Below, piece after piece: positions 1 to 64,000 of a stretch of DNA of 64,000 bases. The stretch's first letter is position 1; every line of letters begins with the position of its first letter. The notes beneath the pieces were generated by a model. It ran no database searches and was not told the DNA's origin. It was given only the letters and a program-made list of their open reading frames with translations. This stretch comes from Flavobacterium endoglycinae (GTDB lineage Bacteria; Bacteroidota; Bacteroidia; Flavobacteriales; Flavobacteriaceae). Both the position numbers and the translations under genes were made by a program. The stretch covers positions 2,007,001 through 2,071,000 of the forward strand of contig NZ_CP071448.1 of assembly GCF_017352115.1 (NCBI RefSeq). Direction: 5' to 3'.

Positions 1-139
1 CTTTAAACCAAAATCTGGCATCTCCGTAAGAAGTATTTTTATCTTTAAATTTTTCATAGACTTTTTCTTTTAAAGCAGAGAAAAATATTTTTTCTTCTTC
101 TGATTTATTAAAATATTTAGCTTTCATAATAACATACAT
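1..139 (-). CDS. N-terminal fragment of an unidentified protein (possibly a membrane fatty-acid desaturase)
   Basis: An open frame runs off the left edge. From the ATG at 137-139 it reads MYVIMKAKYFNKSEEEKIFF and continues for about 46 residues without a stop. An in-frame ATG at 125-127 is an alternative start. The charged start, an LK-x-KV-x-x-x-F-x-x-x-N stretch and an aromatic-rich end (ARFWFK) loosely recall the N-terminus of flavobacterial fatty-acid desaturases, but no catalytic His box is inside the window. The gene is divergent from the regulator at 233, about 90 bp away. The existence of the coding frame is fairly safe; the function is a guess. Confidence 0.45.
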   Translation of the reverse strand, partial: MYVIMKAKYFNKSEEEKIFFSALKEKVYEKFKDKNTSYGDARFWFK

Positions 140-181
140 TTTATATTACGAAGCAAACGTATTGTGTTTATCGCATTCAAA

Positions 182-216
182 TTTGCGCAAACCAATAAAA
201 CATTTTTATATATTTG
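182..216 (+). promoter_or_regulatory. Flavobacterial-type promoter for the HTH regulator
   Basis: TTTG at 182-185 and TATATTTG at 209-216 match the Bacteroidota -33/-7 consensus (TTTG ... TAnnTTTG), with a 23-base spacer at the long end of the accepted range. Transcription would start near 223, just before the ATG at 233, which argues against the upstream in-frame start at 164. Confidence 0.45.
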
Positions 217-232
217 TGATTATCGCAAAATC

Positions 233-1195
233 ATGAATCATCAAGAAACTTTTTTAAAAGCTATTAGAAGCAAAATTTCTAAGTCAAATTCATTAATCGA
301 TGAAATAGCCACTATTTTGGAAATAAGCTATGATGCGTCACACAGACGAATATCTCAAAAGAGCAAATTTTCAATTGATGAAACCATCAAGCTCGCTAGT
401 CACTTTAATATTTCGCTGGACAATATATTTTCTAAAAAAGAGAAGGTTATTATTGAAAAAACCATTGAAATTACATCCATGAAGGATATGCTTGAATATT
501 TCAGATCGTCTGCAATCCAAATCGAAGCGTTAACAAAAAATCCAAGTACTACATTGTTTTATTCGGCTAAGGACATTCCTTTGTTTTATTTTATGGATGG
601 AACAATTCTATCAAAATTCAAAGCCTTTGTATGGATTAATCTTTTGAACAACAATCAAAAAAAAATTTCTTTTGAAAAATTTATAATCGAAGAATCTTTT
701 TCTGATTCCATGCAAAAACTAAAAAAGATTTACGAAAATACTATAGTAAATGAAATTTGGAACGATACAACCATAAACAGCAGTCTGCAGCAAATACTAT
801 ATTTTTATGAAGCTGGTCTTTTGAATTTAAAAAGTGCCAACGCACTTTGCAAAGATTTAAAACGAATCATTAATTTGATACAGGAAAAATGTAATAATCC
901 AGAGAATAACTTTTCTGTTTATTACAACGAACTGATTTTACTCAACAATAACATGCTTATTGAAACGGATGAAAAATTAACTATGTTTGTTCCTTACACA
1001 CTTTTAGGTTATTTTATTACCGATAATGAGGATGGCTGCAAAAATGTCCATCAGTTTTTTAAACAACAGATTCAGAACTCAATACCCTTAAAACAATCTG
1101 GAATTAAAGAACAAAACCTCTTTTTCAACCGAGCAATCCGAAAAATTGACTATTACTTGGATAAGATAAATTCTCAGGTAGATTTACATTTTTAA
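233..1195 (+). CDS. Helix-turn-helix regulator-like protein, 320 aa
   Basis: Residues about 1-65 contain a lambda-repressor/BetR-like helix-turn-helix: IDEIATILEISYDASHRRIS, then a second helix pair ending in HFNISLDNIF. The remaining ~250 residues are helix-rich, have no recognisable enzyme motif and look like a ligand or dimerisation domain. The ATG at 233 is preferred because the promoter boxes at 182-216 lie inside the longer reading frame. The gene is divergent from the fragment at the left edge and may control it. I recognise the architecture from hypothetical Bacteroidota regulators but not a named family member. DNA binding is inferred from the HTH only. Confidence 0.65.
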   Translation: MNHQETFLKAIRSKISKSNSLIDEIATILEISYDASHRRISQKSKFSIDETIKLASHFNISLDNIFSKKEKVIIEKTIEITSMKDMLEYFRSSAIQIEALTKNPSTTLFYSAKDIPLFYFMDGTILSKFKAFVWINLLNNNQKKISFEKFIIEESFSDSMQKLKKIYENTIVNEIWNDTTINSSLQQILYFYEAGLLNLKSANALCKDLKRIINLIQEKCNNPENNFSVYYNELILLNNNMLIETDEKLTMFVPYTLLGYFITDNEDGCKNVHQFFKQQIQNSIPLKQSGIKEQNLFFNRAIRKIDYYLDKINSQVDLHF

Positions 1196-1382
1196 ATGTT
1201 AACTTCCAAATCTTCGAACTATGTTTTATTTTTTTTAATATTTAGGACAATCTTACAATTATTTATTCTTTCGTGAAGAAAATGTAAAAAATTAAAAAAA
1301 ACACGTGAAAACTTACATTTTATTAAAGAAAAAAAATACCTTTAACCACCAAAAATAAATTATTAACCCTAAAAACCTTATT

Positions 1383-1778
1383 ATGGATTTTAATATCATC
1401 CAAATTACCAAAATCAATAGTGAAGATTTTTCGTTTATCGATAAAACAAACCTTACTTTTCCAATAGCTCCTTTAGCTTCAGCATTTATTTATCAGAACA
1501 ATGGAGTTGACACATTAAAGATTTGCGCTACTTTATATATTAACTCAAAAGATTCTCAAAGCCCTCTTGTTGGCACAATTACAGAACACGTTGATACTGT
1601 AGAAATTTATTTTGACTATGACTGGGATGAGAGCACACCAGAAACATACGACGTTTGGTATGTTGAAGTAGATTACAGTTCAGACACAATTGCAAATGTT
1701 TCAAGAGTTATTTCTTATTTGAGAGACATTGATCCAGAAACTTCAAGAGGTACAGAAACAACGGTTAAATATCCATGA
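1383..1778 (+). CDS. Hypothetical acidic protein, 131 aa
   Basis: No signal peptide, membrane segment or known motif is visible. The protein is acidic and beta-rich: alternating hydrophobic residues, repeated D-Y/V-D pairs such as YFDYDWDESTPETYDVWYVEVD, and a C-terminal TETTVKYP. It stands alone between an AT-rich 187-base spacer and a terminator-like hairpin at 1806-1847, so it is probably monocistronic. I do not recognise the family and assign no function. The clear start and the hairpin just after the stop support a real gene. Confidence 0.6.
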   Translation: MDFNIIQITKINSEDFSFIDKTNLTFPIAPLASAFIYQNNGVDTLKICATLYINSKDSQSPLVGTITEHVDTVEIYFDYDWDESTPETYDVWYVEVDYSSDTIANVSRVISYLRDIDPETSRGTETTVKYP

Positions 1779-1805
1779 TAAATTGTATTTGTATAGTATA
1801 AAAAG

Positions 1806-1847
1806 AGCATCGATAAAAATTTCTTGTTAGGGATTTTTGCCGATGCT
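1806..1847 (+). terminator. Hairpin after the 131-aa gene
   Basis: AGCATCG (1806-1812) pairs with CGATGCT (1841-1847). After a 2-base mismatch an inner AAAAAT/ATTTTT stem follows. No long T run follows, so termination is likely but not certain. Confidence 0.5.
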
Positions 1848-1873
1848 TCCTTTACTTTTATAAAACAAATATT

Positions 1874-3604
1874 ATGTTTAGAACAAAACTAATTCTAAGT
1901 CTATTACTTTTATTTTTAAGCTTTTCCGTTTCTTCACAAGAGAAATACAACAATGATTTATTAAATTCAGAACTTAATAAAAAAATGTTGAAGTTTAAAG
2001 ATGAAATTAATTTCAAAAAAGCACAGCAATTTTTCTTTCAAAAAAACTGGGATTCGACTTTAGTGTATTCTATGAAACAGCTAAATTCAGGAAAAGTGAA
2101 AGAACTGAAAGACTATTGCCATTTTTTAAGAGGAAGCAGTTTCAGAGAATTAAAACTTTTTGAAGAAGCAAAAAAAGAATTCAATTTGCTTTCAAAAGAA
2201 TTTATTCTATATCCGTTGGTGTACAACAATCTAGGAATAATATCACTTGAATTAAAAGATTTCAAAAAAAGCATTTATTATTTCAATAAACTTGAGCAGC
2301 TTTCAGATAAGGATCAGAAAAAATACTACATCAAAAGTCTTCACGAAAATTTAGGAGTTTGTTATCTGCACTTAAACAAATTTTCTCAAGCAGAAACTTA
2401 TTTTTTAAAAAGCAGTGAAATTTTAAAATTAGAAAAAGATACTATTTCCTTAATTGGAAGCTACAATAACATTGCAAATTTATATTATCAACAATATAAA
2501 GATAATTTAGCAATTCCATATTTTGAAAAAGCGTATCTTTTATCAGCTAAAGTAAAAGACTTTGAAGTAAAAAGACAGACTGCAAAAAACATGTCAGTCG
2601 TTGAAGAAAACAGAAACAATTTTAAAGCTGCTTTGACTTATAGAAAAGAATCTGAACAATGGAAAGATTCTTTAAACAACCAAAATAAAATCTGGGCTGT
2701 AGCCGATTTTGAAAAGAAGTTTGCAGTTGCTCAAAAACAAAAAGAGATAAAAGTTCTTCAGGTTGAGAATAAACTTAAAAACACGCAGCGAAATAGCTTA
2801 TTCTTCTCTGCAGTTGGATTGCTTTTAATTTTAACCGGAGGTGTTTATTTGTATGCCCAAAAAGTAAGAAATGGTAAAACCATATTGCGCCAAAAAAATA
2901 AACTTGACGAATTAAATGCCACTAAAGACCAGCTTTTTTCTATTGTAAGCCATGATTTACGTTCGTCTGTAAATGCTTTAAAAACCAGTAATGCTAAATT
3001 ATCGGCTACACTTGAAACTAAAAATTACGATGAATTAAGTCACCTGATTATTCAAAACAGCGGTATTGCAAATGGTGCTTATAGTTTATTAGACAATTTA
3101 TTGCACTGGGCCTTATTGCAAACGAAACAATTGTATTTTCATAAAGAATCTGTTCATTTACATTCTGTTATTCAACAAATTGAATATAATTACAAACCAT
3201 TATTAGTTGATAAATCTATTGATTTTGAAAATTTAGTTTCAAAGAACATATTTCTATTTGTTGATCTTGATTCTTTAAAAATTGTATTTCGTAATCTTTT
3301 AGATAATGCTATTAAATTTTCGAATGAAAACGGGCAAATAAAATTTCTATCGAACGATCTTGATTCTGATTATTGCCAGGTTATAATTCAAGATACCGGA
3401 ATAGGAATGAGCGAAAAGACCATTACAGAATTACTTCAAGAGGGCGAATTACTGGCCAAAAAAGGAAATTCTGAAATTATTGGAACGGGTTTAGGATTAC
3501 AATTATGTAAACAGATGATTGCTAAAAACAATGGAACATTTACAATTGAAAGTGAACCCAATAAAGGAACGAAAATGATTATAACATTACCCAAAAACAA
3601 ATAA
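1874..3604 (+). CDS. TPR-containing sensor histidine kinase
   Basis: The order is a signal peptide (residues 1-21, ending SSQ), a region of TPR-like helical repeats (about 40-270), a short coiled coil, one membrane helix (about 307-328), then a cytoplasmic kinase. The H-box SIVSHDLRSSVNALK puts the phosphorylated His at residue 360. The N-box (FRNLLDNAIKFS), G1 (DTGIGM, Asp507) and G2 (GTGLGLQLCKQ) of the HATPase domain are all intact. The TPR sensor is predicted to be periplasmic. The stop lies two bases before the response-regulator ATG, so the pair is one operon. The stimulus is unknown. This TPR-kinase architecture is common in Bacteroidota. Confidence 0.9.
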   Translation: MFRTKLILSLLLLFLSFSVSSQEKYNNDLLNSELNKKMLKFKDEINFKKAQQFFFQKNWDSTLVYSMKQLNSGKVKELKDYCHFLRGSSFRELKLFEEAKKEFNLLSKEFILYPLVYNNLGIISLELKDFKKSIYYFNKLEQLSDKDQKKYYIKSLHENLGVCYLHLNKFSQAETYFLKSSEILKLEKDTISLIGSYNNIANLYYQQYKDNLAIPYFEKAYLLSAKVKDFEVKRQTAKNMSVVEENRNNFKAALTYRKESEQWKDSLNNQNKIWAVADFEKKFAVAQKQKEIKVLQVENKLKNTQRNSLFFSAVGLLLILTGGVYLYAQKVRNGKTILRQKNKLDELNATKDQLFSIVSHDLRSSVNALKTSNAKLSATLETKNYDELSHLIIQNSGIANGAYSLLDNLLHWALLQTKQLYFHKESVHLHSVIQQIEYNYKPLLVDKSIDFENLVSKNIFLFVDLDSLKIVFRNLLDNAIKFSNENGQIKFLSNDLDSDYCQVIIQDTGIGMSEKTITELLQEGELLAKKGNSEIIGTGLGLQLCKQMIAKNNGTFTIESEPNKGTKMIITLPKNK

Positions 3605-3606
3605 AA

Positions 3607-4353
3607 ATGGACAATATTAATGTTTTGATTATAGAAGATACACCTGAACAAAGCGATATGCTTGTAAAAGTGCTGCTGGAAAATAATTATAGCATTGCAG
3701 GTGTGGCCGCAAATTTTGCCGATGCCCTAAAACTTTTTTATGAAAAAACGGTAGACATTATTATTATAGATGTTTTTCTTGACGGCAAACCAGAAGGAAT
3801 TACTTTCGCCGAATCGATCAATATCATCCCAAATGCTTCTAAACCATTCGTTTTCTTAACGAGTTCACAAGATCGACAGATTTTTGAAAGGGCAAAACTC
3901 ACAAAACCTTTCAGCTTTTTAATGAAACCTTTTAACGAATTGGAAATTTTATATGCCATAGAAATGGCTGTAGAAAAGTTCTACGAACAGACAAATGTTT
4001 TCTTGAGCGAAGAGCAGAACACGGTTATAAGCAACGATTCATTATTTATAAAAAAGAAAAATTCCTTAAAGAAAGTTGCTCTGGAAGACATTCTTTATAT
4101 AGAAGTCGAAGAACGTTATTGTAACATTATTACCGAAAAAGAAAAATTTGTTATTTTAATATCATTGACCAAAATCAGTGAGTTATTGGATAAAAATAAA
4201 TTTGTAAAAACGCATCGAAATACAATTGTAAATATTGACAAGATTGAAGAAATCATTTTGGCCGATAATCTTATCATATTAAAAGGAAACCACAAAATCA
4301 ATCTAAGTGATACGTACAAAGATTTTATAAAGAAGATGAACATCTTATCTTAA
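3607..4353 (+). CDS. LytTR-family response regulator
   Basis: Residues 1-125 form a receiver domain: acidic pair E10/D11, phosphoacceptor Asp55 in IIIIDVFLDG, and a conserved Lys in FLMKPF. Residues about 145-248 form a LytTR DNA-binding domain (DILYIEVEERYCNI, KFVKTHRNTIVNI). The gene starts two bases after the kinase stop and is followed by a strong terminator at 4375-4400, so the two genes form a closed two-component operon. Target promoters are not evident nearby; the TonB operon that starts at about 4920 is a candidate only by position. Confidence 0.92.
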   Translation: MDNINVLIIEDTPEQSDMLVKVLLENNYSIAGVAANFADALKLFYEKTVDIIIIDVFLDGKPEGITFAESINIIPNASKPFVFLTSSQDRQIFERAKLTKPFSFLMKPFNELEILYAIEMAVEKFYEQTNVFLSEEQNTVISNDSLFIKKKNSLKKVALEDILYIEVEERYCNIITEKEKFVILISLTKISELLDKNKFVKTHRNTIVNIDKIEEIILADNLIILKGNHKINLSDTYKDFIKKMNILS

Positions 4354-4374
4354 AAAATATCTCCCAAATAAATT

Positions 4375-4400
4375 AAATCCTCTTACTAAGAGGATTTTTT
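4375..4400 (+). terminator. Intrinsic terminator of the two-component operon
   Basis: AAATCCTCTT (4375-4384) pairs perfectly with AAGAGGATTT (4388-4397) around a 3-base loop, followed directly by a T run. Confidence 0.9.
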
Positions 4401-4515
4401 ATTTTGAATCCTGTTTTAGCACAATTCGTGACATAAAAAAAAGCTTTCATGACAATTGCACAAAAAAAAGAAAACATCAAACTTATTTTTACCACGATAA
4501 TAAAACAAAAAACAG

Positions 4516-4761
4516 ATGAAAACAGCCATAATTGTACAACCAGAGATGAAGCTTTTAACGATTCTTAAAAAAATAAAAAACAATCCTTGGATTGGAGTCA
4601 CGGTATCTTTGGCAGTTATTATTCCAAGTTTATATAAAGTATTAGATGATGTAACGGTTTTCAGAATAGAATATATCTGGCTTGCAATCTTTTTTCCCTT
4701 GTATCTCAGATCTTTAAAAAAAATATTCGATGAAATTCTAGATAATCCAAATGAAATGTAA
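4516..4761 (+). CDS. Small two-helix membrane protein, 81 aa
   Basis: Two hydrophobic helices (about residues 24-42, PWIGVTVSLAVIIPSLYKVL, and 50-66, IEYIWLAIFFPLYL) are flanked by Lys-rich segments, as expected for an inner-membrane protein. The spacing before it (terminator at 4375-4400) and after it (terminator at 4811-4841) makes it a single-gene unit. An overlapping minus-strand frame exists but has less natural composition. The family is not recognised. Confidence 0.6.
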   Translation: MKTAIIVQPEMKLLTILKKIKNNPWIGVTVSLAVIIPSLYKVLDDVTVFRIEYIWLAIFFPLYLRSLKKIFDEILDNPNEM

Positions 4762-4805
4762 TAGATCAAAGAAGAAAAACTAAATTCTCGCTAACTATAT
4801 TCAGT

Positions 4806-4842
4806 AAAAAGCCTAAATCATTGTGATGATTTAGGCTTTTTT
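4806..4842 (+). terminator. Intrinsic terminator
   Basis: GCCTAAATCAT (4811-4821) pairs with ATGATTTAGGC (4826-4836) with loop TGTG. A runs on the left and T runs on the right make it able to act in both directions. Confidence 0.9.
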
Positions 4843-4885
4843 ACTTAAAAAACAATTGATTTATCACATTTTAACAGATAACCGT

Positions 4886-4915
4886 TTTGTTTATAAGCTT
4901 TTTTTTATATTTTTG
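4886..4915 (+). promoter_or_regulatory. Promoter of the TonB/DUF4249 operon
   Basis: TTTG at 4886-4889, an 18-base spacer and TATTTTTG at 4908-4915 match the Bacteroidota promoter consensus closely. Predicted transcription start is near 4922, about 30 bases before the TTG start at 4954. Confidence 0.7.
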
Positions 4916-4953
4916 GAATCTACCAAAGACAATCATCAAAACCATCAAATCCT

Positions 4954-5697
4954 TTGAAAAATTATCAAAAAAAATCCGTTTTCCTCATATTATTTGGGGT
5001 ATTCCTAAACATTTATATTAGTTACGGTCAAACAAACAATGATGTATATATTTACAATTGGTTTGACAAATCTGTTGGCAAAAACAATCTCGATATTAAT
5101 AATGGGACGCCACACACGAATCCTTATAGAACTTTAAATGACAGCCATTTATATTTAATTGATAAATATGAATTAGGAAAAATTACTTATGAAGGACAAA
5201 ATTACTACGAAGTAAATCTTAAATATGATATTTATAGAGATTTATTAGTTTTAAATCCTTATGGAGAATCTGAAAATACAGGTATTAATTTGATTCAAAA
5301 TAAGGTTGAATCTTTTTCTATACTAGATAAAAATTTTGTCAAAATAGACAAAAAAAACAATACCGTACCAGAATTCACAACAGGTTATTATGAAGAAACT
5401 AAAATTGGACCTGATTTTACTTTCTATATAAAACACCATAAAGACATGCAAAAAACGGCTTCCGAAAATGGTCTTTACTACACTTTTAAAGAAAACAATA
5501 CTTTTTTTATCGATTTTAAAAATCAAATATATGCCATTAAAGGAAAGAGCGATATTTTAAAATTATTTCCTGAGCAGAAAAAACAGATTAACGGGTTTTA
5601 TTTAATGAATAGAGAATTAAGAAAATCTGATTTAAACCAGTTCATGAAAAATTTGATGAAATATACATATAACTCTCTTTCAACAGCAATCAAATAA
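4954..5697 (+). CDS. Secreted hypothetical protein, 247 aa (TTG start)
   Basis: The best start is TTG at 4954: it gives a classical signal peptide (two Lys, hydrophobic core FLILFGVFLNIYISYG, cleavage near Q26), no in-frame ATG precedes the hydrophobic core, and the operon promoter lies just upstream. The mature part is mixed alpha/beta, Lys/Asn/Tyr-rich and without cysteines or known motifs. It ends five bases before the TonB receptor, so it is the first gene of the operon and probably a periplasmic or surface accessory to that receptor. The family is not recognised. Confidence 0.7.
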   Translation: MKNYQKKSVFLILFGVFLNIYISYGQTNNDVYIYNWFDKSVGKNNLDINNGTPHTNPYRTLNDSHLYLIDKYELGKITYEGQNYYEVNLKYDIYRDLLVLNPYGESENTGINLIQNKVESFSILDKNFVKIDKKNNTVPEFTTGYYEETKIGPDFTFYIKHHKDMQKTASENGLYYTFKENNTFFIDFKNQIYAIKGKSDILKLFPEQKKQINGFYLMNRELRKSDLNQFMKNLMKYTYNSLSTAIK

Positions 5698-5702
5698 GAC
5701 AA

Positions 5703-8486
5703 ATGAAAAAAATTTTACTCTCCTTAATTATTGTATTCTCCTTTCAATTGTCTTTTGCACAAAATACAAATGAGAAGTTATCTATTACTTTTAAAGATGA
5801 AACTTTAGCCAATGCGCTTAAACGTATTGAAGAAGCATCAGGATATAAATTTTACTTTGATCCAACTTGGGTTAATTCAGATAAAGAATTGATTTCAGGA
5901 ACATATACTGATATAAAAATTGATGATTTACTTGACAAAGTACTTAGCAAAACCGATTTGAATTTTATCATTCTGAAAAACAAAGTTATTTTTACTTTAA
6001 ACAGTACAATTCACGACACTTTACCTTCAAATTATTTCGCCGATGCTCCTGCCGAAACAGATCAAAAGGGTAATGACCAAAGCGAAAACCCAATTTTTCA
6101 TCAGCAATATGATTCGATCAGCAATTATAGTGTAAACAAAAAATCTTCAATTGTTTTTATTGGTAAAGAAAACAAAGACAATGTTAAAAAAACATACACG
6201 GTTTCTGGATCAATTAAAAATGAAGAAACTGGAAAAGCAGAGCCAAATATCTATATTAAAATACGAAACAAAAATATCAGCACTTCAACTGATCTTGACG
6301 GAAACTATTCTTTACAGCTTCCTAGAGGAGTAAATATTATTGAAGTTAAATCTCTAAGCCATAAAGAAGTAGTAAGAACATTAATGGTATATGACGATGG
6401 AAAGTTTGATATTAATATCAACGAAAAATCGAATCAATTAGATGAAGTTGTAATTAAAAAGAAAGGACAAAAAACTACCGAAACAACTGTTTCTGGTCTA
6501 GTATCTATTGATATTGAAGGCATTAAAAATGTTCCTTTAATTCTTGGTGAACGAGATATTCTTAAAGTTGCCACAACTTTCCCTGGAATTAAAACTACAG
6601 GAGAAGGATCGGCAGGATTTAACGTACGAGGAGGAAAAGACGACCAGAACTTAATTCTTTTGGATAATGCAGTATTATATAATCCGCAGCACTTTTTAGG
6701 ATTCTTTTCGGCGATAAACCCATATACAGCAAAAAAAGCAGATATCTATAAAGGAAGTATTCCTGCAGATTTTGGAGGAAGATTATCTTCTGTTTTTGAC
6801 ATCACTACTAAAAATGGAAATCCTGAAAAATTCTCTGGTGAAGGGGCTATTGGTCCTATAACTTCAAATCTTACCTTAAGCACTCCAATACAAAAAAACA
6901 AATCAAGTATTATTGTTGGTGGTCGCGCTACTTACTCTGACTGGGTTTTAAAAACTCTTGATGATGAAAATCTAAAAAACAGCCAGGCAGGATTTTATGA
7001 TGGTATTATTAAATACAACAATGCTATTAATGCCAACAATAATTTAGAAGCTACAGCTTATTACAGCCATGATCGTTTCAGTCTAAGTTCGGATTCTATT
7101 TACAAATACAGCAATAGATTAGCTTCTTTGAAATGGGATCATACTTTCAGCAAAAAAAGTAAAGGAGCTTTAATTTTTACAAACAGCGAATACAAATTCA
7201 ATATCGATTACGATTCAAATGATATAAATGCATTTGATTTCGGATATAAAATAAATGAATCACAATTACAGTTAAAACTTAACTATCAACTGAACCCAAA
7301 ACATACTCTTTCTTACGGTATTGCAAGCAAATTATATAACATTTCACCAGGATATCAGCATCCAAAAGATCCAAATGCTACTTTAATTTCAACTGATATA
7401 GAGAAAGAAAGAGCATTAGAATCTGCGGTATACCTTGCTGACAGTTATAAAGTAAATGACAAATTACTTCTTGATCTTGGTTTAAGATATTCTTTTTATG
7501 CTTCTTTAGGAGAAGCTAATGTGAATACATACGAGCCTGGATTACCACTAAGTGATGAAACTGTTACCGGAACAGAACACTATGGAAAAAATGAGGTTGT
7601 AAAAACATATGGCGGACTTGAACCTCGCCTTGCTGCTCGATATTTTATTACCGAAGATTTTTCGATAAAAGCAGGGTATGATCTAACACGTCAATATATT
7701 CATTTATTATCAAGTAACGTTACCCAATCTCCAACAGATACTTGGAAATTATCTGATTCTAATGTAAAACCTCAAACTGCTCAGCAAGTTTCTTTAGGTT
7801 TATTTAAAACACTAAAAGATGAAGAATATGAAGTTAGTTTAGAAGGCTATTACAAAAAGTCGAGTAACATTCTTGATTATAAAGTAGGAGCTCAGATTCT
7901 TTTAAATGATAATGTAGAAACTGAATTATTACAAGGTGAAGGAAAAGCTTATGGAGTTGAGTTACTTTTAAAGAAAACAACCGGAAGATTAAACGGATGG
8001 ATTGGATATACGTATTCACGTTCGTTTATCAAACTTGACAGTCAATTCAGTTCAGAAATCGTAAATAATGGGCGATATTTTCCAGCCAATTTTGACAAAC
8101 CTCATGATTTAAGTGCTATTTTAAACTATAGATTTACAAAACGTTATAGTTTATCAAGCAACTTTTTATATCAAACAGGCCGACCAATTACCTACCCTAT
8201 TGGAACTTTTCAATATGGAAATTCACAATACACTTTATATAGTGACAGAAATGCCTATAGAATTCCGGATTACATTCGTTTAGATATTGGAATTAACATT
8301 GAAGGAAACCATAAAATTAAAAAATTAGCACACAGTTTCTGGAATATTTCTGTTTACAATGTGCTTGGAAGAAACAATCCATACTCTATTTATTTCGTAA
8401 CAGATCAAAATGGAAAAGTAAAAGGATACAAGACATCTATTTTCTCAATACCTGTACCAAGTATTACTTATAATTTTAAATTTTAA
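5703..8486 (+). CDS. STN-domain TonB-dependent outer-membrane receptor
   Basis: The order is a signal peptide (1-20), an STN (secretin/TonB N-terminal) domain at about 24-98 (SITFKDETLANALKRIEEAS, GYKFYFDP), a linker, a carboxypeptidase-regulatory-like beta domain (about 163-250), a plug (about 265-385; FNVRGGKDDQNLILLDNA) and a C-terminal 22-strand-type barrel ending in aromatic F (YNFKF). STN domains usually contact a FecR-type anti-sigma factor, but no fecI/fecR genes are in the window. The two DUF4249 lipoproteins downstream probably act as surface partners of the barrel. The substrate is unknown. Confidence 0.9.
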   Translation: MKKILLSLIIVFSFQLSFAQNTNEKLSITFKDETLANALKRIEEASGYKFYFDPTWVNSDKELISGTYTDIKIDDLLDKVLSKTDLNFIILKNKVIFTLNSTIHDTLPSNYFADAPAETDQKGNDQSENPIFHQQYDSISNYSVNKKSSIVFIGKENKDNVKKTYTVSGSIKNEETGKAEPNIYIKIRNKNISTSTDLDGNYSLQLPRGVNIIEVKSLSHKEVVRTLMVYDDGKFDININEKSNQLDEVVIKKKGQKTTETTVSGLVSIDIEGIKNVPLILGERDILKVATTFPGIKTTGEGSAGFNVRGGKDDQNLILLDNAVLYNPQHFLGFFSAINPYTAKKADIYKGSIPADFGGRLSSVFDITTKNGNPEKFSGEGAIGPITSNLTLSTPIQKNKSSIIVGGRATYSDWVLKTLDDENLKNSQAGFYDGIIKYNNAINANNNLEATAYYSHDRFSLSSDSIYKYSNRLASLKWDHTFSKKSKGALIFTNSEYKFNIDYDSNDINAFDFGYKINESQLQLKLNYQLNPKHTLSYGIASKLYNISPGYQHPKDPNATLISTDIEKERALESAVYLADSYKVNDKLLLDLGLRYSFYASLGEANVNTYEPGLPLSDETVTGTEHYGKNEVVKTYGGLEPRLAARYFITEDFSIKAGYDLTRQYIHLLSSNVTQSPTDTWKLSDSNVKPQTAQQVSLGLFKTLKDEEYEVSLEGYYKKSSNILDYKVGAQILLNDNVETELLQGEGKAYGVELLLKKTTGRLNGWIGYTYSRSFIKLDSQFSSEIVNNGRYFPANFDKPHDLSAILNYRFTKRYSLSSNFLYQTGRPITYPIGTFQYGNSQYTLYSDRNAYRIPDYIRLDIGINIEGNHKIKKLAHSFWNISVYNVLGRNNPYSIYFVTDQNGKVKGYKTSIFSIPVPSITYNFKF

Positions 8487-8499
8487 TTCTTAGTTTAGA

Positions 8500-9678
8500 A
8501 TGAAAAATTATAACCGAAATAGTATCATTATTTTAATTACATCAGCTTTTATTTCTAATAGCTGTACAGAAACATATCCTTTATTGACCAATACTTATGA
8601 AGAAGCAATTGTTGTTGAAGCTACGATTACGAATGAACTAAAAAATCAGGAAATTAAGCTTACTAAAACAGCGCGTTTTGAAGATGAAAGTTATATCCCT
8701 GAAAGTGGTGCTGAAGTATTTATAACAGATAATTCAGGAAAAAGATATGACTTTGAAGATCAATCTGATCGCTATGTTTCAAAAACAGAATTTCAAGCAG
8801 TACCAGAAGTAAAATACCAATTGCATATAAATACGAAAGACGGCAGATCTTTTGAATCGTCTATAGAAACTCTTTCAGCAGTAAATCCGATGCAAAGCGT
8901 AAAAGCGGCAGTTGAAACGAAGGAAAATCAAAGAGGTGTGAGTATAAGAATAAATAGTTTTGACCAGAACAATAAATCCAAGTATTACAGATATGAATAT
9001 GAAGAAACATACAAAATTATTACTCCCAAATGGGTTAATACAAAAGCGGTCATAAGTCAAAATGGAGCACTTACTTTTGTACCTAATTCTACTGATACCA
9101 AAGTTTGTTATGGTTCTAAGAAAAGCACTAATCTAATTTTAGTAAGCACAAATAATTTAAATGAGGATCGTGTTAATTATATGATTCGGTTTATAAGCAA
9201 TCAAGATTATATAATCACTACACGCTATAGTATACTAGTAAAACAATATGTTGAAAATTTGGCGGCATACAACTATTACAGCACACTAAAAAAAATGTCT
9301 GGAAATGAAAGTATTTTATCGCCTACGCAACCAGGAATTTTATTAGGTAATTTAAAATCTACTAAAAATCCAAACAACAAAATTGTTGGATATTTTGATG
9401 TTGCATCAGTATCTGTAGAAAGAATTTATTTTAATTATGCTGATTTATTTCTTGGGGAAGCACCGCCGCCATATTATACAGATTGCCAAGAATTTTGTTA
9501 TGCCGACTATCCTTTCAATCCTGACCCATGTACACATGCAGGCCACTTTATGGACGATTTAAGCTTAAATAAAATTAGCTATTATTTATTTGGCAGATTT
9601 TACTTTTGGGTCAATATTCCCTGTGGAGATTGCACTACGATTGCATCGAATATAAAACCAACATTCTGGACAGACTAA
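8500..9678 (+). CDS. DUF4249 family lipoprotein, copy 1
   Basis: A lipoprotein signal (…ISNSC, Cys22) is followed by the DUF4249 opening TETYPLLTNTYEEAIVVEAT and a beta-rich body of 392 residues. Late cysteines (CQEFC and PCGDC) could form disulfides. DUF4249 proteins are typically encoded beside TonB receptors in Bacteroidota and are thought to be surface or periplasmic companions. Here the gene starts 13 bases after the receptor stop. It is closely related to the next gene, most strongly over the first 45 mature residues. Confidence 0.88.
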   Translation: MKNYNRNSIIILITSAFISNSCTETYPLLTNTYEEAIVVEATITNELKNQEIKLTKTARFEDESYIPESGAEVFITDNSGKRYDFEDQSDRYVSKTEFQAVPEVKYQLHINTKDGRSFESSIETLSAVNPMQSVKAAVETKENQRGVSIRINSFDQNNKSKYYRYEYEETYKIITPKWVNTKAVISQNGALTFVPNSTDTKVCYGSKKSTNLILVSTNNLNEDRVNYMIRFISNQDYIITTRYSILVKQYVENLAAYNYYSTLKKMSGNESILSPTQPGILLGNLKSTKNPNNKIVGYFDVASVSVERIYFNYADLFLGEAPPPYYTDCQEFCYADYPFNPDPCTHAGHFMDDLSLNKISYYLFGRFYFWVNIPCGDCTTIASNIKPTFWTD

Positions 9679-9744
9679 AATATAAACTTACAAATTAAAA
9701 TAGATTCTTCAAATTCAAAACCAGAAAACTATTTCTCTACAACT

Positions 9745-10917
9745 ATGAATACTTTTTGCAAAAAAATAATATTTCTAATATCCGTCAGCTTTTTTCTAAA
9801 CAGTTGTACAGAAACATATCCATTGTTAACCAATACATACGAGGAAGCTATCGTTGTTGAAGCCACTTTAACTAACGAGCTTAAAAATCAAGAAATTAAA
9901 ATTACAAAAACTGCTCGTTTTGAAGATACATCAATTAAAACGGAAACCGGTGCCAAGGTTATTGTCAAGGATAATTTGAATAATGAATATGTATTCGAAG
10001 AAAATTCAGGAATCTATGTTTCGCAAACAGCATTTCAAATCTTACCTGACCGCCAATACACTTTGGAAATTACAGCAAAAGATGGGAAAATTTACCAGTC
10101 CAGTCCCGAAACACTTACAACAGTAACACCTATTCAAAGCATAGTCCCATCTCTCGCAACAAACAAAGACAATGAGACTGGAGTTCAAATTAATGTTAAC
10201 AGCTACGATGCCAGCAGAACTTCTAAGTATTATCGTTATGAGTATGAAGAGAGCTATAAAATAATAGCTCCAAGATGGTCATTGTCAAAATTAATTGTTA
10301 CAGGTCCAGAATCCATTCAACTCATTCCAAACTCTTCCAGCACTAGAACTTGTTATGCTACTAAAAAATCGACAGATATTTTATTGGTAAATACTAACGA
10401 TCAAAGTGAAGACAAAGTAAATTTTCCTATTCGTTTCATAGAACAAAAAAATTATATTATCGGACACAGATATAGCATTTTAGTTAAACAATATGTAGAA
10501 AATTTAGCAGCTTATAATTTCCATAAAACCATGAGAGATATTGCAAGTTCGGCAAGTATTTTATCTCCAAAACAACCTGGAGTATTATCCGGAAACATCA
10601 AATGTATAAACGATCCTAATACGAAAGTAATTGGTTATTTTGATGTATCCTCTTTTTCAGAACAGCGAATATTTTTTAATTATACTGACTTTTTCCCAGG
10701 AGCAGACGCTCCTTATTTCAACACTTGCGAAGACATTCCGTTTAAATTTTGTTTTGCAGGAGAAGATTGTAATGCAGAAGGTTTAATATATAATATCGAA
10801 AATAATTTTATGACCTATTTTTCCAATAGCGGATCTGCTTATATACTTGTTGACGTTGTCTGCGGAGACTGTACATCATTTTCATCTAACGTAAAACCTT
10901 CATTTTGGATAGACTAA
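9745..10917 (+). CDS. DUF4249 family lipoprotein, copy 2
   Basis: A 390-residue paralogue of the upstream gene: lipobox FLNSC (Cys21), the same TETYPLLTNTYEEAIVVEAT opening, a conserved central YRYEYEE-YKII block and a C-terminal VCGDC motif. The N-terminal third is almost identical to copy 1, whereas the C-terminal third differs clearly (different cysteine spacing), as expected if the exposed end determines ligand choice. A 66-base gap separates it from copy 1. Its last 13 bases overlap the TTG start of the next gene. Confidence 0.88.
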   Translation: MNTFCKKIIFLISVSFFLNSCTETYPLLTNTYEEAIVVEATLTNELKNQEIKITKTARFEDTSIKTETGAKVIVKDNLNNEYVFEENSGIYVSQTAFQILPDRQYTLEITAKDGKIYQSSPETLTTVTPIQSIVPSLATNKDNETGVQINVNSYDASRTSKYYRYEYEESYKIIAPRWSLSKLIVTGPESIQLIPNSSSTRTCYATKKSTDILLVNTNDQSEDKVNFPIRFIEQKNYIIGHRYSILVKQYVENLAAYNFHKTMRDIASSASILSPKQPGVLSGNIKCINDPNTKVIGYFDVSSFSEQRIFFNYTDFFPGADAPYFNTCEDIPFKFCFAGEDCNAEGLIYNIENNFMTYFSNSGSAYILVDVVCGDCTSFSSNVKPSFWID

Positions 10918-12626
10918 AACACATACTTTTATTGTTTGTATTGATAAATACACAATTAAGCAAAGCACAACAAACGATTTCTTTGGATGAAACTGTATAT
11001 CTTCATTCTAATGCTTCTTCATTTGTTACAGGAGAAACCTTACTATACAAGGTATATTGTTTAAAATCATCTAATAAAACACCAAGCAGTATTAGTAAAA
11101 TAGCATATGTAGAACTTGTAGATGACAGCAAAAAATCAGTTTTTAAAACTAAAATTGCACTGGAAAATTCTGTTGGACAGGGAGATTATTTTATTCCTAC
11201 CACTTTAAAAACGGGTAATTATAAATTAATTGGATATACGAATTGGATGCTAAACAAACCCATTCCTGAATTATTTCAATTGAATATAAACATCATTAAT
11301 CCGTATAAAACAGACGAAAAAACAAATACAGAAAAAGTTCTATCGGGCAGTTCTAGACTTTCTTCAGAAAATTTAAAAAACGAGAATGTTGCTTTTAACT
11401 TAAGTAAAAAAACATTTACAAATAGAGAATTAGTCGATTTAAAAGTCTTGACTTCAAATGCTAATTTTAAAGATGGAAGTTATTCGCTTTCTGTTCGAAA
11501 ATTAGATAACATTCCAACACAGGATGAAATCTCCGCAGTTAAATTTGCTTCATTATCATCTTATCCGATCTTGTTAGATTTACAGAAACAAGATCAAAAA
11601 ATAATTCTTCCTGAATTAAGAGGTGAAATGATTACAGGAAAGATTTCTTCAAAAAGTGAAAAAATTGAAAATGTTTCAGTTGGCTTATCAATTCCAGGAA
11701 AATCTTTCGCTTTCCAAGTGGTAAAAACTGATAGTAACGGAAACTTTATTTTCAATGTTGGTAAAACATTTTACACTTCTAATATAATTGTACAAATTAT
11801 AGACGAGAAAGCAGCCAATTATGAACTTACAATAAACAATGCTCCTGAAATAGAATATTCAAAAATATCGTTTGATAAAAATACAAATTTGTCTTACGTT
11901 TTTAAAGAAAGTCTGTTGGAAAGATCTGTTTCAAGTCAGGTTGAGAATGCCTATTTTCATAAAAAAGTAGACAATATCGAAAAAAGTCCAGCGACGGATG
12001 CTTTTTATTATCCTCTTGCAAAAGAATATATTTTAGATGATTTTACTCGTTTTAAAACTTTAAAAGAAACAATAACGGAAGTTGCTGTTGAGATTTATTC
12101 GAAACAAAAAGATGATAAGCTTTATCTGCATGTGAACGATCCTAGTATTTTTCCGCAGTTACCAGAACCAGCACTTGTACTTGTTGATGGACAATATTTG
12201 GAAAATGTAAATGATCTGACTCTTTATAGCATGAAAAATGTTTATAAAATTGAACTTATTGTAGGAAGATACTATGTAGGCTCAAAATCATTTAACGGAT
12301 TAATTAGTTTTACTACTTTCAACAAAGATTTCAAAAGCAATCAAACAGGAAGTTTTATAGCAAAACCAACTGTTTTAAGACCACAGCCTAAAAAGATTTA
12401 CAATAAAGTAAAATATGAAAGTGGTTCTGATAATGCCCGAATTCCTGATTTCAGAAATCAATTACTTTGGAATCCGGATGTGAAGTTAAATACAGATGCT
12501 GAAACTTCATTCTACACCTCAGATTTATCAGGAACATTCGAAATTAGATTGGAAGGTTTTACCAAAAACGGAATTCCTGTATCAATTACAGAAAACATCG
12601 AGGTTCAAAATACCATCGCAAACTAA
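10905..12626 (+). CDS. Secreted MG2-like protein with a plug-like C-terminus (TTG start)
   Basis: TTG at 10905 is the start that gives a complete signal peptide (MDRLKHILLLFVLINTQLSK, cleaved near AQ). It overlaps the DUF4249 stop by 13 bases, suggesting coupled translation. Residues about 25-135 resemble a macroglobulin MG2-type beta-sandwich (YLHSNASSFVTGETLLYKVY). The C-terminal third contains a TonB-plug-like segment (ALVLVDGQYLENVNDL, then IELIVGRYYVGSKSFNGLIS) with no barrel after it. Related Bacteroidota proteins with this N-terminus are often longer. It is last in the operon and is closed by the terminator at 12661. Function unknown. Confidence 0.75.
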   Translation: MDRLKHILLLFVLINTQLSKAQQTISLDETVYLHSNASSFVTGETLLYKVYCLKSSNKTPSSISKIAYVELVDDSKKSVFKTKIALENSVGQGDYFIPTTLKTGNYKLIGYTNWMLNKPIPELFQLNINIINPYKTDEKTNTEKVLSGSSRLSSENLKNENVAFNLSKKTFTNRELVDLKVLTSNANFKDGSYSLSVRKLDNIPTQDEISAVKFASLSSYPILLDLQKQDQKIILPELRGEMITGKISSKSEKIENVSVGLSIPGKSFAFQVVKTDSNGNFIFNVGKTFYTSNIIVQIIDEKAANYELTINNAPEIEYSKISFDKNTNLSYVFKESLLERSVSSQVENAYFHKKVDNIEKSPATDAFYYPLAKEYILDDFTRFKTLKETITEVAVEIYSKQKDDKLYLHVNDPSIFPQLPEPALVLVDGQYLENVNDLTLYSMKNVYKIELIVGRYYVGSKSFNGLISFTTFNKDFKSNQTGSFIAKPTVLRPQPKKIYNKVKYESGSDNARIPDFRNQLLWNPDVKLNTDAETSFYTSDLSGTFEIRLEGFTKNGIPVSITENIEVQNTIAN

Positions 12627-12660
12627 AATCTTATTTTTAAAAAATTATACAACACTCACA

Positions 12661-12692
12661 AAACCTGCTTCTTAGAGGCAGGTTTTTATTTT
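12661..12692 (+). terminator. Terminator of the TonB/DUF4249 operon
   Basis: AAACCTGC (12661-12668) pairs with GCAGGTTT (12678-12685), followed by a T-rich run. Confidence 0.85.
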
Positions 12693-12776
12693 TTTCAAAT
12701 ATTTTCAAAATATTTTTTACAGAGTTGTAACTTTTTTGATACTTCATACGTATAATCACTTGTACACTTAAAAATT

Positions 12777-12791
12777 GAGGAGACAAATAAG
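12777..12791 (+). promoter_or_regulatory. Unusual Shine-Dalgarno sequence before rpoD
   Basis: GAGGAG at 12777-12782 sits 9 bases before the ATG, a canonical Shine-Dalgarno placement. Flavobacterial genes normally lack such a sequence because the anti-SD of their ribosomes is sequestered, so its presence on rpoD may indicate special translational control. Confidence 0.7.
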
Positions 12792-13655
12792 ATGAGACAA
12801 CTTAAAATCACCAAGCAGGTAACCAATCGTGAAACTGCATCGTTAGATAAATATCTACAAGAAATCGGAAAAGTTGACCTAATTACCGCAGATGAGGAGG
12901 TAGAATTAGCACAGAGAATTAAGGCTGGTGATCAAAGAGCTTTAGAAAAATTAACAAAAGCCAACCTACGTTTCGTTGTATCGGTTGCTAAACAATATCA
13001 AAATCAAGGTTTAACACTTCCTGATTTAATTAATGAAGGAAACTTAGGACTTATCAAAGCAGCACAACGTTTTGATGAAACTCGTGGTTTCAAATTCATT
13101 TCTTATGCCGTATGGTGGATTCGTCAATCGATCCTTCAGGCTCTTGCAGAACAATCACGTATTGTTCGTTTACCCTTAAACAAAATTGGTTCTATCAATA
13201 AAATCAACAAAATGTATGCTTTATTAGAGCAATCTAACGAGCGTCCGCCTTCTGCTGAGGAAATTGCAAAAGAACTTGACATGACCGTAAATGACGTAAA
13301 AGAGTCTATGAAAAACTCAGGACGTCACTTATCAATGGATGCACCTCTTGTTGAAGGTGAAGATTCTAACCTTTATGACGTTTTACGTTCTGGAGAATCT
13401 CCAAATCCTGATAGAGAGTTAATTCACGAATCATTACGTACTGAAATCGAGCGTTCATTAGAAACATTAACTCCAAGAGAGGCAGATGTTGTTCGTTTGT
13501 ATTTTGGTCTAGGCGATCAGCACCCAATGACTTTGGAAGAAATTGGAGAAACTTTCGATCTAACTCGTGAGCGTGTTCGTCAGATTAAAGAAAAAGCAAT
13601 CCGTAGATTAAAACATACTTCTAGAAGTAAAATTCTTAAAACTTATCTTGGTTAA
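12792..13655 (+). CDS. rpoD: Primary sigma factor RpoD/SigA
   Basis: The 287-residue protein has sigma region 1.2 ([11 protein letters not shown]), region 2 ([50 protein letters not shown]), region 3 ([11 protein letters not shown]) and region 4 ([35 protein letters not shown]). Region 1.1 and the non-conserved insert are missing, which is the normal short form in Bacteroidota, whose primary sigma reads TTTG/TAnnTTTG promoters. The gene is monocistronic, with a Shine-Dalgarno sequence upstream (12777-12782) and a series of hairpins downstream. It acts in the cytoplasm as the housekeeping promoter-recognition subunit of RNA polymerase. Confidence 0.98.
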
Positions 13656-13683
13656 TCACCAAAATTCTAATTCGAGAAATTAC

Positions 13684-13706
13684 AAACTCCAAATTACTTG
13701 GAGTTT
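13684..13706 (+). other. First hairpin behind rpoD
   Basis: AAACTCCAA (13684-13692) pairs with TTGGAGTTT (13698-13706), loop ATTAC. No T run follows, so it looks like an RNA-stabilising or processing structure rather than a terminator. It shares the AAACTCC arm with the terminator at 13782. Confidence 0.6.
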
Positions 13707-13781
13707 AATGTAAAATTTCTTAAATTGGATATTAAAGCAAACAACAGTTTGATTGACTGTTCGTTTTTTGATTGATGATTG

Positions 13782-13811
13782 AAACTCCGGCTGATTACCG
13801 GAGTTTTTTAT
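13782..13811 (+). terminator. rpoD terminator
   Basis: AAACTCCGG (13782-13790) pairs with CCGGAGTTT (13798-13806), loop CTGATTA, followed by a T run. Confidence 0.9.
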
Positions 13812-13821
13812 TTATTCTATA

Positions 13822-13921
13822 AACCATTAAGACATTAAGTTTCATAAAGAAAAACTCAATGACCTCTTTCAATAAGCGAATTAAGATTTAAAAACTTAAT
13901 TTTCTTAATCTCTTAATGATT
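13822..13921. repeat. Intergenic inverted repeat of the CATTAAG type
   Basis: AACCATTAAGACATTAAG (13822-13839) and CTTAATCTCTTAATGATT (13904-13921) are imperfect inverted repeats (16 of 18 pairs). Such short interspersed intergenic repeats recur in Flavobacterium genomes. They carry no gene. Confidence 0.6.
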
Positions 13922-13979
13922 CAAAAAACATGCGGTTAAAAAATTTATCTTTGTAAACAAAACAACACACTACACTACA

Positions 13980-14642
13980 ATGAAAAATACATTTATTGCT
14001 CCTTCTGTTCTTGCAGCTGATTTTGCTAATTTACAACGTGATATTGAAATGATAAACAACAGCCAAGCTGATTGGTTTCATATCGATATTATGGATGGAG
14101 TTTTTGTTCCGAATATTTCTTTTGGAATGCCGGTTTTAGAAGCTATTTCTAAACATGCGAAGAAATATATCGATGTTCATTTAATGATTATTGATCCTGA
14201 CAGATACATAAAAACTTTTGCTGATTTAGGAGCTAATGGATTAACTGTTCATTATGAAGCTTGCACGCACCTGCACAGAACACTTCAGGCAATTAAAGCG
14301 GAAGGAATGAAAGCAGGAGTAGCTATGAATCCGCATACTAATGTGGATTTATTAGAAGACATTATTAATGATATCGATGTTGTTTGCATAATGAGTGTAA
14401 ATCCAGGATTTGGTGGACAATCATTTATCGAAAATACATATGACAAAGTAAAAAAACTAAAGGCATTAATTACACATAAAAACGCATCAACTCTTATCGA
14501 AATTGATGGCGGTGTAACCAATAAAAATGCGAAACAATTAGTAGAATCCGGAGCTGATGTTTTGGTAGCAGGAAGTTTCGTTTTTAGAGCCGAAAATCCA
14601 ATCGAAACAATTGCTGATCTAAAAGTCCTTACTACTTTTTAA
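13980..14642 (+). CDS. rpe: Ribulose-phosphate 3-epimerase
   Basis: A TIM-barrel enzyme of normal length (220 residues) that interconverts ribulose-5-phosphate and xylulose-5-phosphate in the pentose phosphate pathway. Visible family motifs are PSVLAADFANL at the N-terminus, WFHIDIMDGVFVPN (metal-binding and catalytic Asp), VHLMI, MSVNPGFGGQSF (phosphate loop with the family signature) and EIDGGV near the C-terminus. A -7 box (TATCTTTG, 13946-13953) lies 26 bases upstream. Its 3' end overlaps the convergent nuclease gene by 24 bases. Confidence 0.97.
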   Translation: MKNTFIAPSVLAADFANLQRDIEMINNSQADWFHIDIMDGVFVPNISFGMPVLEAISKHAKKYIDVHLMIIDPDRYIKTFADLGANGLTVHYEACTHLHRTLQAIKAEGMKAGVAMNPHTNVDLLEDIINDIDVVCIMSVNPGFGGQSFIENTYDKVKKLKALITHKNASTLIEIDGGVTNKNAKQLVESGADVLVAGSFVFRAENPIETIADLKVLTTF

Positions 14643-15401
14643 ATTTTTCAAATTAGGAAAAAAGTCAATTCCCGTCATTTTTTCAATAGTTTCTATAGGA
14701 ACTACAAAATCATAAATAGGTTTGTCACTATCTTCATTTGGAACTAAAAAGGCAATTGCTTTGTGTTCATTTCCTGATTTAGCCAGAACGATTTTATAAA
14801 AATATTTAGGGACAGAAACTTTTTCTGTTCCTATTTTATTATCTGAATCTTTCAAAACTCCGCCAGTCACTACATAAATATCATTGTATTTTCCTGCCCA
14901 ATAACGTGTTTTCTGTTCGATTCTGTTCCAGATTCCGCTATTAAAATCATGTCTTTGAGGAGAAATATTGGAAGTATAAAAAGTATCATTATAAGCTTCT
15001 TCACTGAATTCCATATCACCAGCAGGACATAAATGCCCTTTATCATAACCTGATTTTTTATAATTTCTCCAATCAGCAGAACCTGTACTTACTTTAGGAT
15101 CTTCAATAAAATACGGACGTTTGTAATTGCCATTTTTCAGGTATTCTTTCTTTAATTCATAAGCAACCCATTCAGCCTGCTCGTATTTTTCATTATATGA
15201 AAGTGTATAATATTTGTGATTTACAATTTGATTTGTCGTCGAAGTAGGCTGATAGTTTACGGAATATAATGATCCTGTATTACTTTGATTAGCTACAAAA
15301 GTATCCTTCTCTTGATTTGCAATTTCCACTGTTTCTGTATTTTCTTTTTTACAAGAAAACAAGATTAGACCAATCAAACTAAGTATATAAATGTTTTTCA
15401 T
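14619..15401 (-). CDS. DNA/RNA non-specific endonuclease, lipoprotein
   Basis: A lipoprotein signal (LILFSC, Cys17) precedes a ~220-residue beta-beta-alpha-metal nuclease. The DRGH motif is present as DKGHLCPAGDM, with the catalytic His at residue 123, followed by TSNISPQ and the metal-binding Asn region FNSGIWNRIE (Asn154). The enzyme is expected to degrade DNA and RNA outside the inner membrane, probably for nutrient recovery. It is convergent with rpe and overlaps its end by 24 bases. It lies 89 bases beyond the protease gene, with that gene's terminator between them, so it probably has its own promoter. Confidence 0.92.
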   Translation of the reverse strand: MKNIYILSLIGLILFSCKKENTETVEIANQEKDTFVANQSNTGSLYSVNYQPTSTTNQIVNHKYYTLSYNEKYEQAEWVAYELKKEYLKNGNYKRPYFIEDPKVSTGSADWRNYKKSGYDKGHLCPAGDMEFSEEAYNDTFYTSNISPQRHDFNSGIWNRIEQKTRYWAGKYNDIYVVTGGVLKDSDNKIGTEKVSVPKYFYKIVLAKSGNEHKAIAFLVPNEDSDKPIYDFVVPIETIEKMTGIDFFPNLKNLKSSKDF

Positions 15402-15423
15402 AAATGCTTTTGGGTTACCATTA

Positions 15424-15459
15424 AAAAACGCTTCTTAAATTATATTCAAGAAGCGTTTT
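15424..15459 (-). terminator. Terminator of the tail-specific protease gene
   Basis: AAAACGCTTCTT (15425-15436) and AAGAAGCGTTTT (15448-15459) form a perfect 12-bp stem. Read on the minus strand it ends in a T run. Confidence 0.9.
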
Positions 15460-15490
15460 AATAACAAATTAATTTCTAAATGATTTTTCT

Positions 15491-17683
15491 TTATGATTTA
15501 ACCAATTTATCTTTTTTCATTTTAGGAGAAACATTCGTTGTGGTTTTCACCACAGATTTAGCTTGCAAATCATCTAAAACATTTAATGCTTCTTCTACAT
15601 AAACATCTTTAGATAATGCTTGGTGCCAAGCCTCTCTTTTCTCTTTCAAAGTAGCGTCGTTATTCATTTCCGTAACTTCATAAGGAAGTGATTTAAACAC
15701 TAAATTGTTTTTGTAATCTGAAATTGGTTTATACTTTTTACCTTCATTTTCAACTTGCTCTTGAGTTTCTTTAAAATTCTTGATATTCAAGCTGTAAACG
15801 TTTTCTTTGTTTTTAACATCGATCCATTTTGCATTATCTTCAATTAGTTTGAATTGAGCATTTTGAGCAATCCTAGCTCTACTGTTTTCGATAGCTTTCA
15901 TGAAATTTTGGTTTGATGTCCAAGTAGTATAATCAGCTGGATCAATCTTATCCCATGGCATTGCATTGTCGATGTCACGTTCACCCATTTTCAAGTACGC
16001 ATAACGATCTGGCATAACAACATCACTATGAACTCCTTCTAATTGAGTAGAACCACCGTTGATTCTGTAAAATTTCTGACCTGTAATTTTCAAAGCTCCT
16101 AAATCACCATAGTTTGTATTACGAACAAATTGGTTCAAATCTAATACATTCTGAACTGTACCTTTACCGTAAGTTTGTTTACTTCCAATGATAATTCCAC
16201 GTTTATAATCCTGAATAGCAGCCGCTAAGATTTCAGACGCTGAAGCAGAGAAACTGTTCACCATAATTACCAGCGGTCCGTCCCATTCGATTTTTTTGTC
16301 TTTATCGTATAAAACTTCTTTCTTTTTACCCGCAGATTTTACCTGAACGATTGGTCCTTCTTGAATAAACAATCCTGCAATATCAACTACCGTAGAAAGA
16401 GACCCTCCTCCGTCATCGCGAACATCCAGTACAATTCCGTTGATATTTTCTTTTTTCAATCTTTCTACTTCAAGAGCAATATCTTTTCCAGCATCACGAC
16501 CGTCTTTATTTTCAAAGTCAATGTAGAATTTAGGCAGATAAATAACCCCGTATTTCAATCCGTTTTTCTCAACAATACTTGATTTTGCGTATGTTTCTTC
16601 AATTTCAACCACATCTCTGATAATTGAAATTACTTTGATACTCCCATCCACTTTTTTAACAGTAAGCTTAACCTCAGTTCCTTTGTGTCCTTTGATTTTT
16701 TTAACTACATCATCAAGACGCATCCCTACTACATCAACAGGTTCTTCATTTCCTTGAGCCACTTTTAGGATTAAGTCTCCAGCTTCAAGCTGTTTTCCTT
16801 TCCATGCTGGCCCTCCAGAAATTAATTCATCAATTTGAGTAAAGTCATTTTTCTTAGTCAATCTTGCTCCAATACCTTCTAATTTACCGCTGATATTTAC
16901 ATCAAAACGATCTTTTTCTTCTGGAGCAAAATAGCTTGTATGAGGATCAAAACGAGTCATGATTGAATTCAAATACACTGAGAACCAGTAATCCTTATTC
17001 AAATCTTTGATTACACTAAAATTATCATCTAATGATTTTAAAGAGCTTTCACGTGTTTCTTTTTCTAAAGTTTCAAAAGATTTTTCTTTATATGAAGGAT
17101 CTTTTTTCTTCTTTTCTTCTTCAATTTTTTGTTTCGTTACAAGAGAAGAAAGCGTAGAAAGTTTAATTTGTTTTCTCCATCTCTCATTTATTTCAGTTAA
17201 GCTTTTTGCATACGGAATGTTCTCATAATCGGCATTAAAAGTCTCATCTGTAGTATAATTAAAAGGCTGCGCTAAAATAGTTTTATAGCGTTTTTTACTT
17301 TCTTCCATTCTCTTCATCAATCTAGTATAAGTTAGATTAAAGAATGTTAAATCTTTGTTTAAAAACTGATCATCGAGCATCAGCTCATATTGCTTAAATT
17401 CATCAATATCAGACTGAAGGAAGAATCGTTTAGAAGGGTCTAATGCCTCGATATAATCTTTAAAAATACCCTTTGAAAATTGATCATTAATTTCCGCTGG
17501 GCTGTAATGTCCTTTTTCAATAACAAAAGCCAATAATTCTAATAGTGTCTTGTCTTTATTAGGATCCGGATCTTCATTTTTATCTGCATTTATTTTAAAA
17601 GCAAACAAGGTCACAGACAAGCATAATACGGCTATAAGTATTTTATAATTTCTTTTCATAAACTCAATAATAGCATTCATCAA
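15491..17683 (-). CDS. prc: Tail-specific (carboxy-terminal processing) protease, S41 family
   Basis: A signal-anchor helix (about residues 14-30) is followed by the alpha-helical N-terminal Prc domain, a PDZ domain (about 255-345, ISGKLEGIGARLTKKND, GGPAWKGKQLEAGDLIL), the S41 catalytic core (VLDVRDDGGGSL, NSFSASASEILAAA with nucleophile Ser481; TYGKGTVQ with catalytic Lys507) and the C-terminal Prc extension. The length (730) fits the Prc/Tsp subfamily rather than short CtpA. It trims or degrades periplasmic proteins from exposed C-termini. Start alternatives are Met2 and Met9; Met9 (MKRNYKIL) gives the neatest signal anchor. Confidence 0.94.
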   Translation of the reverse strand: MMNAIIEFMKRNYKILIAVLCLSVTLFAFKINADKNEDPDPNKDKTLLELLAFVIEKGHYSPAEINDQFSKGIFKDYIEALDPSKRFFLQSDIDEFKQYELMLDDQFLNKDLTFFNLTYTRLMKRMEESKKRYKTILAQPFNYTTDETFNADYENIPYAKSLTEINERWRKQIKLSTLSSLVTKQKIEEEKKKKDPSYKEKSFETLEKETRESSLKSLDDNFSVIKDLNKDYWFSVYLNSIMTRFDPHTSYFAPEEKDRFDVNISGKLEGIGARLTKKNDFTQIDELISGGPAWKGKQLEAGDLILKVAQGNEEPVDVVGMRLDDVVKKIKGHKGTEVKLTVKKVDGSIKVISIIRDVVEIEETYAKSSIVEKNGLKYGVIYLPKFYIDFENKDGRDAGKDIALEVERLKKENINGIVLDVRDDGGGSLSTVVDIAGLFIQEGPIVQVKSAGKKKEVLYDKDKKIEWDGPLVIMVNSFSASASEILAAAIQDYKRGIIIGSKQTYGKGTVQNVLDLNQFVRNTNYGDLGALKITGQKFYRINGGSTQLEGVHSDVVMPDRYAYLKMGERDIDNAMPWDKIDPADYTTWTSNQNFMKAIENSRARIAQNAQFKLIEDNAKWIDVKNKENVYSLNIKNFKETQEQVENEGKKYKPISDYKNNLVFKSLPYEVTEMNNDATLKEKREAWHQALSKDVYVEEALNVLDDLQAKSVVKTTTNVSPKMKKDKLVKS

Positions 17684-17891
17684 ATTTTTTAATCTAAGTT
17701 ACGGTAAAAACTATGCCAACATGCCAAGATCAGTATAATTTTTTGTTAAAGATATAAAAATGTTTATTCTCTAAAAGTGTTCTCGAATTTAGTTTGTAAT
17801 TTTTATTTATTTGTTAGTATTCAACCAAAATCAGTTATTACATTTGTTGTAACAAGCCTTAATTTTGACAAATTGAAAATAGAATCGCAGC

Positions 17892-18671
17892 ATGAAAAAT
17901 GAAAAACCACTCATATTAGTCACCAATGATGATGGAATTTTGGCACCCGGAATTAGAGCTTTAATTAGCGTAATGGAAACCATAGGCGACGTTATTGTAG
18001 TTGCTCCAGACAAACCGCAAAGTGCCATGGGACACGCCATTACCATCAACAATACGTTGTTTTTGGACAAAATCTCTAAAGACGACGATGCCGTTACAGA
18101 ATACAGCTGTTCAGGAACTCCCGTTGATTGTGTAAAACTGGCTGTTAATGAAATCTTGAAACGAAAACCAGATTTGTGCGTTTCGGGAATCAATCACGGG
18201 TCAAATTCTTCTATCAATGTGATTTACAGCGGAACTATGAGTGCTGCAGTCGAAGCCGGAATTGAAGGCATTCAGGCTATCGGGTTCTCTCTTTTGGATT
18301 TTGATTGGAATGCCGATTTTGAACCCGTAAAATCATTCGTTAAAAAAATAACTTTAGAAACTCTAAAAAATAAATTGCCTGCTGGTGTCGTTTTAAATGT
18401 GAATTTTCCAAGATTAAGTGAAAAAGACATTAAGGGAATCAAAATCTGTCGTCAGGCGAAAGCCTATTATGCACAGAAATTTGATAAAAGACAGAATCCT
18501 TTTGGGAAAGATTATTACTGGCTGACCGGTAAGTTTACCAATGAAGATCAAGGTGAAGATACAGATGAATGGGCACTTGAAAACGGATACGTATCAGTAG
18601 TACCAGTTCAGTTTGATTTAACGGCTCATCATTCTATGCAGCAACTTAATACTTGGAAATTAAATGAATAA
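17892..18671 (+). CDS. surE: 5'/3'-nucleotidase SurE
   Basis: Metal-dependent survival nucleotidase that removes phosphate from nucleoside monophosphates in the cytoplasm. Metal ligands are seen in LVTNDDGILAPGI (Asp13, Asp14), in the DKPQSAMGHAIT segment and in SGINHGSNSS. GTPVDCVKLA and the YSGTMSAAVEAG block complete the family signature. Length 259 is typical. A TAATTTTG -7-like box lies at 17860-17867. The stop overlaps the next ATG by eight bases, so surE, the small membrane protein and lpxB probably form an operon. Confidence 0.97.
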   Translation: MKNEKPLILVTNDDGILAPGIRALISVMETIGDVIVVAPDKPQSAMGHAITINNTLFLDKISKDDDAVTEYSCSGTPVDCVKLAVNEILKRKPDLCVSGINHGSNSSINVIYSGTMSAAVEAGIEGIQAIGFSLLDFDWNADFEPVKSFVKKITLETLKNKLPAGVVLNVNFPRLSEKDIKGIKICRQAKAYYAQKFDKRQNPFGKDYYWLTGKFTNEDQGEDTDEWALENGYVSVVPVQFDLTAHHSMQQLNTWKLNE

Positions 18672-18936
18672 GAAAGAATTTATTACAGGATTCCTTGTGG
18701 GGATTTTTACTGCGCTGCTTGGCAGTTATTTGTTTATTACGTTTTTTACAACTTTTGATTTTTCCACTGGAATTCAAACTATAAAAGAGCACGGTTATTT
18801 AGGAAAAGTAATTACAATTGGAACAACTTTAGATCTGGCAGTTTTCTTGCTTTTATTGAATAGAGATAAAGAAATGATGGCTAGAGGTGTGATTCTAGCG
18901 GTAATTGTTCTGGCAATTTCAACTCTAATTATTTAA
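18664..18936 (+). CDS. Small membrane protein between surE and lpxB, 90 aa
   Basis: Three hydrophobic stretches (about residues 7-28, 47-65 and 73-90) with short charged loops indicate an inner-membrane protein. The ATG overlaps the surE stop by eight bases (ATGAATAA), which implies translational coupling, and lpxB follows 34 bases later. No enzymatic motif is visible. Position suggests a lipid A or envelope role, but this is inference only. Confidence 0.8.
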   Translation: MNKKEFITGFLVGIFTALLGSYLFITFFTTFDFSTGIQTIKEHGYLGKVITIGTTLDLAVFLLLLNRDKEMMARGVILAVIVLAISTLII

Positions 18937-18970
18937 CCCTATCTTTGTGCTGCAATAAAATTTTGTCGAT

Positions 18971-20086
18971 ATGAAATACTACATAATAGCTGGTGAAGCT
19001 TCAGGAGATTTACACGGTTCAAACCTAATGAAGGCATTATTTGAGGAAGATCCTCAAGCCGAAATTAGATTTTGGGGCGGTGATTTAATGCAAAAAGCCG
19101 GCGGTACATTAGTAAAACATTATCGCGATTTAGCTTTTATGGGATTTGTAGAAGTGCTTTTTAATTTAAAGACCATTTTAAACAACATTAAATTCTGTAA
19201 AAAAGACATTGCTGAGTTCAAACCAGATGTAATCATTTTTATTGACTATCCGGGTTTTAATATGCGTATTGCAAAATGGGCTAAAGAATTGAATTACAAA
19301 ACTCATTATTACATTTCTCCTCAAATTTGGGCTTGGAAAGAAAACCGTATCAATGCCATTAAACAAGACGTTGATAAAATGTTTGTGATTCTTCCTTTCG
19401 AAAAAGGGTTTTATGAAGACAAACATCATTTTCCAGTAGATTTTGTCGGCCACCCTTTGATTGATGCGATTCAGAATCAGCCTTCTTTTGATGAAGCCGC
19501 ATTTAGAACAGAGAATAAATTAGGAGATAAACCAATCATTGCCCTTTTACCAGGAAGCCGTAAACAAGAAATTACCAAAATGCTGAGTGTAATGTTAAGT
19601 GTTGTTGATGATTTTCAAGATTATGAATTTGTAATCGCAGGCGCTCCGAGTCAGGATTATGAATTTTACCAGCAGTTTATCAAAAACAAAAATATTGCAT
19701 TTGTTTCCAATAGAACTTATGATTTACTCCGTTCTTCAACAGCTGCATTGGTTACTTCAGGAACTGCTACTTTGGAAACAGCATTGTTTAAGGTTCCAGA
19801 ATTAGTTTGTTATAAAGGAAGTGCGATTTCGTACCAAATTGCCAAACGAATTATTACTTTAAAATATATTTCGCTTGTGAATTTAATTATGGATCAAGAA
19901 GTGGTTACAGAATTGATTCAGAATGAATGCAATACAAAACGTATTAAAGAAGAACTTACCAAATTATTAGAACCAGCTTACCGCGAAAAACTTTTAAAGA
20001 ATTATGATATTCTTGAAGAAAAATTGGGCGGAGTTGGCGCGAGTAAAAAAACCGCAAAACTCATCGTTGCAGATTTAAATGGCTAA
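18971..20086 (+). CDS. lpxB: Lipid-A-disaccharide synthase
   Basis: Glycosyltransferase family 19 enzyme that joins UDP-2,3-diacylglucosamine and lipid X to lipid A disaccharide-1-phosphate at the inner membrane. Visible motifs are YYIIAGEASGDLHGSNLM at the N-terminus, IFIDYPGFNMRIAKWAK, YYISPQIWAWKENR, DFVGHPLID, LLPGSRKQEI and SGTATLETALF. Length 371 is standard. A TATCTTTG -7 box (18940-18947) upstream may provide an internal promoter. The next gene starts 12 bases after the stop. Confidence 0.97.
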   Translation: MKYYIIAGEASGDLHGSNLMKALFEEDPQAEIRFWGGDLMQKAGGTLVKHYRDLAFMGFVEVLFNLKTILNNIKFCKKDIAEFKPDVIIFIDYPGFNMRIAKWAKELNYKTHYYISPQIWAWKENRINAIKQDVDKMFVILPFEKGFYEDKHHFPVDFVGHPLIDAIQNQPSFDEAAFRTENKLGDKPIIALLPGSRKQEITKMLSVMLSVVDDFQDYEFVIAGAPSQDYEFYQQFIKNKNIAFVSNRTYDLLRSSTAALVTSGTATLETALFKVPELVCYKGSAISYQIAKRIITLKYISLVNLIMDQEVVTELIQNECNTKRIKEELTKLLEPAYREKLLKNYDILEEKLGGVGASKKTAKLIVADLNG

Positions 20087-20098
20087 AAATTATTTGTT

Positions 20099-20584
20099 TT
20101 GAAAAAGATATTCATTTTCCTCCTACTATCAATCATTTTTACTTCTTGTAAATCGACTTCTCCTGCTGTCAGCAAAAAGGAAACAAAACGAGAGAATAGA
20201 GCTTTGGTGAATAATTTGATCGAAAAGGCAACAAATAATATCGGCGTTAAATACAAAGCGGGCGGCACAAACAAAAGTGGTTTCGACTGCTCTGGATTAG
20301 TCTACACTACTTTTGAATCTGAAAATATAAAATTGCCCAGAAGTTCTTATGAACAAGCTAAAATTGGAAAAGTAATTCCGCTTAATGATGCCAAAAAAGG
20401 CGATTTAATTTTTTTTAAAACCAATAAAAGCCGACAAATCAATCATGTTGGACTTATCGTTGAAGTGAATTATGACGAAATAAAGTTTGTGCATTCATCC
20501 ACCTCCAAAGGTGTCATAATTTCTTCTACTAAAGAAGCTTATTATAAAAACTCGTTCGAGCAGGTAAACCGCATAATCGAATAA
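20099..20584 (+). CDS. NlpC/P60 (C40) peptidoglycan hydrolase lipoprotein, TTG start
   Basis: TTG at 20099 is the only start that gives the full lipoprotein signal (MKKIFIFLLLSIIFTSC, Cys17). The catalytic domain shows FDCSGLVYT with nucleophile Cys64, INHVGLIVE with His116, and HSSTSKGV, all intact. Family enzymes cut peptide stems of murein, usually at D-Glu-gamma-meso-DAP. At 161 residues it is a minimal single-domain form with no SH3 or LysM module. It lies 12 bases after lpxB and so is probably co-transcribed with it. Confidence 0.93.
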   Translation: MKKIFIFLLLSIIFTSCKSTSPAVSKKETKRENRALVNNLIEKATNNIGVKYKAGGTNKSGFDCSGLVYTTFESENIKLPRSSYEQAKIGKVIPLNDAKKGDLIFFKTNKSRQINHVGLIVEVNYDEIKFVHSSTSKGVIISSTKEAYYKNSFEQVNRIIE

Positions 20585-20639
20585 TTTCTTAATTCTAAAA
20601 TATATTTATTTTCTTACAAATATTTAATACTTTCGCACT

Positions 20640-22667
20640 ATGAAAGTATTAGATTTTCCGTTAGTCAAGCTAACAATCAGTTTTATAATTGGTATTTTAA
20701 TTTCCTATTATTGTCATCCTTCTTTATCGATTGCCTTCAATATTTTAGGTTTTTCTACACTCTTATTTATCCTTTTCTATTTTTTAGCAAAACGCAATAA
20801 AAAGCAGATTCCTCTTTTCGGAATCAGTTCTAATTTGATTGCATTTTCGACAGGAATCTGTGTTCTTTTAATTCATACTGATAGTTTTGACAAACTGAAT
20901 TACAGCCATTTTCAAAAAGCATTTGACGAACCGCATGTTTTGACTTTTACTTTACGCGAAAAACTCAAAAGCAATGATTATAATGATCGTTATACAGCGA
21001 TTGTAAACAATATCGATCAACATTTTATGAGAGGTAAAATAATCGTAAATGTTCAAAAAGACAGTACTTCCAATTCGTTAATTATCGGAAACATAATTCG
21101 AGTTAAAACTGTTTTACAGCGAACGCCTCCCAGCAAAAATCCAAGTCAGTTTGACTACAGCAGATATTTGGCCGACAAACAAATTTATGCTCAGGTATTC
21201 TGTAAAAAATCTGAAATAACAATAAGTAAACACATAAAAAAAGACATTTGGTATTACTCTGGACGTCTGCATGCTTTGATTTTAAAAAACCTCGAAAAAT
21301 CAAATTTTAATCCTGAAGAAATGAATGTTGCGCTTGCTTTAATACTCGGCCAGCAACAAGAAATCGCAGCTGATATTATTAAAGATTACCAATATTCTGG
21401 AGCTACACATGTTTTATCGGTTTCAGGATTACATGTTGGTTTTATAATGCTTTTTATAATGTTTATTCTAAAGCCAATTCCAAATACACGAAAAGGTTCT
21501 GCAATAAAACTGACTTCCATTTTAATCTCATTAGCCGGTTTTGCAGTGATTTCAGGATTATCACCTTCTGTTCTGCGATCTGTGGTTATGTTCTCATTTG
21601 TAGCTATTGGAAATCATTTACGCAGAAGCGGTAACATTTACCATACTTTATTGGTTTCAATTTTATTGATACTTTTATTTGAACCTTACTTTCTATTTGA
21701 TGTTGGATTTCAGTTAAGCTATTTAGCTTTATTTTTCATAGTCTGGCTGCAGCCTGTACTTGCACAAATCTGGACTCCAAAAAACAAAATAGCTATTTAT
21801 CTCTGGAATGCTCTAACGGTTTCTTTTGCGGCCCAAATAGGCACTTTACCTTTGTGTTTGTATTATTTCCATCAATTTCCAGGATTGTTTTTTGTAACGA
21901 ATATTATCATTCTACCTGTTTTATCGTTTATCATGATTGCTGGAATAATCGTTATGCTGATTGCTATTTTCACCAATCCTCCTTTATTATTGGTTACTAT
22001 ATTTGAAAAAAGCATTTTCATTTTAAACAAAATGATTCATTATGTAGCTTCATTTGAATCATTTGTTATTCAAGATATCGGTTTTAATTTCTATTATTTG
22101 ATTTCACTCTATCTCGTTATTATTACAGTGACAATTGGTTTCAAAAAACCAAATTTCAGAATCATAATAGTAAGTCTTCTGTCTATTATCTTATTTCAAT
22201 TATCGTTAATTTACACTAAAAAAGAGCTGTCAGATCAAACTGAATTAATTGTTTATAATGCCAAGAAAAGTACTCTGATATCAATGAGAAAAGGGCAAAA
22301 CATAACGCTTTTTACAAATGATACTAAAAAAGAAAAAGAAAACATTCTTAACTCTTATCTAGTTGGCAGTTTTAGTACGATCAGTCAAACGAAAATTATT
22401 AAAAATACTTTGTATTTCAATACTCAAAAAATACTTATAATTGACAGCAGTGGCATTTACGAAAACAAAATCGTACCGGATATCTTAATTCTGACACAGT
22501 CTCCAAAATTAAATCTGGATAGACTTTTAAATCAAATACATCCCAAAATGATAATTGCAGATGCTTCAAATTCTTATTCCATTCAAAAAGTATGGAAAGA
22601 AAGCTGTTTGAAAAAAAACATCCCTTTCCACGCTACTGCCGAAAAGGGATTTTATAAACTGAATTAA
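20640..22667 (+). CDS. comEC: ComEC/Rec2 family DNA-uptake channel protein
   Basis: Order: several N-terminal membrane helices, a DUF4131-like soluble OB region (about 95-200), the competence domain with many helices (about 228-520) carrying ATHVLSVSGLHVGFIM, and a short C-terminal cytoplasmic tail (about 530-675). The tail occupies the place of the usual metallo-beta-lactamase domain, but the HxHxDH metal motif is not visible, so it looks degenerate. It is predicted to carry single-stranded DNA across the inner membrane. Its last ~60 bases also hold, on the opposite strand, the terminator of the convergent thioredoxin-like gene, and a diverged copy of this tail occurs at 23311-23370. Confidence 0.93.
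   Translation: MKVLDFPLVKLTISFIIGILISYYCHPSLSIAFNILGFSTLLFILFYFLAKRNKKQIPLFGISSNLIAFSTGICVLLIHTDSFDKLNYSHFQKAFDEPHVLTFTLREKLKSNDYNDRYTAIVNNIDQHFMRGKIIVNVQKDSTSNSLIIGNIIRVKTVLQRTPPSKNPSQFDYSRYLADKQIYAQVFCKKSEITISKHIKKDIWYYSGRLHALILKNLEKSNFNPEEMNVALALILGQQQEIAADIIKDYQYSGATHVLSVSGLHVGFIMLFIMFILKPIPNTRKGSAIKLTSILISLAGFAVISGLSPSVLRSVVMFSFVAIGNHLRRSGNIYHTLLVSILLILLFEPYFLFDVGFQLSYLALFFIVWLQPVLAQIWTPKNKIAIYLWNALTVSFAAQIGTLPLCLYYFHQFPGLFFVTNIIILPVLSFIMIAGIIVMLIAIFTNPPLLLVTIFEKSIFILNKMIHYVASFESFVIQDIGFNFYYLISLYLVIITVTIGFKKPNFRIIIVSLLSIILFQLSLIYTKKELSDQTELIVYNAKKSTLISMRKGQNITLFTNDTKKEKENILNSYLVGSFSTISQTKIIKNTLYFNTQKILIIDSSGIYENKIVPDILILTQSPKLNLDRLLNQIHPKMIIADASNSYSIQKVWKESCLKKNIPFHATAEKGFYKLN
22611..22650 (-). 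terminator. Terminator embedded in the comEC 3' end
   Basis: Read on the minus strand, ATCCCTTT (22643-22650) pairs with AAAGGGAT (22620-22627) and is followed by a run of eight T (22618-22611). It lies about 20 bases after the stop of the convergent thioredoxin-like gene, inside comEC codons. Confidence 0.75.
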
Positions 22668-22670
22668 ATT

Positions 22671-23120
22671 TTATTCTGGATTTAATATCTGATTACAATC
22701 TGTTATCCAAGCTTTTGCACCTCCCGAACTATAGGAAAGTTTTCCCAATGTATTGAAATTGGTTTTTCCTTTTCGTATAACTGCATTTGCAAAACAGACT
22801 TCAGGTAAATCTACAACCCCAAAAGCATTTTTCAACATAGCATTCTGTTCTCGCACTTCGCTGGCAATAGCCATATCAGATAAGTCGAGCTTGACTAAAA
22901 TAACATTTTTACGGGACCATTTTTCAAAATCAGCAGTTTTAAACACTTCATTCTGCAAATTTTCTGATGCACCCGCACCAGTGAACAAAATAAGCATCGG
23001 TTTTCGTTCTTCATTACTGATTGCAATTGCATCAGTCAGATTGGTTTTCCATTCGAGATTCTGGGATTTCATCAGGAAGGTTACAAATAAAAATAGTAGA
23101 ATGGGTAGTTTTCGGCTCAT
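22671..23120 (-). CDS. Secreted thioredoxin-fold protein without CxxC, copy 1
   Basis: Signal peptide (1-19, KSQ) followed by a thioredoxin fold related to the gene at 24066: TNLTDAIAISNEERKPMLIL, then LKNAFGVVDLPEVCF. Where the active paralogue has TGSDWCGWCIRLQNEV this protein has TGAGASENLQNEV, so both active-site cysteines and three residues of the loop are missing. The cis-Pro region is kept (DLPEVC), now followed by a cysteine (Cys109). It cannot be a normal disulfide oxidoreductase; a binding or chaperone role, or single-cysteine chemistry, is possible. About two thirds of its residues match copy 2. It ends three bases from the comEC stop. Confidence 0.85.
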   Translation of the reverse strand: MSRKLPILLFLFVTFLMKSQNLEWKTNLTDAIAISNEERKPMLILFTGAGASENLQNEVFKTADFEKWSRKNVILVKLDLSDMAIASEVREQNAMLKNAFGVVDLPEVCFANAVIRKGKTNFNTLGKLSYSSGGAKAWITDCNQILNPE

Positions 23121-23310
23121 AAATTAATTGGTTTTAGTTAAGTTAATGAAACTAATTTAACATAAAACCAACACCGAACAATGTACTTTAATACAAATAG
23201 TTACGTAAAACATGCATTAAAATGAATTTGATTTTTTAAGCCCAAAAATTTAAAAAAAATGAAAATTTTACCCCATTTAAATAATAAATGTATAATACAC
23301 ATTTAAGTTT

Positions 23311-23370
23311 GTTTTGAAAAAATATCCCTTTCCAAATAATTTTGAAAAGGGATTCTACAAATTAAACTAA
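23311..23370 (+). pseudogene. Vestigial 3' end of a comEC gene
   Basis: The frame ending at the TAA 23368-23370 reads VLKKYPFPNNFEKGFYKLN. The true ComEC ends CLKKNIPFHATAEKGFYKLN. The final eight residues and the stop are identical in protein, but five bases differ, all silently (TTT/TTC, TAT/TAC, CTG/TTA, AAT/AAC). The ATCCCTTT and AAAGGGAT hairpin arms are identical, while the loop between them has diverged and is one base shorter. No other part of comEC is recognisable upstream, where the frame is closed at 23293-23295. The fragment lies behind thioredoxin-like copy 2 exactly as intact comEC lies behind copy 1. Confidence 0.75.
23317..23353 (-). terminator. Terminator of thioredoxin-like copy 2, within the comEC remnant
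   Basis: On the minus strand ATCCCTTT (23346-23353) pairs with AAAGGGAT (23324-23331) and six T follow. It has the same arms as the terminator in the real comEC end at 22611-22650. Confidence 0.75.
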
Positions 23371-23396
23371 GAAACTTAATTTAAATTTATTGGTTT

Positions 23397-23849
23397 TTAT
23401 TCGCTTGGATGCAAAATATTATTTGACTCAGCGATCCACGCTTTGGCACCGCCAGGTTTATAAGCTATTTTTCCAAGGGCGCTAAAAGTAGTTTTGTTTT
23501 TTCGTATGGAAGCAATTGCATAACATACTTCAGGCAGATCCTGAACTCCAAATGCATTCTTCAATCTAATATTTTGCTCTTTATCTCCATCTGAAGCTGT
23601 AGCATCAGACAAATCTAATTTCACAAGAATAACATTATCTCGTGACCAGACTGCAAAATCTGGTGTTTTAAAGATTTCATTTTGGAGATTTTCTGATACA
23701 CCTGAGGCAGTGAATAAGATTAACATTGGTTTTCTTTCTTCATTACTAATGGCGATTGCATCTGTCATATTTGTTCGCCAGGCAAGGGTTTGTGCCTGCA
23801 TGAAAAATGAACCTAAAAAAAACAGTAGGATAAGTAATTTTTTAGTCAT
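23397..23849 (-). CDS. Secreted thioredoxin-fold protein without CxxC, copy 2
   Basis: Closest relative is copy 1 at 22671: the same signal peptide type, identical TDAIAISNEERKPMLILFT block and the same deletion of the active-site loop (TASGVSENLQNEI). The cysteine after the cis-Pro region is kept (DLPEVCY), which suggests it matters, because it is the only cysteine shared by both copies and absent from the active paralogue. The region just upstream of the start (ATTGGTTTT… AATTAACATAA) also matches that of copy 1, so the promoter was duplicated too. Predicted periplasmic; function unknown. Confidence 0.85.
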   Translation of the reverse strand: MTKKLLILLFFLGSFFMQAQTLAWRTNMTDAIAISNEERKPMLILFTASGVSENLQNEIFKTPDFAVWSRDNVILVKLDLSDATASDGDKEQNIRLKNAFGVQDLPEVCYAIASIRKNKTTFSALGKIAYKPGGAKAWIAESNNILHPSE

Positions 23850-24010
23850 ATATAATTGGTTTTTGGTTAGTATAGCATGACGAAATTAACATAATATTTT
23901 AATTATCCAAATTATATAACTATAAAAAATACATTATATGTTTTTTTATTTACAAATAAATAACGAAATCACAATTGAATCTTTTTATTGAAAACTTTTT
24001 CTTATTAAAC

Positions 24011-24041
24011 AAAAAAACTCCTCACATTTCTGTGAGGAGTT
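24011..24041 (-). terminator. Terminator of the active thioredoxin gene
   Basis: AACTCCTCACA (24016-24026) pairs with TGTGAGGAGTT (24031-24041); on the minus strand a T run follows. Confidence 0.9.
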
Positions 24042-24065
24042 CCCTTAATAATTTTATCTATTTTT

Positions 24066-24533
24066 TTAAGACTTTTTCGGATGAACAATTCCTTCTGCGA
24101 CAGTTAACCATGCTGATGGACCGCCGGCAACATATCCTGTTTTTCCAAGCCCTTTAAAGTTGATTTTTCCATCTTTAGATTCTGCACTTGTAAAAAACAC
24201 CGTTGGAAATCCCTGAATACCAAAAGCTTGCTGCAATTCGTTATTCTGATTTTTTAACTCCGGAGTCTGCGGAACGCTTCTTGGGTAATCCAATTCTACT
24301 AAAACAACATTATCAGAAGCCCATTTTTTAAATTCAGCAGTTTTTAAAACTTCATTCTGAAGACGAATGCACCATCCGCACCAGTCGCTTCCTGTAAAAA
24401 ACATCAACATTGGTTTTTGTTCTTTATTACTTACATTGATCGCTTCACGAACATCAGTATACCATTTTAATTCCTGAGCCTGAGTAGCAAAAGCACCAGC
24501 TATAAAAAAAGCTATTAGTAATATTTTCTTCAT
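24066..24533 (-). CDS. Secreted thioredoxin family protein with intact CGWC
   Basis: The ATG at 24531-24533 gives a clean signal peptide (MKKILLIAFFIAGAFATQAQ); the upstream in-frame ATG would add a charged extension. The active site is TGSDWCGWCIRLQNEV (Cys52, Cys55) and the cis-Pro loop is GIQGFPTVFF. It is a periplasmic disulfide reductase/oxidase of the thioredoxin_7-like type. It is the third of three paralogues in a row and the only one with catalytic cysteines, so it probably represents the ancestral form. The peptide-transport operon ends 57 bases upstream on the same strand. Confidence 0.92.
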   Translation of the reverse strand: MKKILLIAFFIAGAFATQAQELKWYTDVREAINVSNKEQKPMLMFFTGSDWCGWCIRLQNEVLKTAEFKKWASDNVVLVELDYPRSVPQTPELKNQNNELQQAFGIQGFPTVFFTSAESKDGKINFKGLGKTGYVAGGPSAWLTVAEGIVHPKKS

Positions 24534-24590
24534 AATGCGTTTATTTTTAAGCAAATTTAAACAAAAATCAAATTGAAAATACAGTTAGTC

Positions 24591-26075
24591 TTATTTTACT
24601 TCTTGCATTAATCTTCTAATTAAAGGAGTCAAAACAATTAACGCAACTCCTGCAATTAAAGAATACAAAGCTAATTGATAATATCCGTCTGTATACGCGA
24701 TAAGTTTAGACATTAGTGTCGTTCCGGTATTTGCATCGGATATTTCAGCTCCTAATTTTCCAGCAGCAAACTGGCCAAATGCACTTGACAAGAACCATAA
24801 TCCCATCATCATACCAAATAATCTTTTAGGCGATAATTTTGTAATTACCGACATTCCGATTGGTCCAATGCACAATTCACCAAGTGTATAGACCAGATAT
24901 CCTAAAGCAAAAACATCCAGAGAACTTAATCCATCTGCATCTACAAAAAATCTGGCACTGTAAAAAATAAAGAAACCTGCAGCCAGTAAAACAAATGATA
25001 AACCAAACTTAATAACAGTATTGGGTTCAATTTTTCGCTTAGCCATAAATATCCACAACAATCCTACTAATGGACTGAAAATAACAACATACAATGAGTT
25101 GATACTATTATTTACGACATTTGGATCAATATGAAAAAACAACATTTTGTTAGACAAATTATCTTTTGCAAACAAAGACAATGAACCTCCTGATTGCTCA
25201 GAAATGGCCATAAACATAAAGTATCCAAAAATAAATACAAATGCAGCTAAAAGTTTTCGCTGTTGTTTTCCGTCTTTTAACATTAGTAATTCATATCCAA
25301 AATATCCTAATGCAGCTATTCCCATAGTATACATAAAGTACTCTGTAAAATCAGAATTGATAACCATTATATACACTAATGGAATTACAACAAAAGAACC
25401 TACATAAACCGCTGTTTCATAAAGACTACGTTTTTTAGGCGCATAATGTTCTATTGGAGAATTTCCAATTGGTGCTAAATGCTTTTTCGTTAAAAGAAAA
25501 GTTATAACGCCAATTATCATAACAATTGCCGCAGAAAGAAAACAAAGACTCCAAGAATAGTTCTTTCCTAAATAAATAGGAATTGCACCACCCAGCATTC
25601 CTCCAATATTAATTCCTGCATAAAACAATCCGTAACCAGCATCTCGACGACCGTCGCTTTCATGATACAGCTCTCCCACCATTGAAGAAACGTTTGGTTT
25701 AAAGAAACCAGTTCCAATGATAGAAAGCGTTATTCCATAATAAAAGAAATCATGTGGAGAAGCTGCAATAAGTAAGTTTCCTAATATCATTACAATTCCT
25801 CCAAAAAGAAGCGATTTTTTAAATCCTAAAATTTTATCAGCGAAAATTCCGCCTATAAAAGTAAATGCGTAAACAAAAGCCTGAATAGCACCGTATTGCA
25901 AATTTGCTTTTCCTTCAAGCAAACCTAATTGGTCTACCATAAAAAAAGCTAAAACCCCTCTCATTCCGTAGAAACAAAAACGTTCCCACATTTCCACCAA
26001 AAACAAATACCATAATTGTTTTGGATATTTGCCTTTAAAATCCTGAATTTCTTCTAGTGTAATTGTGTCCTTCAT
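24591..26075 (-). CDS. POT family proton-coupled peptide transporter, 494 aa
   Basis: MFS fold with about 12-14 membrane helices. The family E-x-x-E-R-F motif is present (VEMWERFCFYGMRG) and the PTR signature is visible (GYGLFYAGINIGGMLG). These carriers import di- and tripeptides with protons. The start codon shares one base with the stop of the preceding transporter gene (TAATG), so translation is coupled. It is the last gene of the DPP-IV operon. It lacks the long hydrophilic insert of its neighbour. Confidence 0.93.
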   Translation of the reverse strand: MKDTITLEEIQDFKGKYPKQLWYLFLVEMWERFCFYGMRGVLAFFMVDQLGLLEGKANLQYGAIQAFVYAFTFIGGIFADKILGFKKSLLFGGIVMILGNLLIAASPHDFFYYGITLSIIGTGFFKPNVSSMVGELYHESDGRRDAGYGLFYAGINIGGMLGGAIPIYLGKNYSWSLCFLSAAIVMIIGVITFLLTKKHLAPIGNSPIEHYAPKKRSLYETAVYVGSFVVIPLVYIMVINSDFTEYFMYTMGIAALGYFGYELLMLKDGKQQRKLLAAFVFIFGYFMFMAISEQSGGSLSLFAKDNLSNKMLFFHIDPNVVNNSINSLYVVIFSPLVGLLWIFMAKRKIEPNTVIKFGLSFVLLAAGFFIFYSARFFVDADGLSSLDVFALGYLVYTLGELCIGPIGMSVITKLSPKRLFGMMMGLWFLSSAFGQFAAGKLGAEISDANTGTTLMSKLIAYTDGYYQLALYSLIAGVALIVLTPLIRRLMQEVK

Positions 26076-27760
26076 TATCTAACTCCGTGCATCAATTTTT
26101 TTAATAATGGTGTTAGTGCAAATAATACGATTGCTGCAATACCTGTAAGTACGACAAATACCATGAAGAATTCGTATAAATTATGAATTTCAAATCCAGC
26201 GAAAACGGGATTTTGAGCGCTAATTTGGTGTTTATCCAATAATGCCAATTGCTCTGCTGTAGGCGTGATTGTTTTATTTAAAACCGCCTGAAGATCAATT
26301 CCTAATTCTTTTGCTTTTGCAAATTTATCTCCTGTAGCCGGAAGTATAGATCCTAAAGTTCCTCCCAAAGCATAACCAGATGCATTTGACAAAAAGAATA
26401 CGCCATATAATAGAGAAGCAAAACGTTTTGGAGATAATTTACCTACTAATGATAATCCAATTGGAGATAAACACAACTCCGCACAAGTATTTAAGAAATA
26501 CAATAGGATTAACCATTTTACAAGCAATAATCCCGAAGTTCCAAGAAAAGATACTTGAGTAGCAATCATAAAGAAACTTACTGAAATAATAACCAATCCT
26601 GCCGCTAGTTTTACTGGCGAAATTGGTTCCTTGTCTCTCGCTCTTAAGAAATCCCAAAGAATACTAAACGGAACTGCCATTACTACAACAAAAAGTCCAT
26701 TAAAAATCTGAACCATTGAAGGCGGCATCAACCATCCGAAGAAATGTCTGTCTGTTTGGTTATCTGCAATAAATGTCAACGAAGAACCTGCTTGCTCAAA
26801 CGCTGCCCAGAAGAAAATGATAAAGAAAGAAACAATGTAAATTACAATAATTCTATCTCTTTCAATTTTAGTTAATGAAGTATCAGAAATAATAAGTCCA
26901 GCTAATGCCAAACCACTTGAATAAATTAAAGTATAGATTAAATTCTGTCCTACTACATAATGAAAAAACAATCCTAAAGCAATAAATGCTACTCCAGCTA
27001 ATAATAATGATTTAGAAGAGAAATTTGCTTTTTGAGCTTCTCCTTCTTCAAAATCTTCTGCTACATTTTTAGAAGGTAAACCTCCTAATGGTCTTCCTTC
27101 AGGAGAAACCACGTATTTGTTTTTCAGAAAGTAGAAAAGCACCGTTCCGATAAGCATTGCAGCAGAGGCCGCCATGAATCCCCATCTAAAAGCATGAATA
27201 TCTCTAATTCCGCCAGCATCTTTTACGTCTCCTAATAAAGGACAAATTGACTGTCCTAAGAAAGCTCCCATGTTGATTCCCATATAGAAAATAGTAAAAG
27301 CGGTATCCAGTTTCGTTTTTTCTTGTTTTGGATACAAACTTCCCACCATACTTGAAATATTTGGTTTGAAGAATCCATTACCAAAAACAATTACTCCTAA
27401 TGCAGAATACATGATGATTTTAGCCAGTTCTAAATTAGATTCAAAAACACTTCCGCTGGTAAACAAAAGCATTTGTCCGGTTGCCATTAACAAACCACCT
27501 AGGATAATACAATTTCTGTTTCCTAAATAACGATCGGCAATAAAACCTCCAAGCATTGGAGTTAAATAACAAAGTCCAAGGAAACCTCCGTAAATTAAAG
27601 AAGCTTCTTCTTCCTTCATCAATAATGAATTCACAAGGAATAAAGTTAATAAAGCTCGCATTCCATAAAAATTGAATCGCTCCCACATCTCTGTTCCAAA
27701 CAATACCCAAAGTCCTTTTGGATGCGCGGTTTTTACTTGAGTTTCTCCCATATTATTCAT
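26075..27760 (-). CDS. POT family proton-coupled peptide transporter, 561 aa
   Basis: A second POT carrier: FGTEMWERFNFYGMRALLTL contains the proton-coupling ExxERF motif, and FTIFYMGINMGAFLG is the PTR signature. It is longer than its neighbour because of a central cytoplasmic segment (about residues 215-245, Glu-rich) and a periplasmic loop before the last helix. It starts 27 bases after the DPP-IV stop and is followed with a one-base overlap by the second carrier. The two are diverged paralogues, presumably differing in peptide preference. Confidence 0.93.
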   Translation of the reverse strand: MNNMGETQVKTAHPKGLWVLFGTEMWERFNFYGMRALLTLFLVNSLLMKEEEASLIYGGFLGLCYLTPMLGGFIADRYLGNRNCIILGGLLMATGQMLLFTSGSVFESNLELAKIIMYSALGVIVFGNGFFKPNISSMVGSLYPKQEKTKLDTAFTIFYMGINMGAFLGQSICPLLGDVKDAGGIRDIHAFRWGFMAASAAMLIGTVLFYFLKNKYVVSPEGRPLGGLPSKNVAEDFEEGEAQKANFSSKSLLLAGVAFIALGLFFHYVVGQNLIYTLIYSSGLALAGLIISDTSLTKIERDRIIVIYIVSFFIIFFWAAFEQAGSSLTFIADNQTDRHFFGWLMPPSMVQIFNGLFVVVMAVPFSILWDFLRARDKEPISPVKLAAGLVIISVSFFMIATQVSFLGTSGLLLVKWLILLYFLNTCAELCLSPIGLSLVGKLSPKRFASLLYGVFFLSNASGYALGGTLGSILPATGDKFAKAKELGIDLQAVLNKTITPTAEQLALLDKHQISAQNPVFAGFEIHNLYEFFMVFVVLTGIAAIVLFALTPLLKKLMHGVR

Positions 27761-27787
27761 TAATTAAATTAGGTTTATATTTTAAGA

Positions 27788-29959
27788 TTATAGATTTTCT
27801 TTGATGAAATTGGTCATTTTATTATAAAGCTGTATTCTGGTTTTTCCACCATAAATACCATGATCTTTATCTGGATAAATTTGAGAATCAAATTGTTTGT
27901 TTGCCTGAATCAATGCTTCCATCATCTGCATTGTATTTTGAACATGAACATTATCATCTCCTGAACCATGAATCAACAAGAACTTTCCTTTTAATTTATC
28001 AACGTGATTTATAGGAGAGTTTTGATCGTATCCGCTTGCATTTTCCTGCGGAGTCTGCATGTATCTTTCTGTATAAACGCTGTCATAAAAACGCCAGTTG
28101 GTAACTGGAGCAACTGCGATTGCCATTTTAAATACATCATTTCCTTGAAAAATACAGTTAGATGCCATGAATCCACCATAGCTCCATCCGAAAATTCCAA
28201 TTCTTGAAGCATCAACATATGGATAAGCACCAATTACTTTTGCGGCATCGATTTGATCTTCAACTTCGTATTTTCCTAATTCTTTTTGAGTCACTTTTTT
28301 GAAATCAGCTCCTTTGTAACCCGTTCCTCTTCCGTCAACACAAGCCACAATATAACCTTGCTGCGTTAATGAAAGGAACCAATAATCATTAGAGTTGTTC
28401 CATTGATTGTTTACCTGCTGCGATCCTGGACCAGAATACTGGAACATAAAAACAGGATATTTTTTTGAAGGATCGAAATCTTTTGGTTTTAAAATCCATG
28501 CATTCAATTCATTCCCTTTTGCTGTTTTTAAAACAAAATATTCTTTTGAAGGAAGGTTATACGCTTTTAATTTATCAGCAAGAACCTGATTGTTTTCGAT
28601 AACCTGAATTTCTTTTCCTGTTTTAGCCTCGTTTAAAGTATAGGTAGTAGGCTGTGTATTACTTGAGAAAGTTGTAATAAAATATTGGAAATTAGGACTG
28701 AAAGTCGCTGCGCTTGTTCCTGTTTTTGAAGACAAACGTGTCTTATTTTTTCCGTCTAAACCAATTCTGTAAAGATCTCTGTTAATAGAACCATTTTCAG
28801 TAGATTGATAGAAAATAGTTTTTGTTTTTTCGTCGAAACCATAGTATGAAGTTACTTCCCAGTTCCCTTTTGTAACCTGATTTTTAAGTTTTCCGTTTTT
28901 ATCATACACATAAATATGATTAAAACCGTCTTTTTCACTTGTCCAGATAAAACTGTTATCTTTTAAGAAAGTCAAATTATCTGTAACGTCAACGTATGCT
29001 TTGTCTTTTTCGTTTAGAACCACTTTTGCTGCAGCTGTAGTTCCGTCGATAAATACTAAATCAAGATTGTCTTGATGACGGTTTAAAACCTGAGCCGATA
29101 ATACATTATTATCATTTGTCCACTGCATTCTTGCAATGTAGAAATCATTATAATTTCCTAAATCAACTTTTTTAGAAGTATTTCCTGCAGCATCATAAAT
29201 ATGTAATGAAACTACTGAGTTTTTCTCTCCTGCTTTAGGATATTTAAAAGTTTCAATTGTTGGATATAAGTCCTTATGAAACATTGACATTGAAAATTCT
29301 GGAACCTGGCTCTCGTCAAAACGAATGTAAGCTAGTTTTTTACTGTCTTTACTCCAGTCAAAAGCCCGGACAAAAGCGAATTCTTCTTCGTAAACCCAGT
29401 CAGTAATACCATTTATAACAGCATTTTTCTTTCCGTCAGTGGTAACTGGAGTTGATTTTTTTGAAGCAACATCATATATATATAGGTTGTTTTCTTTTGC
29501 GTAAGCTATTTTGGTTCCATCAGGAGAAAAAGTCGGCTCTTGAATCTGGAAATCAACCAGTTTTGTAAGCGTTTTAGCTGCGATATCATAAAGAAAATAA
29601 TCTGCTGTAAAAGAGTGACGGAATATTTTTGTTGAATTACAAGCAATTAAAATCTTTTTTTCGGAAGCATCAAAAGTATAGCTGTCAATTCCGTCTACAA
29701 GTTCTTTGAAGTTTTTTGTATCAATTAAATTTGAGACTTTTTTTAAAGTTGCGAAGTCGTACAAATCAACCTGCATACTTCTGCTCGCCTGATCAACATT
29801 TAGAACTGTGTATTGATTTGTATTTTTTAACGATTGCAATTCGTCCATTCCTTTAGCACGAAAGGTTCCGCCAAAAACATTTTCGACAGTTATTTTTTGC
29901 TGTCCGAAAACGACTGCAGTTAAAAATAAAAGTACTGCAGTAAATTTACTTGTATTCAT
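27788..29959 (-). CDS. Dipeptidyl peptidase IV (S9B)
   Basis: Signal peptide (1-19, VFGQQ), an eight-bladed beta-propeller (about 40-480) with the substrate-binding double Glu in WVYEEEFAFVRAFDWS, and an alpha/beta hydrolase domain. The catalytic triad is visible: Ser593 in GWSYGGFMA, Asp in HGSGDDNVH (about 668), His700 in DKDHGIYGG. The enzyme removes X-Pro and X-Ala dipeptides from the N-terminus of peptides in the periplasm. It is first in an operon with two POT carriers, which would import the products. Length 723 is normal. Confidence 0.96.
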   Translation of the reverse strand: MNTSKFTAVLLFLTAVVFGQQKITVENVFGGTFRAKGMDELQSLKNTNQYTVLNVDQASRSMQVDLYDFATLKKVSNLIDTKNFKELVDGIDSYTFDASEKKILIACNSTKIFRHSFTADYFLYDIAAKTLTKLVDFQIQEPTFSPDGTKIAYAKENNLYIYDVASKKSTPVTTDGKKNAVINGITDWVYEEEFAFVRAFDWSKDSKKLAYIRFDESQVPEFSMSMFHKDLYPTIETFKYPKAGEKNSVVSLHIYDAAGNTSKKVDLGNYNDFYIARMQWTNDNNVLSAQVLNRHQDNLDLVFIDGTTAAAKVVLNEKDKAYVDVTDNLTFLKDNSFIWTSEKDGFNHIYVYDKNGKLKNQVTKGNWEVTSYYGFDEKTKTIFYQSTENGSINRDLYRIGLDGKNKTRLSSKTGTSAATFSPNFQYFITTFSSNTQPTTYTLNEAKTGKEIQVIENNQVLADKLKAYNLPSKEYFVLKTAKGNELNAWILKPKDFDPSKKYPVFMFQYSGPGSQQVNNQWNNSNDYWFLSLTQQGYIVACVDGRGTGYKGADFKKVTQKELGKYEVEDQIDAAKVIGAYPYVDASRIGIFGWSYGGFMASNCIFQGNDVFKMAIAVAPVTNWRFYDSVYTERYMQTPQENASGYDQNSPINHVDKLKGKFLLIHGSGDDNVHVQNTMQMMEALIQANKQFDSQIYPDKDHGIYGGKTRIQLYNKMTNFIKENL

Positions 29960-30077
29960 TATAATTATTTTAAATATAAAAAGAGTCCAATTTTAATAAA
30001 AAAAATAAACATAATACACATTTTAAGTGTTAAATGTTAAAAAAAATAACGATTGCGTATTTTGATCTTTCAAATAG

Positions 30078-30110
30078 ATTGCAATCAAAACTCTTAAAAT
30101 AGTATCTTTG
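30078..30110 (+). promoter_or_regulatory. Promoter of HMG-CoA reductase
   Basis: ATTG at 30078-30081, a 21-base spacer and TATCTTTG at 30103-30110 fit the Bacteroidota consensus. The predicted start near 30117 leaves a leader of about 20 bases before the ATG at 30140. Confidence 0.55.
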
Positions 30111-30139
30111 CCGCAACATTACTATTTAATATATTGAGA

Positions 30140-31453
30140 ATGAACAACGCTGTTGCCGGATTTTCTAAATTATCCAAAAAGGAAAAAATTGACTGGATTG
30201 CCAATGAATATTTTTCTGCACCTGAAGAAGCCCTAAATATTATAAGAAATTACTGGAATTCAGATGAAAAGCTTCAGCAGCTGCACGATGAATTTATTGA
30301 GAATACTATTACCAATTTATACATTCCGCTTGGAGTTGCTCCTAATTTTTTAATTAACGGGAAGTATAAAACGATTCCAATGGCCATTGAGGAGAGTTCT
30401 GTTGTAGCTGCTGCCTCAAAAGCTGCGAAATTCTGGGCAACACGCGGAGGCTTCAAAGCCACCATTATTAATACCGAAAAAATCGGTCAGGTACACTTTA
30501 ATTTTAATGGTGATGCCGAAAAACTGCAATCTTTCTTTCAAGAAATAAAACCTAAATTTTTCTCCGAAACACAAAGCATTACCAAAAATATGCAGCAGCG
30601 TGGCGGAGGAATTCTAGATATCCATTTAAAAGACAAAAGAAACTTACTTGAAAATTACTTTCAGCTTCATGCTACTTTTGAAACCAAAGACAGTATGGGA
30701 GCAAATTTCATCAATTCATGTCTGGAGCAGTTTGCCTCGACTTTAAAAGATGAATTTCAAAACTCTAATTTGTTTTCGCCTGATGATAAATTAGAAGTAA
30801 TTATGAGTATTTTATCGAATTATGTGCCGCATTGTTTGGTAAGAGCAGAAGTTTCTTGTCCTGTTGAAGATTTAGCCGAAAAACACATTACAAATCCGCA
30901 GGAATTTGCCGAGCGTTTTGTACAAGCTGTTCAAATTGCCGAAATAGAGCCTTTTAGAGCAGTAACTCACAATAAAGGAATTATGAATGGTGTTGATGCA
31001 GTAGTCTTGGCAACTGGAAATGATTTTAGAGCCATTGAAGCCGGAGTTCATGCTTACGCTTCTAAAAACGGACAATATGCCAGCTTATCTCATGCTAAAA
31101 TCGAAAACGGAATTTTTACATTCTGGCTGGAAATTCCTTTAGCTTTAGGAACTGTCGGCGGTTTAACATCATTACATCCTTTGGTAAAATTATGTCTGGA
31201 AATGCTCGAAAAACCATCGGCTACTGAATTGATGGAAATTACGGCAGTGGCAGGACTGGCACAAAATTTTGCGGCTTTACGTTCTTTAACTACCACCGGA
31301 ATTCAAGAAGGTCACATGAAAATGCACCTTAATAATATTATCAACCAGTTTGAAGCTACTGAAGAAGAACGTCGTTTAATTAAAACTCATTTTAAAAAAA
31401 CCGCCGTTTCTCATAGTGCGGTAGTTGAGTTTATCGAAAATTTAAGAAAATAA
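30140..31453 (+). CDS. Hydroxymethylglutaryl-CoA reductase, class II type
   Basis: Reduces HMG-CoA to mevalonate (or the reverse), the first committed step of the mevalonate route to isoprenoids. The substrate/catalytic Glu is in MAIEESSVVAAASKAAKFW (Glu84/85), the catalytic Lys279 and Asp295 are in HNKGIMNGVDAVVLATGND (spacing 16, as in the Pseudomonas mevalonii enzyme), and a His follows in GIQEGHMKMH. No membrane anchor, so it is soluble. The ATG at 30140 is preferred over an in-frame TTG six bases earlier. Operon partner is the GHMP kinase. Confidence 0.94.
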   Translation: MNNAVAGFSKLSKKEKIDWIANEYFSAPEEALNIIRNYWNSDEKLQQLHDEFIENTITNLYIPLGVAPNFLINGKYKTIPMAIEESSVVAAASKAAKFWATRGGFKATIINTEKIGQVHFNFNGDAEKLQSFFQEIKPKFFSETQSITKNMQQRGGGILDIHLKDKRNLLENYFQLHATFETKDSMGANFINSCLEQFASTLKDEFQNSNLFSPDDKLEVIMSILSNYVPHCLVRAEVSCPVEDLAEKHITNPQEFAERFVQAVQIAEIEPFRAVTHNKGIMNGVDAVVLATGNDFRAIEAGVHAYASKNGQYASLSHAKIENGIFTFWLEIPLALGTVGGLTSLHPLVKLCLEMLEKPSATELMEITAVAGLAQNFAALRSLTTTGIQEGHMKMHLNNIINQFEATEEERRLIKTHFKKTAVSHSAVVEFIENLRK

Positions 31454-31458
31454 TTAGA

Positions 31459-31530
31459 AGCTGATCCCGCTGTCCGTTATATCTTTTATGGCGAACCCCG
31501 CCACAAAAGGATGTCACTCCCATCGGGGCT
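31459..31530. repeat. Structured intergenic repeat (REP-like)
   Basis: A GC-rich island in an AT-rich genome. Inner hairpin CTTTTATGGCG / CGCCACAAAAG (31483-31508) and an outer AGC…CCCG / CGGGGCT pairing (31459-31469 with 31524-31530). The motifs CCCGCTGTCCGTTATATC and ATCGGGGCTA recur between genes in many Flavobacterium genomes, to my knowledge. It fills nearly the whole gap between HMG-CoA reductase and the GHMP kinase. Confidence 0.7.
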
Positions 31531-31542
31531 AAAAATATACGT

Positions 31543-32457
31543 ATGCCAACCACTTTTTACAGTAACGGAAAATTATTTATCTCTGGAGAATATCTAGTTT
31601 TAGATGGAGCTGATGCTTTTGCACTTCCAACGAAATTCGGACAAAACTTAATAGTTGAAGAAACAACAGCTAAAATCATCGATTGGAAAAGTTATGATTA
31701 CGATCAAAAACTTTGGTTTGAAACCACCATTACATTTGATGAAGTTATCAATCCTGTTAATCCAGAAACTGAAACTGTAAAAACTACTTTAATCAATATT
31801 CTTCATGAAGCGTATCTTTTAAATCCTGAATTTCTAGACAAGTCAGAAGGACTAAAAGTGACGACCAATCTTACTTTTCCAAGAAATTGGGGATTAGGCA
31901 CATCATCGACTTTAATCAATAACATTGCGCAATGGGCCAAAATTAATGCTTTCACATTATTGAAAAACAGCTTTGGTGGAAGCGGTTATGATATTGCCTG
32001 TGCACAAAATAATACTCCTATACTCTATAAAATAGAAAACAACCAGGTAGAACCAGTAGCTTTTAATCCTGATTTCACAAAGAATATCTTTTTTGTTTAC
32101 TTGAATAAAAAACAGAACAGTAAAGCCGCTATTCACGCTTACAACAAACACAAAGACCAAAATCTAGCTAAAAGCGTAACTGAAAACAATAAAATCACCA
32201 ATGCAATTCTACATGCCGCAACTCTGAATGAATTTGCTCGTGCTGTAGAAAAACACGAAATTCATTTAAGTAACATTCTTGAAATAAAAACGATAAAAGA
32301 AATCGCTTTTCCTGATTTTAAGGGTACCATTAAAAGTCTTGGCGCCTGGGGTGGAGATTTTGTTATGGTAATCTCAAAAGAAAATCCTAAAGATTATTTC
32401 ACCTCAAAAGGATATGACACAATCCTTACGTATGACGAAATGATTTTACAGGAATAA
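31543..32457 (+). CDS. GYDIA family GHMP kinase (mevalonate pathway)
   Basis: GHMP-superfamily small-molecule kinase. The phosphate-binding glycine loop is FPRNWGLGTSSTLI, the family hallmark GYDIA is in FGGSGYDIACAQ, and the C-terminal ATP-site motif is GAWGGDFVMV. The start SNGKLFISGEYLVLDGADA matches mevalonate-type kinases. The gene follows HMG-CoA reductase, so a role as mevalonate or phosphomevalonate kinase is likely; which step it performs cannot be decided from sequence alone. It converges with the next gene, five bases away. Confidence 0.9.
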   Translation: MPTTFYSNGKLFISGEYLVLDGADAFALPTKFGQNLIVEETTAKIIDWKSYDYDQKLWFETTITFDEVINPVNPETETVKTTLINILHEAYLLNPEFLDKSEGLKVTTNLTFPRNWGLGTSSTLINNIAQWAKINAFTLLKNSFGGSGYDIACAQNNTPILYKIENNQVEPVAFNPDFTKNIFFVYLNKKQNSKAAIHAYNKHKDQNLAKSVTENNKITNAILHAATLNEFARAVEKHEIHLSNILEIKTIKEIAFPDFKGTIKSLGAWGGDFVMVISKENPKDYFTSKGYDTILTYDEMILQE

Positions 32458-32462
32458 GTGTT

Positions 32463-32906
32463 TTAGTAATTTACTTTTTTATCTTCTAAAAGTTCAGCCT
32501 CTAATCGGCGGACGTTTTGTATCTCGTTTTCACTGTTAGATTCTATAAGAGTATTATGGAGACGTTCTGCCATTTTTTCTATGCTATTGGTAATAGAATC
32601 GTACACCAATTCCATTCGTCGGTGTTTTTCTTCTTTTACAGCTTTCAAAACATCTTCAACGAAAACCTTATCATACTTTTCGGCAACAGAATCACGAGTG
32701 TTAGTAAGCCTGATCACATAGTCGTTACTTAGTATAGTAACCTTAAAATGCTGCTCATCATTACTTAGATAATACTTACCCCCCAGCTCATCAACATTGA
32801 TCTCTGTAGTGCTTACTTTTAAAAGTTCCGTAATGATCCCAAAAATATGATTTTCTATTTTGGAATATACTTTAGGTTTTCTTCTAAACAATTTAAACAT
32901 ATACAT
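32463..32906 (-). CDS. Hypothetical soluble protein, 147 aa
   Basis: No signal peptide. A basic start (FKLFRRKPKVYSK) is followed by a small alpha/beta part (KYYLSNDEQHFKVTILSNDYVIRLT) and a long helical, charged C-terminus (VEDVLKAVKEEKHRRMELVY and after) suited to a coiled coil. Met1 and Met3 are both possible starts. It converges with the GHMP kinase gene. The family is not recognised and no function is assigned. Confidence 0.75.
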   Translation of the reverse strand: MYMFKLFRRKPKVYSKIENHIFGIITELLKVSTTEINVDELGGKYYLSNDEQHFKVTILSNDYVIRLTNTRDSVAEKYDKVFVEDVLKAVKEEKHRRMELVYDSITNSIEKMAERLHNTLIESNSENEIQNVRRLEAELLEDKKVNY

Positions 32907-33124
32907 TAAATACCTGATTTTTAGAGTATTTGATTAAAAAATTGATATTATTTTTATTTATAATGGGGCTAAATAAGTTTTTTTGTTGTAACAAAAATTC
33001 GGACAAATTAACTGTAATAATTTGAATATCACAAATTTTTTAAATTATATTTCCATTATTCCCATATAGTTAAGAAAACTGTATAAGAATTTTACTATAA
33101 TTAACATTCGACATATCTAAATGC

Positions 33125-33163
33125 AAAAAACCCGAAACGTTCTAATGAACATTTCGGGTTTTT
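33125..33163 (-). terminator. Terminator of the ppiD-like gene
   Basis: AAAAACCCGAAA (33126-33137) pairs with TTTCGGGTTTTT (33152-33163), with a further GTTC/GAAC step in the loop; T runs on both strands. It closes the minus-strand envelope cluster. Confidence 0.88.
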
Positions 33164-33188
33164 AAGTATGTACTATTACTAGTAACTA

Positions 33189-35288
33189 CTAGTAGTTAAA
33201 TTGTAATCTGTTGTCTTCGATTTTAGCATTGTTTTTCAACGCTGGTAAAATTCTGCTTGCATCAGATGCGCTTTGAGCTTTTACTTTAGCTACATATTCT
33301 GCGTGGTTTGTTAAAGCCGGAGCTTTTACTGTGCTGATATTTTTCACTACATAAACTCCTGTATTTCCTTCAATTGGAGCAGAAATTTTGTTTGCAGCTA
33401 ATGCAAATGCATTACCAACAACTTTAGGCTCTTGTCCAACTCCACCTGGCAATACTGGATTATCCATAGTCACGTTAGAAGCTTGTTGTACAGCTACACC
33501 AGCACTTTTCGCAATAGCTTCAATGCTAGAACCTGTCATTTTAGCTTTTAATATTTCAGCTTTTTTCTTGTTTTTCAAGATTGGCTCAACGTAAGGTCTT
33601 GCTAATGTAACAGATACTAAACCTGATTCATTTTCACCTTTGTACTGAGCAATTACGTGACCAACATTAGCAATTTCAAAACGTTTTACATCGTTTTTAC
33701 CTGTTTCTTTATCAAATGCCCATCTTACGATGTTTCTTTGGTTTCCTAATGGTCCAAATTGTTCGTCCATCGCTTTTACAGAAACTGGAGGAGCAACTTT
33801 TAATCCTAATTCTTTTGCAGTAGCAGCAAAATCTTTATCAGCAGCTTCCATTTCGAATTTAGTTGCCAATGTAAATACTTTATCAGAAGTAGCTTCAGAT
33901 GGCTCAATTTTTTGAGCAATTGTAGCTAAACGAATTCCGTCTTGTTTGTCTGTAATTTTGATTACGTGGAAACCAAATTGAGTTTCAACTATACCAATTT
34001 TACCAATACCGTTATTGAATACAAAATCATTGAATGGTTTTACCATTTGGTTTGGACCAAAATATCCTAAATCACCTCCTTGTTGTGCAGATCCATCATC
34101 AGAATTAGTGAATGCAAGCATCATGAAGCTATCTGGATTAGCCTGAACTTGTGCTAAGATTTCTTCAGCTTTCGCTTTAGCTTCTTCTTTAGTTCTTTTT
34201 TCTCTTTGGCTGGCTGCTTGCGATCCTTCATAACCAATTAAGATATGACTAGCTTTTGCATTAACTCCTGCTTTAAATCCTAATGATTTAGAGATCGCAT
34301 AGTATTTTCCGTAAACGTAAGGACCATAAATAGCTCCAGCAGGCAGACTGAATAATTTATCAGCATCAACAGCTGGTAAAGCATTTTTAGGAACGTATGT
34401 AGAATCGTAAGGAACATCAGAATTTGCGTTAACAAATTCAGCGATGTTTGTTGCGTTTTTGAATCCTGGTAATGTATCATTTTTACCTGTTTTGGCATTG
34501 TAAACAACGCTTCCAGATAATAATGCATTCATTTTAGCTTTAATTTCAGCCTCGTCTTCTTTTGAAGGTTTGTCTTCCACTAAAACGTATTGAATTTCAC
34601 GAGTTGCATCTGCTTTAAATTTTTTCTCGTTTTTCTTCATGTAATCAACGATTTCTGAATCAGAAATTTTTACTTCACTGTCTTTAATAGAAGAATATAA
34701 AGCTGCAGCATAAGAGAAGTTAACTTTGTTGGCTTCCATTTCGTATTTTAGTTTTCCTTCACTAGCAGTTGTGTAAAGTGCAGATTTAACTAAAGTACTA
34801 TAGATTTGAAATTTTGCATTTAATTCAGCATCTTTTTCTTTGTCAGCAAGATATTGAGCCGCTTCAGGATTGCTTTTGAAGTAGTCTTTGAATTTGGCTA
34901 CATCAAACATTCCTGCTGCGTTTAAAAACATTGGTGCTTTACCAATATTTGGATCTGCTTTTAAAACTTCGATTAAGTGCTTCTCACCAACTCTCAATCC
35001 TAATTTTTCAAATTGAGATGATAATAATGCGATCGAAACTTCTTGATCCCAAACTCTGTTTGCAGCTTCAGTAGAAGTAATTCCCTGACCACTTTTTTCA
35101 AGATTACTAACTTTAACTCTAAAGTCTTCAAATGAAATATCTTTTCCATCGATGCTTCCTACATCTTTTGAACTTTGACCAAATGTTCCTCTTGTAAATA
35201 GATCTTGTATTATAAATGCTAATAAAGCAAGAGCAATAACCCCTATTAATAAAGCGGAACGCTGTCTAATTTTTGCTAAAACTGCCAT
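33189..35288 (-). CDS. PpiD/SurA-like periplasmic peptidyl-prolyl isomerase
   Basis: The ATG at 35286-35288 (MAVLAKIRQRSALLIGVIAL) gives the typical PpiD N-terminal anchor helix (about 11-30). Next come a SurA_N-like chaperone domain (about 40-230), a parvulin rotamase domain (about 345-455: ASHILIGYEGS, GGDLGYFGPNQMVKPFNDFVF, TQFGFHVIKITD) and a second degenerate rotamase-like part. The protein is anchored in the inner membrane and helps fold outer-membrane and secreted proteins. Length 699 is usual for Bacteroidota. A 108-base gap separates it from the CNNM gene. Confidence 0.93.
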   Translation of the reverse strand: MAVLAKIRQRSALLIGVIALALLAFIIQDLFTRGTFGQSSKDVGSIDGKDISFEDFRVKVSNLEKSGQGITSTEAANRVWDQEVSIALLSSQFEKLGLRVGEKHLIEVLKADPNIGKAPMFLNAAGMFDVAKFKDYFKSNPEAAQYLADKEKDAELNAKFQIYSTLVKSALYTTASEGKLKYEMEANKVNFSYAAALYSSIKDSEVKISDSEIVDYMKKNEKKFKADATREIQYVLVEDKPSKEDEAEIKAKMNALLSGSVVYNAKTGKNDTLPGFKNATNIAEFVNANSDVPYDSTYVPKNALPAVDADKLFSLPAGAIYGPYVYGKYYAISKSLGFKAGVNAKASHILIGYEGSQAASQREKRTKEEAKAKAEEILAQVQANPDSFMMLAFTNSDDGSAQQGGDLGYFGPNQMVKPFNDFVFNNGIGKIGIVETQFGFHVIKITDKQDGIRLATIAQKIEPSEATSDKVFTLATKFEMEAADKDFAATAKELGLKVAPPVSVKAMDEQFGPLGNQRNIVRWAFDKETGKNDVKRFEIANVGHVIAQYKGENESGLVSVTLARPYVEPILKNKKKAEILKAKMTGSSIEAIAKSAGVAVQQASNVTMDNPVLPGGVGQEPKVVGNAFALAANKISAPIEGNTGVYVVKNISTVKAPALTNHAEYVAKVKAQSASDASRILPALKNNAKIEDNRLQFNY

Positions 35289-35396
35289 TTTAATTATCGT
35301 TAATTTTATATTCAGTTTGCGAAAATACAATTATCTAGTTAATAACAATACAACTAGCGTTTTATTTTGCACAATTTTTTTTAATTATTTAAAAAA

Positions 35397-36656
35397 TCAC
35401 TCTTTTATTGTCATTCTAACCAATTCAATTTTATGATTAGAAGCCTCTTCGATCACAAAACGAAACTTATCTATTACAATTTTATCTCCTTTTTGTGGGA
35501 TTTCTTTTGTATAATTGACAATAAACCCGCCCAATGTTCCATAAGAATCTTCTTCAGGAATCATCAATTTATAGGTTTCATTTAAATATTCTACATCTAA
35601 ACGGGTCGAAAACAAATATTTACCTCCGCCAAGTTCTTCTTCAATAAGTTCTTCATCTAAATCATGTTCATCTTCGATTTCTCCAAAAAGCTCTTCCACA
35701 ATATCTTCGATCGTTATGATTCCAGAAGTTCCGCCATATTCATCTAAAACCACAGCAACGTTTTTTCTTTTTTTGATGAGAAGATTTAAAGCGTCTTTTA
35801 TCAAAATAGTTTCTGGAACAAACTCAACCGTCATTAAAACTGATTTTATGCTGTTGGGCTTCTTAAACAAGTCAAATGAGTGCACGTAACCCACAATATC
35901 ATCTAAAGAATTCTGGCTGACCACAATTTTCGAATAACCAGTTTCAATGAATAAGTCCCTTAGTTCTTGAACTGTATCAAATAAATCTACAGCGACGATT
36001 TCGGTACGCGGAGTCATTATATCTCTCGCTTTTACTCCTGAAAACTCTAGAGCATTTTGAAAAATCTGGATTTCCGAATCAACTTCTTCATCATCTTCTA
36101 CTGAATTCATCTGTTCGGTTATGTAATTTCCAAGTTCAATTTTACTAAAATACATCTGCACATGATCGGCTTCGACTTTGAAAAATTTCTTTAAAACAAA
36201 ATCGGATATCCAAATAAAAAAAGTTGATATATAATAGAATAGTCTGTAGAAAAGATACGCTGGAACTGCAAAAACCTTAATTAAAGTATTGGCATAAATT
36301 TGGAAAAGGACTTTAGGGAAAAATTCAGCCGTAACTAAAAGTATAAAAGTCGAAATAAATGTTTGAACTAAAATGGTGGTCAGATCTGAAAATTCAAAAC
36401 CAAGTCCTATAATAAACCTCAGAACCATTTCTCCCATATAAAAAGCATATACAACCAATGCTGCTGTGTTACCAATAAGCATTGAGGCAATAAACTTAGA
36501 AGGATTTTCGGTAAGTTTGGTTAGAATTTGGGAAAGAAAATTATCTTGTTTTTTTTCGATTCCAAGATAAATTTTATTGGAGGAAATAAAAGCTATTTCC
36601 ATTCCTGAGAAAAAAGCTGATAGTATTAAACACAATATTATAATACTAATCTCCAT
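35397..36656 (-). CDS. CNNM/CorC (hemolysin-type) membrane protein with CBS pair
   Basis: An N-terminal DUF21/CNNM membrane domain (about 1-170, SAFFSGMEIAFISSNKIYLG), a CBS pair (about 200-320; DIMTPRTEIVAVD, DEYGGTSGIITIEDIVEELFG) and a C-terminal CorC_HlyC domain (about 335-419; DSYGTLGGFIV). Family members are linked to Mg/Co ion transport or, in flavobacteria, to envelope functions. Despite the hemolysin label no toxin role is implied. It lies three bases after the small membrane protein gene, in the same operon. Confidence 0.93.
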   Translation of the reverse strand: MEISIIILCLILSAFFSGMEIAFISSNKIYLGIEKKQDNFLSQILTKLTENPSKFIASMLIGNTAALVVYAFYMGEMVLRFIIGLGFEFSDLTTILVQTFISTFILLVTAEFFPKVLFQIYANTLIKVFAVPAYLFYRLFYYISTFFIWISDFVLKKFFKVEADHVQMYFSKIELGNYITEQMNSVEDDEEVDSEIQIFQNALEFSGVKARDIMTPRTEIVAVDLFDTVQELRDLFIETGYSKIVVSQNSLDDIVGYVHSFDLFKKPNSIKSVLMTVEFVPETILIKDALNLLIKKRKNVAVVLDEYGGTSGIITIEDIVEELFGEIEDEHDLDEELIEEELGGGKYLFSTRLDVEYLNETYKLMIPEEDSYGTLGGFIVNYTKEIPQKGDKIVIDKFRFVIEEASNHKIELVRMTIKE

Positions 36657-36659
36657 TTT

Positions 36660-36869
36660 TTATTGGTTTTTATTACGATCCTGATTTTTCTTAAGAAATC
36701 TTCTCCTGAAGAAAAACATAAAAATGGCCATTCCCGCAATTATAAAACTTAACGGATAGCTTTCATTTCCTTCATTGAGTTTTACCGCACCATCATACAG
36801 AAAGAAAACAGCAAAAAGGATGTAAACGTATTGTGTATATTTTAAATAACCCATAATATTTTTATTCAT
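36660..36869 (-). CDS. Small membrane protein in the lptC operon
   Basis: Starting at the ATG that overlaps the lptC stop by eight bases (ATGAATAA), the 69-residue product has two membrane helices (about 9-25 and 39-56) and an Arg/Lys-rich tail (FFRRRFLKKNQDRNKNQ), so both ends are probably cytoplasmic. The same eight-base overlap type is seen at surE. Conserved position between lptC and the CNNM gene suggests an envelope role, but no family function is known to me. Confidence 0.8.
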   Translation of the reverse strand: MNKNIMGYLKYTQYVYILFAVFFLYDGAVKLNEGNESYPLSFIIAGMAIFMFFFRRRFLKKNQDRNKNQ

Positions 36870-37413
36870 TTGATTCAATTTCACCGCTTATTCGCTGTGA
36901 ATTAATCACTTTAAAATCTTTGCTAAAATCAATTCCCTGACCAAATGAAACTCCTTTAGCATCTGTAAGTTTGAATTTTCGTTCGGTGTAAAACCATTCG
37001 TTTTTCTGGTCAAAATACAATTGTTCTGTTTCAAGCACTTGTCCGTCTTCAGATGTAATTTTGACTTTCCCGATCAAATCAATTATTCCGGTGTCTTTAT
37101 AAGAAACCGCATAATTCCCTTTTATAAAAGTACGTTTTTGTTTCTTATCATATAAAGTAACGTCTATTCCTTTAGGAAACTCTGTAAAAGGAAAATTCAG
37201 ATTAGAATAATCGAGCATTTTAGGACTAATCAAAACCCCGGTAATCCGCCCTGAATCGGTGTATTTAATATTAACTGTATCTGCATCACTACCTGGAACA
37301 AATTCAGAAAAATTAATTTTCTGAACTTCCTTAAAATTGCTTTCACAGCCGTAAAAAGCTGTAAGAACAATACTAGCAGCAATCAATACACTATATCTCT
37401 TTGGTAAATTCAT
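36862..37413 (-). CDS. lptC: LPS export protein LptC
   Basis: The 183-residue protein starts with a lipoprotein-like signal (LTAFYGC, Cys23) and continues as the LptC beta-jellyroll (SEFVPGSDADTVNIKYTDSG, LTGVLISPK-type strands, KIDLIGKVKITSEDGQ-like repeat, QLYFDQKNEWFYTERKF). It receives LPS from the LptBFG transporter and passes it to LptA in the periplasm. A lipidated rather than membrane-helix anchor is usual in Bacteroidota. It follows the outer-membrane protein gene by 50 bases and overlaps the small gene downstream. Confidence 0.9.
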   Translation of the reverse strand: MNLPKRYSVLIAASIVLTAFYGCESNFKEVQKINFSEFVPGSDADTVNIKYTDSGRITGVLISPKMLDYSNLNFPFTEFPKGIDVTLYDKKQKRTFIKGNYAVSYKDTGIIDLIGKVKITSEDGQVLETEQLYFDQKNEWFYTERKFKLTDAKGVSFGQGIDFSKDFKVINSQRISGEIESNE

Positions 37414-37463
37414 TTGCCAAAAGTACTAAATTGTAGTGAGCTTATAAAAATATAAACTTATGT

Positions 37464-38690
37464 TTAGTTGAATTTACTCTTCACAAACCATCTGTCGTTA
37501 AACGAGAAGCTTAAACTGAAGTTCATATAATTCTCTTGAACCAATCCTGCAGATGTGGTTCCTCTTTTACCAAATTCAATTCCAAAGTTTACATTTGAAA
37601 AAGTTCCAGTAATTGGAAACCCTGCTCCTAATGTCATTCCAACATCGTTTACAGATTCGTTATTTACTACTAAACCTAGTTTTTCATATTTCAAACCTGC
37701 TCTATAAACAATTCTGCTGAAGTAGCTTGCAAATGAACTGTAATTAGGAATATAATATCCTCCAAGAGCATATTTAGTATATTTCTCGTATCTTACGTTA
37801 TCTCTTGTGTTGTAATAATTTGCTAGTTGTCCTTCTCCCTGAAAAGCCAGCGTTGTACCTACCAACCATTTTCTAGGCTGCCCGATACCTGCACCAAAAG
37901 TAATTTTGTTTGGAAGTTTCAATTTAGTGCTTACAGGATCTCCCATAGCAGCATCCGGATCACCATCTACCTCAATGATTCTTGAAGTATCTGAATTTAA
38001 TGTACTACCGAATGTATAATTTAAAGTTGTATATAAGTTTAATTTTTTAGCTATTTTAGTTTGATACATCGTACCCAAATTAAAATTCACACCAGAAAGT
38101 TCCGAAGAATTGGTTTCTCTAGTGGCATTTTGAACATCAGTAACGGCTTCAATACTTGTTGTTGAAATTTTACCAAAGTTATATTGTAAATCAGCTCCAA
38201 TATTCCATTTTGGAGTGATTTTATATCCTAATCCAAAGAACACTTTGTTCACACCACCTTTTCCTTCAAGCTGGCTGCTTACTGCTCCTGGAGCTGTATT
38301 TATATCTGAAATTTTATACCCGACTGACGACAAAGGCAGTAATCCGAAACCAGCACCAAATTTACCTAACGGAATTCCAACTGCTAAATAATCAAAAGTT
38401 GATCTTTGTGCTTTTGAAGATTCACTGCTGCTTTTTATTGTGTTTGTACCAAAAGTTCCTCCAACGGTAAAAGTAGTCTGACCAAGACTGGCATAACTTG
38501 CCGGATTTTCAATATTAAGGTGGATACTATCCTGCTCTACGGCAACTCCAGCCATAGTTCTATTTTCAAGAGTTCCTTTAAATCTTGTTTCTCCAATTCC
38601 GTAGAAAGAATATGGTGAAGAAGTACCTTGCTGAGCAAACGAAACGAATGAAATAAGCAGACAAGCGCTTATTATAATTTTTTTAATCAT
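37464..38690 (-). CDS. Outer-membrane beta-barrel protein (FadL-like fold)
   Basis: Signal peptide (1-20, SFAQQ), then alternating amphipathic strands across the full 408 residues: GTSSPYSFYGIGETRFKG, NIENPASYASLGQTTFTVGG, FGAGFGLLPLSSVGYKI, and closing strands FSNVNFGIEFGKRG and NFSLSFSFNDRWFVKSKFN. This is the conserved Bacteroidota barrel that sits beside coaX and lptC. Its substrate is not known; hydrophobic-compound uptake or LPS-related work is possible. Its ATG overlaps the coaX stop by eight bases. Confidence 0.88.
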   Translation of the reverse strand: MIKKIIISACLLISFVSFAQQGTSSPYSFYGIGETRFKGTLENRTMAGVAVEQDSIHLNIENPASYASLGQTTFTVGGTFGTNTIKSSSESSKAQRSTFDYLAVGIPLGKFGAGFGLLPLSSVGYKISDINTAPGAVSSQLEGKGGVNKVFFGLGYKITPKWNIGADLQYNFGKISTTSIEAVTDVQNATRETNSSELSGVNFNLGTMYQTKIAKKLNLYTTLNYTFGSTLNSDTSRIIEVDGDPDAAMGDPVSTKLKLPNKITFGAGIGQPRKWLVGTTLAFQGEGQLANYYNTRDNVRYEKYTKYALGGYYIPNYSSFASYFSRIVYRAGLKYEKLGLVVNNESVNDVGMTLGAGFPITGTFSNVNFGIEFGKRGTTSAGLVQENYMNFSLSFSFNDRWFVKSKFN

Positions 38691-39417
38691 TGTCGATTTT
38701 ATATTGATATGTTTGGTTCAAACTCTCTAGTAGGAAATTTGAATTGGCAAATATGGTATTTTTTAATCGTTTAGCCAAAAATTCTGCATCACCACCCGTT
38801 AAAATTATTATAAAATTTGAAAACTGTTCCCGATATTCATCGATAAAACCGTCAATCTCATAGACGAAACCGTTAACCACACCCGAATGTATAGCTTGTG
38901 CTGTTGAGTTTCCTATATAATTGTCAGGCGCTTCTAAAGTTAGTAACGGCAGTCTGGCCGTAAAATTATGCAGGGACTCATATCGCAAACGAAGTCCTGG
39001 AGAAATCGCTCCGCCCAGATAATTGTCATTTTCGTCGATAAAATCGTAGGTAATGCAGGTTCCAGCATCAATAACTAATCGGTTTTGTTTTGGGAATTGC
39101 AGGGTCGCTCCAGCTGCCAGAATCATACGATCGATACCTAAAGTTTTAGGTGTGGCATATTTATTATGAAAAGGAAAAACATCTTCATGGGTAAAAAAAT
39201 GCACTCTTAACTGTTTTTCGAAAGCTAAAAAGGATTCTTTTTCGATTTCCCCTACTGATGCAGCAACCAAATCAGAGCAATTCGAAAATTTTTCTAAAAT
39301 TTTTTCAATTTTTTCAGTGAGTTTACTTTTGTCAAAACTAAAATTCTCCAATACTGTACTTCCCTCAAAGACAGCTGCTTTAATTCTAGTATTTCCAACA
39401 TCAACAGTTAAAATCAT
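38683..39417 (-). CDS. coaX: Type III pantothenate kinase
   Basis: Phosphorylates pantothenate in the first step of coenzyme A synthesis. It belongs to the ASKHA fold: phosphate-1 loop MILTVDVGNTRIKAAVF (Asp6), TLGIDRMILAAGA with the catalytic Asp, phosphate-2 loop VIDAGTCITYDFID, and GGAISPGLRLRYESL. Length 244 is standard. It is the first gene of the minus-strand envelope cluster, and translation of the outer-membrane protein gene is coupled to it by an eight-base overlap. Confidence 0.97.
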   Translation of the reverse strand: MILTVDVGNTRIKAAVFEGSTVLENFSFDKSKLTEKIEKILEKFSNCSDLVAASVGEIEKESFLAFEKQLRVHFFTHEDVFPFHNKYATPKTLGIDRMILAAGATLQFPKQNRLVIDAGTCITYDFIDENDNYLGGAISPGLRLRYESLHNFTARLPLLTLEAPDNYIGNSTAQAIHSGVVNGFVYEIDGFIDEYREQFSNFIIILTGGDAEFLAKRLKNTIFANSNFLLESLNQTYQYKIDND

Positions 39418-39468
39418 ATTCTTTTTTTGTTTTTGCGAAGATACGAATTGATTTTTTCTTTAAAATGT

Positions 39469-39499
39469 TTTGCACAAATCAAAAATGGTTTTATATTTG
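39469..39499 (+). promoter_or_regulatory. tRNA-Phe promoter
   Basis: TTTG (39469-39472), a 19-base spacer and TATATTTG (39492-39499): an exact fit to the Bacteroidota consensus, 17 bases before the tRNA. Confidence 0.85.
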
Positions 39500-39515
39500 C
39501 ACCCGCAATAAGCAC

Positions 39516-39588
39516 GGTACCTTAGCTCAGATGGTAGAGCAATGGACTGAAAATCCATGTGTCCCTGGTTCGATCCCTGGAGGTACCA
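39516..39588 (+). tRNA. tRNA-Phe (GAA)
   Basis: Cloverleaf: acceptor stem GGTACCT/AGGTACC, D arm GCTC…GAGC, anticodon stem ATGGA/TCCAT with loop CTGAAAA giving anticodon GAA, T arm CCTGG-TTCGATC-CCTGG-type with TTCGA. Discriminator A at 39588; the CCA end is not encoded. Flanked by a consensus promoter and a terminator, so it is a single tRNA transcript. Confidence 0.98.
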
Positions 39589-39590
39589 CA

Positions 39591-39619
39591 AAACCCGAAT
39601 AGCAATATTCGGGTTTTTT
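39591..39619 (+). terminator. Terminator of tRNA-Phe
   Basis: AAACCCGAATA (39591-39601) pairs with TATTCGGGTTT (39606-39616), loop GCAA, followed by T residues. Confidence 0.92.
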
Positions 39620-39710
39620 GTTTTTTATAGTTTTTTTGTTTTATCACAAAGAATCAAAGAAAAAACGCAGAGAACACTAAGTTTAATATGGTTTTCAAAC
39701 TCTTGCAATT

Positions 39711-40271
39711 TTATCTATAAAAACTCCTATCTATTATTTCAAATATTTTCTGAGTTAAATCAAAATTAACATCCGAATTTTTTATTTTGTATGGAAAAGT
39801 AAAAGGCGAATAATACTGGATTTTTATTTCGTCATCACGTTTTACAATTAACAAATACAAAGTAGAATGACCGTGGTTATCCAGACAATTTTGATAGTAG
39901 TCTCCCTTTTCAAGAGCTTCAAAAATAAACTGTAATCTCTTTTGATCTGCTAAAGTAAAATTTATGAGTTTGTTATAGCTTTTTGATTTTATTGAAGCAT
40001 GAAAATTTTTATCAAGATCAATAAGCAAAAAATCACTATTTCCAGTTCCTTCTGTCCATTTATAAAACAAAATTCCATTTTTTATTTTGGTAAAATCTGC
40101 AAATTGGTTTTTACAAAAGTCACAATCCATTATAAAGTTGGTATATTGCTGTTTTAATTCATCCGTAGGCATTGAGACAACTTTACAGTCATATTCATCG
40201 GACACTATTTTTTTCTTATTTCCACAGAAAATAAATATCACACAAGCAAATAGCAGAACAACTTGTCTCAT
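39711..40271 (-). CDS. Hypothetical lipoprotein, 186 aa
   Basis: A short hydrophobic leader carries two possible lipobox cysteines (LLFAC, Cys10; FIFC, Cys16, followed by GNKKK). The body contains two close cysteines (MDCDFCKNQF) that could bind metal or form a disulfide, and a beta-rich C-terminal half. No known domain is recognised. It stands alone, downstream of and convergent with tRNA-Phe. Function unknown. Confidence 0.7.
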   Translation of the reverse strand: MRQVVLLFACVIFIFCGNKKKIVSDEYDCKVVSMPTDELKQQYTNFIMDCDFCKNQFADFTKIKNGILFYKWTEGTGNSDFLLIDLDKNFHASIKSKSYNKLINFTLADQKRLQFIFEALEKGDYYQNCLDNHGHSTLYLLIVKRDDEIKIQYYSPFTFPYKIKNSDVNFDLTQKIFEIIDRSFYR

Positions 40272-40458
40272 TTTTGTAAAATTTTTTAAAATTAGTCAAA
40301 TATAGAGGTCTTCTTGTTAAATCAGAATCTATAATTTAGAAAGTCAATAAATAAATATATTTTGTTAAAAAAGTATTAACTGAATAAAAAATTATCCTCT
40401 ATATTCGTAAAATCATATTTTTAGTTTCTAATAATTATTAAGAACATAAATTTATTTT

Positions 40459-41955
40459 ATGAGTAAGACTTCTACTAAAGGGATTTGGAAAGTTATTTCG
40501 GCCTCTTCTATGGGCACCATGATTGAATGGTACGATTTCTATATTTTTGGAAGTTTAGCTGTTGTTATTTCTACTAAATTTTTTCCAAGTGATAATCCAA
40601 CTGCTGCATTTTTATCTACTCTGGCCACTTTTGCAGCTGGATTTGTAGTAAGACCTTTCGGAGCTTTATTTTTTGGAAGACTCGGAGATATTATTGGCCG
40701 AAAATATACGTTTATGGCAACGCTATTGCTAATGGGAGGTTCAACTTTCTTAATAGGCTGTATTCCGAGTTATGAAACTATTGGTTTTTTAGCACCTTTA
40801 TTAGTTTTGATTTTACGTTTATTGCAAGGACTTGCACTTGGAGGTGAATATGGCGGCGCAGCAACTTATGTAGCCGAACATGCTCCAGTGGGTCAAAAAG
40901 GATATTGGACTTCTTGGATTCAGACCACAGCTACCGTTGGATTATTTATTTCTTTAATGGTTATTTTGGCAACAAAAAGCATACTTTCGTCAGAAGCTTT
41001 TGATGTATGGGGATGGCGTGTTCCTTTTTGGGTTTCTATAGCAATGGTTGGCGTTTCGTATCTTATTAGAAAAAATATGGATGAATCTCCTGTTTTTGCA
41101 AAAGCCAAAAAAGAAGGAACAACAAGTGCTAATCCGTTAAAAGAAAGTTTTGGAAACCGATACAATTTAAAATTTGTGTTGCTGGCTTTGTTCGGTGCGA
41201 CAATGGGACAAGGTGTTGTTTGGTATACTGGACAATTTTATGCAATGAGTTTTATGAAAACGGTTATGAATGTAGATTCATCTCAGGTTGATAGTTTACT
41301 TGGAATTGCATTGCTTCTGGGAACTCCATTTTTTATTGTTTTTGGATGGTTAAGCGATAAAGTAGGCCGAAAATATATTATGATGTTTGGAATGCTTCTG
41401 GCAATATTATTCTACAGACCAATTTATAAGATGATGTATAACACAACCGACATTTCATATAAAACTGAAATTGTAGAAAAAACCACACAAAGCACTGAAA
41501 CAACGAAAGATAACAACAAAATAACCACTATATCGAAAACTTTTACTGACGGTACTACGTATATTCAAAAAAAGACAGATTTTAGCAATGCGAAAGAATC
41601 TCAAACCAGTACTGTAATCAATATTAATTCTTCTGATGAGTGGACGTTGATTTTTTTGGTTTTTATTCAAGTACTATTTGTTACAATGGTTTATGGTCCG
41701 ATTGCCGCATTTTTAGTAGAAATGTTTCCAACTAAAATTAGATATACTTCAATGTCACTTCCTTATCATGTAGGAAATGGAATTTTCGGAGGATTATTAC
41801 CGGCGATTTCAACGTATTTTGTAACGCATGCCAAGGCAGCCGGAAAAAGCGATTTTTACCTTGACGGACTTTGGTATCCTATTATTATTGCTTCTATCTG
41901 CTTTGTAATTGGAATGATTTACGTAGACAATAAAAATAAAACTAACCACCTTTAA
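40459..41955 (+). CDS. MHS-family MFS transporter with a periplasmic insert
   Basis: Metabolite:H+ symporter family (relatives of ProP and ShiA): ASSMGTMIEWYDFYIFGSLA, then GRLGDIIGRKYTF between helices 2 and 3, GLALGGEYGGAATYVAEHAP, and DKVGRK between helices 8 and 9. A Ser/Thr/Lys-rich insert of about 70 residues (about 325-395) lies between helices 9 and 10, on the predicted periplasmic side, and is unusual for the family. The substrate is probably an organic acid or compatible solute. The gene is followed after 14 bases by a small membrane protein gene. Confidence 0.9.
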   Translation: MSKTSTKGIWKVISASSMGTMIEWYDFYIFGSLAVVISTKFFPSDNPTAAFLSTLATFAAGFVVRPFGALFFGRLGDIIGRKYTFMATLLLMGGSTFLIGCIPSYETIGFLAPLLVLILRLLQGLALGGEYGGAATYVAEHAPVGQKGYWTSWIQTTATVGLFISLMVILATKSILSSEAFDVWGWRVPFWVSIAMVGVSYLIRKNMDESPVFAKAKKEGTTSANPLKESFGNRYNLKFVLLALFGATMGQGVVWYTGQFYAMSFMKTVMNVDSSQVDSLLGIALLLGTPFFIVFGWLSDKVGRKYIMMFGMLLAILFYRPIYKMMYNTTDISYKTEIVEKTTQSTETTKDNNKITTISKTFTDGTTYIQKKTDFSNAKESQTSTVININSSDEWTLIFLVFIQVLFVTMVYGPIAAFLVEMFPTKIRYTSMSLPYHVGNGIFGGLLPAISTYFVTHAKAAGKSDFYLDGLWYPIIIASICFVIGMIYVDNKNKTNHL

Positions 41956-41969
41956 ATATTAAAAAAAAC

Positions 41970-42197
41970 ATGGACAAAATCAAACAAGCATTAGGCGTTT
42001 TATGGGTTATTTTAGCAATTGCAGCTGCTTATTTCTGTGTGTTTGAATTTGGCTTACCTAAATTATTATCAGATCAGCAGGACGATTTGGTTTTCGGGAT
42101 TATTATACTCTTTATCCTCACTCCGCTGATTGTTTTAGGCTTAGGAACTTTTGGTTATTTTGCCGTGATTGGAGAATATAACGATAGAAAAAGATAA
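41970..42197 (+). CDS. Small membrane partner of the MHS transporter, 75 aa
   Basis: Two membrane helices (about 8-29 and 40-66) separated by a short polar loop (KLLSDQQDDL) and a charged C-terminus (GEYNDRKR). It starts 14 bases after the transporter stop and is followed by a strong terminator, so the two genes are one operon. I believe it matches a small Bacteroidota family annotated as DUF6814, often beside MFS genes, but this name should be treated as tentative. It may stabilise or regulate the transporter. Confidence 0.82.
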   Translation: MDKIKQALGVLWVILAIAAAYFCVFEFGLPKLLSDQQDDLVFGIIILFILTPLIVLGLGTFGYFAVIGEYNDRKR

Positions 42198-42223
42198 ACA
42201 AAAACAATAAACAACTAAACCAG

Positions 42224-42260
42224 AAAAGGGCTGTCTATTTTTCAATAGAACAGCCCTTTT
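42224..42260. terminator. Bidirectional terminator between the MHS operon and the sus operon
   Basis: AAAAGGGCTGT (42224-42234) pairs with ACAGCCCTTTT (42250-42260), and CTATT/AATAG extends the stem. It lies between two convergent units and can serve both. Confidence 0.9.
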
Positions 42261-42310
42261 GCATTACTAACCAAACCAAATTTTTAATCTGTTAGATATA
42301 TTTTCAAGAT

Positions 42311-45187
42311 TTATTTTTTAATAAATTTCATTACCTGAGTTTTATTATTCTCGTCTGAAGCTTTTACAATGTATAATCCTGCTTGTAATTCACTCACTCC
42401 AAATTGGAAATCTTTATTGGCATTTGAGGCAAAACTTTTCACTAATTGTCCCGAAAGCGAATACACTTCAACTTTTGCAAAAGCAGTATTTAAAGTAAAA
42501 TAATTAGAAACTGGATTTGGATGAAGATTTACTGAATTTCCTTTTTCAAAATCTTCTATTGCCAGATTTGCCGTTTTGTTTCCGTAAATTCTGTATTCTC
42601 CTGGATTCAGACTTATTGGTGTATTTACATTGGAAACAGTAATGGTTGTATTATCCATTAAATTATACCATGTTCCAGTATATTGAAATCCTGTTGCAAC
42701 ATTTTGTGTTGTAGTATCAAAATTGGCGATAATGACAACATCTTTTAATTGTGTTGCAGCAAGGCTCGCATTTGTAATTTTTATATTTACACTTAATGAG
42801 TTTGCATTTGCAATTGTTGGCGTTCCTAAAAACACAGGCTCGGTTGTTTTAAGGGTAATCATTTTTGCCCAATCATTGTAAATCTTGCTGCGGTTTGAAT
42901 CGCCTAACCAGTTTTCTGTCCATTGAGGTTGTGGTTTCGTATCTAATTTACAATCTCCTTGAAGTGTTGCTGATTCATCATTTACCGTTCCGTTGTTGCA
43001 AGTAAAAATAGAATCATCCATTCCTAATTCTCCAAAATGCCAGATCATTTTTGGTCCTGGAACCAATAACGAAACTGCTCCAATTGCAGACATTCTTGAT
43101 AAAGCCGTATTTAATGTTTTTACATTATAAGATCCATTTGAAGCTCCGTATTGTACATTTTTATACATTAAACGTTCTTCATCATGACTTTCAGCATATC
43201 CCATTAAACGATTTGCTGTAAAACCACGGCTTGAACTTGCCATTCTTGAAATGTTACTATCTGTAGCATATCCCATTGATAATTGATTGTAAGGATTGGT
43301 CATTTTTCCCCACAACATAATTCCTTTGCTTGGCGTTTCATTAACCTTATAATCTGCCCATTGTTTTTCTTCGGCATCTGTACCTAAATGCTCAAAAATA
43401 GTATAATGCGTCGGGTCGATACTCCATGAAAAATCAGCGTATTTTTTCAGAATATCTACTCTATCCTGCTGATATGCATTTGTACAGCTTTCGTCAGATG
43501 CTGTACAAGCCTGAGTGAATCCTTTAGTTAAATCCCAACGGAAACCATCTATTTTATATTCTTCAATCCATTGTTTGATAACACGATTCACATAGTATTG
43601 TGTTTTTAAAGACTGGTGATTAAAATCTTCCCCTACGCTATAACTATGTTTTGCAGTCATATTGAAATATGGATTTTCGGCTGAAGGTGATCCAAAACCG
43701 TCTCCATCAGGATCTGTCATCCACATTCTTACCATTGGATTTCGTCCAAAAGCATGATTTAAAGCTACATCCAGAATTACTGCAATTCCGTTCTGATGAT
43801 ACAAATCGATAAGTTCTTTCAATTTATCTGAAGTACCATAAAATTTATCCAAAGCCATATGAAATGAAGTATTATACCCCCAGCTTTCATTACCTTCAAA
43901 CTCCATTACCGGCATTAATTCGATCGCATTAATTTTCAGGCTTTTGAAATAATCGATTTTATCAATTAAACTTTGATAATTTCTTGCTGCATCAAAATCA
44001 CGAACTAAAACTTCATAAACCACCAGTTTTTCTTTTGCCGGCTTCACAAAATTGGTAACCTGCCAATTGTAAGGAGTCTGCCCTGTTTTTAAAACCGTAA
44101 CTTCAAACTGTTGTCCAGTAGGATAAGCAGGTAAATTTGGGTAAGAAGTATTTGGAATCCAAGAATCATCATATGGTGATAAAACCAAAGTAGAATACGG
44201 ATCAGCCGTTTTTACCATTGCAGGTGAATTAGCAAGCGGAGTTGCATCTACAACCCAATATTGATACGTATTGTTGACACCAGAAACCAATCCGGTTAAT
44301 TCCAACCAGAATTTCCCTGACGCGGGATCTTTTTTCATGGCATACGCCGATGTTGGCTGCCAATTATTAAAACTTCCAGCAACATAAACAAAATCCTTTA
44401 AAGGCGCATCCAAAACCAAAGTTGCTTTTGTAGCATCTGAAGCATTGTAATTAATTCCATCAACCAAACCAGCCGGCATCGCTTGAGAAACTGTATTTGG
44501 GTTTACCACTACTGAAAATTTCTTCGAAATTGTCGTTGCTCCTTGAACTGCAATTAATTCATAAGTCTGATTTCCGGTAACATTCGTATGCGTATAAGAA
44601 TAAGCAGAAGTACTGGCATTAGTATTCAAAGTTACTCCATTCGCTTTTAAAGTATAACTAGCTGCTCCGTTTGTATTTGTGGCTGCAATATTAAAATTCG
44701 TTCCAGAAGAAATAATTGTAGTACTGTTTTCTATGGGTGAAGTCAAAGAAACCTGAAAAGATCCTACTTCAACTAAAATATCCTGAGATTTTTTGTCGCC
44801 AGTACCATCTTTTGCTTTTACAAGAAAACCAATTCTGCCTATTCCGTTTCTGTTAAAATATACAGATGGTGTGAAAGTTTTTGTATATGTATCTGTTCCT
44901 GCGTTGTATGTAAATTTGCTGGCTTCATTTGAAGCAGTCCAAGAACCATTGGACGGAGAATCCATTTGATTTGTATCGTTTACATCATAAGACCAAGACC
45001 AAAGGTATAAGGCATGAGTTGCACTTATTCCCCATGAAGTTTCATCGACACTGCTGCCATTAATTGTAATTGTAATTGATGTAGTATCATCAAATGTTGC
45101 AGGATTTATTGTGTATGTTACTGTCTGCACTTGAGCAGAAACAGCAAAAGAAAGCAATAAAAATAGTATTAGTAAAGTTCTTTTCAT
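42311..45187 (-). CDS. T9SS-exported multidomain GH13 alpha-amylase
   Basis: Signal peptide (1-18), two beta-sandwich regions (about 20-230), an E-set/CBM48-like module (about 250-370; FVYVAGSFNNWQPTSAY), the GH13 barrel (about 395-790) and a T9SS type A sorting domain (last ~75 residues; LHPNPVSNYF, SGQLVKSF, LQAGLYIVK). Catalytic residues are Asp552 in GFRWDLTKGF, Glu599 in IFEHLG and Asp669 in SHDEERL. It should act on starch at the cell surface or outside. It is last in the susCDE operon but separated from susE by a terminator-like hairpin. It takes the role of SusG, although it is not a lipoprotein. Confidence 0.94.
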   Translation of the reverse strand: MKRTLLILFLLLSFAVSAQVQTVTYTINPATFDDTTSITITINGSSVDETSWGISATHALYLWSWSYDVNDTNQMDSPSNGSWTASNEASKFTYNAGTDTYTKTFTPSVYFNRNGIGRIGFLVKAKDGTGDKKSQDILVEVGSFQVSLTSPIENSTTIISSGTNFNIAATNTNGAASYTLKANGVTLNTNASTSAYSYTHTNVTGNQTYELIAVQGATTISKKFSVVVNPNTVSQAMPAGLVDGINYNASDATKATLVLDAPLKDFVYVAGSFNNWQPTSAYAMKKDPASGKFWLELTGLVSGVNNTYQYWVVDATPLANSPAMVKTADPYSTLVLSPYDDSWIPNTSYPNLPAYPTGQQFEVTVLKTGQTPYNWQVTNFVKPAKEKLVVYEVLVRDFDAARNYQSLIDKIDYFKSLKINAIELMPVMEFEGNESWGYNTSFHMALDKFYGTSDKLKELIDLYHQNGIAVILDVALNHAFGRNPMVRMWMTDPDGDGFGSPSAENPYFNMTAKHSYSVGEDFNHQSLKTQYYVNRVIKQWIEEYKIDGFRWDLTKGFTQACTASDESCTNAYQQDRVDILKKYADFSWSIDPTHYTIFEHLGTDAEEKQWADYKVNETPSKGIMLWGKMTNPYNQLSMGYATDSNISRMASSSRGFTANRLMGYAESHDEERLMYKNVQYGASNGSYNVKTLNTALSRMSAIGAVSLLVPGPKMIWHFGELGMDDSIFTCNNGTVNDESATLQGDCKLDTKPQPQWTENWLGDSNRSKIYNDWAKMITLKTTEPVFLGTPTIANANSLSVNIKITNASLAATQLKDVVIIANFDTTTQNVATGFQYTGTWYNLMDNTTITVSNVNTPISLNPGEYRIYGNKTANLAIEDFEKGNSVNLHPNPVSNYFTLNTAFAKVEVYSLSGQLVKSFASNANKDFQFGVSELQAGLYIVKASDENNKTQVMKFIKK

Positions 45188-45221
45188 AATATAGTGGTTA
45201 GCTAAATAGTTAGTTGGATTA

Positions 45222-45251
45222 AAAAAGGGCTATCTGGAGATAGCCCTTTTT
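45222..45251 (-). terminator. Strong terminator-like hairpin inside the sus operon
   Basis: AAAAAGGGCTATCT (45222-45235) and AGATAGCCCTTTTT (45238-45251) form a perfect 14-bp stem with a 2-base loop. On the minus strand a T run follows. It sits between susE and the amylase gene, and no consensus promoter is visible in the 34 bases after it. Confidence 0.9.
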
Positions 45252-45270
45252 CAGTTATTAACTGAAGTTT

Positions 45271-46368
45271 TTATTGATTAGGAATCATCACATAACTTCC
45301 GTCTAAATCATTAAAATAAATTAGATATTTAGATTTTGATACTGGAATATTATCTCCTGTTCCACCTCCAGAGAAAGCTGTTTTACCTCCCCATGAAACA
45401 TCCCAAGCATCATTTGCTCTAAATTTCATTTCACCATCATTTAGTGAAGTTACACCCAGTGTCCAAATGTGTGCATTGAAAGAAGATTTTACCATTGCAG
45501 TAGAAGCATCCCATCCTTTAGAAGTAGCGCTTCCGATGATACCTACTGTAGAATATATCGGAGCTGTAGCACCAGCAGCGTATGGTTCAAATGTATAGGT
45601 TAACTTTTGAACATCCATTTTAAATTTATAGTATCCATCAGCAGGTACTTCAATGCTTGCAGGATCAGCGTCGCCGTCTGTCGCTCTATAAACTAAAGCA
45701 CCATTAGCACCTCCATACATTGGAGCCCAACTTCCTAAGTTTTTAATAGTTTTGAAATATCCTTTTTTAAAGAATCCTGTAAACACATACTCATTAGCAT
45801 TTGTTCCGCTTCTGAATAAGATTTGATTCCCTTTGTTGTTATCCCATCCAGAAACAGTTGCATCTCCAACTAAATACCAATCTGAGAAATTATAGTCAAC
45901 TTTCCCAACATAAGGAGTTACCGAAATTGTGATTACATCTTTTCCGGTTTGCACAAATCCTCCAGACACATTAGAAGCAATTTTTACATCATACATTGCA
46001 GCAACTTCTGGTTTACCACCTAGATCAATTGCAACTTGGTTTAAATCTTTAACTAATACTGAAGCTTCTGTAATACTAGTCGTAGTTGCAAGAGTTTTTG
46101 CAGCTGTAAAATCTCCGCCTTTTTTATCTATCAATAAAGTATATTTTATTGCAACACTTGTAGAATATTTTGCTGCTGACCATGTAAATTTAACAGCTTC
46201 ATCTGCAGCTTTATCTACTTCTAAAACATAATTTTGTCCTGTAGTAGGGGCAGTAATTTCTGGTGCCGTAACAGCGTCAAGTACTGGTCTTTCATCTACA
46301 GCATCAGCATTACATGATACTGCCAATATCCCAATAAATACAATTAAAATTTTATATATATTTTTCAT
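45271..46368 (-). CDS. susE: SusE-like starch-binding lipoprotein
   Basis: Lipobox AVSC (Cys19) followed by an acidic stretch, then an N-terminal SusE Ig-like domain (about 35-150; APEITAPTTGQNYVLEVDKA, VKFTWSAAKYST) and two CBM-like starch-binding domains (about 160-265 and 270-365; LVGDATVSGWDNNKG, then IGSATSKGWDAST). The tryptophans after GW/SG are typical of the sugar-binding face. Predicted to be exposed at the surface, holding starch near the SusCD complex. It starts 20 bases after susD. Confidence 0.92.
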   Translation of the reverse strand: MKNIYKILIVFIGILAVSCNADAVDERPVLDAVTAPEITAPTTGQNYVLEVDKAADEAVKFTWSAAKYSTSVAIKYTLLIDKKGGDFTAAKTLATTTSITEASVLVKDLNQVAIDLGGKPEVAAMYDVKIASNVSGGFVQTGKDVITISVTPYVGKVDYNFSDWYLVGDATVSGWDNNKGNQILFRSGTNANEYVFTGFFKKGYFKTIKNLGSWAPMYGGANGALVYRATDGDADPASIEVPADGYYKFKMDVQKLTYTFEPYAAGATAPIYSTVGIIGSATSKGWDASTAMVKSSFNAHIWTLGVTSLNDGEMKFRANDAWDVSWGGKTAFSGGGTGDNIPVSKSKYLIYFNDLDGSYVMIPNQ

Positions 46369-46388
46369 TTTACGAATTTATATAGTTG

Positions 46389-47993
46389 TTAGTATCCTGG
46401 ATTTTGTTTCAAAGTAGGGTTTGCTTGAATTGTTTTAGCAGGAATAGGCATAAGATCTCTATATGACTCTGTAGCATTCCCATTCATCGTACCACCTTTC
46501 CATTGCCAGATTTTATCTCCACCTGTGAATTTACCAAAACGAATTAAATCTGTTCTTCTATGGCATTCCCAAAACAATTCTCTTCCTCTTTCTGCTAAAA
46601 TAAAATCAAGATTCAAATTTGCAGCAGATATTGTAGCCGCTTGTGCTCTTGTTCTAATTTGGTTAATATAACCTACTGCGGTTGCAATATTAGCAGTACT
46701 AGCTCCTCTAACTGCTGCTTCAGCATACATTAAATAAGCATCAGAAATTCTGAAAACAGGAAAATCTGTATCTGGAATGTCTGTTCTTTGAGCTGGGGAA
46801 CCATCAGATTTTTTGTTAATATATTTAGTTACAGCGTAACCATCTGTAAAAGTTCCAACATTGTTAATATCTAAAGACTGACCATCAGTATAGAAAGTTC
46901 CTCTTTTATCTGCTGTCGCTGTCGCATCAGGGAAAAGAGCTACAAACTCTTTACGAGTTCTAATACCTTGCCATCCTCCGTCCATACCTCTTGAAGCCGC
47001 ATCCATGCTTCCTCCAATAGAGGCATGAAGAATAAAACTCATTCCTCCACCAGTTGCTCTAATAGCATTTCCATCACTAATGATTGGGAAAATAAATTCG
47101 TTTTGAGCACCATTTTTGTCATTATCTGCTGAAAATAGATAAGCATAAGGAACGTTTGCAAATGTGTATCCTGAATTAATGATTTCAGTACATAAAGTAC
47201 CTACTTCATTATTTCTTTCTGTTCCAGTATATACTTTAGAGTTTAGATAAATCTGAGCTAATAAAAATTTAGCAGCCACTTTATCAATTCTTCCATATTC
47301 ATTTGTTCTTGCGTTTGGCAGACTGCTGTCTAAATCTTTTAATTCAGATTCTACAAAAGCAAAAACTTCTGCTCTTGATTTTTGTACTGGATAAAAGAAT
47401 CCTACTGGATCTGCTTCTGTAGTAATTGGCACATTACCAAACAAATCCATTAAATTAACATAAGAAAAAGCTCTTAAAAAACGTGCTTCAGCTCTAAAAG
47501 TGGCGATTTCAGCTTTTAAATTAGCATCAACACCTCTTGCATTAAGTTTTTCTTCAGTAGTTTGTCTCAAAAACTCATTTGCCAAACTGATATGATACGA
47601 TGCTCTAGAATAAGTTCCGTATAAAAACTCATTTTGAGGAGACCATGTTTGTGTATTTAAAGTTGGTAAAGTACCATCGGCCCAAGCAATAATAGCTTCG
47701 TCTGTTGTAAATTCTTGAGTTACAAAAAGAAGACGTAAGTAACTGCTGAAATCTCCACTAAGACCCGCAATATCTGCCTGTCCATCACCGTCATTACCTC
47801 CTACATATAAACCAGCGTATAGTTTTGCTAATACTTGTTTGTACGATGCAGGATCCTGAAAAAAGGTTTCAGATAAAAATTCATCATCATCCTTTGGCGT
47901 AACGTTTAAATCGTCCGTACACGAAGTAAACGTCATACTTATTCCTAGAATGAATAGAAAGAAATAAGATATATATTTAAATGATATTTTCAT
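46389..47993 (-). CDS. susD: SusD/RagB family starch-capture lipoprotein
   Basis: Lipobox TFTSC (Cys25) followed by TDD. The SusD fold is helix-rich: TFFQDPASYKQVLAKLYAG at the N-terminus, AEARFLRAFSYVNLMDLFGNVPI, KFLLAQIYLNSKVYTG, VFRISDAYLMYAEAAVRG, and ILAERGRELFWECHRRTDLIRFGKF with the closing LMPIPAKTIQANPTLKQNPGY, which is a family hallmark. It forms the lid over the SusC barrel. Its gene starts 35 bases after susC; the pair is the core of this polysaccharide utilisation locus. Confidence 0.97.
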   Translation of the reverse strand: MKISFKYISYFFLFILGISMTFTSCTDDLNVTPKDDDEFLSETFFQDPASYKQVLAKLYAGLYVGGNDGDGQADIAGLSGDFSSYLRLLFVTQEFTTDEAIIAWADGTLPTLNTQTWSPQNEFLYGTYSRASYHISLANEFLRQTTEEKLNARGVDANLKAEIATFRAEARFLRAFSYVNLMDLFGNVPITTEADPVGFFYPVQKSRAEVFAFVESELKDLDSSLPNARTNEYGRIDKVAAKFLLAQIYLNSKVYTGTERNNEVGTLCTEIINSGYTFANVPYAYLFSADNDKNGAQNEFIFPIISDGNAIRATGGGMSFILHASIGGSMDAASRGMDGGWQGIRTRKEFVALFPDATATADKRGTFYTDGQSLDINNVGTFTDGYAVTKYINKKSDGSPAQRTDIPDTDFPVFRISDAYLMYAEAAVRGASTANIATAVGYINQIRTRAQAATISAANLNLDFILAERGRELFWECHRRTDLIRFGKFTGGDKIWQWKGGTMNGNATESYRDLMPIPAKTIQANPTLKQNPGY

Positions 47994-48028
47994 TTTGTAT
48001 GTTTTAAATTTTGTTTTTCAATGTACTA

Positions 48029-51010
48029 TTAGAAACTTGCATTCACTCCAAACAAGAAAGTTCTAGCTCTTGGATAAACGTTACCATCAATTCCGTTGAA
48101 TTTCTCCGGATCTAAACCATCATATTTTGTAAGTACAAAAACGTTTTGAACACCTGCTGAGAATCTTAAAGATGCCGCTTTTAATAAAGCTTTATCTAAA
48201 GTATAACCTACAGTTACGTTGTCTAATTTTATGAAAGAAGCATCTTTTACATAGTAATTAGATAAATAACGTTGAGTTCCATTATCTTCATAAGTAAATC
48301 CTGTATTCAAGTAATCTGAACTTACGTTTGATAAATCTGTTTGTCTTCTTAAAGCAGCATCAGAATACCCCATATTAGAGTTTACGTTATCAAAAATGTA
48401 ATTTCCTAAACTTGCTCTCCAGTTCATTGTAAAATCAAACTTTTTGTAGTTTAAAGTAGAGAACAAACCAAATGTATAATCTGCTGTTGGTTTCTTGTAT
48501 CTGTAACGATCTGAAGCATCAATCTTACCATCTCCATTTCTATCTACATAAGCTCCTGCAATTGGCTTTTTGTTTGCATCATATAATTGTTCGTAAACAA
48601 AAAATGAATTTGGAGCATAACCAACAGTATTGATCAACACTTTATTTCCATTTCCTCCTTTAATATTATCTCCTACTTCGTAACCTTGGAAACCTTCAAC
48701 TGTTTGACCTAAACTTTCAATTTTTTGATCTAAATAAGTAGCATTAACTGCAACATTCCATGTTAAGTTATCTTTCTTAATAATATCCGATTGAAGACTG
48801 AATTCAAGACCTTTAGTTCTTAAATCACCAATATTATTAAATCCTTGATTTCTTAAGTTAGCTCCGTCAGGAACCAATACATCAGCTAATAAATCTGATG
48901 ACTTTTTATCAAAATAGTTAATAGATCCAGTGATTCTATCTTTTAAGAATCCAAAATCAAGACCAATGTTCATCTCTGCCAACTCTTCCCATTTGATATT
49001 TTGATTATATCCTTCTGGTCTAGCTGTTCTATAAACAACACCATTAAATACATACTGAGTATTAACTGTACCAAGTGTTACTCTTCGTAAATAATCGTAC
49101 TGAGCAGAAATATCCTGCTGACCCGTTGTACCATAACCTACTCTCAATTTTAAACTTGAAAGTGTTTCGTTATCTTTTAGGAATGACTCTTGAGCGATAT
49201 TCCACGCAAAAGCACCTCCCATAAAATTACCCCATCTGTTTTCTTCAGAAAAACGTGAAGTTCCGTCTCTTCTGTAGTTTAAAGTCAATAAATATTTGCT
49301 ATCCCAACCTAAATTCAAACGACCAAAAAACGATTGTAAATTGATGTCTGGATCAGTTATAACATCTTCATTTCTAGTTGCAGCTGGCTGTGTAAGTGCT
49401 CCAGACTGGTATTTTTCTTTTTGAAACAACTGATAGTTATAACCAGCTGTAGCGTCTAATTTAAGTTTTCCTAAATTTTTGCTGTAAACAAAATAAGTAT
49501 TTAAATTTTTGTTTTGAAGATCGTCAGTGTAAGTATCATAGTTTCCTAAATTTACCCAGTTCCCACTGCTGTAAGGATTTGGTTGGTATCCTAAAACGCT
49601 TTCTGTACTTTGTCTATTGTAACCGCTGCTGTCAAATCTATCAATACCAGCTTCTGCCACAACTCTTAAATCTTCAAAGAAGTGGAATTTATAGTCAATA
49701 CTAATATTACCCCATTTTCTGGTAGATTTAGATCTTTTGTCTTCTTGATTTATTCTCGCAAGCGGGTTTTTCGCAGGTAATAAGGCTACGTTTCCGTTTG
49801 ATTCTAACCATTCAAAATATCCTCCATAACGAGAACCTGCCTGATAAGGAGATTGTGTAGGATCAAAGCTAATTGCCGAACCGATAACTGCGTCTTCATC
49901 TTGAAATTGATTTTTGCTGAAAGATAAATTTCCGCTAATATCAATTTTTAAGTGATTATCAAATAAAACTGGATTTAACGATATCGATGTCGTAGTTCTT
50001 TCAAAAGAAGTATTTCTTAAAATTCCAGGATTATCAACATTTCCAACAGATAAACGTACTGGCAATTTATTAAATAAAGCACCACTTACAGAGATATTAT
50101 TGTTTGTTGTCAAAGCGGTGTGGAAAATTTCTTTCTGCCAGTTTGTACTTGCTGTGCCCATTAATGCTTTTTGAGCATCAGATCCTTTTTCATTTACAAA
50201 AGCACGGAACTGATCTGCATTTAATACATCAACTGTATTAGCTATTGTATTTACACCAACTTGTGAACTAAAATTAACTTTTACACCACCTTTAGTTCCT
50301 TTTTTAGTAGTAATTACGATTACACCATTTGCTGCACGAGAACCATAGATTGCAGCTGCAGAAGCATCTTTAAGAACTGTAAATGACTCAATATCATTAG
50401 GATCAATTGTAGATAAGATACTTGTAGCACCACTTGGAACCGCATTACTTAAAGGAAGTCCGTCTAAAATAATCAATGGATCATTTGAAGCACTTAAAGA
50501 AGATCCTCCACGAATTCTAATATCAGCTTTTGCTCCAGGAGCACCTCCTCCAACAACATTCACACCAGCAATACGTCCGCCGATTAAACTTTCTGGAGTT
50601 ACGTTAATTCCTTTGTTAAATTCTTTCGATGAGATTTGAGATACAGATCCTGTTGCATCTTTTTTCTTAACAGTACCATAACCTACCTGTACTACAACTT
50701 CTTGAAGCTGGTTTGTATCTTCTTCTAAAGAAACGTTAAGAGTTTTTTGACCAGCGTAATCAATCGTTTGCGTTTTGTAACCAATAAAAGAAACTACGAT
50801 TTTACTTCCGCTTTTAACATTTGACAGCTGGTAATTTCCATCAAATCCTGTTGATGCACCATTTGGAGCACCTTGTACATTTACATTTACTCCCGGTATT
50901 GGCTGACCTGTCGCTTTGTCTACAACAGTCCCTGTAAGAGTGTTTTGAGCTAACACACTAAAAGGCAACAATAGGAATAAAAATAACAACTTTTTGTAAA
51001 TTGTTTTCAT
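48029..51010 (-). CDS. susC: SusC-like TonB-dependent starch-oligosaccharide importer
   Basis: Signal peptide (1-21, SVLAQ), a carboxypeptidase-regulatory-like domain (about 24-98; TGTVVDKATGQPIPGVNV), a TonB box region, a plug (about 110-235; ADIRIRGGSSLSASNDPLII, DASAAAIYGSRAANGVIVIT) and a 22-strand barrel of 993 residues in all, ending FGVNASF. It moves maltooligosaccharides into the periplasm using TonB energy. It is first in the minus-strand operon and divergent from the LacI-type regulator. The promoter (51076-51104) and a motif shared with the MFS operon lie just upstream. Confidence 0.97.
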   Translation of the reverse strand: MKTIYKKLLFLFLLLPFSVLAQNTLTGTVVDKATGQPIPGVNVNVQGAPNGASTGFDGNYQLSNVKSGSKIVVSFIGYKTQTIDYAGQKTLNVSLEEDTNQLQEVVVQVGYGTVKKKDATGSVSQISSKEFNKGINVTPESLIGGRIAGVNVVGGGAPGAKADIRIRGGSSLSASNDPLIILDGLPLSNAVPSGATSILSTIDPNDIESFTVLKDASAAAIYGSRAANGVIVITTKKGTKGGVKVNFSSQVGVNTIANTVDVLNADQFRAFVNEKGSDAQKALMGTASTNWQKEIFHTALTTNNNISVSGALFNKLPVRLSVGNVDNPGILRNTSFERTTTSISLNPVLFDNHLKIDISGNLSFSKNQFQDEDAVIGSAISFDPTQSPYQAGSRYGGYFEWLESNGNVALLPAKNPLARINQEDKRSKSTRKWGNISIDYKFHFFEDLRVVAEAGIDRFDSSGYNRQSTESVLGYQPNPYSSGNWVNLGNYDTYTDDLQNKNLNTYFVYSKNLGKLKLDATAGYNYQLFQKEKYQSGALTQPAATRNEDVITDPDINLQSFFGRLNLGWDSKYLLTLNYRRDGTSRFSEENRWGNFMGGAFAWNIAQESFLKDNETLSSLKLRVGYGTTGQQDISAQYDYLRRVTLGTVNTQYVFNGVVYRTARPEGYNQNIKWEELAEMNIGLDFGFLKDRITGSINYFDKKSSDLLADVLVPDGANLRNQGFNNIGDLRTKGLEFSLQSDIIKKDNLTWNVAVNATYLDQKIESLGQTVEGFQGYEVGDNIKGGNGNKVLINTVGYAPNSFFVYEQLYDANKKPIAGAYVDRNGDGKIDASDRYRYKKPTADYTFGLFSTLNYKKFDFTMNWRASLGNYIFDNVNSNMGYSDAALRRQTDLSNVSSDYLNTGFTYEDNGTQRYLSNYYVKDASFIKLDNVTVGYTLDKALLKAASLRFSAGVQNVFVLTKYDGLDPEKFNGIDGNVYPRARTFLFGVNASF

Positions 51011-51054
51011 ACTTTTTGTTTAAATTAGTTTGAGTTTGTGATTGTTAGTTAAGT

Positions 51055-51072
51055 TTTTAATTTTACTTCGAA
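51055..51072. promoter_or_regulatory. 18-base element shared with the MFS operon (susC side)
   Basis: TTTTAATTTTACTTCGAA here and TTTTAGTTTTACTTCGAA at 52378-52395 match at 17 of 18 positions. The element covers the predicted susC transcription start and ends in the palindrome TTCGAA with a central CG, as is common in LacI-family operators. Confidence 0.5.
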
Positions 51073-51075
51073 TTC

Positions 51076-51104
51076 CAAAATTATGAATTTATTAACATGC
51101 TCAA
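51076..51104 (-). promoter_or_regulatory. susC promoter
   Basis: On the minus strand TTG (51104-51102), an 18-base spacer and TAATTTTG (51083-51076) match the Bacteroidota consensus. Transcription would begin near 51069, inside the 18-base shared element. Confidence 0.6.
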
Positions 51105-51245
51105 CGAGAGACAATTTTTATTACTTTACGAAAACGTGGTAGTGTTGAAAACTTTCTATATTTTGTAATCTTTTAGCGTTAAAATTGTCAATTATAAAAA
51201 TATCAGATACCTTTATTATTAATTAGATTTTTTTCAACTAATACC

Positions 51246-52277
51246 ATGAAACGCAAAATAACCCTAAAACAGATCGCAAAGGAATTAGACGTATCCATTT
51301 CAACTGTCTCTAAATCACTTCGAAACAGTCTTGAAATTGGAGAAGAAACACGTCTAAAAGTTCAGGCTTTTGCGAAGTTTTACAACTACAAACCAAACAA
51401 CATTGCCCTTAGTTTAAAAAACCGAAAAACAAAAAGTATTGGTATCATTATTCCCGAAATTGTACATTATTTTTTCTCTACTGTAATCAATGGAATCGAA
51501 CAGGTTGCCAACGAGCACGGATACAGTGTAGTTATTTGTGTATCAGACGATTCTTTCGACAAAGAAGTTCTAAATATGGAGATGCTTGCCAACGGAAGTA
51601 TCGACGGTTTTATCATGTCTCTTTCTAAAGAAACTCAGTACAAAGGCGACTTTCATCATATCACCGAAGTAATCAATCAAGGAATGCCCGTTGTAATGTT
51701 CGATCGTGTTACAAACGACATTTTATGCGATAAAGTTATTATTGATGACAAAGCCGCTGCGTATGAAGCTGTTCAAAGCTTAATTGACAGTGGACGAAAA
51801 AAAATTGCCTTAGTGACAACAGTGGATTATGTAAGTGTGGGTAAGCTTAGAACCGACGGTTATGAAAAAGCACTTCTCGACAACGGAATTCCATTCAATG
51901 AAGAATTAATTATTAAAATTGAAGATGTAGAAACCTGCGAAATAACCATCAGCCAGCTTTTACATGAAAGAGCTTTTGACGCCGTTTTTGCTGTAAATGA
52001 GCTTTTTGCCGTAACTATTATCAAAACAGCTAACAAAATGGGATTAAAAGTTCCTGAAGATTTAGCCGTAATTGCTTTTACTGACGGAATTATTTCAAAA
52101 TACTCAACACCAACTATTACGACTGTAAGCCAAAGTGGTGAAAAAATGGGCAACAAGGCTGCTAAAATGCTTATTGAGCGCATAGAAGCCGAAGAAGACG
52201 ATGATGAAGAACATACCGAAAATTACACCACAGAAGTTATAGAAACACATCTCATAAAAAGAGAATCTACTGACTAA
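51246..52277 (+). CDS. LacI/GalR-family transcriptional regulator of the starch locus
   Basis: Residues 1-60 form a LacI helix-turn-helix with hinge (TLKQIAKELDVSISTVSKSL, YNYKPNNIALSLKNRKT). Residues about 62-335 form a periplasmic-binding-protein-like sensor (IGIIIPEIVHYFFSTVINGI, AVIAFTDGIISKYSTPTITT). The gene lies between the divergent susCDE operon and the MFS-pgmB-GH65-GH97 operon, so it most likely controls both in response to maltose or a maltodextrin. This replaces the SusR regulator of Bacteroides. It is followed by its own terminator. Confidence 0.94.
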   Translation: MKRKITLKQIAKELDVSISTVSKSLRNSLEIGEETRLKVQAFAKFYNYKPNNIALSLKNRKTKSIGIIIPEIVHYFFSTVINGIEQVANEHGYSVVICVSDDSFDKEVLNMEMLANGSIDGFIMSLSKETQYKGDFHHITEVINQGMPVVMFDRVTNDILCDKVIIDDKAAAYEAVQSLIDSGRKKIALVTTVDYVSVGKLRTDGYEKALLDNGIPFNEELIIKIEDVETCEITISQLLHERAFDAVFAVNELFAVTIIKTANKMGLKVPEDLAVIAFTDGIISKYSTPTITTVSQSGEKMGNKAAKMLIERIEAEEDDDEEHTENYTTEVIETHLIKRESTD

Positions 52278-52300
52278 TTTTCTTAAAATCAATAAATTCC

Positions 52301-52330
52301 AAAGCCATAAAAAATATTTATGGCTTTTTT
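52301..52330 (+). terminator. Terminator of the LacI-type regulator gene
   Basis: AAAGCCATAAA (52301-52311) pairs with TTTATGGCTTT (52317-52327) and a T run follows. Confidence 0.92.
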
Positions 52331-52377
52331 ATTAGCGTAAATAAAAAAATAATTTATACTTTTACGCCCGTCAAGGC

Positions 52378-52395
52378 TTTTAGTTTTACTTCGAA
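52378..52395. promoter_or_regulatory. 18-base element shared with susC (MFS side)
   Basis: Matches 51055-51072 at 17 of 18 bases. It lies 58-75 bases before the MFS start codon, shortly downstream of a weak -7-like box (TACTTTTA, 52357-52364). Confidence 0.5.
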
Positions 52396-52411
52396 AAAAA
52401 CAGTAAGTTTT

Positions 52412-52453
52412 GATAAGCAAAGCGCTTATCGTATAATTTTCAAATTACGATAA
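52412..52453. promoter_or_regulatory. Nested inverted repeats at the MFS start codon
   Basis: GATAAGC (52412-52418) pairs with GCTTATC (52424-52430). TTATCGTA (52426-52433) pairs with TACGATAA (52446-52453), which includes the A of the start codon. The two shapes share TTATC, so they are mutually exclusive in RNA; they could equally be DNA operators. Confidence 0.5.
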
Positions 52454-53808
52454 TGGAAAAGCGTAAATTAAGTTTCTGGGAAATTTGGAACATGAGTTTC
52501 GGTTTCTTGGGAATACAAATGGGGTTTGCACTTCAGAATGCAAATGCCAGCAGAATTCTTCAAATTTTTGGTGCCGATGTACACGAACTTTCATGGTTCT
52601 GGATTATTGCTCCCCTAATGGGATTAATAGTACAGCCTATTATTGGTCATTACAGCGATAAAACCTGGGGAAGATTCGGCAGACGAAAACCTTTCTTTTT
52701 AGTAGGAGCCGTTTTAGCTTCGGTAGGATTAATTTTAATGCCGCAAGCTAATATCTTCATTTCTGTTTTACCTGCGTTATGGGTTGGAGCCGGAATGTTA
52801 ATGATCATGGACGCTTCTTTTAACATTGCTATGGAACCTTTCCGCGCACTTGTTGGAGACAATTTAAGAACAGATCAGCGTACTGCAGGATTTAGTATCC
52901 AAACTTCATTAATTGGTTTTGGAGCCGTAATTGGTTCAGCACTTCCGTACATTTTAACGAAATATTTTGGTGTGCCAAACAGCACAGTTCCAGGAAGCGT
53001 TCCGTTAAATTTGACTTTATCATTTATCATTGGTGCCGCCATTTTAATAGGTTCAATCTTAGTAACCTTATTTACAACCAAAGAATATTCACCAGAAGAA
53101 CTGGCAAAATTTGAAGATCCTCAAAATGATGTGATTTCTGATTCTGAGGAAAAATCAAAAATCACAGACATCTTTACTGATTTTGCAAAAATGCCTGTCA
53201 CAATGCGTCAGCTTAGCTGGGTACAATTCTTTTCATGGTTTGGTTTATTCGGAATGTGGGTTTTTACCACTCCGGCTATTGCGCATCATATTTACGGATT
53301 ACCATTAAATGACACTTCAAGCCAGCAATATCAAGATGCTGGAGACTGGGTCGGAATTCTATTTGGTGTTTATAACTTAGTTTCTGCTATCGTCGCTTTG
53401 TTTTTCTTACCCTACATCGCTAAAAAAATCGGTCGAAAAGCAACTCATTCACTTTCATTAGTAATTGGAGGAATTGGTTTAATCTCCATTTATTTTATGC
53501 CAAATGAAGACTGGGTTGTATTACCAATGGTTTTAATTGGAGTTGCCTGGGCAAGTATTCTCGCTATGCCGTACGCCATTCTTGCAGGATCTATAACTCC
53601 TAAAAAAATGGGTGTTTATATGGGAATCTTCAACTTCTTCGTTGTTATTCCACAGATTGTAAATGCATTAATTGGAGGTCCAATCGTAAAATATCTTTAC
53701 AACGGAGATGCCATTTATGCTTTAGTTACAAGCGGTGTCAGCTTTTTGATTGCTGCTGCTTTAGTTTCTAAAGTAAAGGACGTAGACGACTTTTCTCAAA
53801 AATCATAA
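52453..53808 (+). CDS. MFS maltose/maltodextrin transporter (SLC45-like)
   Basis: Twelve-helix MFS protein whose N-terminus (LSFWEIWNMSFGFLGIQMGFALQNANASRIL) and loop motif GHYSDKTWGRFGRRKPF resemble the sucrose/maltose-type SLC45 and MalY carriers. The repeated motif KKIGRKATHS lies in the second half. It is first of an operon with beta-phosphoglucomutase and maltose phosphorylase, which strongly implies inner-membrane import of maltose or short maltodextrins. Two inverted repeats abut its start codon. The substrate is inferred from context. Confidence 0.9.
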   Translation: MEKRKLSFWEIWNMSFGFLGIQMGFALQNANASRILQIFGADVHELSWFWIIAPLMGLIVQPIIGHYSDKTWGRFGRRKPFFLVGAVLASVGLILMPQANIFISVLPALWVGAGMLMIMDASFNIAMEPFRALVGDNLRTDQRTAGFSIQTSLIGFGAVIGSALPYILTKYFGVPNSTVPGSVPLNLTLSFIIGAAILIGSILVTLFTTKEYSPEELAKFEDPQNDVISDSEEKSKITDIFTDFAKMPVTMRQLSWVQFFSWFGLFGMWVFTTPAIAHHIYGLPLNDTSSQQYQDAGDWVGILFGVYNLVSAIVALFFLPYIAKKIGRKATHSLSLVIGGIGLISIYFMPNEDWVVLPMVLIGVAWASILAMPYAILAGSITPKKMGVYMGIFNFFVVIPQIVNALIGGPIVKYLYNGDAIYALVTSGVSFLIAAALVSKVKDVDDFSQKS

Positions 53809-53830
53809 TTTAAGATAATTTCCCCCTAAG

Positions 53831-54487
53831 ATGAACAAAAAAGCATTTATATTCGACTTGGACGGCGTAATCGTTGACACCGCTAAATACCACTTTTTGG
53901 CGTGGCAAAAAATCGCTCAGTCATTAAATATAAACTTTACACACGAGGACAACGAACTTTTAAAAGGCGTAAGCCGAGTTCGCTCGTTGGATATTATACT
54001 TGGATTAGGCAATGTTCAAGCTTCGCAAGAAGACAAAGACAAATGGCTGATTCAAAAAAACGAAGATTACTTATCTTATTTAGTAGACATGGATGAAAGT
54101 GAGATTCTTCCAGGAGTTTTAAAAATTCTAAAACTATTAAAAGAGAAAGATCAAGGAATTGCATTAGGTTCTGCCAGTAAAAATGCAAGACCAATTTTAG
54201 AAAAAACAGGCATCATCTCTTACTTCGATGTTATTGTTGACGGAAACGACGTTACCAATGCAAAACCAGATCCTGAAGTTTTCTTAAAAGCGGCTCAATC
54301 GTTAAACATTGATCCAAAAAATTCAATTGTATTTGAAGATTCTGTTGCCGGAATTCAGGCAGCAAATATCGCAGAAATGGTAAGTGTTGGAATTGGTGAG
54401 GAAACAATTTTACATGAAGCTGATCATATTTTTAAAGATTTCACCTTTATGGAAGAAAGCTTTATAGAATCATTGATCAACAAATAA
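53831..54487 (+). CDS. pgmB: Beta-phosphoglucomutase
   Basis: HAD-superfamily enzyme that converts beta-glucose-1-phosphate to glucose-6-phosphate. The catalytic pair Asp9/Asp11 lies in AFIFDLDGVIVDT, the cap with its substrate contact in LLKGVSRVRSLDIIL, the second HAD motif in IALGSASKNA, the third Lys in NAKPDPEVFLKAA and the metal Asp in VFEDSVAGIQAA. It is 22 bases after the transporter gene and 55 before the maltose phosphorylase gene, whose product is its substrate. Confidence 0.96.
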   Translation: MNKKAFIFDLDGVIVDTAKYHFLAWQKIAQSLNINFTHEDNELLKGVSRVRSLDIILGLGNVQASQEDKDKWLIQKNEDYLSYLVDMDESEILPGVLKILKLLKEKDQGIALGSASKNARPILEKTGIISYFDVIVDGNDVTNAKPDPEVFLKAAQSLNIDPKNSIVFEDSVAGIQAANIAEMVSVGIGEETILHEADHIFKDFTFMEESFIESLINK

Positions 54488-54542
54488 AAAAATTAATCAA
54501 TCAATCATAATCAATCAATCACAAAAAACACTGTAAAAACAA

Positions 54543-56846
54543 ATGAATCAAGATTATATAAAACCAGACAATTGGTCCATAATAGAAGAAGGATTTGATG
54601 TCGAGAGAGTAAAATCGTCTGAAAGTCTTTTTAGTATCGGAAACGGTGCTATGGGACAGCGTGCGAATTTTGAAGAAACATATTCTGGCGAAACTTTCCA
54701 AGGAAGTTACATTGCAGGTATTTATTATCCAGACAAAACAAAAGTGGGCTGGTGGAAAAACGGTTATCCGAAGTATTTCGCCAAAGTTTTAAATGCTCCA
54801 AATTGGATTGGAATTGATATTGAAATCAACGAAGAAAATCTTGATTTACACAATTGTACCGAAGTTAGAAATTTCCGCAGAGAATTGAATATGAAAGAAG
54901 GATGGTACAATCGTTCTTTTGAAGCTGTTCTTAAAAACGGAACTGAAATCGCAGTAAATATCCGTCGTTTTCTTTCCTTAGATTTAGACGAAGCCGGAGT
55001 AATCAAATACGATATTACACCTTTAAATAAAGATGCAAAAATCGTTTACAAACCATATATCGATGCTGGTGTAACCAATGAAGATGCCAACTGGGAAGAA
55101 AAATTCTGGGAACCGCTTGAAGTTAAAAAAGGTACAAATGAAGCTTTTGTAACCGCTCAAACTTTCAAAACGCATTTTAAGGTTACGACTTTCATGCACA
55201 ATACGATTTTGGCAAATGGTGAAGATGCGCATATTTCACCTTCAACAATCGATTCAACAACGGATAAAGTTCAGTACACTTACGGAACTATTATTGCAAA
55301 AGGACAAACCTCAACAATTCAGAAAATTGGAGGCTATACGGTTTCTTTAAACCACGAAAATACTTTAGCCGGAGCAGAAAAAGTAATTAAATCTGCTGTC
55401 GCTTTAGGTTACGAAACGCTGCTTCAAAACCAAATTGATGCTTGGGCAAAAATTTGGGAAATGTCAGATATCACAATTGAAGGTGATGTTAAAGCACAAC
55501 AGGGAATTCGTTTCAACATTTTCCAATTGAACCAAACGTATTCAGGAAAAGACAGCCGATTAAATATTGGTCCAAAAGGATTTACCGGAGAAAAATACGG
55601 CGGATCTACTTATTGGGACACTGAGGCATATTGTATTCCGTTTTACATGGCTACAAAAGATCAGCAAGTGGCAAGAAACTTATTGACGTATCGTTACAAC
55701 CAATTGGATAAAGCGATTGAAAACGCGAAAGACAATTTAGGTTTCAAAAACGGTGCTGCTTTATATCCAATGGTGACCATGAATGGTGAAGAATGCCACA
55801 ACGAATGGGAAATTACACACGAAGAAATTCATAGAAACGGAGCGATTGCTTTTGCCATTTACAACTATTACCGTTACACGGGAGATTACTCTTATATTCC
55901 CGAAAAAGGTTTAGAAGTTTTAATCGGAATTGCGCGTTTCTGGCATCAGAGAGCTTCTTTTTCTAATGAAAAAAATCAATATGTAATTCTTGGAGTTACG
56001 GGTCCAAACGAATACGAAAACAACATCAACAATAATTTTTACACCAATTATATTGCAAAATGGTGTATTGATTTTGCTTCGGAACAAATTGAAAAAGTCG
56101 CTTCAGAATATCCTGCAGATCACAAAAGAGTGATGGAGAAAGTTACTCTTTCATCAGCAGAAATTCAAAAATGGAAAAAAGTGGCAGACAATATGTACTT
56201 TCCAGTTTCTGAAAAACTTGGAATCTATTTACAGCAAGATGGTTTCTTAGACAAAGAATTAGTTCCTGTAAAAGATTTAGATAAATCACAGCGTCCTATT
56301 AATCAAAAATGGTCTTGGGATCGTGTGTTACGTTCGCCATACATTAAACAAGCCGACGTTTTGCAAGGTTTCTATTTCTTTGAAGATCATTTTTCGAAAG
56401 AAGAATTAAAACGCAATTTCGAATTTTACGAATCATTTACAGTTCACGAAAGTTCGCTTTCGCCTTGTGTGCACTCAATTCAAGCTGCAGCTTTAGATAA
56501 AATGGATATGGCATATACCTTTTATCTAAGAACATCTCGTTTGGATTTGGATGATTATAATAAAGAGGTTGAAGAAGGTTGTCATATCACATCAATGGCC
56601 GGCACATGGATGAGTATCGTGGAAGGCTTTGGAGGAATGCGCGTGAAAAATGACCAGCTTCATTTCTCACCAAAAATTCCAAAAGAATGGAAAGGGTATT
56701 CGTTTAAAATCAATTTCAGAAATCAAATTTTGAAAGTTGCTGTAAATCACAACGAAACCACTTTTACTGTAGACGGCGATCAGGATTTAACAATTGTAGT
56801 GAATGGAAAACCACAAACAATAAGTAAATTCGCTCAAATAAATTAA
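54543..56846 (+). CDS. GH65 maltose phosphorylase
   Basis: Splits maltose with phosphate into glucose and beta-glucose-1-phosphate in the cytoplasm (no signal peptide). N-terminal beta-sandwich (about 1-270), then an (alpha/alpha)6 barrel. The general acid is Glu490 in GVTGPNEYENNINNNFYTN, and phosphate contacts are expected in the HESSLSPCVHS segment. FNIFQLNQTY, KGFTGEKYGGSTYWDTEAY and GFYFFEDHF are family blocks. Length 767 fits maltose phosphorylases. The neighbouring pgmB supports maltose rather than trehalose or kojibiose as substrate, although those remain possible. Confidence 0.94.
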   Translation: MNQDYIKPDNWSIIEEGFDVERVKSSESLFSIGNGAMGQRANFEETYSGETFQGSYIAGIYYPDKTKVGWWKNGYPKYFAKVLNAPNWIGIDIEINEENLDLHNCTEVRNFRRELNMKEGWYNRSFEAVLKNGTEIAVNIRRFLSLDLDEAGVIKYDITPLNKDAKIVYKPYIDAGVTNEDANWEEKFWEPLEVKKGTNEAFVTAQTFKTHFKVTTFMHNTILANGEDAHISPSTIDSTTDKVQYTYGTIIAKGQTSTIQKIGGYTVSLNHENTLAGAEKVIKSAVALGYETLLQNQIDAWAKIWEMSDITIEGDVKAQQGIRFNIFQLNQTYSGKDSRLNIGPKGFTGEKYGGSTYWDTEAYCIPFYMATKDQQVARNLLTYRYNQLDKAIENAKDNLGFKNGAALYPMVTMNGEECHNEWEITHEEIHRNGAIAFAIYNYYRYTGDYSYIPEKGLEVLIGIARFWHQRASFSNEKNQYVILGVTGPNEYENNINNNFYTNYIAKWCIDFASEQIEKVASEYPADHKRVMEKVTLSSAEIQKWKKVADNMYFPVSEKLGIYLQQDGFLDKELVPVKDLDKSQRPINQKWSWDRVLRSPYIKQADVLQGFYFFEDHFSKEELKRNFEFYESFTVHESSLSPCVHSIQAAALDKMDMAYTFYLRTSRLDLDDYNKEVEEGCHITSMAGTWMSIVEGFGGMRVKNDQLHFSPKIPKEWKGYSFKINFRNQILKVAVNHNETTFTVDGDQDLTIVVNGKPQTISKFAQIN

Positions 56847-56860
56847 ATTACATACTCTAA

Positions 56861-58987
<2,127 letters not shown>

Positions 58988-58994
58988 CACTTTA

Positions 58995-59033
58995 AAGGCA
59001 AGTAATTTCCCCCAAGATTACTTGTCTTTTTTT
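58995..59033 (+). terminator. Terminator after the GH97 gene
   Basis: AAGGCAAGTAAT (58995-59006) pairs with ATTACTTGTCTT (59017-59028; one G-T wobble), followed by T residues. It ends the MFS-pgmB-GH65-GH97 operon. Confidence 0.9.
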
Positions 59034-59169
59034 AATCTGATATATTTTGAAAACCTTACAGGAAAACTGAATATGAGAAATACCATATAAACATCAAATT
59101 AATCACATTAAATAAGAAAAAACTTATTTTTAATTAAATTTGTTTATCTAAGAATTTAAAATTAATATA

Positions 59170-59619
59170 ATGGAAGAAAAAGATAAGCAGAGACAGCAAT
59201 TCGAAGACTATTCGTTTGAAGTAGTCGACAAATTATTTAAAATCTATGATGGTAAAATAGAAGCAATGCCAGAAAATGAAAGAGATGTTGTTCTTATTTG
59301 GCGCTTAGAAGCCGACATGTACAATGGCGGTTTTGTTCAATATTTCTGTAATTGGGGTTTTAATAATTTTGAAGATACCCAAAAAGTACTTGCAAAAATA
59401 AATGCCAAACAATCTTTAAATATCATTACAGAATGTGAACAAATTATTTCTGTTTTACAAGATGACGATCGGATTGAAGCATTATGGGATATTCCAAAAT
59501 ATCTCCCAGAGTACCTTAGTGAAGAACAAGATGCAAGGTTAGAAGAATTGGATGAAATGTATTGGAAAAATTTGGATGATATATTGTTAATAGGGTATAA
59601 CTATTACTTAAAAAAGTAA
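59170..59619 (+). CDS. DUF4375 family protein
   Basis: A 149-residue acidic, helical, cytoplasmic protein with the DUF4375 (DMP19-like) pattern: WRLEADMYNGGFVQYFCNWG and a downstream ALWDIPKYLPEYL. Proteins with this fold appear in toxin-immunity and cell-contact gene neighbourhoods, but their biochemical role is not settled. It lies after the GH97 terminator with its own -7-like box (TAAATTTG, 59135-59142), so it is not part of the starch operon. No toxin gene is visible beside it. Confidence 0.85.
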   Translation: MEEKDKQRQQFEDYSFEVVDKLFKIYDGKIEAMPENERDVVLIWRLEADMYNGGFVQYFCNWGFNNFEDTQKVLAKINAKQSLNIITECEQIISVLQDDDRIEALWDIPKYLPEYLSEEQDARLEELDEMYWKNLDDILLIGYNYYLKK

Positions 59620-59820
59620 CTAAAAAAAGCCATGAAAAAATAAATTAGGCAAAACAAAAAACATAAACATTAATTTAAAAATTAGTCTTAAGAATCAAAT
59701 TATCCATCTAAGAAACTTTATGATTATTTTAATGTAGGAAAAAACACATTATTTTACTTTTAATTTAAATTTGCTCAAGATTTCGAAAGTCGAAATTCAA
59801 CAATTACAAATTAATATAAA

Positions 59821-60666
59821 ATGAAAAATATTATAGGTTTCCTTTTAGCATCCTTACTGATTTCATGCCAACAAAAGAATGAGCAAATTGTTAAAGTAAA
59901 TAATCAAAATCAAGTTCAAATTCAGAATAAAAAATCAAATGAACTAGACGAAATTCCTGCAGATAAAGCATTTTTTTCGGTTTATGATCTATCAAAGAAA
60001 ACAACTGCCATTGTAGTGAATCTGAATGACAAAAACACTTATAATGGAGCAATGTTTAATAAGGTTTTCAACGAAGTAAGCACAAAAGATTCTATATACA
60101 AATTTATAGAAGATCCTACTGCTGTTAGAAATCAAAACCTTGAATACTATGATACATTAGGAGTTTACAAACTGACAAAAAACAAATCATTAGAAAATCA
60201 GATTAAAAAAATCATTCAACCTAGCTATTATGTTTATGGCACAAAAGGATTTTCAAAAATCAATATAAAAAACGTTGTTTATGCAATTGACGAATGCTTT
60301 ACAAATATTATTGCTTTTCCAATTGAGAATTTTGACACCACTAAAAACGGAAAGCCAATTTTTTGTTCCTCAAAATTATTAGCAATAGAATACAGAAAAA
60401 ATTACTCTGATATTGAGAAAAAAGTACAAGAATACGACGAAAAAGAAAATAAAAAACTAGATTATAAAGATGATATTAAAACGAAAATATTTGCAAATAT
60501 TGGAGACGCTTATTTTTCGTATAATGATGATTTTGTCTGGGGAAAAGATTTTGAAAAAAGGAAATCTAAATTTCCTAAAAGAACAATATATATTGTAAAA
60601 AAGGATAAACCTATAAATAAATTCTGGCTCAATGGTTTAGACTTGCTCGGAATCAATTGTATTTAA
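59821..60666 (+). CDS. Hypothetical lipoprotein, 281 aa
   Basis: Lipobox LLISC (Cys16), a Gln/Asn/Lys-rich linker (about 18-45), then a globular, Lys-rich, mixed alpha/beta domain with no recognised motif (FFSVYDLSKKTTAIVVNLND, ending WLNGLDLLGINCI). A TAAATTTG box at 59766-59773 suggests its own promoter, and a terminator at 60668-60690 closes it. With the DUF4375 gene it forms an island inside the starch locus. Family not recognised. Confidence 0.75.
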   Translation: MKNIIGFLLASLLISCQQKNEQIVKVNNQNQVQIQNKKSNELDEIPADKAFFSVYDLSKKTTAIVVNLNDKNTYNGAMFNKVFNEVSTKDSIYKFIEDPTAVRNQNLEYYDTLGVYKLTKNKSLENQIKKIIQPSYYVYGTKGFSKINIKNVVYAIDECFTNIIAFPIENFDTTKNGKPIFCSSKLLAIEYRKNYSDIEKKVQEYDEKENKKLDYKDDIKTKIFANIGDAYFSYNDDFVWGKDFEKRKSKFPKRTIYIVKKDKPINKFWLNGLDLLGINCI

Positions 60667-60667
60667 T

Positions 60668-60690
60668 AAAAGAGCTTATTAGCTTTTTTA
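60668..60690 (+). terminator. Terminator after the 281-aa lipoprotein gene
   Basis: AAAAGAGCT (60668-60676 region) pairs with AGCTTTTTT (60681-60689 region) with one G-T pair, and T residues follow. Confidence 0.7.
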
Positions 60691-60714
60691 ATTACACTAT
60701 CAAACCAAATTACT

Positions 60715-62595
60715 ATGAAACCTTTAAAAACAAAATTTCTAAAAATAAGTTTTTGTACAATAAAAACAGCAATTATTGTATTATTATTTTCCGCTTCCGC
60801 GAAAGCGCAAATCCAAAAAGTAGAACCACCTTTCTGGTACGCAGGAATGAAAAATTCGGAACTGCAGATTATGTTCTACGGAAAGAACATTTCGCAATAT
60901 GAAGCTTCGGTTTCCAACAATGTTGCAATTAAAAATGTCGAAAAAACAGAAAACCCAAACTATCTTTTTGTAACGATTGATACGAAAGATGTAAAAGCTT
61001 CTGAATTGATTTTTTCTTTTAAAAACAATAACAAAGTTGCTTTTAAACAAAAATATACGCTTAAAGAAAGAAGAACCAATTCTGCTGATAGAAAAAGTTA
61101 CGATGCATCTGATTTAATTTACTTAATCATGCCAGATCGTTTTGCTAACGGGAATCCAAAAAATGACAGCGATCCTTCTTTAACTGAAAAAGCAAACCGT
61201 CAAGATCCAAGCGGACGTCACGGCGGCGATATCGAGGGAATCATCAAAAACTTAGATTATATTTCGGCTCTTGGTGCAACAACAATCTGGAGCACGCCAC
61301 TATGCGAAGACAACGACAAACAGCATTCGTACCACACCTACGGACAATCTGATGTTTACAGAATTGATCCGCGTTACGGAACAAATGAAGATTATGTTCG
61401 CCTATCTTCTGAAATGCATAAAAAAGACATGAAACTGGTTATGGATTATGTAACCAATCACTGGGGAATTACGCACTGGATGGTGAAAGATTTGCCAACA
61501 AAATCATGGCTGAACCAATTTGAAAATTACACTCAAACACACCACAGACGTGAAGTAATTACAGATATCCATGCTTCAAAAATCGATCAGGAAGTTTGTA
61601 TTGATGGCTGGTTTGTTCCTTCAATGCCGGATTTAAATTTAAGAAATCCGCTTGTTGCCAAATATTTAACTCAAAATGCCATTTGGTGGATTGAATACGC
61701 AAATTTGGATGGTTTCCGTGTAGACACTTATAATTATTCGGATAAAACGGCAATGGCAAATTGGGCAAAAGCAATTACAGACGAATATCCGAATTTTAAT
61801 ATTGTGGGGGAAATCTGGATGCACAATCAGGCAAATTTAGCTTTTTGGCAAAAAGACAGTAAAATTGGAGCAATCGAAAACTACAATTCAAACCTTCCAT
61901 CTGTAATGGATTTTACGCTTCAAAGCCAAATTACTTCTGCTTTCAACGAAAATGAACCAAGCTGGGACAACGGATTGATCAAATTCTACAACAATTTTGC
62001 AATGGATTTTTTATATCCAAACCCGAACAACATTTTAGTTTTTGCCGAAAACCACGATACAGATCGTATGAATCATAATTTCAAATACGATTTACCAAAG
62101 TACAAACTGGCAATGACTTTACTAGCTACAGTTCGCGGAATCCCGCAGATTTATTACGGCTCAGAAATTGGAATGGGCGGTGATAAAGGCAAAGGCGGAG
62201 ATGCCGATATTCGTCAGGATTTCCCAGGCGGATGGGCTGGCGACAAAAACAACGCTTTTACAAAAGAAGGAAGAACTCCAGAACAAGCGGCGTTTTTTGA
62301 TTTCAGTTCAAAATTATTCAGATGGAGAAAAACAAACGAAGCAGTTCATTTCGGAAAAATGACACATTATATTCCTGAAAATAATACCTATGTATATTTC
62401 AGATATACCGATGCTAAAACCGTTATGGTCGTATTCAATAATAATGCAAAAGAGCAAGTTGTAAAAACAAGCCGTTTCAAAGAAAGCATCAAAAACTTCA
62501 AATCAGGAAAAGATGTTATTACAGGAAAAACATTCGATTTAGCTTCTGAAATTACGCTCGAACCAAAATCAGCTCTGGTTTTAGAATTGGAATAA
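60715..62595 (+). CDS. susA: SusA-like GH13 neopullulanase/maltodextrinase
   Basis: A long basic leader followed by a hydrophobic core and SAKAQ cleavage site (about residue 32) sends the protein to the periplasm. An N-terminal beta domain of the cyclomaltodextrinase type (about 35-120) precedes the GH13 barrel (DLIYLIMPDRFANGNPKND). The catalytic triad is Asp337 in GFRVDTYNYSD, Glu366 in VGEIWMHNQ and Asp448 in FAENHDTDRM. It should cut alpha-1,4 bonds of imported maltooligosaccharides or pullulan. The start could instead be an internal Met, but the given start supplies the whole signal peptide. Confidence 0.93.
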   Translation: MKPLKTKFLKISFCTIKTAIIVLLFSASAKAQIQKVEPPFWYAGMKNSELQIMFYGKNISQYEASVSNNVAIKNVEKTENPNYLFVTIDTKDVKASELIFSFKNNNKVAFKQKYTLKERRTNSADRKSYDASDLIYLIMPDRFANGNPKNDSDPSLTEKANRQDPSGRHGGDIEGIIKNLDYISALGATTIWSTPLCEDNDKQHSYHTYGQSDVYRIDPRYGTNEDYVRLSSEMHKKDMKLVMDYVTNHWGITHWMVKDLPTKSWLNQFENYTQTHHRREVITDIHASKIDQEVCIDGWFVPSMPDLNLRNPLVAKYLTQNAIWWIEYANLDGFRVDTYNYSDKTAMANWAKAITDEYPNFNIVGEIWMHNQANLAFWQKDSKIGAIENYNSNLPSVMDFTLQSQITSAFNENEPSWDNGLIKFYNNFAMDFLYPNPNNILVFAENHDTDRMNHNFKYDLPKYKLAMTLLATVRGIPQIYYGSEIGMGGDKGKGGDADIRQDFPGGWAGDKNNAFTKEGRTPEQAAFFDFSSKLFRWRKTNEAVHFGKMTHYIPENNTYVYFRYTDAKTVMVVFNNNAKEQVVKTSRFKESIKNFKSGKDVITGKTFDLASEITLEPKSALVLELE

Positions 62596-62607
62596 AACTT
62601 TATTTAA

Positions 62608-62758
62608 ACACGTAGAAACATAGATTTTCCAGCTCAACAAAAGGCGTTTCACTTATTTTAAATAAACATAGTTTTTAGTATTTAAGCTATGTGTTAATGA
62701 TTGAAATCATTTTCTTTAAATCTTTTCAAGACAAAGTAAAGCCTATGATTCTATGTGC
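62608..62758. repeat. Intergenic inverted repeat of the ACATAG type
   Basis: ACACGTAGAAACATAG (62608-62623) and CTATGATTCTATGTGC (62743-62758) are inverted repeats (13 of 16). An inner pair AACATAG/CTATGTGTT lies at 62665-62695. After it comes a short direct repeat AATTCGTG-AATTCGTG (62818-62832). This resembles the interspersed intergenic repeats of Flavobacterium and contains no gene. Confidence 0.6.
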
Positions 62759-62852
62759 TCAAAAATATTTTCAGCTACAAATTCAAGTTTTTTATCCCAA
62801 AAATGGTCAAAAAATAATTCGTGAATTCGTGGCGGAAATTTATAGCCATGTT

Positions 62853-64000
62853 ATGAAAAAATACGCTTTCCTTTTTTTATCTTTAGTATTCATAATTACG
62901 GGTTGTTCTGGCTCAAAATCAGTTACAATGAATAACGAAAATACTTCGAAAACACCTTTCGTTTGGGAAGGAGCAAATGTTTATTTTTTACTTACAGACC
63001 GTTTTTACAACGGCGACAAATCAAACGATTTAAATTTCAATCGAACCAAGACTCCAGGAAAACTGCGCGGATTTGAAGGCGGAGACATTATCGGAATCAC
63101 TAAAAAAATCGAAGAAGGCTATTTCGAAAAATTAGGAATCAATGCCATTTGGCTTACGCCAATTGTCGAGCAGATTCATGATGGCGTTGACGAAGGAACC
63201 GGATTGAGTTATGGTTTTCACGGCTATTGGGCAAGAGATTGGACTGCTCTAGATCCAAACTTTGGGACAAAAGAAGATTTAGCCAATTTGGTAAAAAAAG
63301 CGCATGAACGAGGAGTCAGAATAGTTTTAGATGGCGTAATCAATCATACAGGTCCAGTAACTCCAGAAGATCCCGTTTGGCCTTCTGATTGGGTAAGAAC
63401 TGGCGTGGTCTGCGATTACAAATCATTTGAAAATACTACAATGTGTACTTTGGTGGAAAATCTTCCAGATGTAAAAACCGAAAGCACTCAAAATGTGGAA
63501 TTACCTCCTTTCTTAATTGAAAAATGGAAAAAAGAAGGCCGTTACGAAAAAGAAATTGCTTCTTTAAATGAATTCTTCAAAAGAACAGGTTACCCGAGAA
63601 GTCCGAAATATTACATCATAAAATGGCTTACCGATTACATTCTGGAATTCGGAATTGACGGTTACCGTGCCGACACTGTAAAACATACTGAAGAAGGCGT
63701 TTGGGCGGATTTTAAAAAAGAATGCGATTATGCTTTTGAAACTTGGAAAAAACACCACCCTTTACAAGTTCTAGATAAAAATCCATTTTATACAATCGCT
63801 GAAGTTTACGGTTACGGAATAAGCGGCGGACAGGATTATGATTTTGGAGATCGAAAAGTCAATTATTTTCAGAACGGCTTCAACAGCATGATTAATTTTG
63901 AATTTAAATGGAATGCCGCTCAAAGCGATTATGAAACCTTATTTTCGAAATATTCAAATCATTTAAATAACGAATTAAAAGGATATTCAGTTTTGAATTA
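62853..64000 (+). CDS. GH13 alpha-amylase lipoprotein (3' end outside the window)
   Basis: An open frame from the ATG at 62853 runs to the right edge (382 codons seen). Lipobox IITGC (Cys18), a short linker, then a GH13 barrel: VYFLLTDRFYNGDKSNDLNF, LGINAIWLTPIVEQ, VLDGVINHTGP, nucleophile Asp274 in GIDGYRADTVKH and acid/base Glu317 in TIAEVYGYG. The third catalytic Asp lies beyond the edge. The inserted segment between barrel strands 3 and 4 (about 165-245) resembles MalS/SusG-type periplasmic or surface amylases. It is 257 bases from the SusA-like gene and separated by a repeat. Confidence 0.9.
   Translation, partial: MKKYAFLFLSLVFIITGCSGSKSVTMNNENTSKTPFVWEGANVYFLLTDRFYNGDKSNDLNFNRTKTPGKLRGFEGGDIIGITKKIEEGYFEKLGINAIWLTPIVEQIHDGVDEGTGLSYGFHGYWARDWTALDPNFGTKEDLANLVKKAHERGVRIVLDGVINHTGPVTPEDPVWPSDWVRTGVVCDYKSFENTTMCTLVENLPDVKTESTQNVELPPFLIEKWKKEGRYEKEIASLNEFFKRTGYPRSPKYYIIKWLTDYILEFGIDGYRADTVKHTEEGVWADFKKECDYAFETWKKHHPLQVLDKNPFYTIAEVYGYGISGGQDYDFGDRKVNYFQNGFNSMINFEFKWNAAQSDYETLFSKYSNHLNNELKGYSVLN

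Follow-up and report, generated by a model that had tools for sequence, protein, structure and literature searches.

In the window, by which we mean the whole 64,000-nucleotide stretch of Flavobacterium endoglycinae DNA analysed here, a comEC gene on the plus strand converges with three minus-strand genes for thioredoxin-like proteins (t1, t2 and t3), and a short remnant of the comEC 3' end lies between t1 and t2. The features are as follows:

20640–22667, plus strand: comEC (675 aa; Pfam Competence, E = 3.6e-56, and DUF4131), the single match in the genome
22611–22650, minus strand: predicted t1 terminator inside comEC codons (hairpin 22620–22650, T-run 22611–22618; −15.3 kcal/mol)
22671–23120, minus strand: t1, a thioredoxin-like copy without CxxC and a derivative of the t2 group
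23311–23370, plus strand: comEC 3' remnant, in frame LKKYPFPNNFEKGFYKLN and then stop, by direct reading
23317–23353, minus strand: predicted t2 terminator in the remnant (hairpin 23324–23353, T-run 23317–23322; −14.9 kcal/mol, 13 pairs)
23355–23385, minus strand: frozen 31-base element, TTTAAATTAAGTTTCTTAGTTTAATTTGTAG on that strand, in the presumed t2 3' UTR and recognized by its conservation
23397–23849, minus strand: t2, a thioredoxin-like copy without CxxC
23850–23924, minus strand: stretch upstream of t2, conserved among relatives (within the clade, pairs differ at 0.131 of sites) and presumed to hold the promoter
24066–24536, minus strand: t3, the oldest copy, a thioredoxin-like gene with WCGWC (Pfam Thioredoxin_2, E = 5.9e-13; Thioredoxin_7, 7.7e-13)

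The live comEC ends in GAAAAAAAACATCCCTTTCCACGCTACTGCCGAAAAGGGATTTTATAAACTGAATTAA. The remnant reads GTTTTGAAAAAATATCCCTTTCCAAATAATTTTGAAAAGGGATTCTACAAATTAAACTAA, with an open frame that gives a second EKGFYKLN and stop. A search of the genome with comEC returned one match only, so comEC is single-copy. Among the thioredoxin-like proteins, WCxxC is found in 103 of 103 t3 copies, CxxC in none of the 109 t1- or t2-type copies, and t1 and t2 themselves gave no Pfam match at 0.001. Judged by their residues, therefore, t1 and t2 are duplicated thioredoxin-like proteins that would be incapable of CxxC redox chemistry. Both cysteines have been lost from t1, t2 and all of the orthologues read, and yet these proteins are conserved; t3 keeps its WCGWC. 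The sequence ahead of t2 (23850–23924) is also highly conserved between species, with GACGAAATTAACATAATATTTTAATT.TCCAA as one example, and looks like a minus-strand promoter of the Flavobacterium type with something more besides.

The two predicted terminators share the same arms, ATCCCTTT/AAAGGGAT, at 22620–22627/22643–22650 in the live tail and at 23324–23331/23346–23353 in the remnant. The original prediction had described these arms as identical and the T-runs as eight and six bases long, and direct reading agrees (the runs appear on the plus strand as A-runs at 22611–22618 and 23317–23322). Each site combines a stable stem-loop containing G+C, an adjoining T-run and a position near a gene stop, the distance from stop to terminator being 20 bases for t1 and 43 for t2. 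A pattern scan also picked up this minus-strand hairpin of the remnant, with 13 pairs. We then examined the comEC 3' region of 107 Flavobacterium genomes, including that of the window, and counted terminators by folding with ViennaRNA (the source of the energies above), as a scan that asked for perfect stems proved overly strict, passing 35 of the 49 remnants and 96 of the 107 live tails. At ΔG ≤ −9, a minus-strand terminator was predicted in every one of the 49 remnants and of the 107 live tails, compared with 1 of 428 internal comEC windows and 7 of 294 shuffled remnants. The structure in the remnant is thus more than chance, because relatives have it in the corresponding position and it is rare in both the shuffles and the internal windows. 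On the plus strand, even under a laxer −4 rule, terminators were predicted in only 3/49 remnants, as against 49/107 live tails. Folding and relatives together support the earlier proposals that the terminator of t1 is written within comEC codons and that the fragment behind t2 is a comEC 3' end retained as a terminator. We infer that both hairpins would stop transcription in the cell.

It appears that the last 20 or so codons of the live comEC have a dual use, encoding protein on the plus strand (KK.IPFH...EKG.Y) and forming the predicted intrinsic terminator of the convergent gene on the minus strand. The choice of codons in the stem is far from that of the rest of the same gene: AAG (Lys) is used in 99 of 105 genomes against a background of 0.136, ATC (Ile) in 104 against 0.182, CCT (Pro) in 99 against 0.314 and GGA (Gly) in 104 against 0.457. 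The His codon on the loop side is split 54/51 among the same 105 genomes. The rare codons of the live tails would therefore seem to serve to hold the stem. Furthermore, in distant comECs of about 30% identity, the stem survives changes of residue, as in IPFY...KMGYY with arms ATCCCATTTTA/TAAAATGGGAT and IPYHDM..TKG with arms TCCCTTA/TAAGGGA. Other genera of the family often have CTCCC/GGGAG as the stem, with Ile to Leu and Phe/Tyr to Ala having changed together. In one live comEC (G199, locus L098, about 1991–2044), the A-run is one A shorter, which shifts the frame near the end of the gene and leaves the hairpin intact; this is either a sequencing error or real.

A stem kept in nearly every comEC read, including those of distant species and of other genera in which our queries did not always find a downstream thioredoxin-like gene, might instead work for comEC itself, as mRNA or as protein, and be used by the facing gene only incidentally. 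We consider this very improbable. It is on the minus side that the long T-run lies, with the stop of the convergent gene a few bases away; the synonymous sites of the stem are fixed, not the residues alone; and remnants detached from comEC retain the hairpin with compensating changes. In addition, two loci lack the in-gene stem: L171, in which we found no thioredoxin-like gene, and L169, in which a separate hairpin follows the comEC stop.

In the remnants, the pair types of the stem are varied from pair four towards the loop, whereas live stems are nearly constant until the loop itself. A hairpin between t1 and t2 is always present, most often within recognizable comEC letters in the case of the F. 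johnsoniae-type clade. Between the remnant hairpin and the t2 stop are 31 bases (23355–23385), half of them former comEC codons and half former flank, which in this clade are more constrained than the synonymous sites of t2. In 20 genomes of the clade, for which the motif was not a criterion of selection (three more, missed by the strict stem scan, were omitted), the proportion of differing sites is 0.113 between the hairpin and the t2 stop and 0.451 at the four-fold sites of t2, with 0.385 for the spacer before the remnant and 0.131 for the t2 upstream region. The last codons of t2 vary freely (synonymous difference about 0.47), and therefore the conserved block begins sharply after the gene. 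A 25-base core, with up to two mismatches allowed, was found in 26 of 399 genomes and was exact in 25; the full 31 bases occur exactly in 29 of 80 named loci, F. johnsoniae CI04 included, these loci having been fetched separately and overlapping in part with the 399 genomes. Some members of the clade (G008, G053, G054 and G108) have lost the element, and a sister clade has a different version of it that is also conserved.

The near absence of intermediates (25 of the 26 core matches being exact) could also suggest that these bases are unselected and were recently spread by recombination or conversion. This too is very unlikely. The element occurs once in this genome, which makes conversion from another copy unlikely, and in the same genomes the adjoining t2 codons and spacer differ at 0.38–0.47 of sites, which excludes a recent spread of the region. 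If the element is selected, what might it do? An Rfam search returned nothing at the gathering score. The segment is conserved and ends in a predicted intrinsic terminator, as expected of a small RNA derived from a 3' UTR, and we take such a small RNA or a site for protein binding as candidates. We suppose that it acts in RNA. More specifically, comEC codons, stop and flank may have become a non-coding RNA element, either a 3'-UTR element of t2 or a 3'-UTR-derived small RNA, but we put this forward only tentatively.

The history of the locus can be followed across the genus. The convergent comEC–thioredoxin pair, which the original prediction expected in other genomes, is present throughout the 107 genomes read. 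In about 47 of these comEC faces t3 alone; 17 have one extra copy beside comEC, 37 have t1, t2 and t3, and six have a fourth copy. The added copies invariably lie next to comEC. In the tree, the 47 t1-type copies group as a single clade (local support 0.969) inside the t2 copies. The copies in relatives stand head to tail, the outgroup state is unduplicated and the neighbouring fragment is homologous to the live comEC end, all of which are marks of tandem duplication. A remnant or decayed terminator is found at the same position in more than 40 related genomes, with position, letters and flank shared; as had been proposed, the duplication is not recent. In four genomes (G103, G367, G313 and G199) tblastn with comEC matches the remnant directly (about 54–69 bases, 34–39 bits), and in the most decayed ones (G091, G108 and G053) homology to comEC rests on position more than on letters.

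We propose that the unit of duplication would begin about 60–75 bases before the comEC stop and run through the facing gene and its promoter, so that each tandem duplication would place a new copy on the comEC side and leave a comEC 3' scrap between the copies. After the duplication, the live comEC codons would stop t1 and the scrap at 23311–23370 would stop t2. Released from coding, the scrap could then let its hairpin drift while pairing was maintained, and the piece between the hairpin and the t2 stop would have become the strongly conserved, presumed 3'-UTR element. The duplication series, the orthology of the remnants, the codon bias, the conservation of the stem and the frozen element can all be read directly from the letters of these genomes. 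The account as a whole, in which a dual-use comEC tail was copied with the facing gene in an old tandem duplication and the scrap was kept as a terminator, is in our view very probably correct.

The presence of t1 does not match the comEC tree perfectly, as G232, G257 and the G060 group are without it, and losses or transfers must therefore be added to the series. In one genome (G263, locus L108), t1 is nested among the t1 copies of the window's relatives and comEC groups with species that have no t1; gain of this t1 by horizontal transfer is possible. Three genomes outside the clade and within the 17 (G311, locus L158; G335, L160; G309, L163) have a separate, low-scoring t2-like copy beside comEC. 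The gap to t3 is short in all three, with no obvious comEC-like hairpin in it, and the extra copy is apparently a parallel duplication. The terminator of t3 is unlike comEC in this genome (ACTCC...GGAGT, window positions 24010–24046); in G060, G066, G291 and G232 it starts with AAAAATCC and ends with GGATT. It may be a still older comEC scrap, from the t3-to-t2 duplication, that is too decayed to be recognized as such.

Direct reading upheld the earlier statement that the last seven codons of the live comEC and the remnant have five base differences (TTT/TTC, TAT/TAC, CTG/TTA and AAT/AAC), all of them silent. However, the conclusion drawn from them, that the fragment had been imported or had belonged to a full second comEC, is not supported, as the same letters occur in the live comEC of relatives. 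In F. plurextorum (G265), F. oncorhynchi and strain YO12, which have no t1, the live comEC ends in GGGATTCTACAAATTAAACTAAGAAAA, the letters of the remnant plus its flank. Whether or not t1 was lost there, these shared letters would be the old comEC/t2 boundary; the silent differences arose because the comEC of this genome changed codons and the remnant kept the ancestral ones. G265 is nested among t1-bearing species in the comEC tree, and for that reason loss of t1 is most likely, probably by recombination between the comEC tail and the remnant, which would have returned the remnant to coding service. The other relatives without t1 could have lost it in the same way, through recombination between the comEC tail and the scrap. 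A closer allele in other species, which the original prediction had asked for, does exist, but shared ancestry explains it and a foreign origin does not follow. Thus, although the five silent differences, those closer alleles and the chance that some t1 copies (as in G263) have moved between species might favour a fragment brought in from a different strain or species, or what is left of a complete second comEC, we regard this reading as very improbable and have rejected it, since remnants are orthologous and occupy one position in over 40 genomes, the t1 copies are one clade, the genome has one comEC, no longer comEC piece was found anywhere in the arrays read, and the closer alleles belong to close relatives that retain the ancestral boundary in their live comEC.

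The arrangement with an old comEC scrap as terminator has parts in common with several known systems. Intrinsic terminators, including bidirectional ones, are found at convergent (tail-to-tail) genes (TransTermHP study, PMC1852404; Ju et al. 2019, as cited in PMC8060035). As in those cases, a hairpin and T-run lie here where two convergent genes meet. However, the hairpin is wholly in the codons of the facing gene, it is strongly one-sided in the remnants, it constrains both the codon choice and the residues of ComEC, and a duplicated non-coding copy of it exists. Similarly, the locus resembles other tandem duplications with partial copies of a neighbour in its head-to-tail copies and the truncated piece at the junction, but this piece is no decaying debris, for dozens of species keep the predicted terminator of the copy. 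Finally, set beside bacterial 3'-UTR elements and 3'-UTR-derived small RNAs (review, PMC7821165; Bacteroides small RNA map, PMC7366714), the frozen element is like them in being a conserved stretch that follows a gene with freely varying last codons and leads straight into an intrinsic terminator, and unlike them in having no Rfam match, in deriving half of its length from protein-coding letters and in being known here from sequence alone. Our literature search, with most subscription papers outside its reach, found general work on convergent and bidirectional terminators and nothing on the comEC–thioredoxin locus.

In summary, the locus offers a natural experiment in which one terminator exists in two copies, one locked by coding and the other freed, so that what dual use costs is visible in the letters: rare codons and covarying amino acids mark the live copy, and paired changes mark the drift of the free one. 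The locus also illustrates a route by which a gene can be duplicated beside its neighbour with the stop signal preserved, and how letters that once encoded protein can turn into an element that is non-coding and conserved. In the annotation of such arrays, comEC scraps are to be expected and should be regarded as more than mere pseudogenes.
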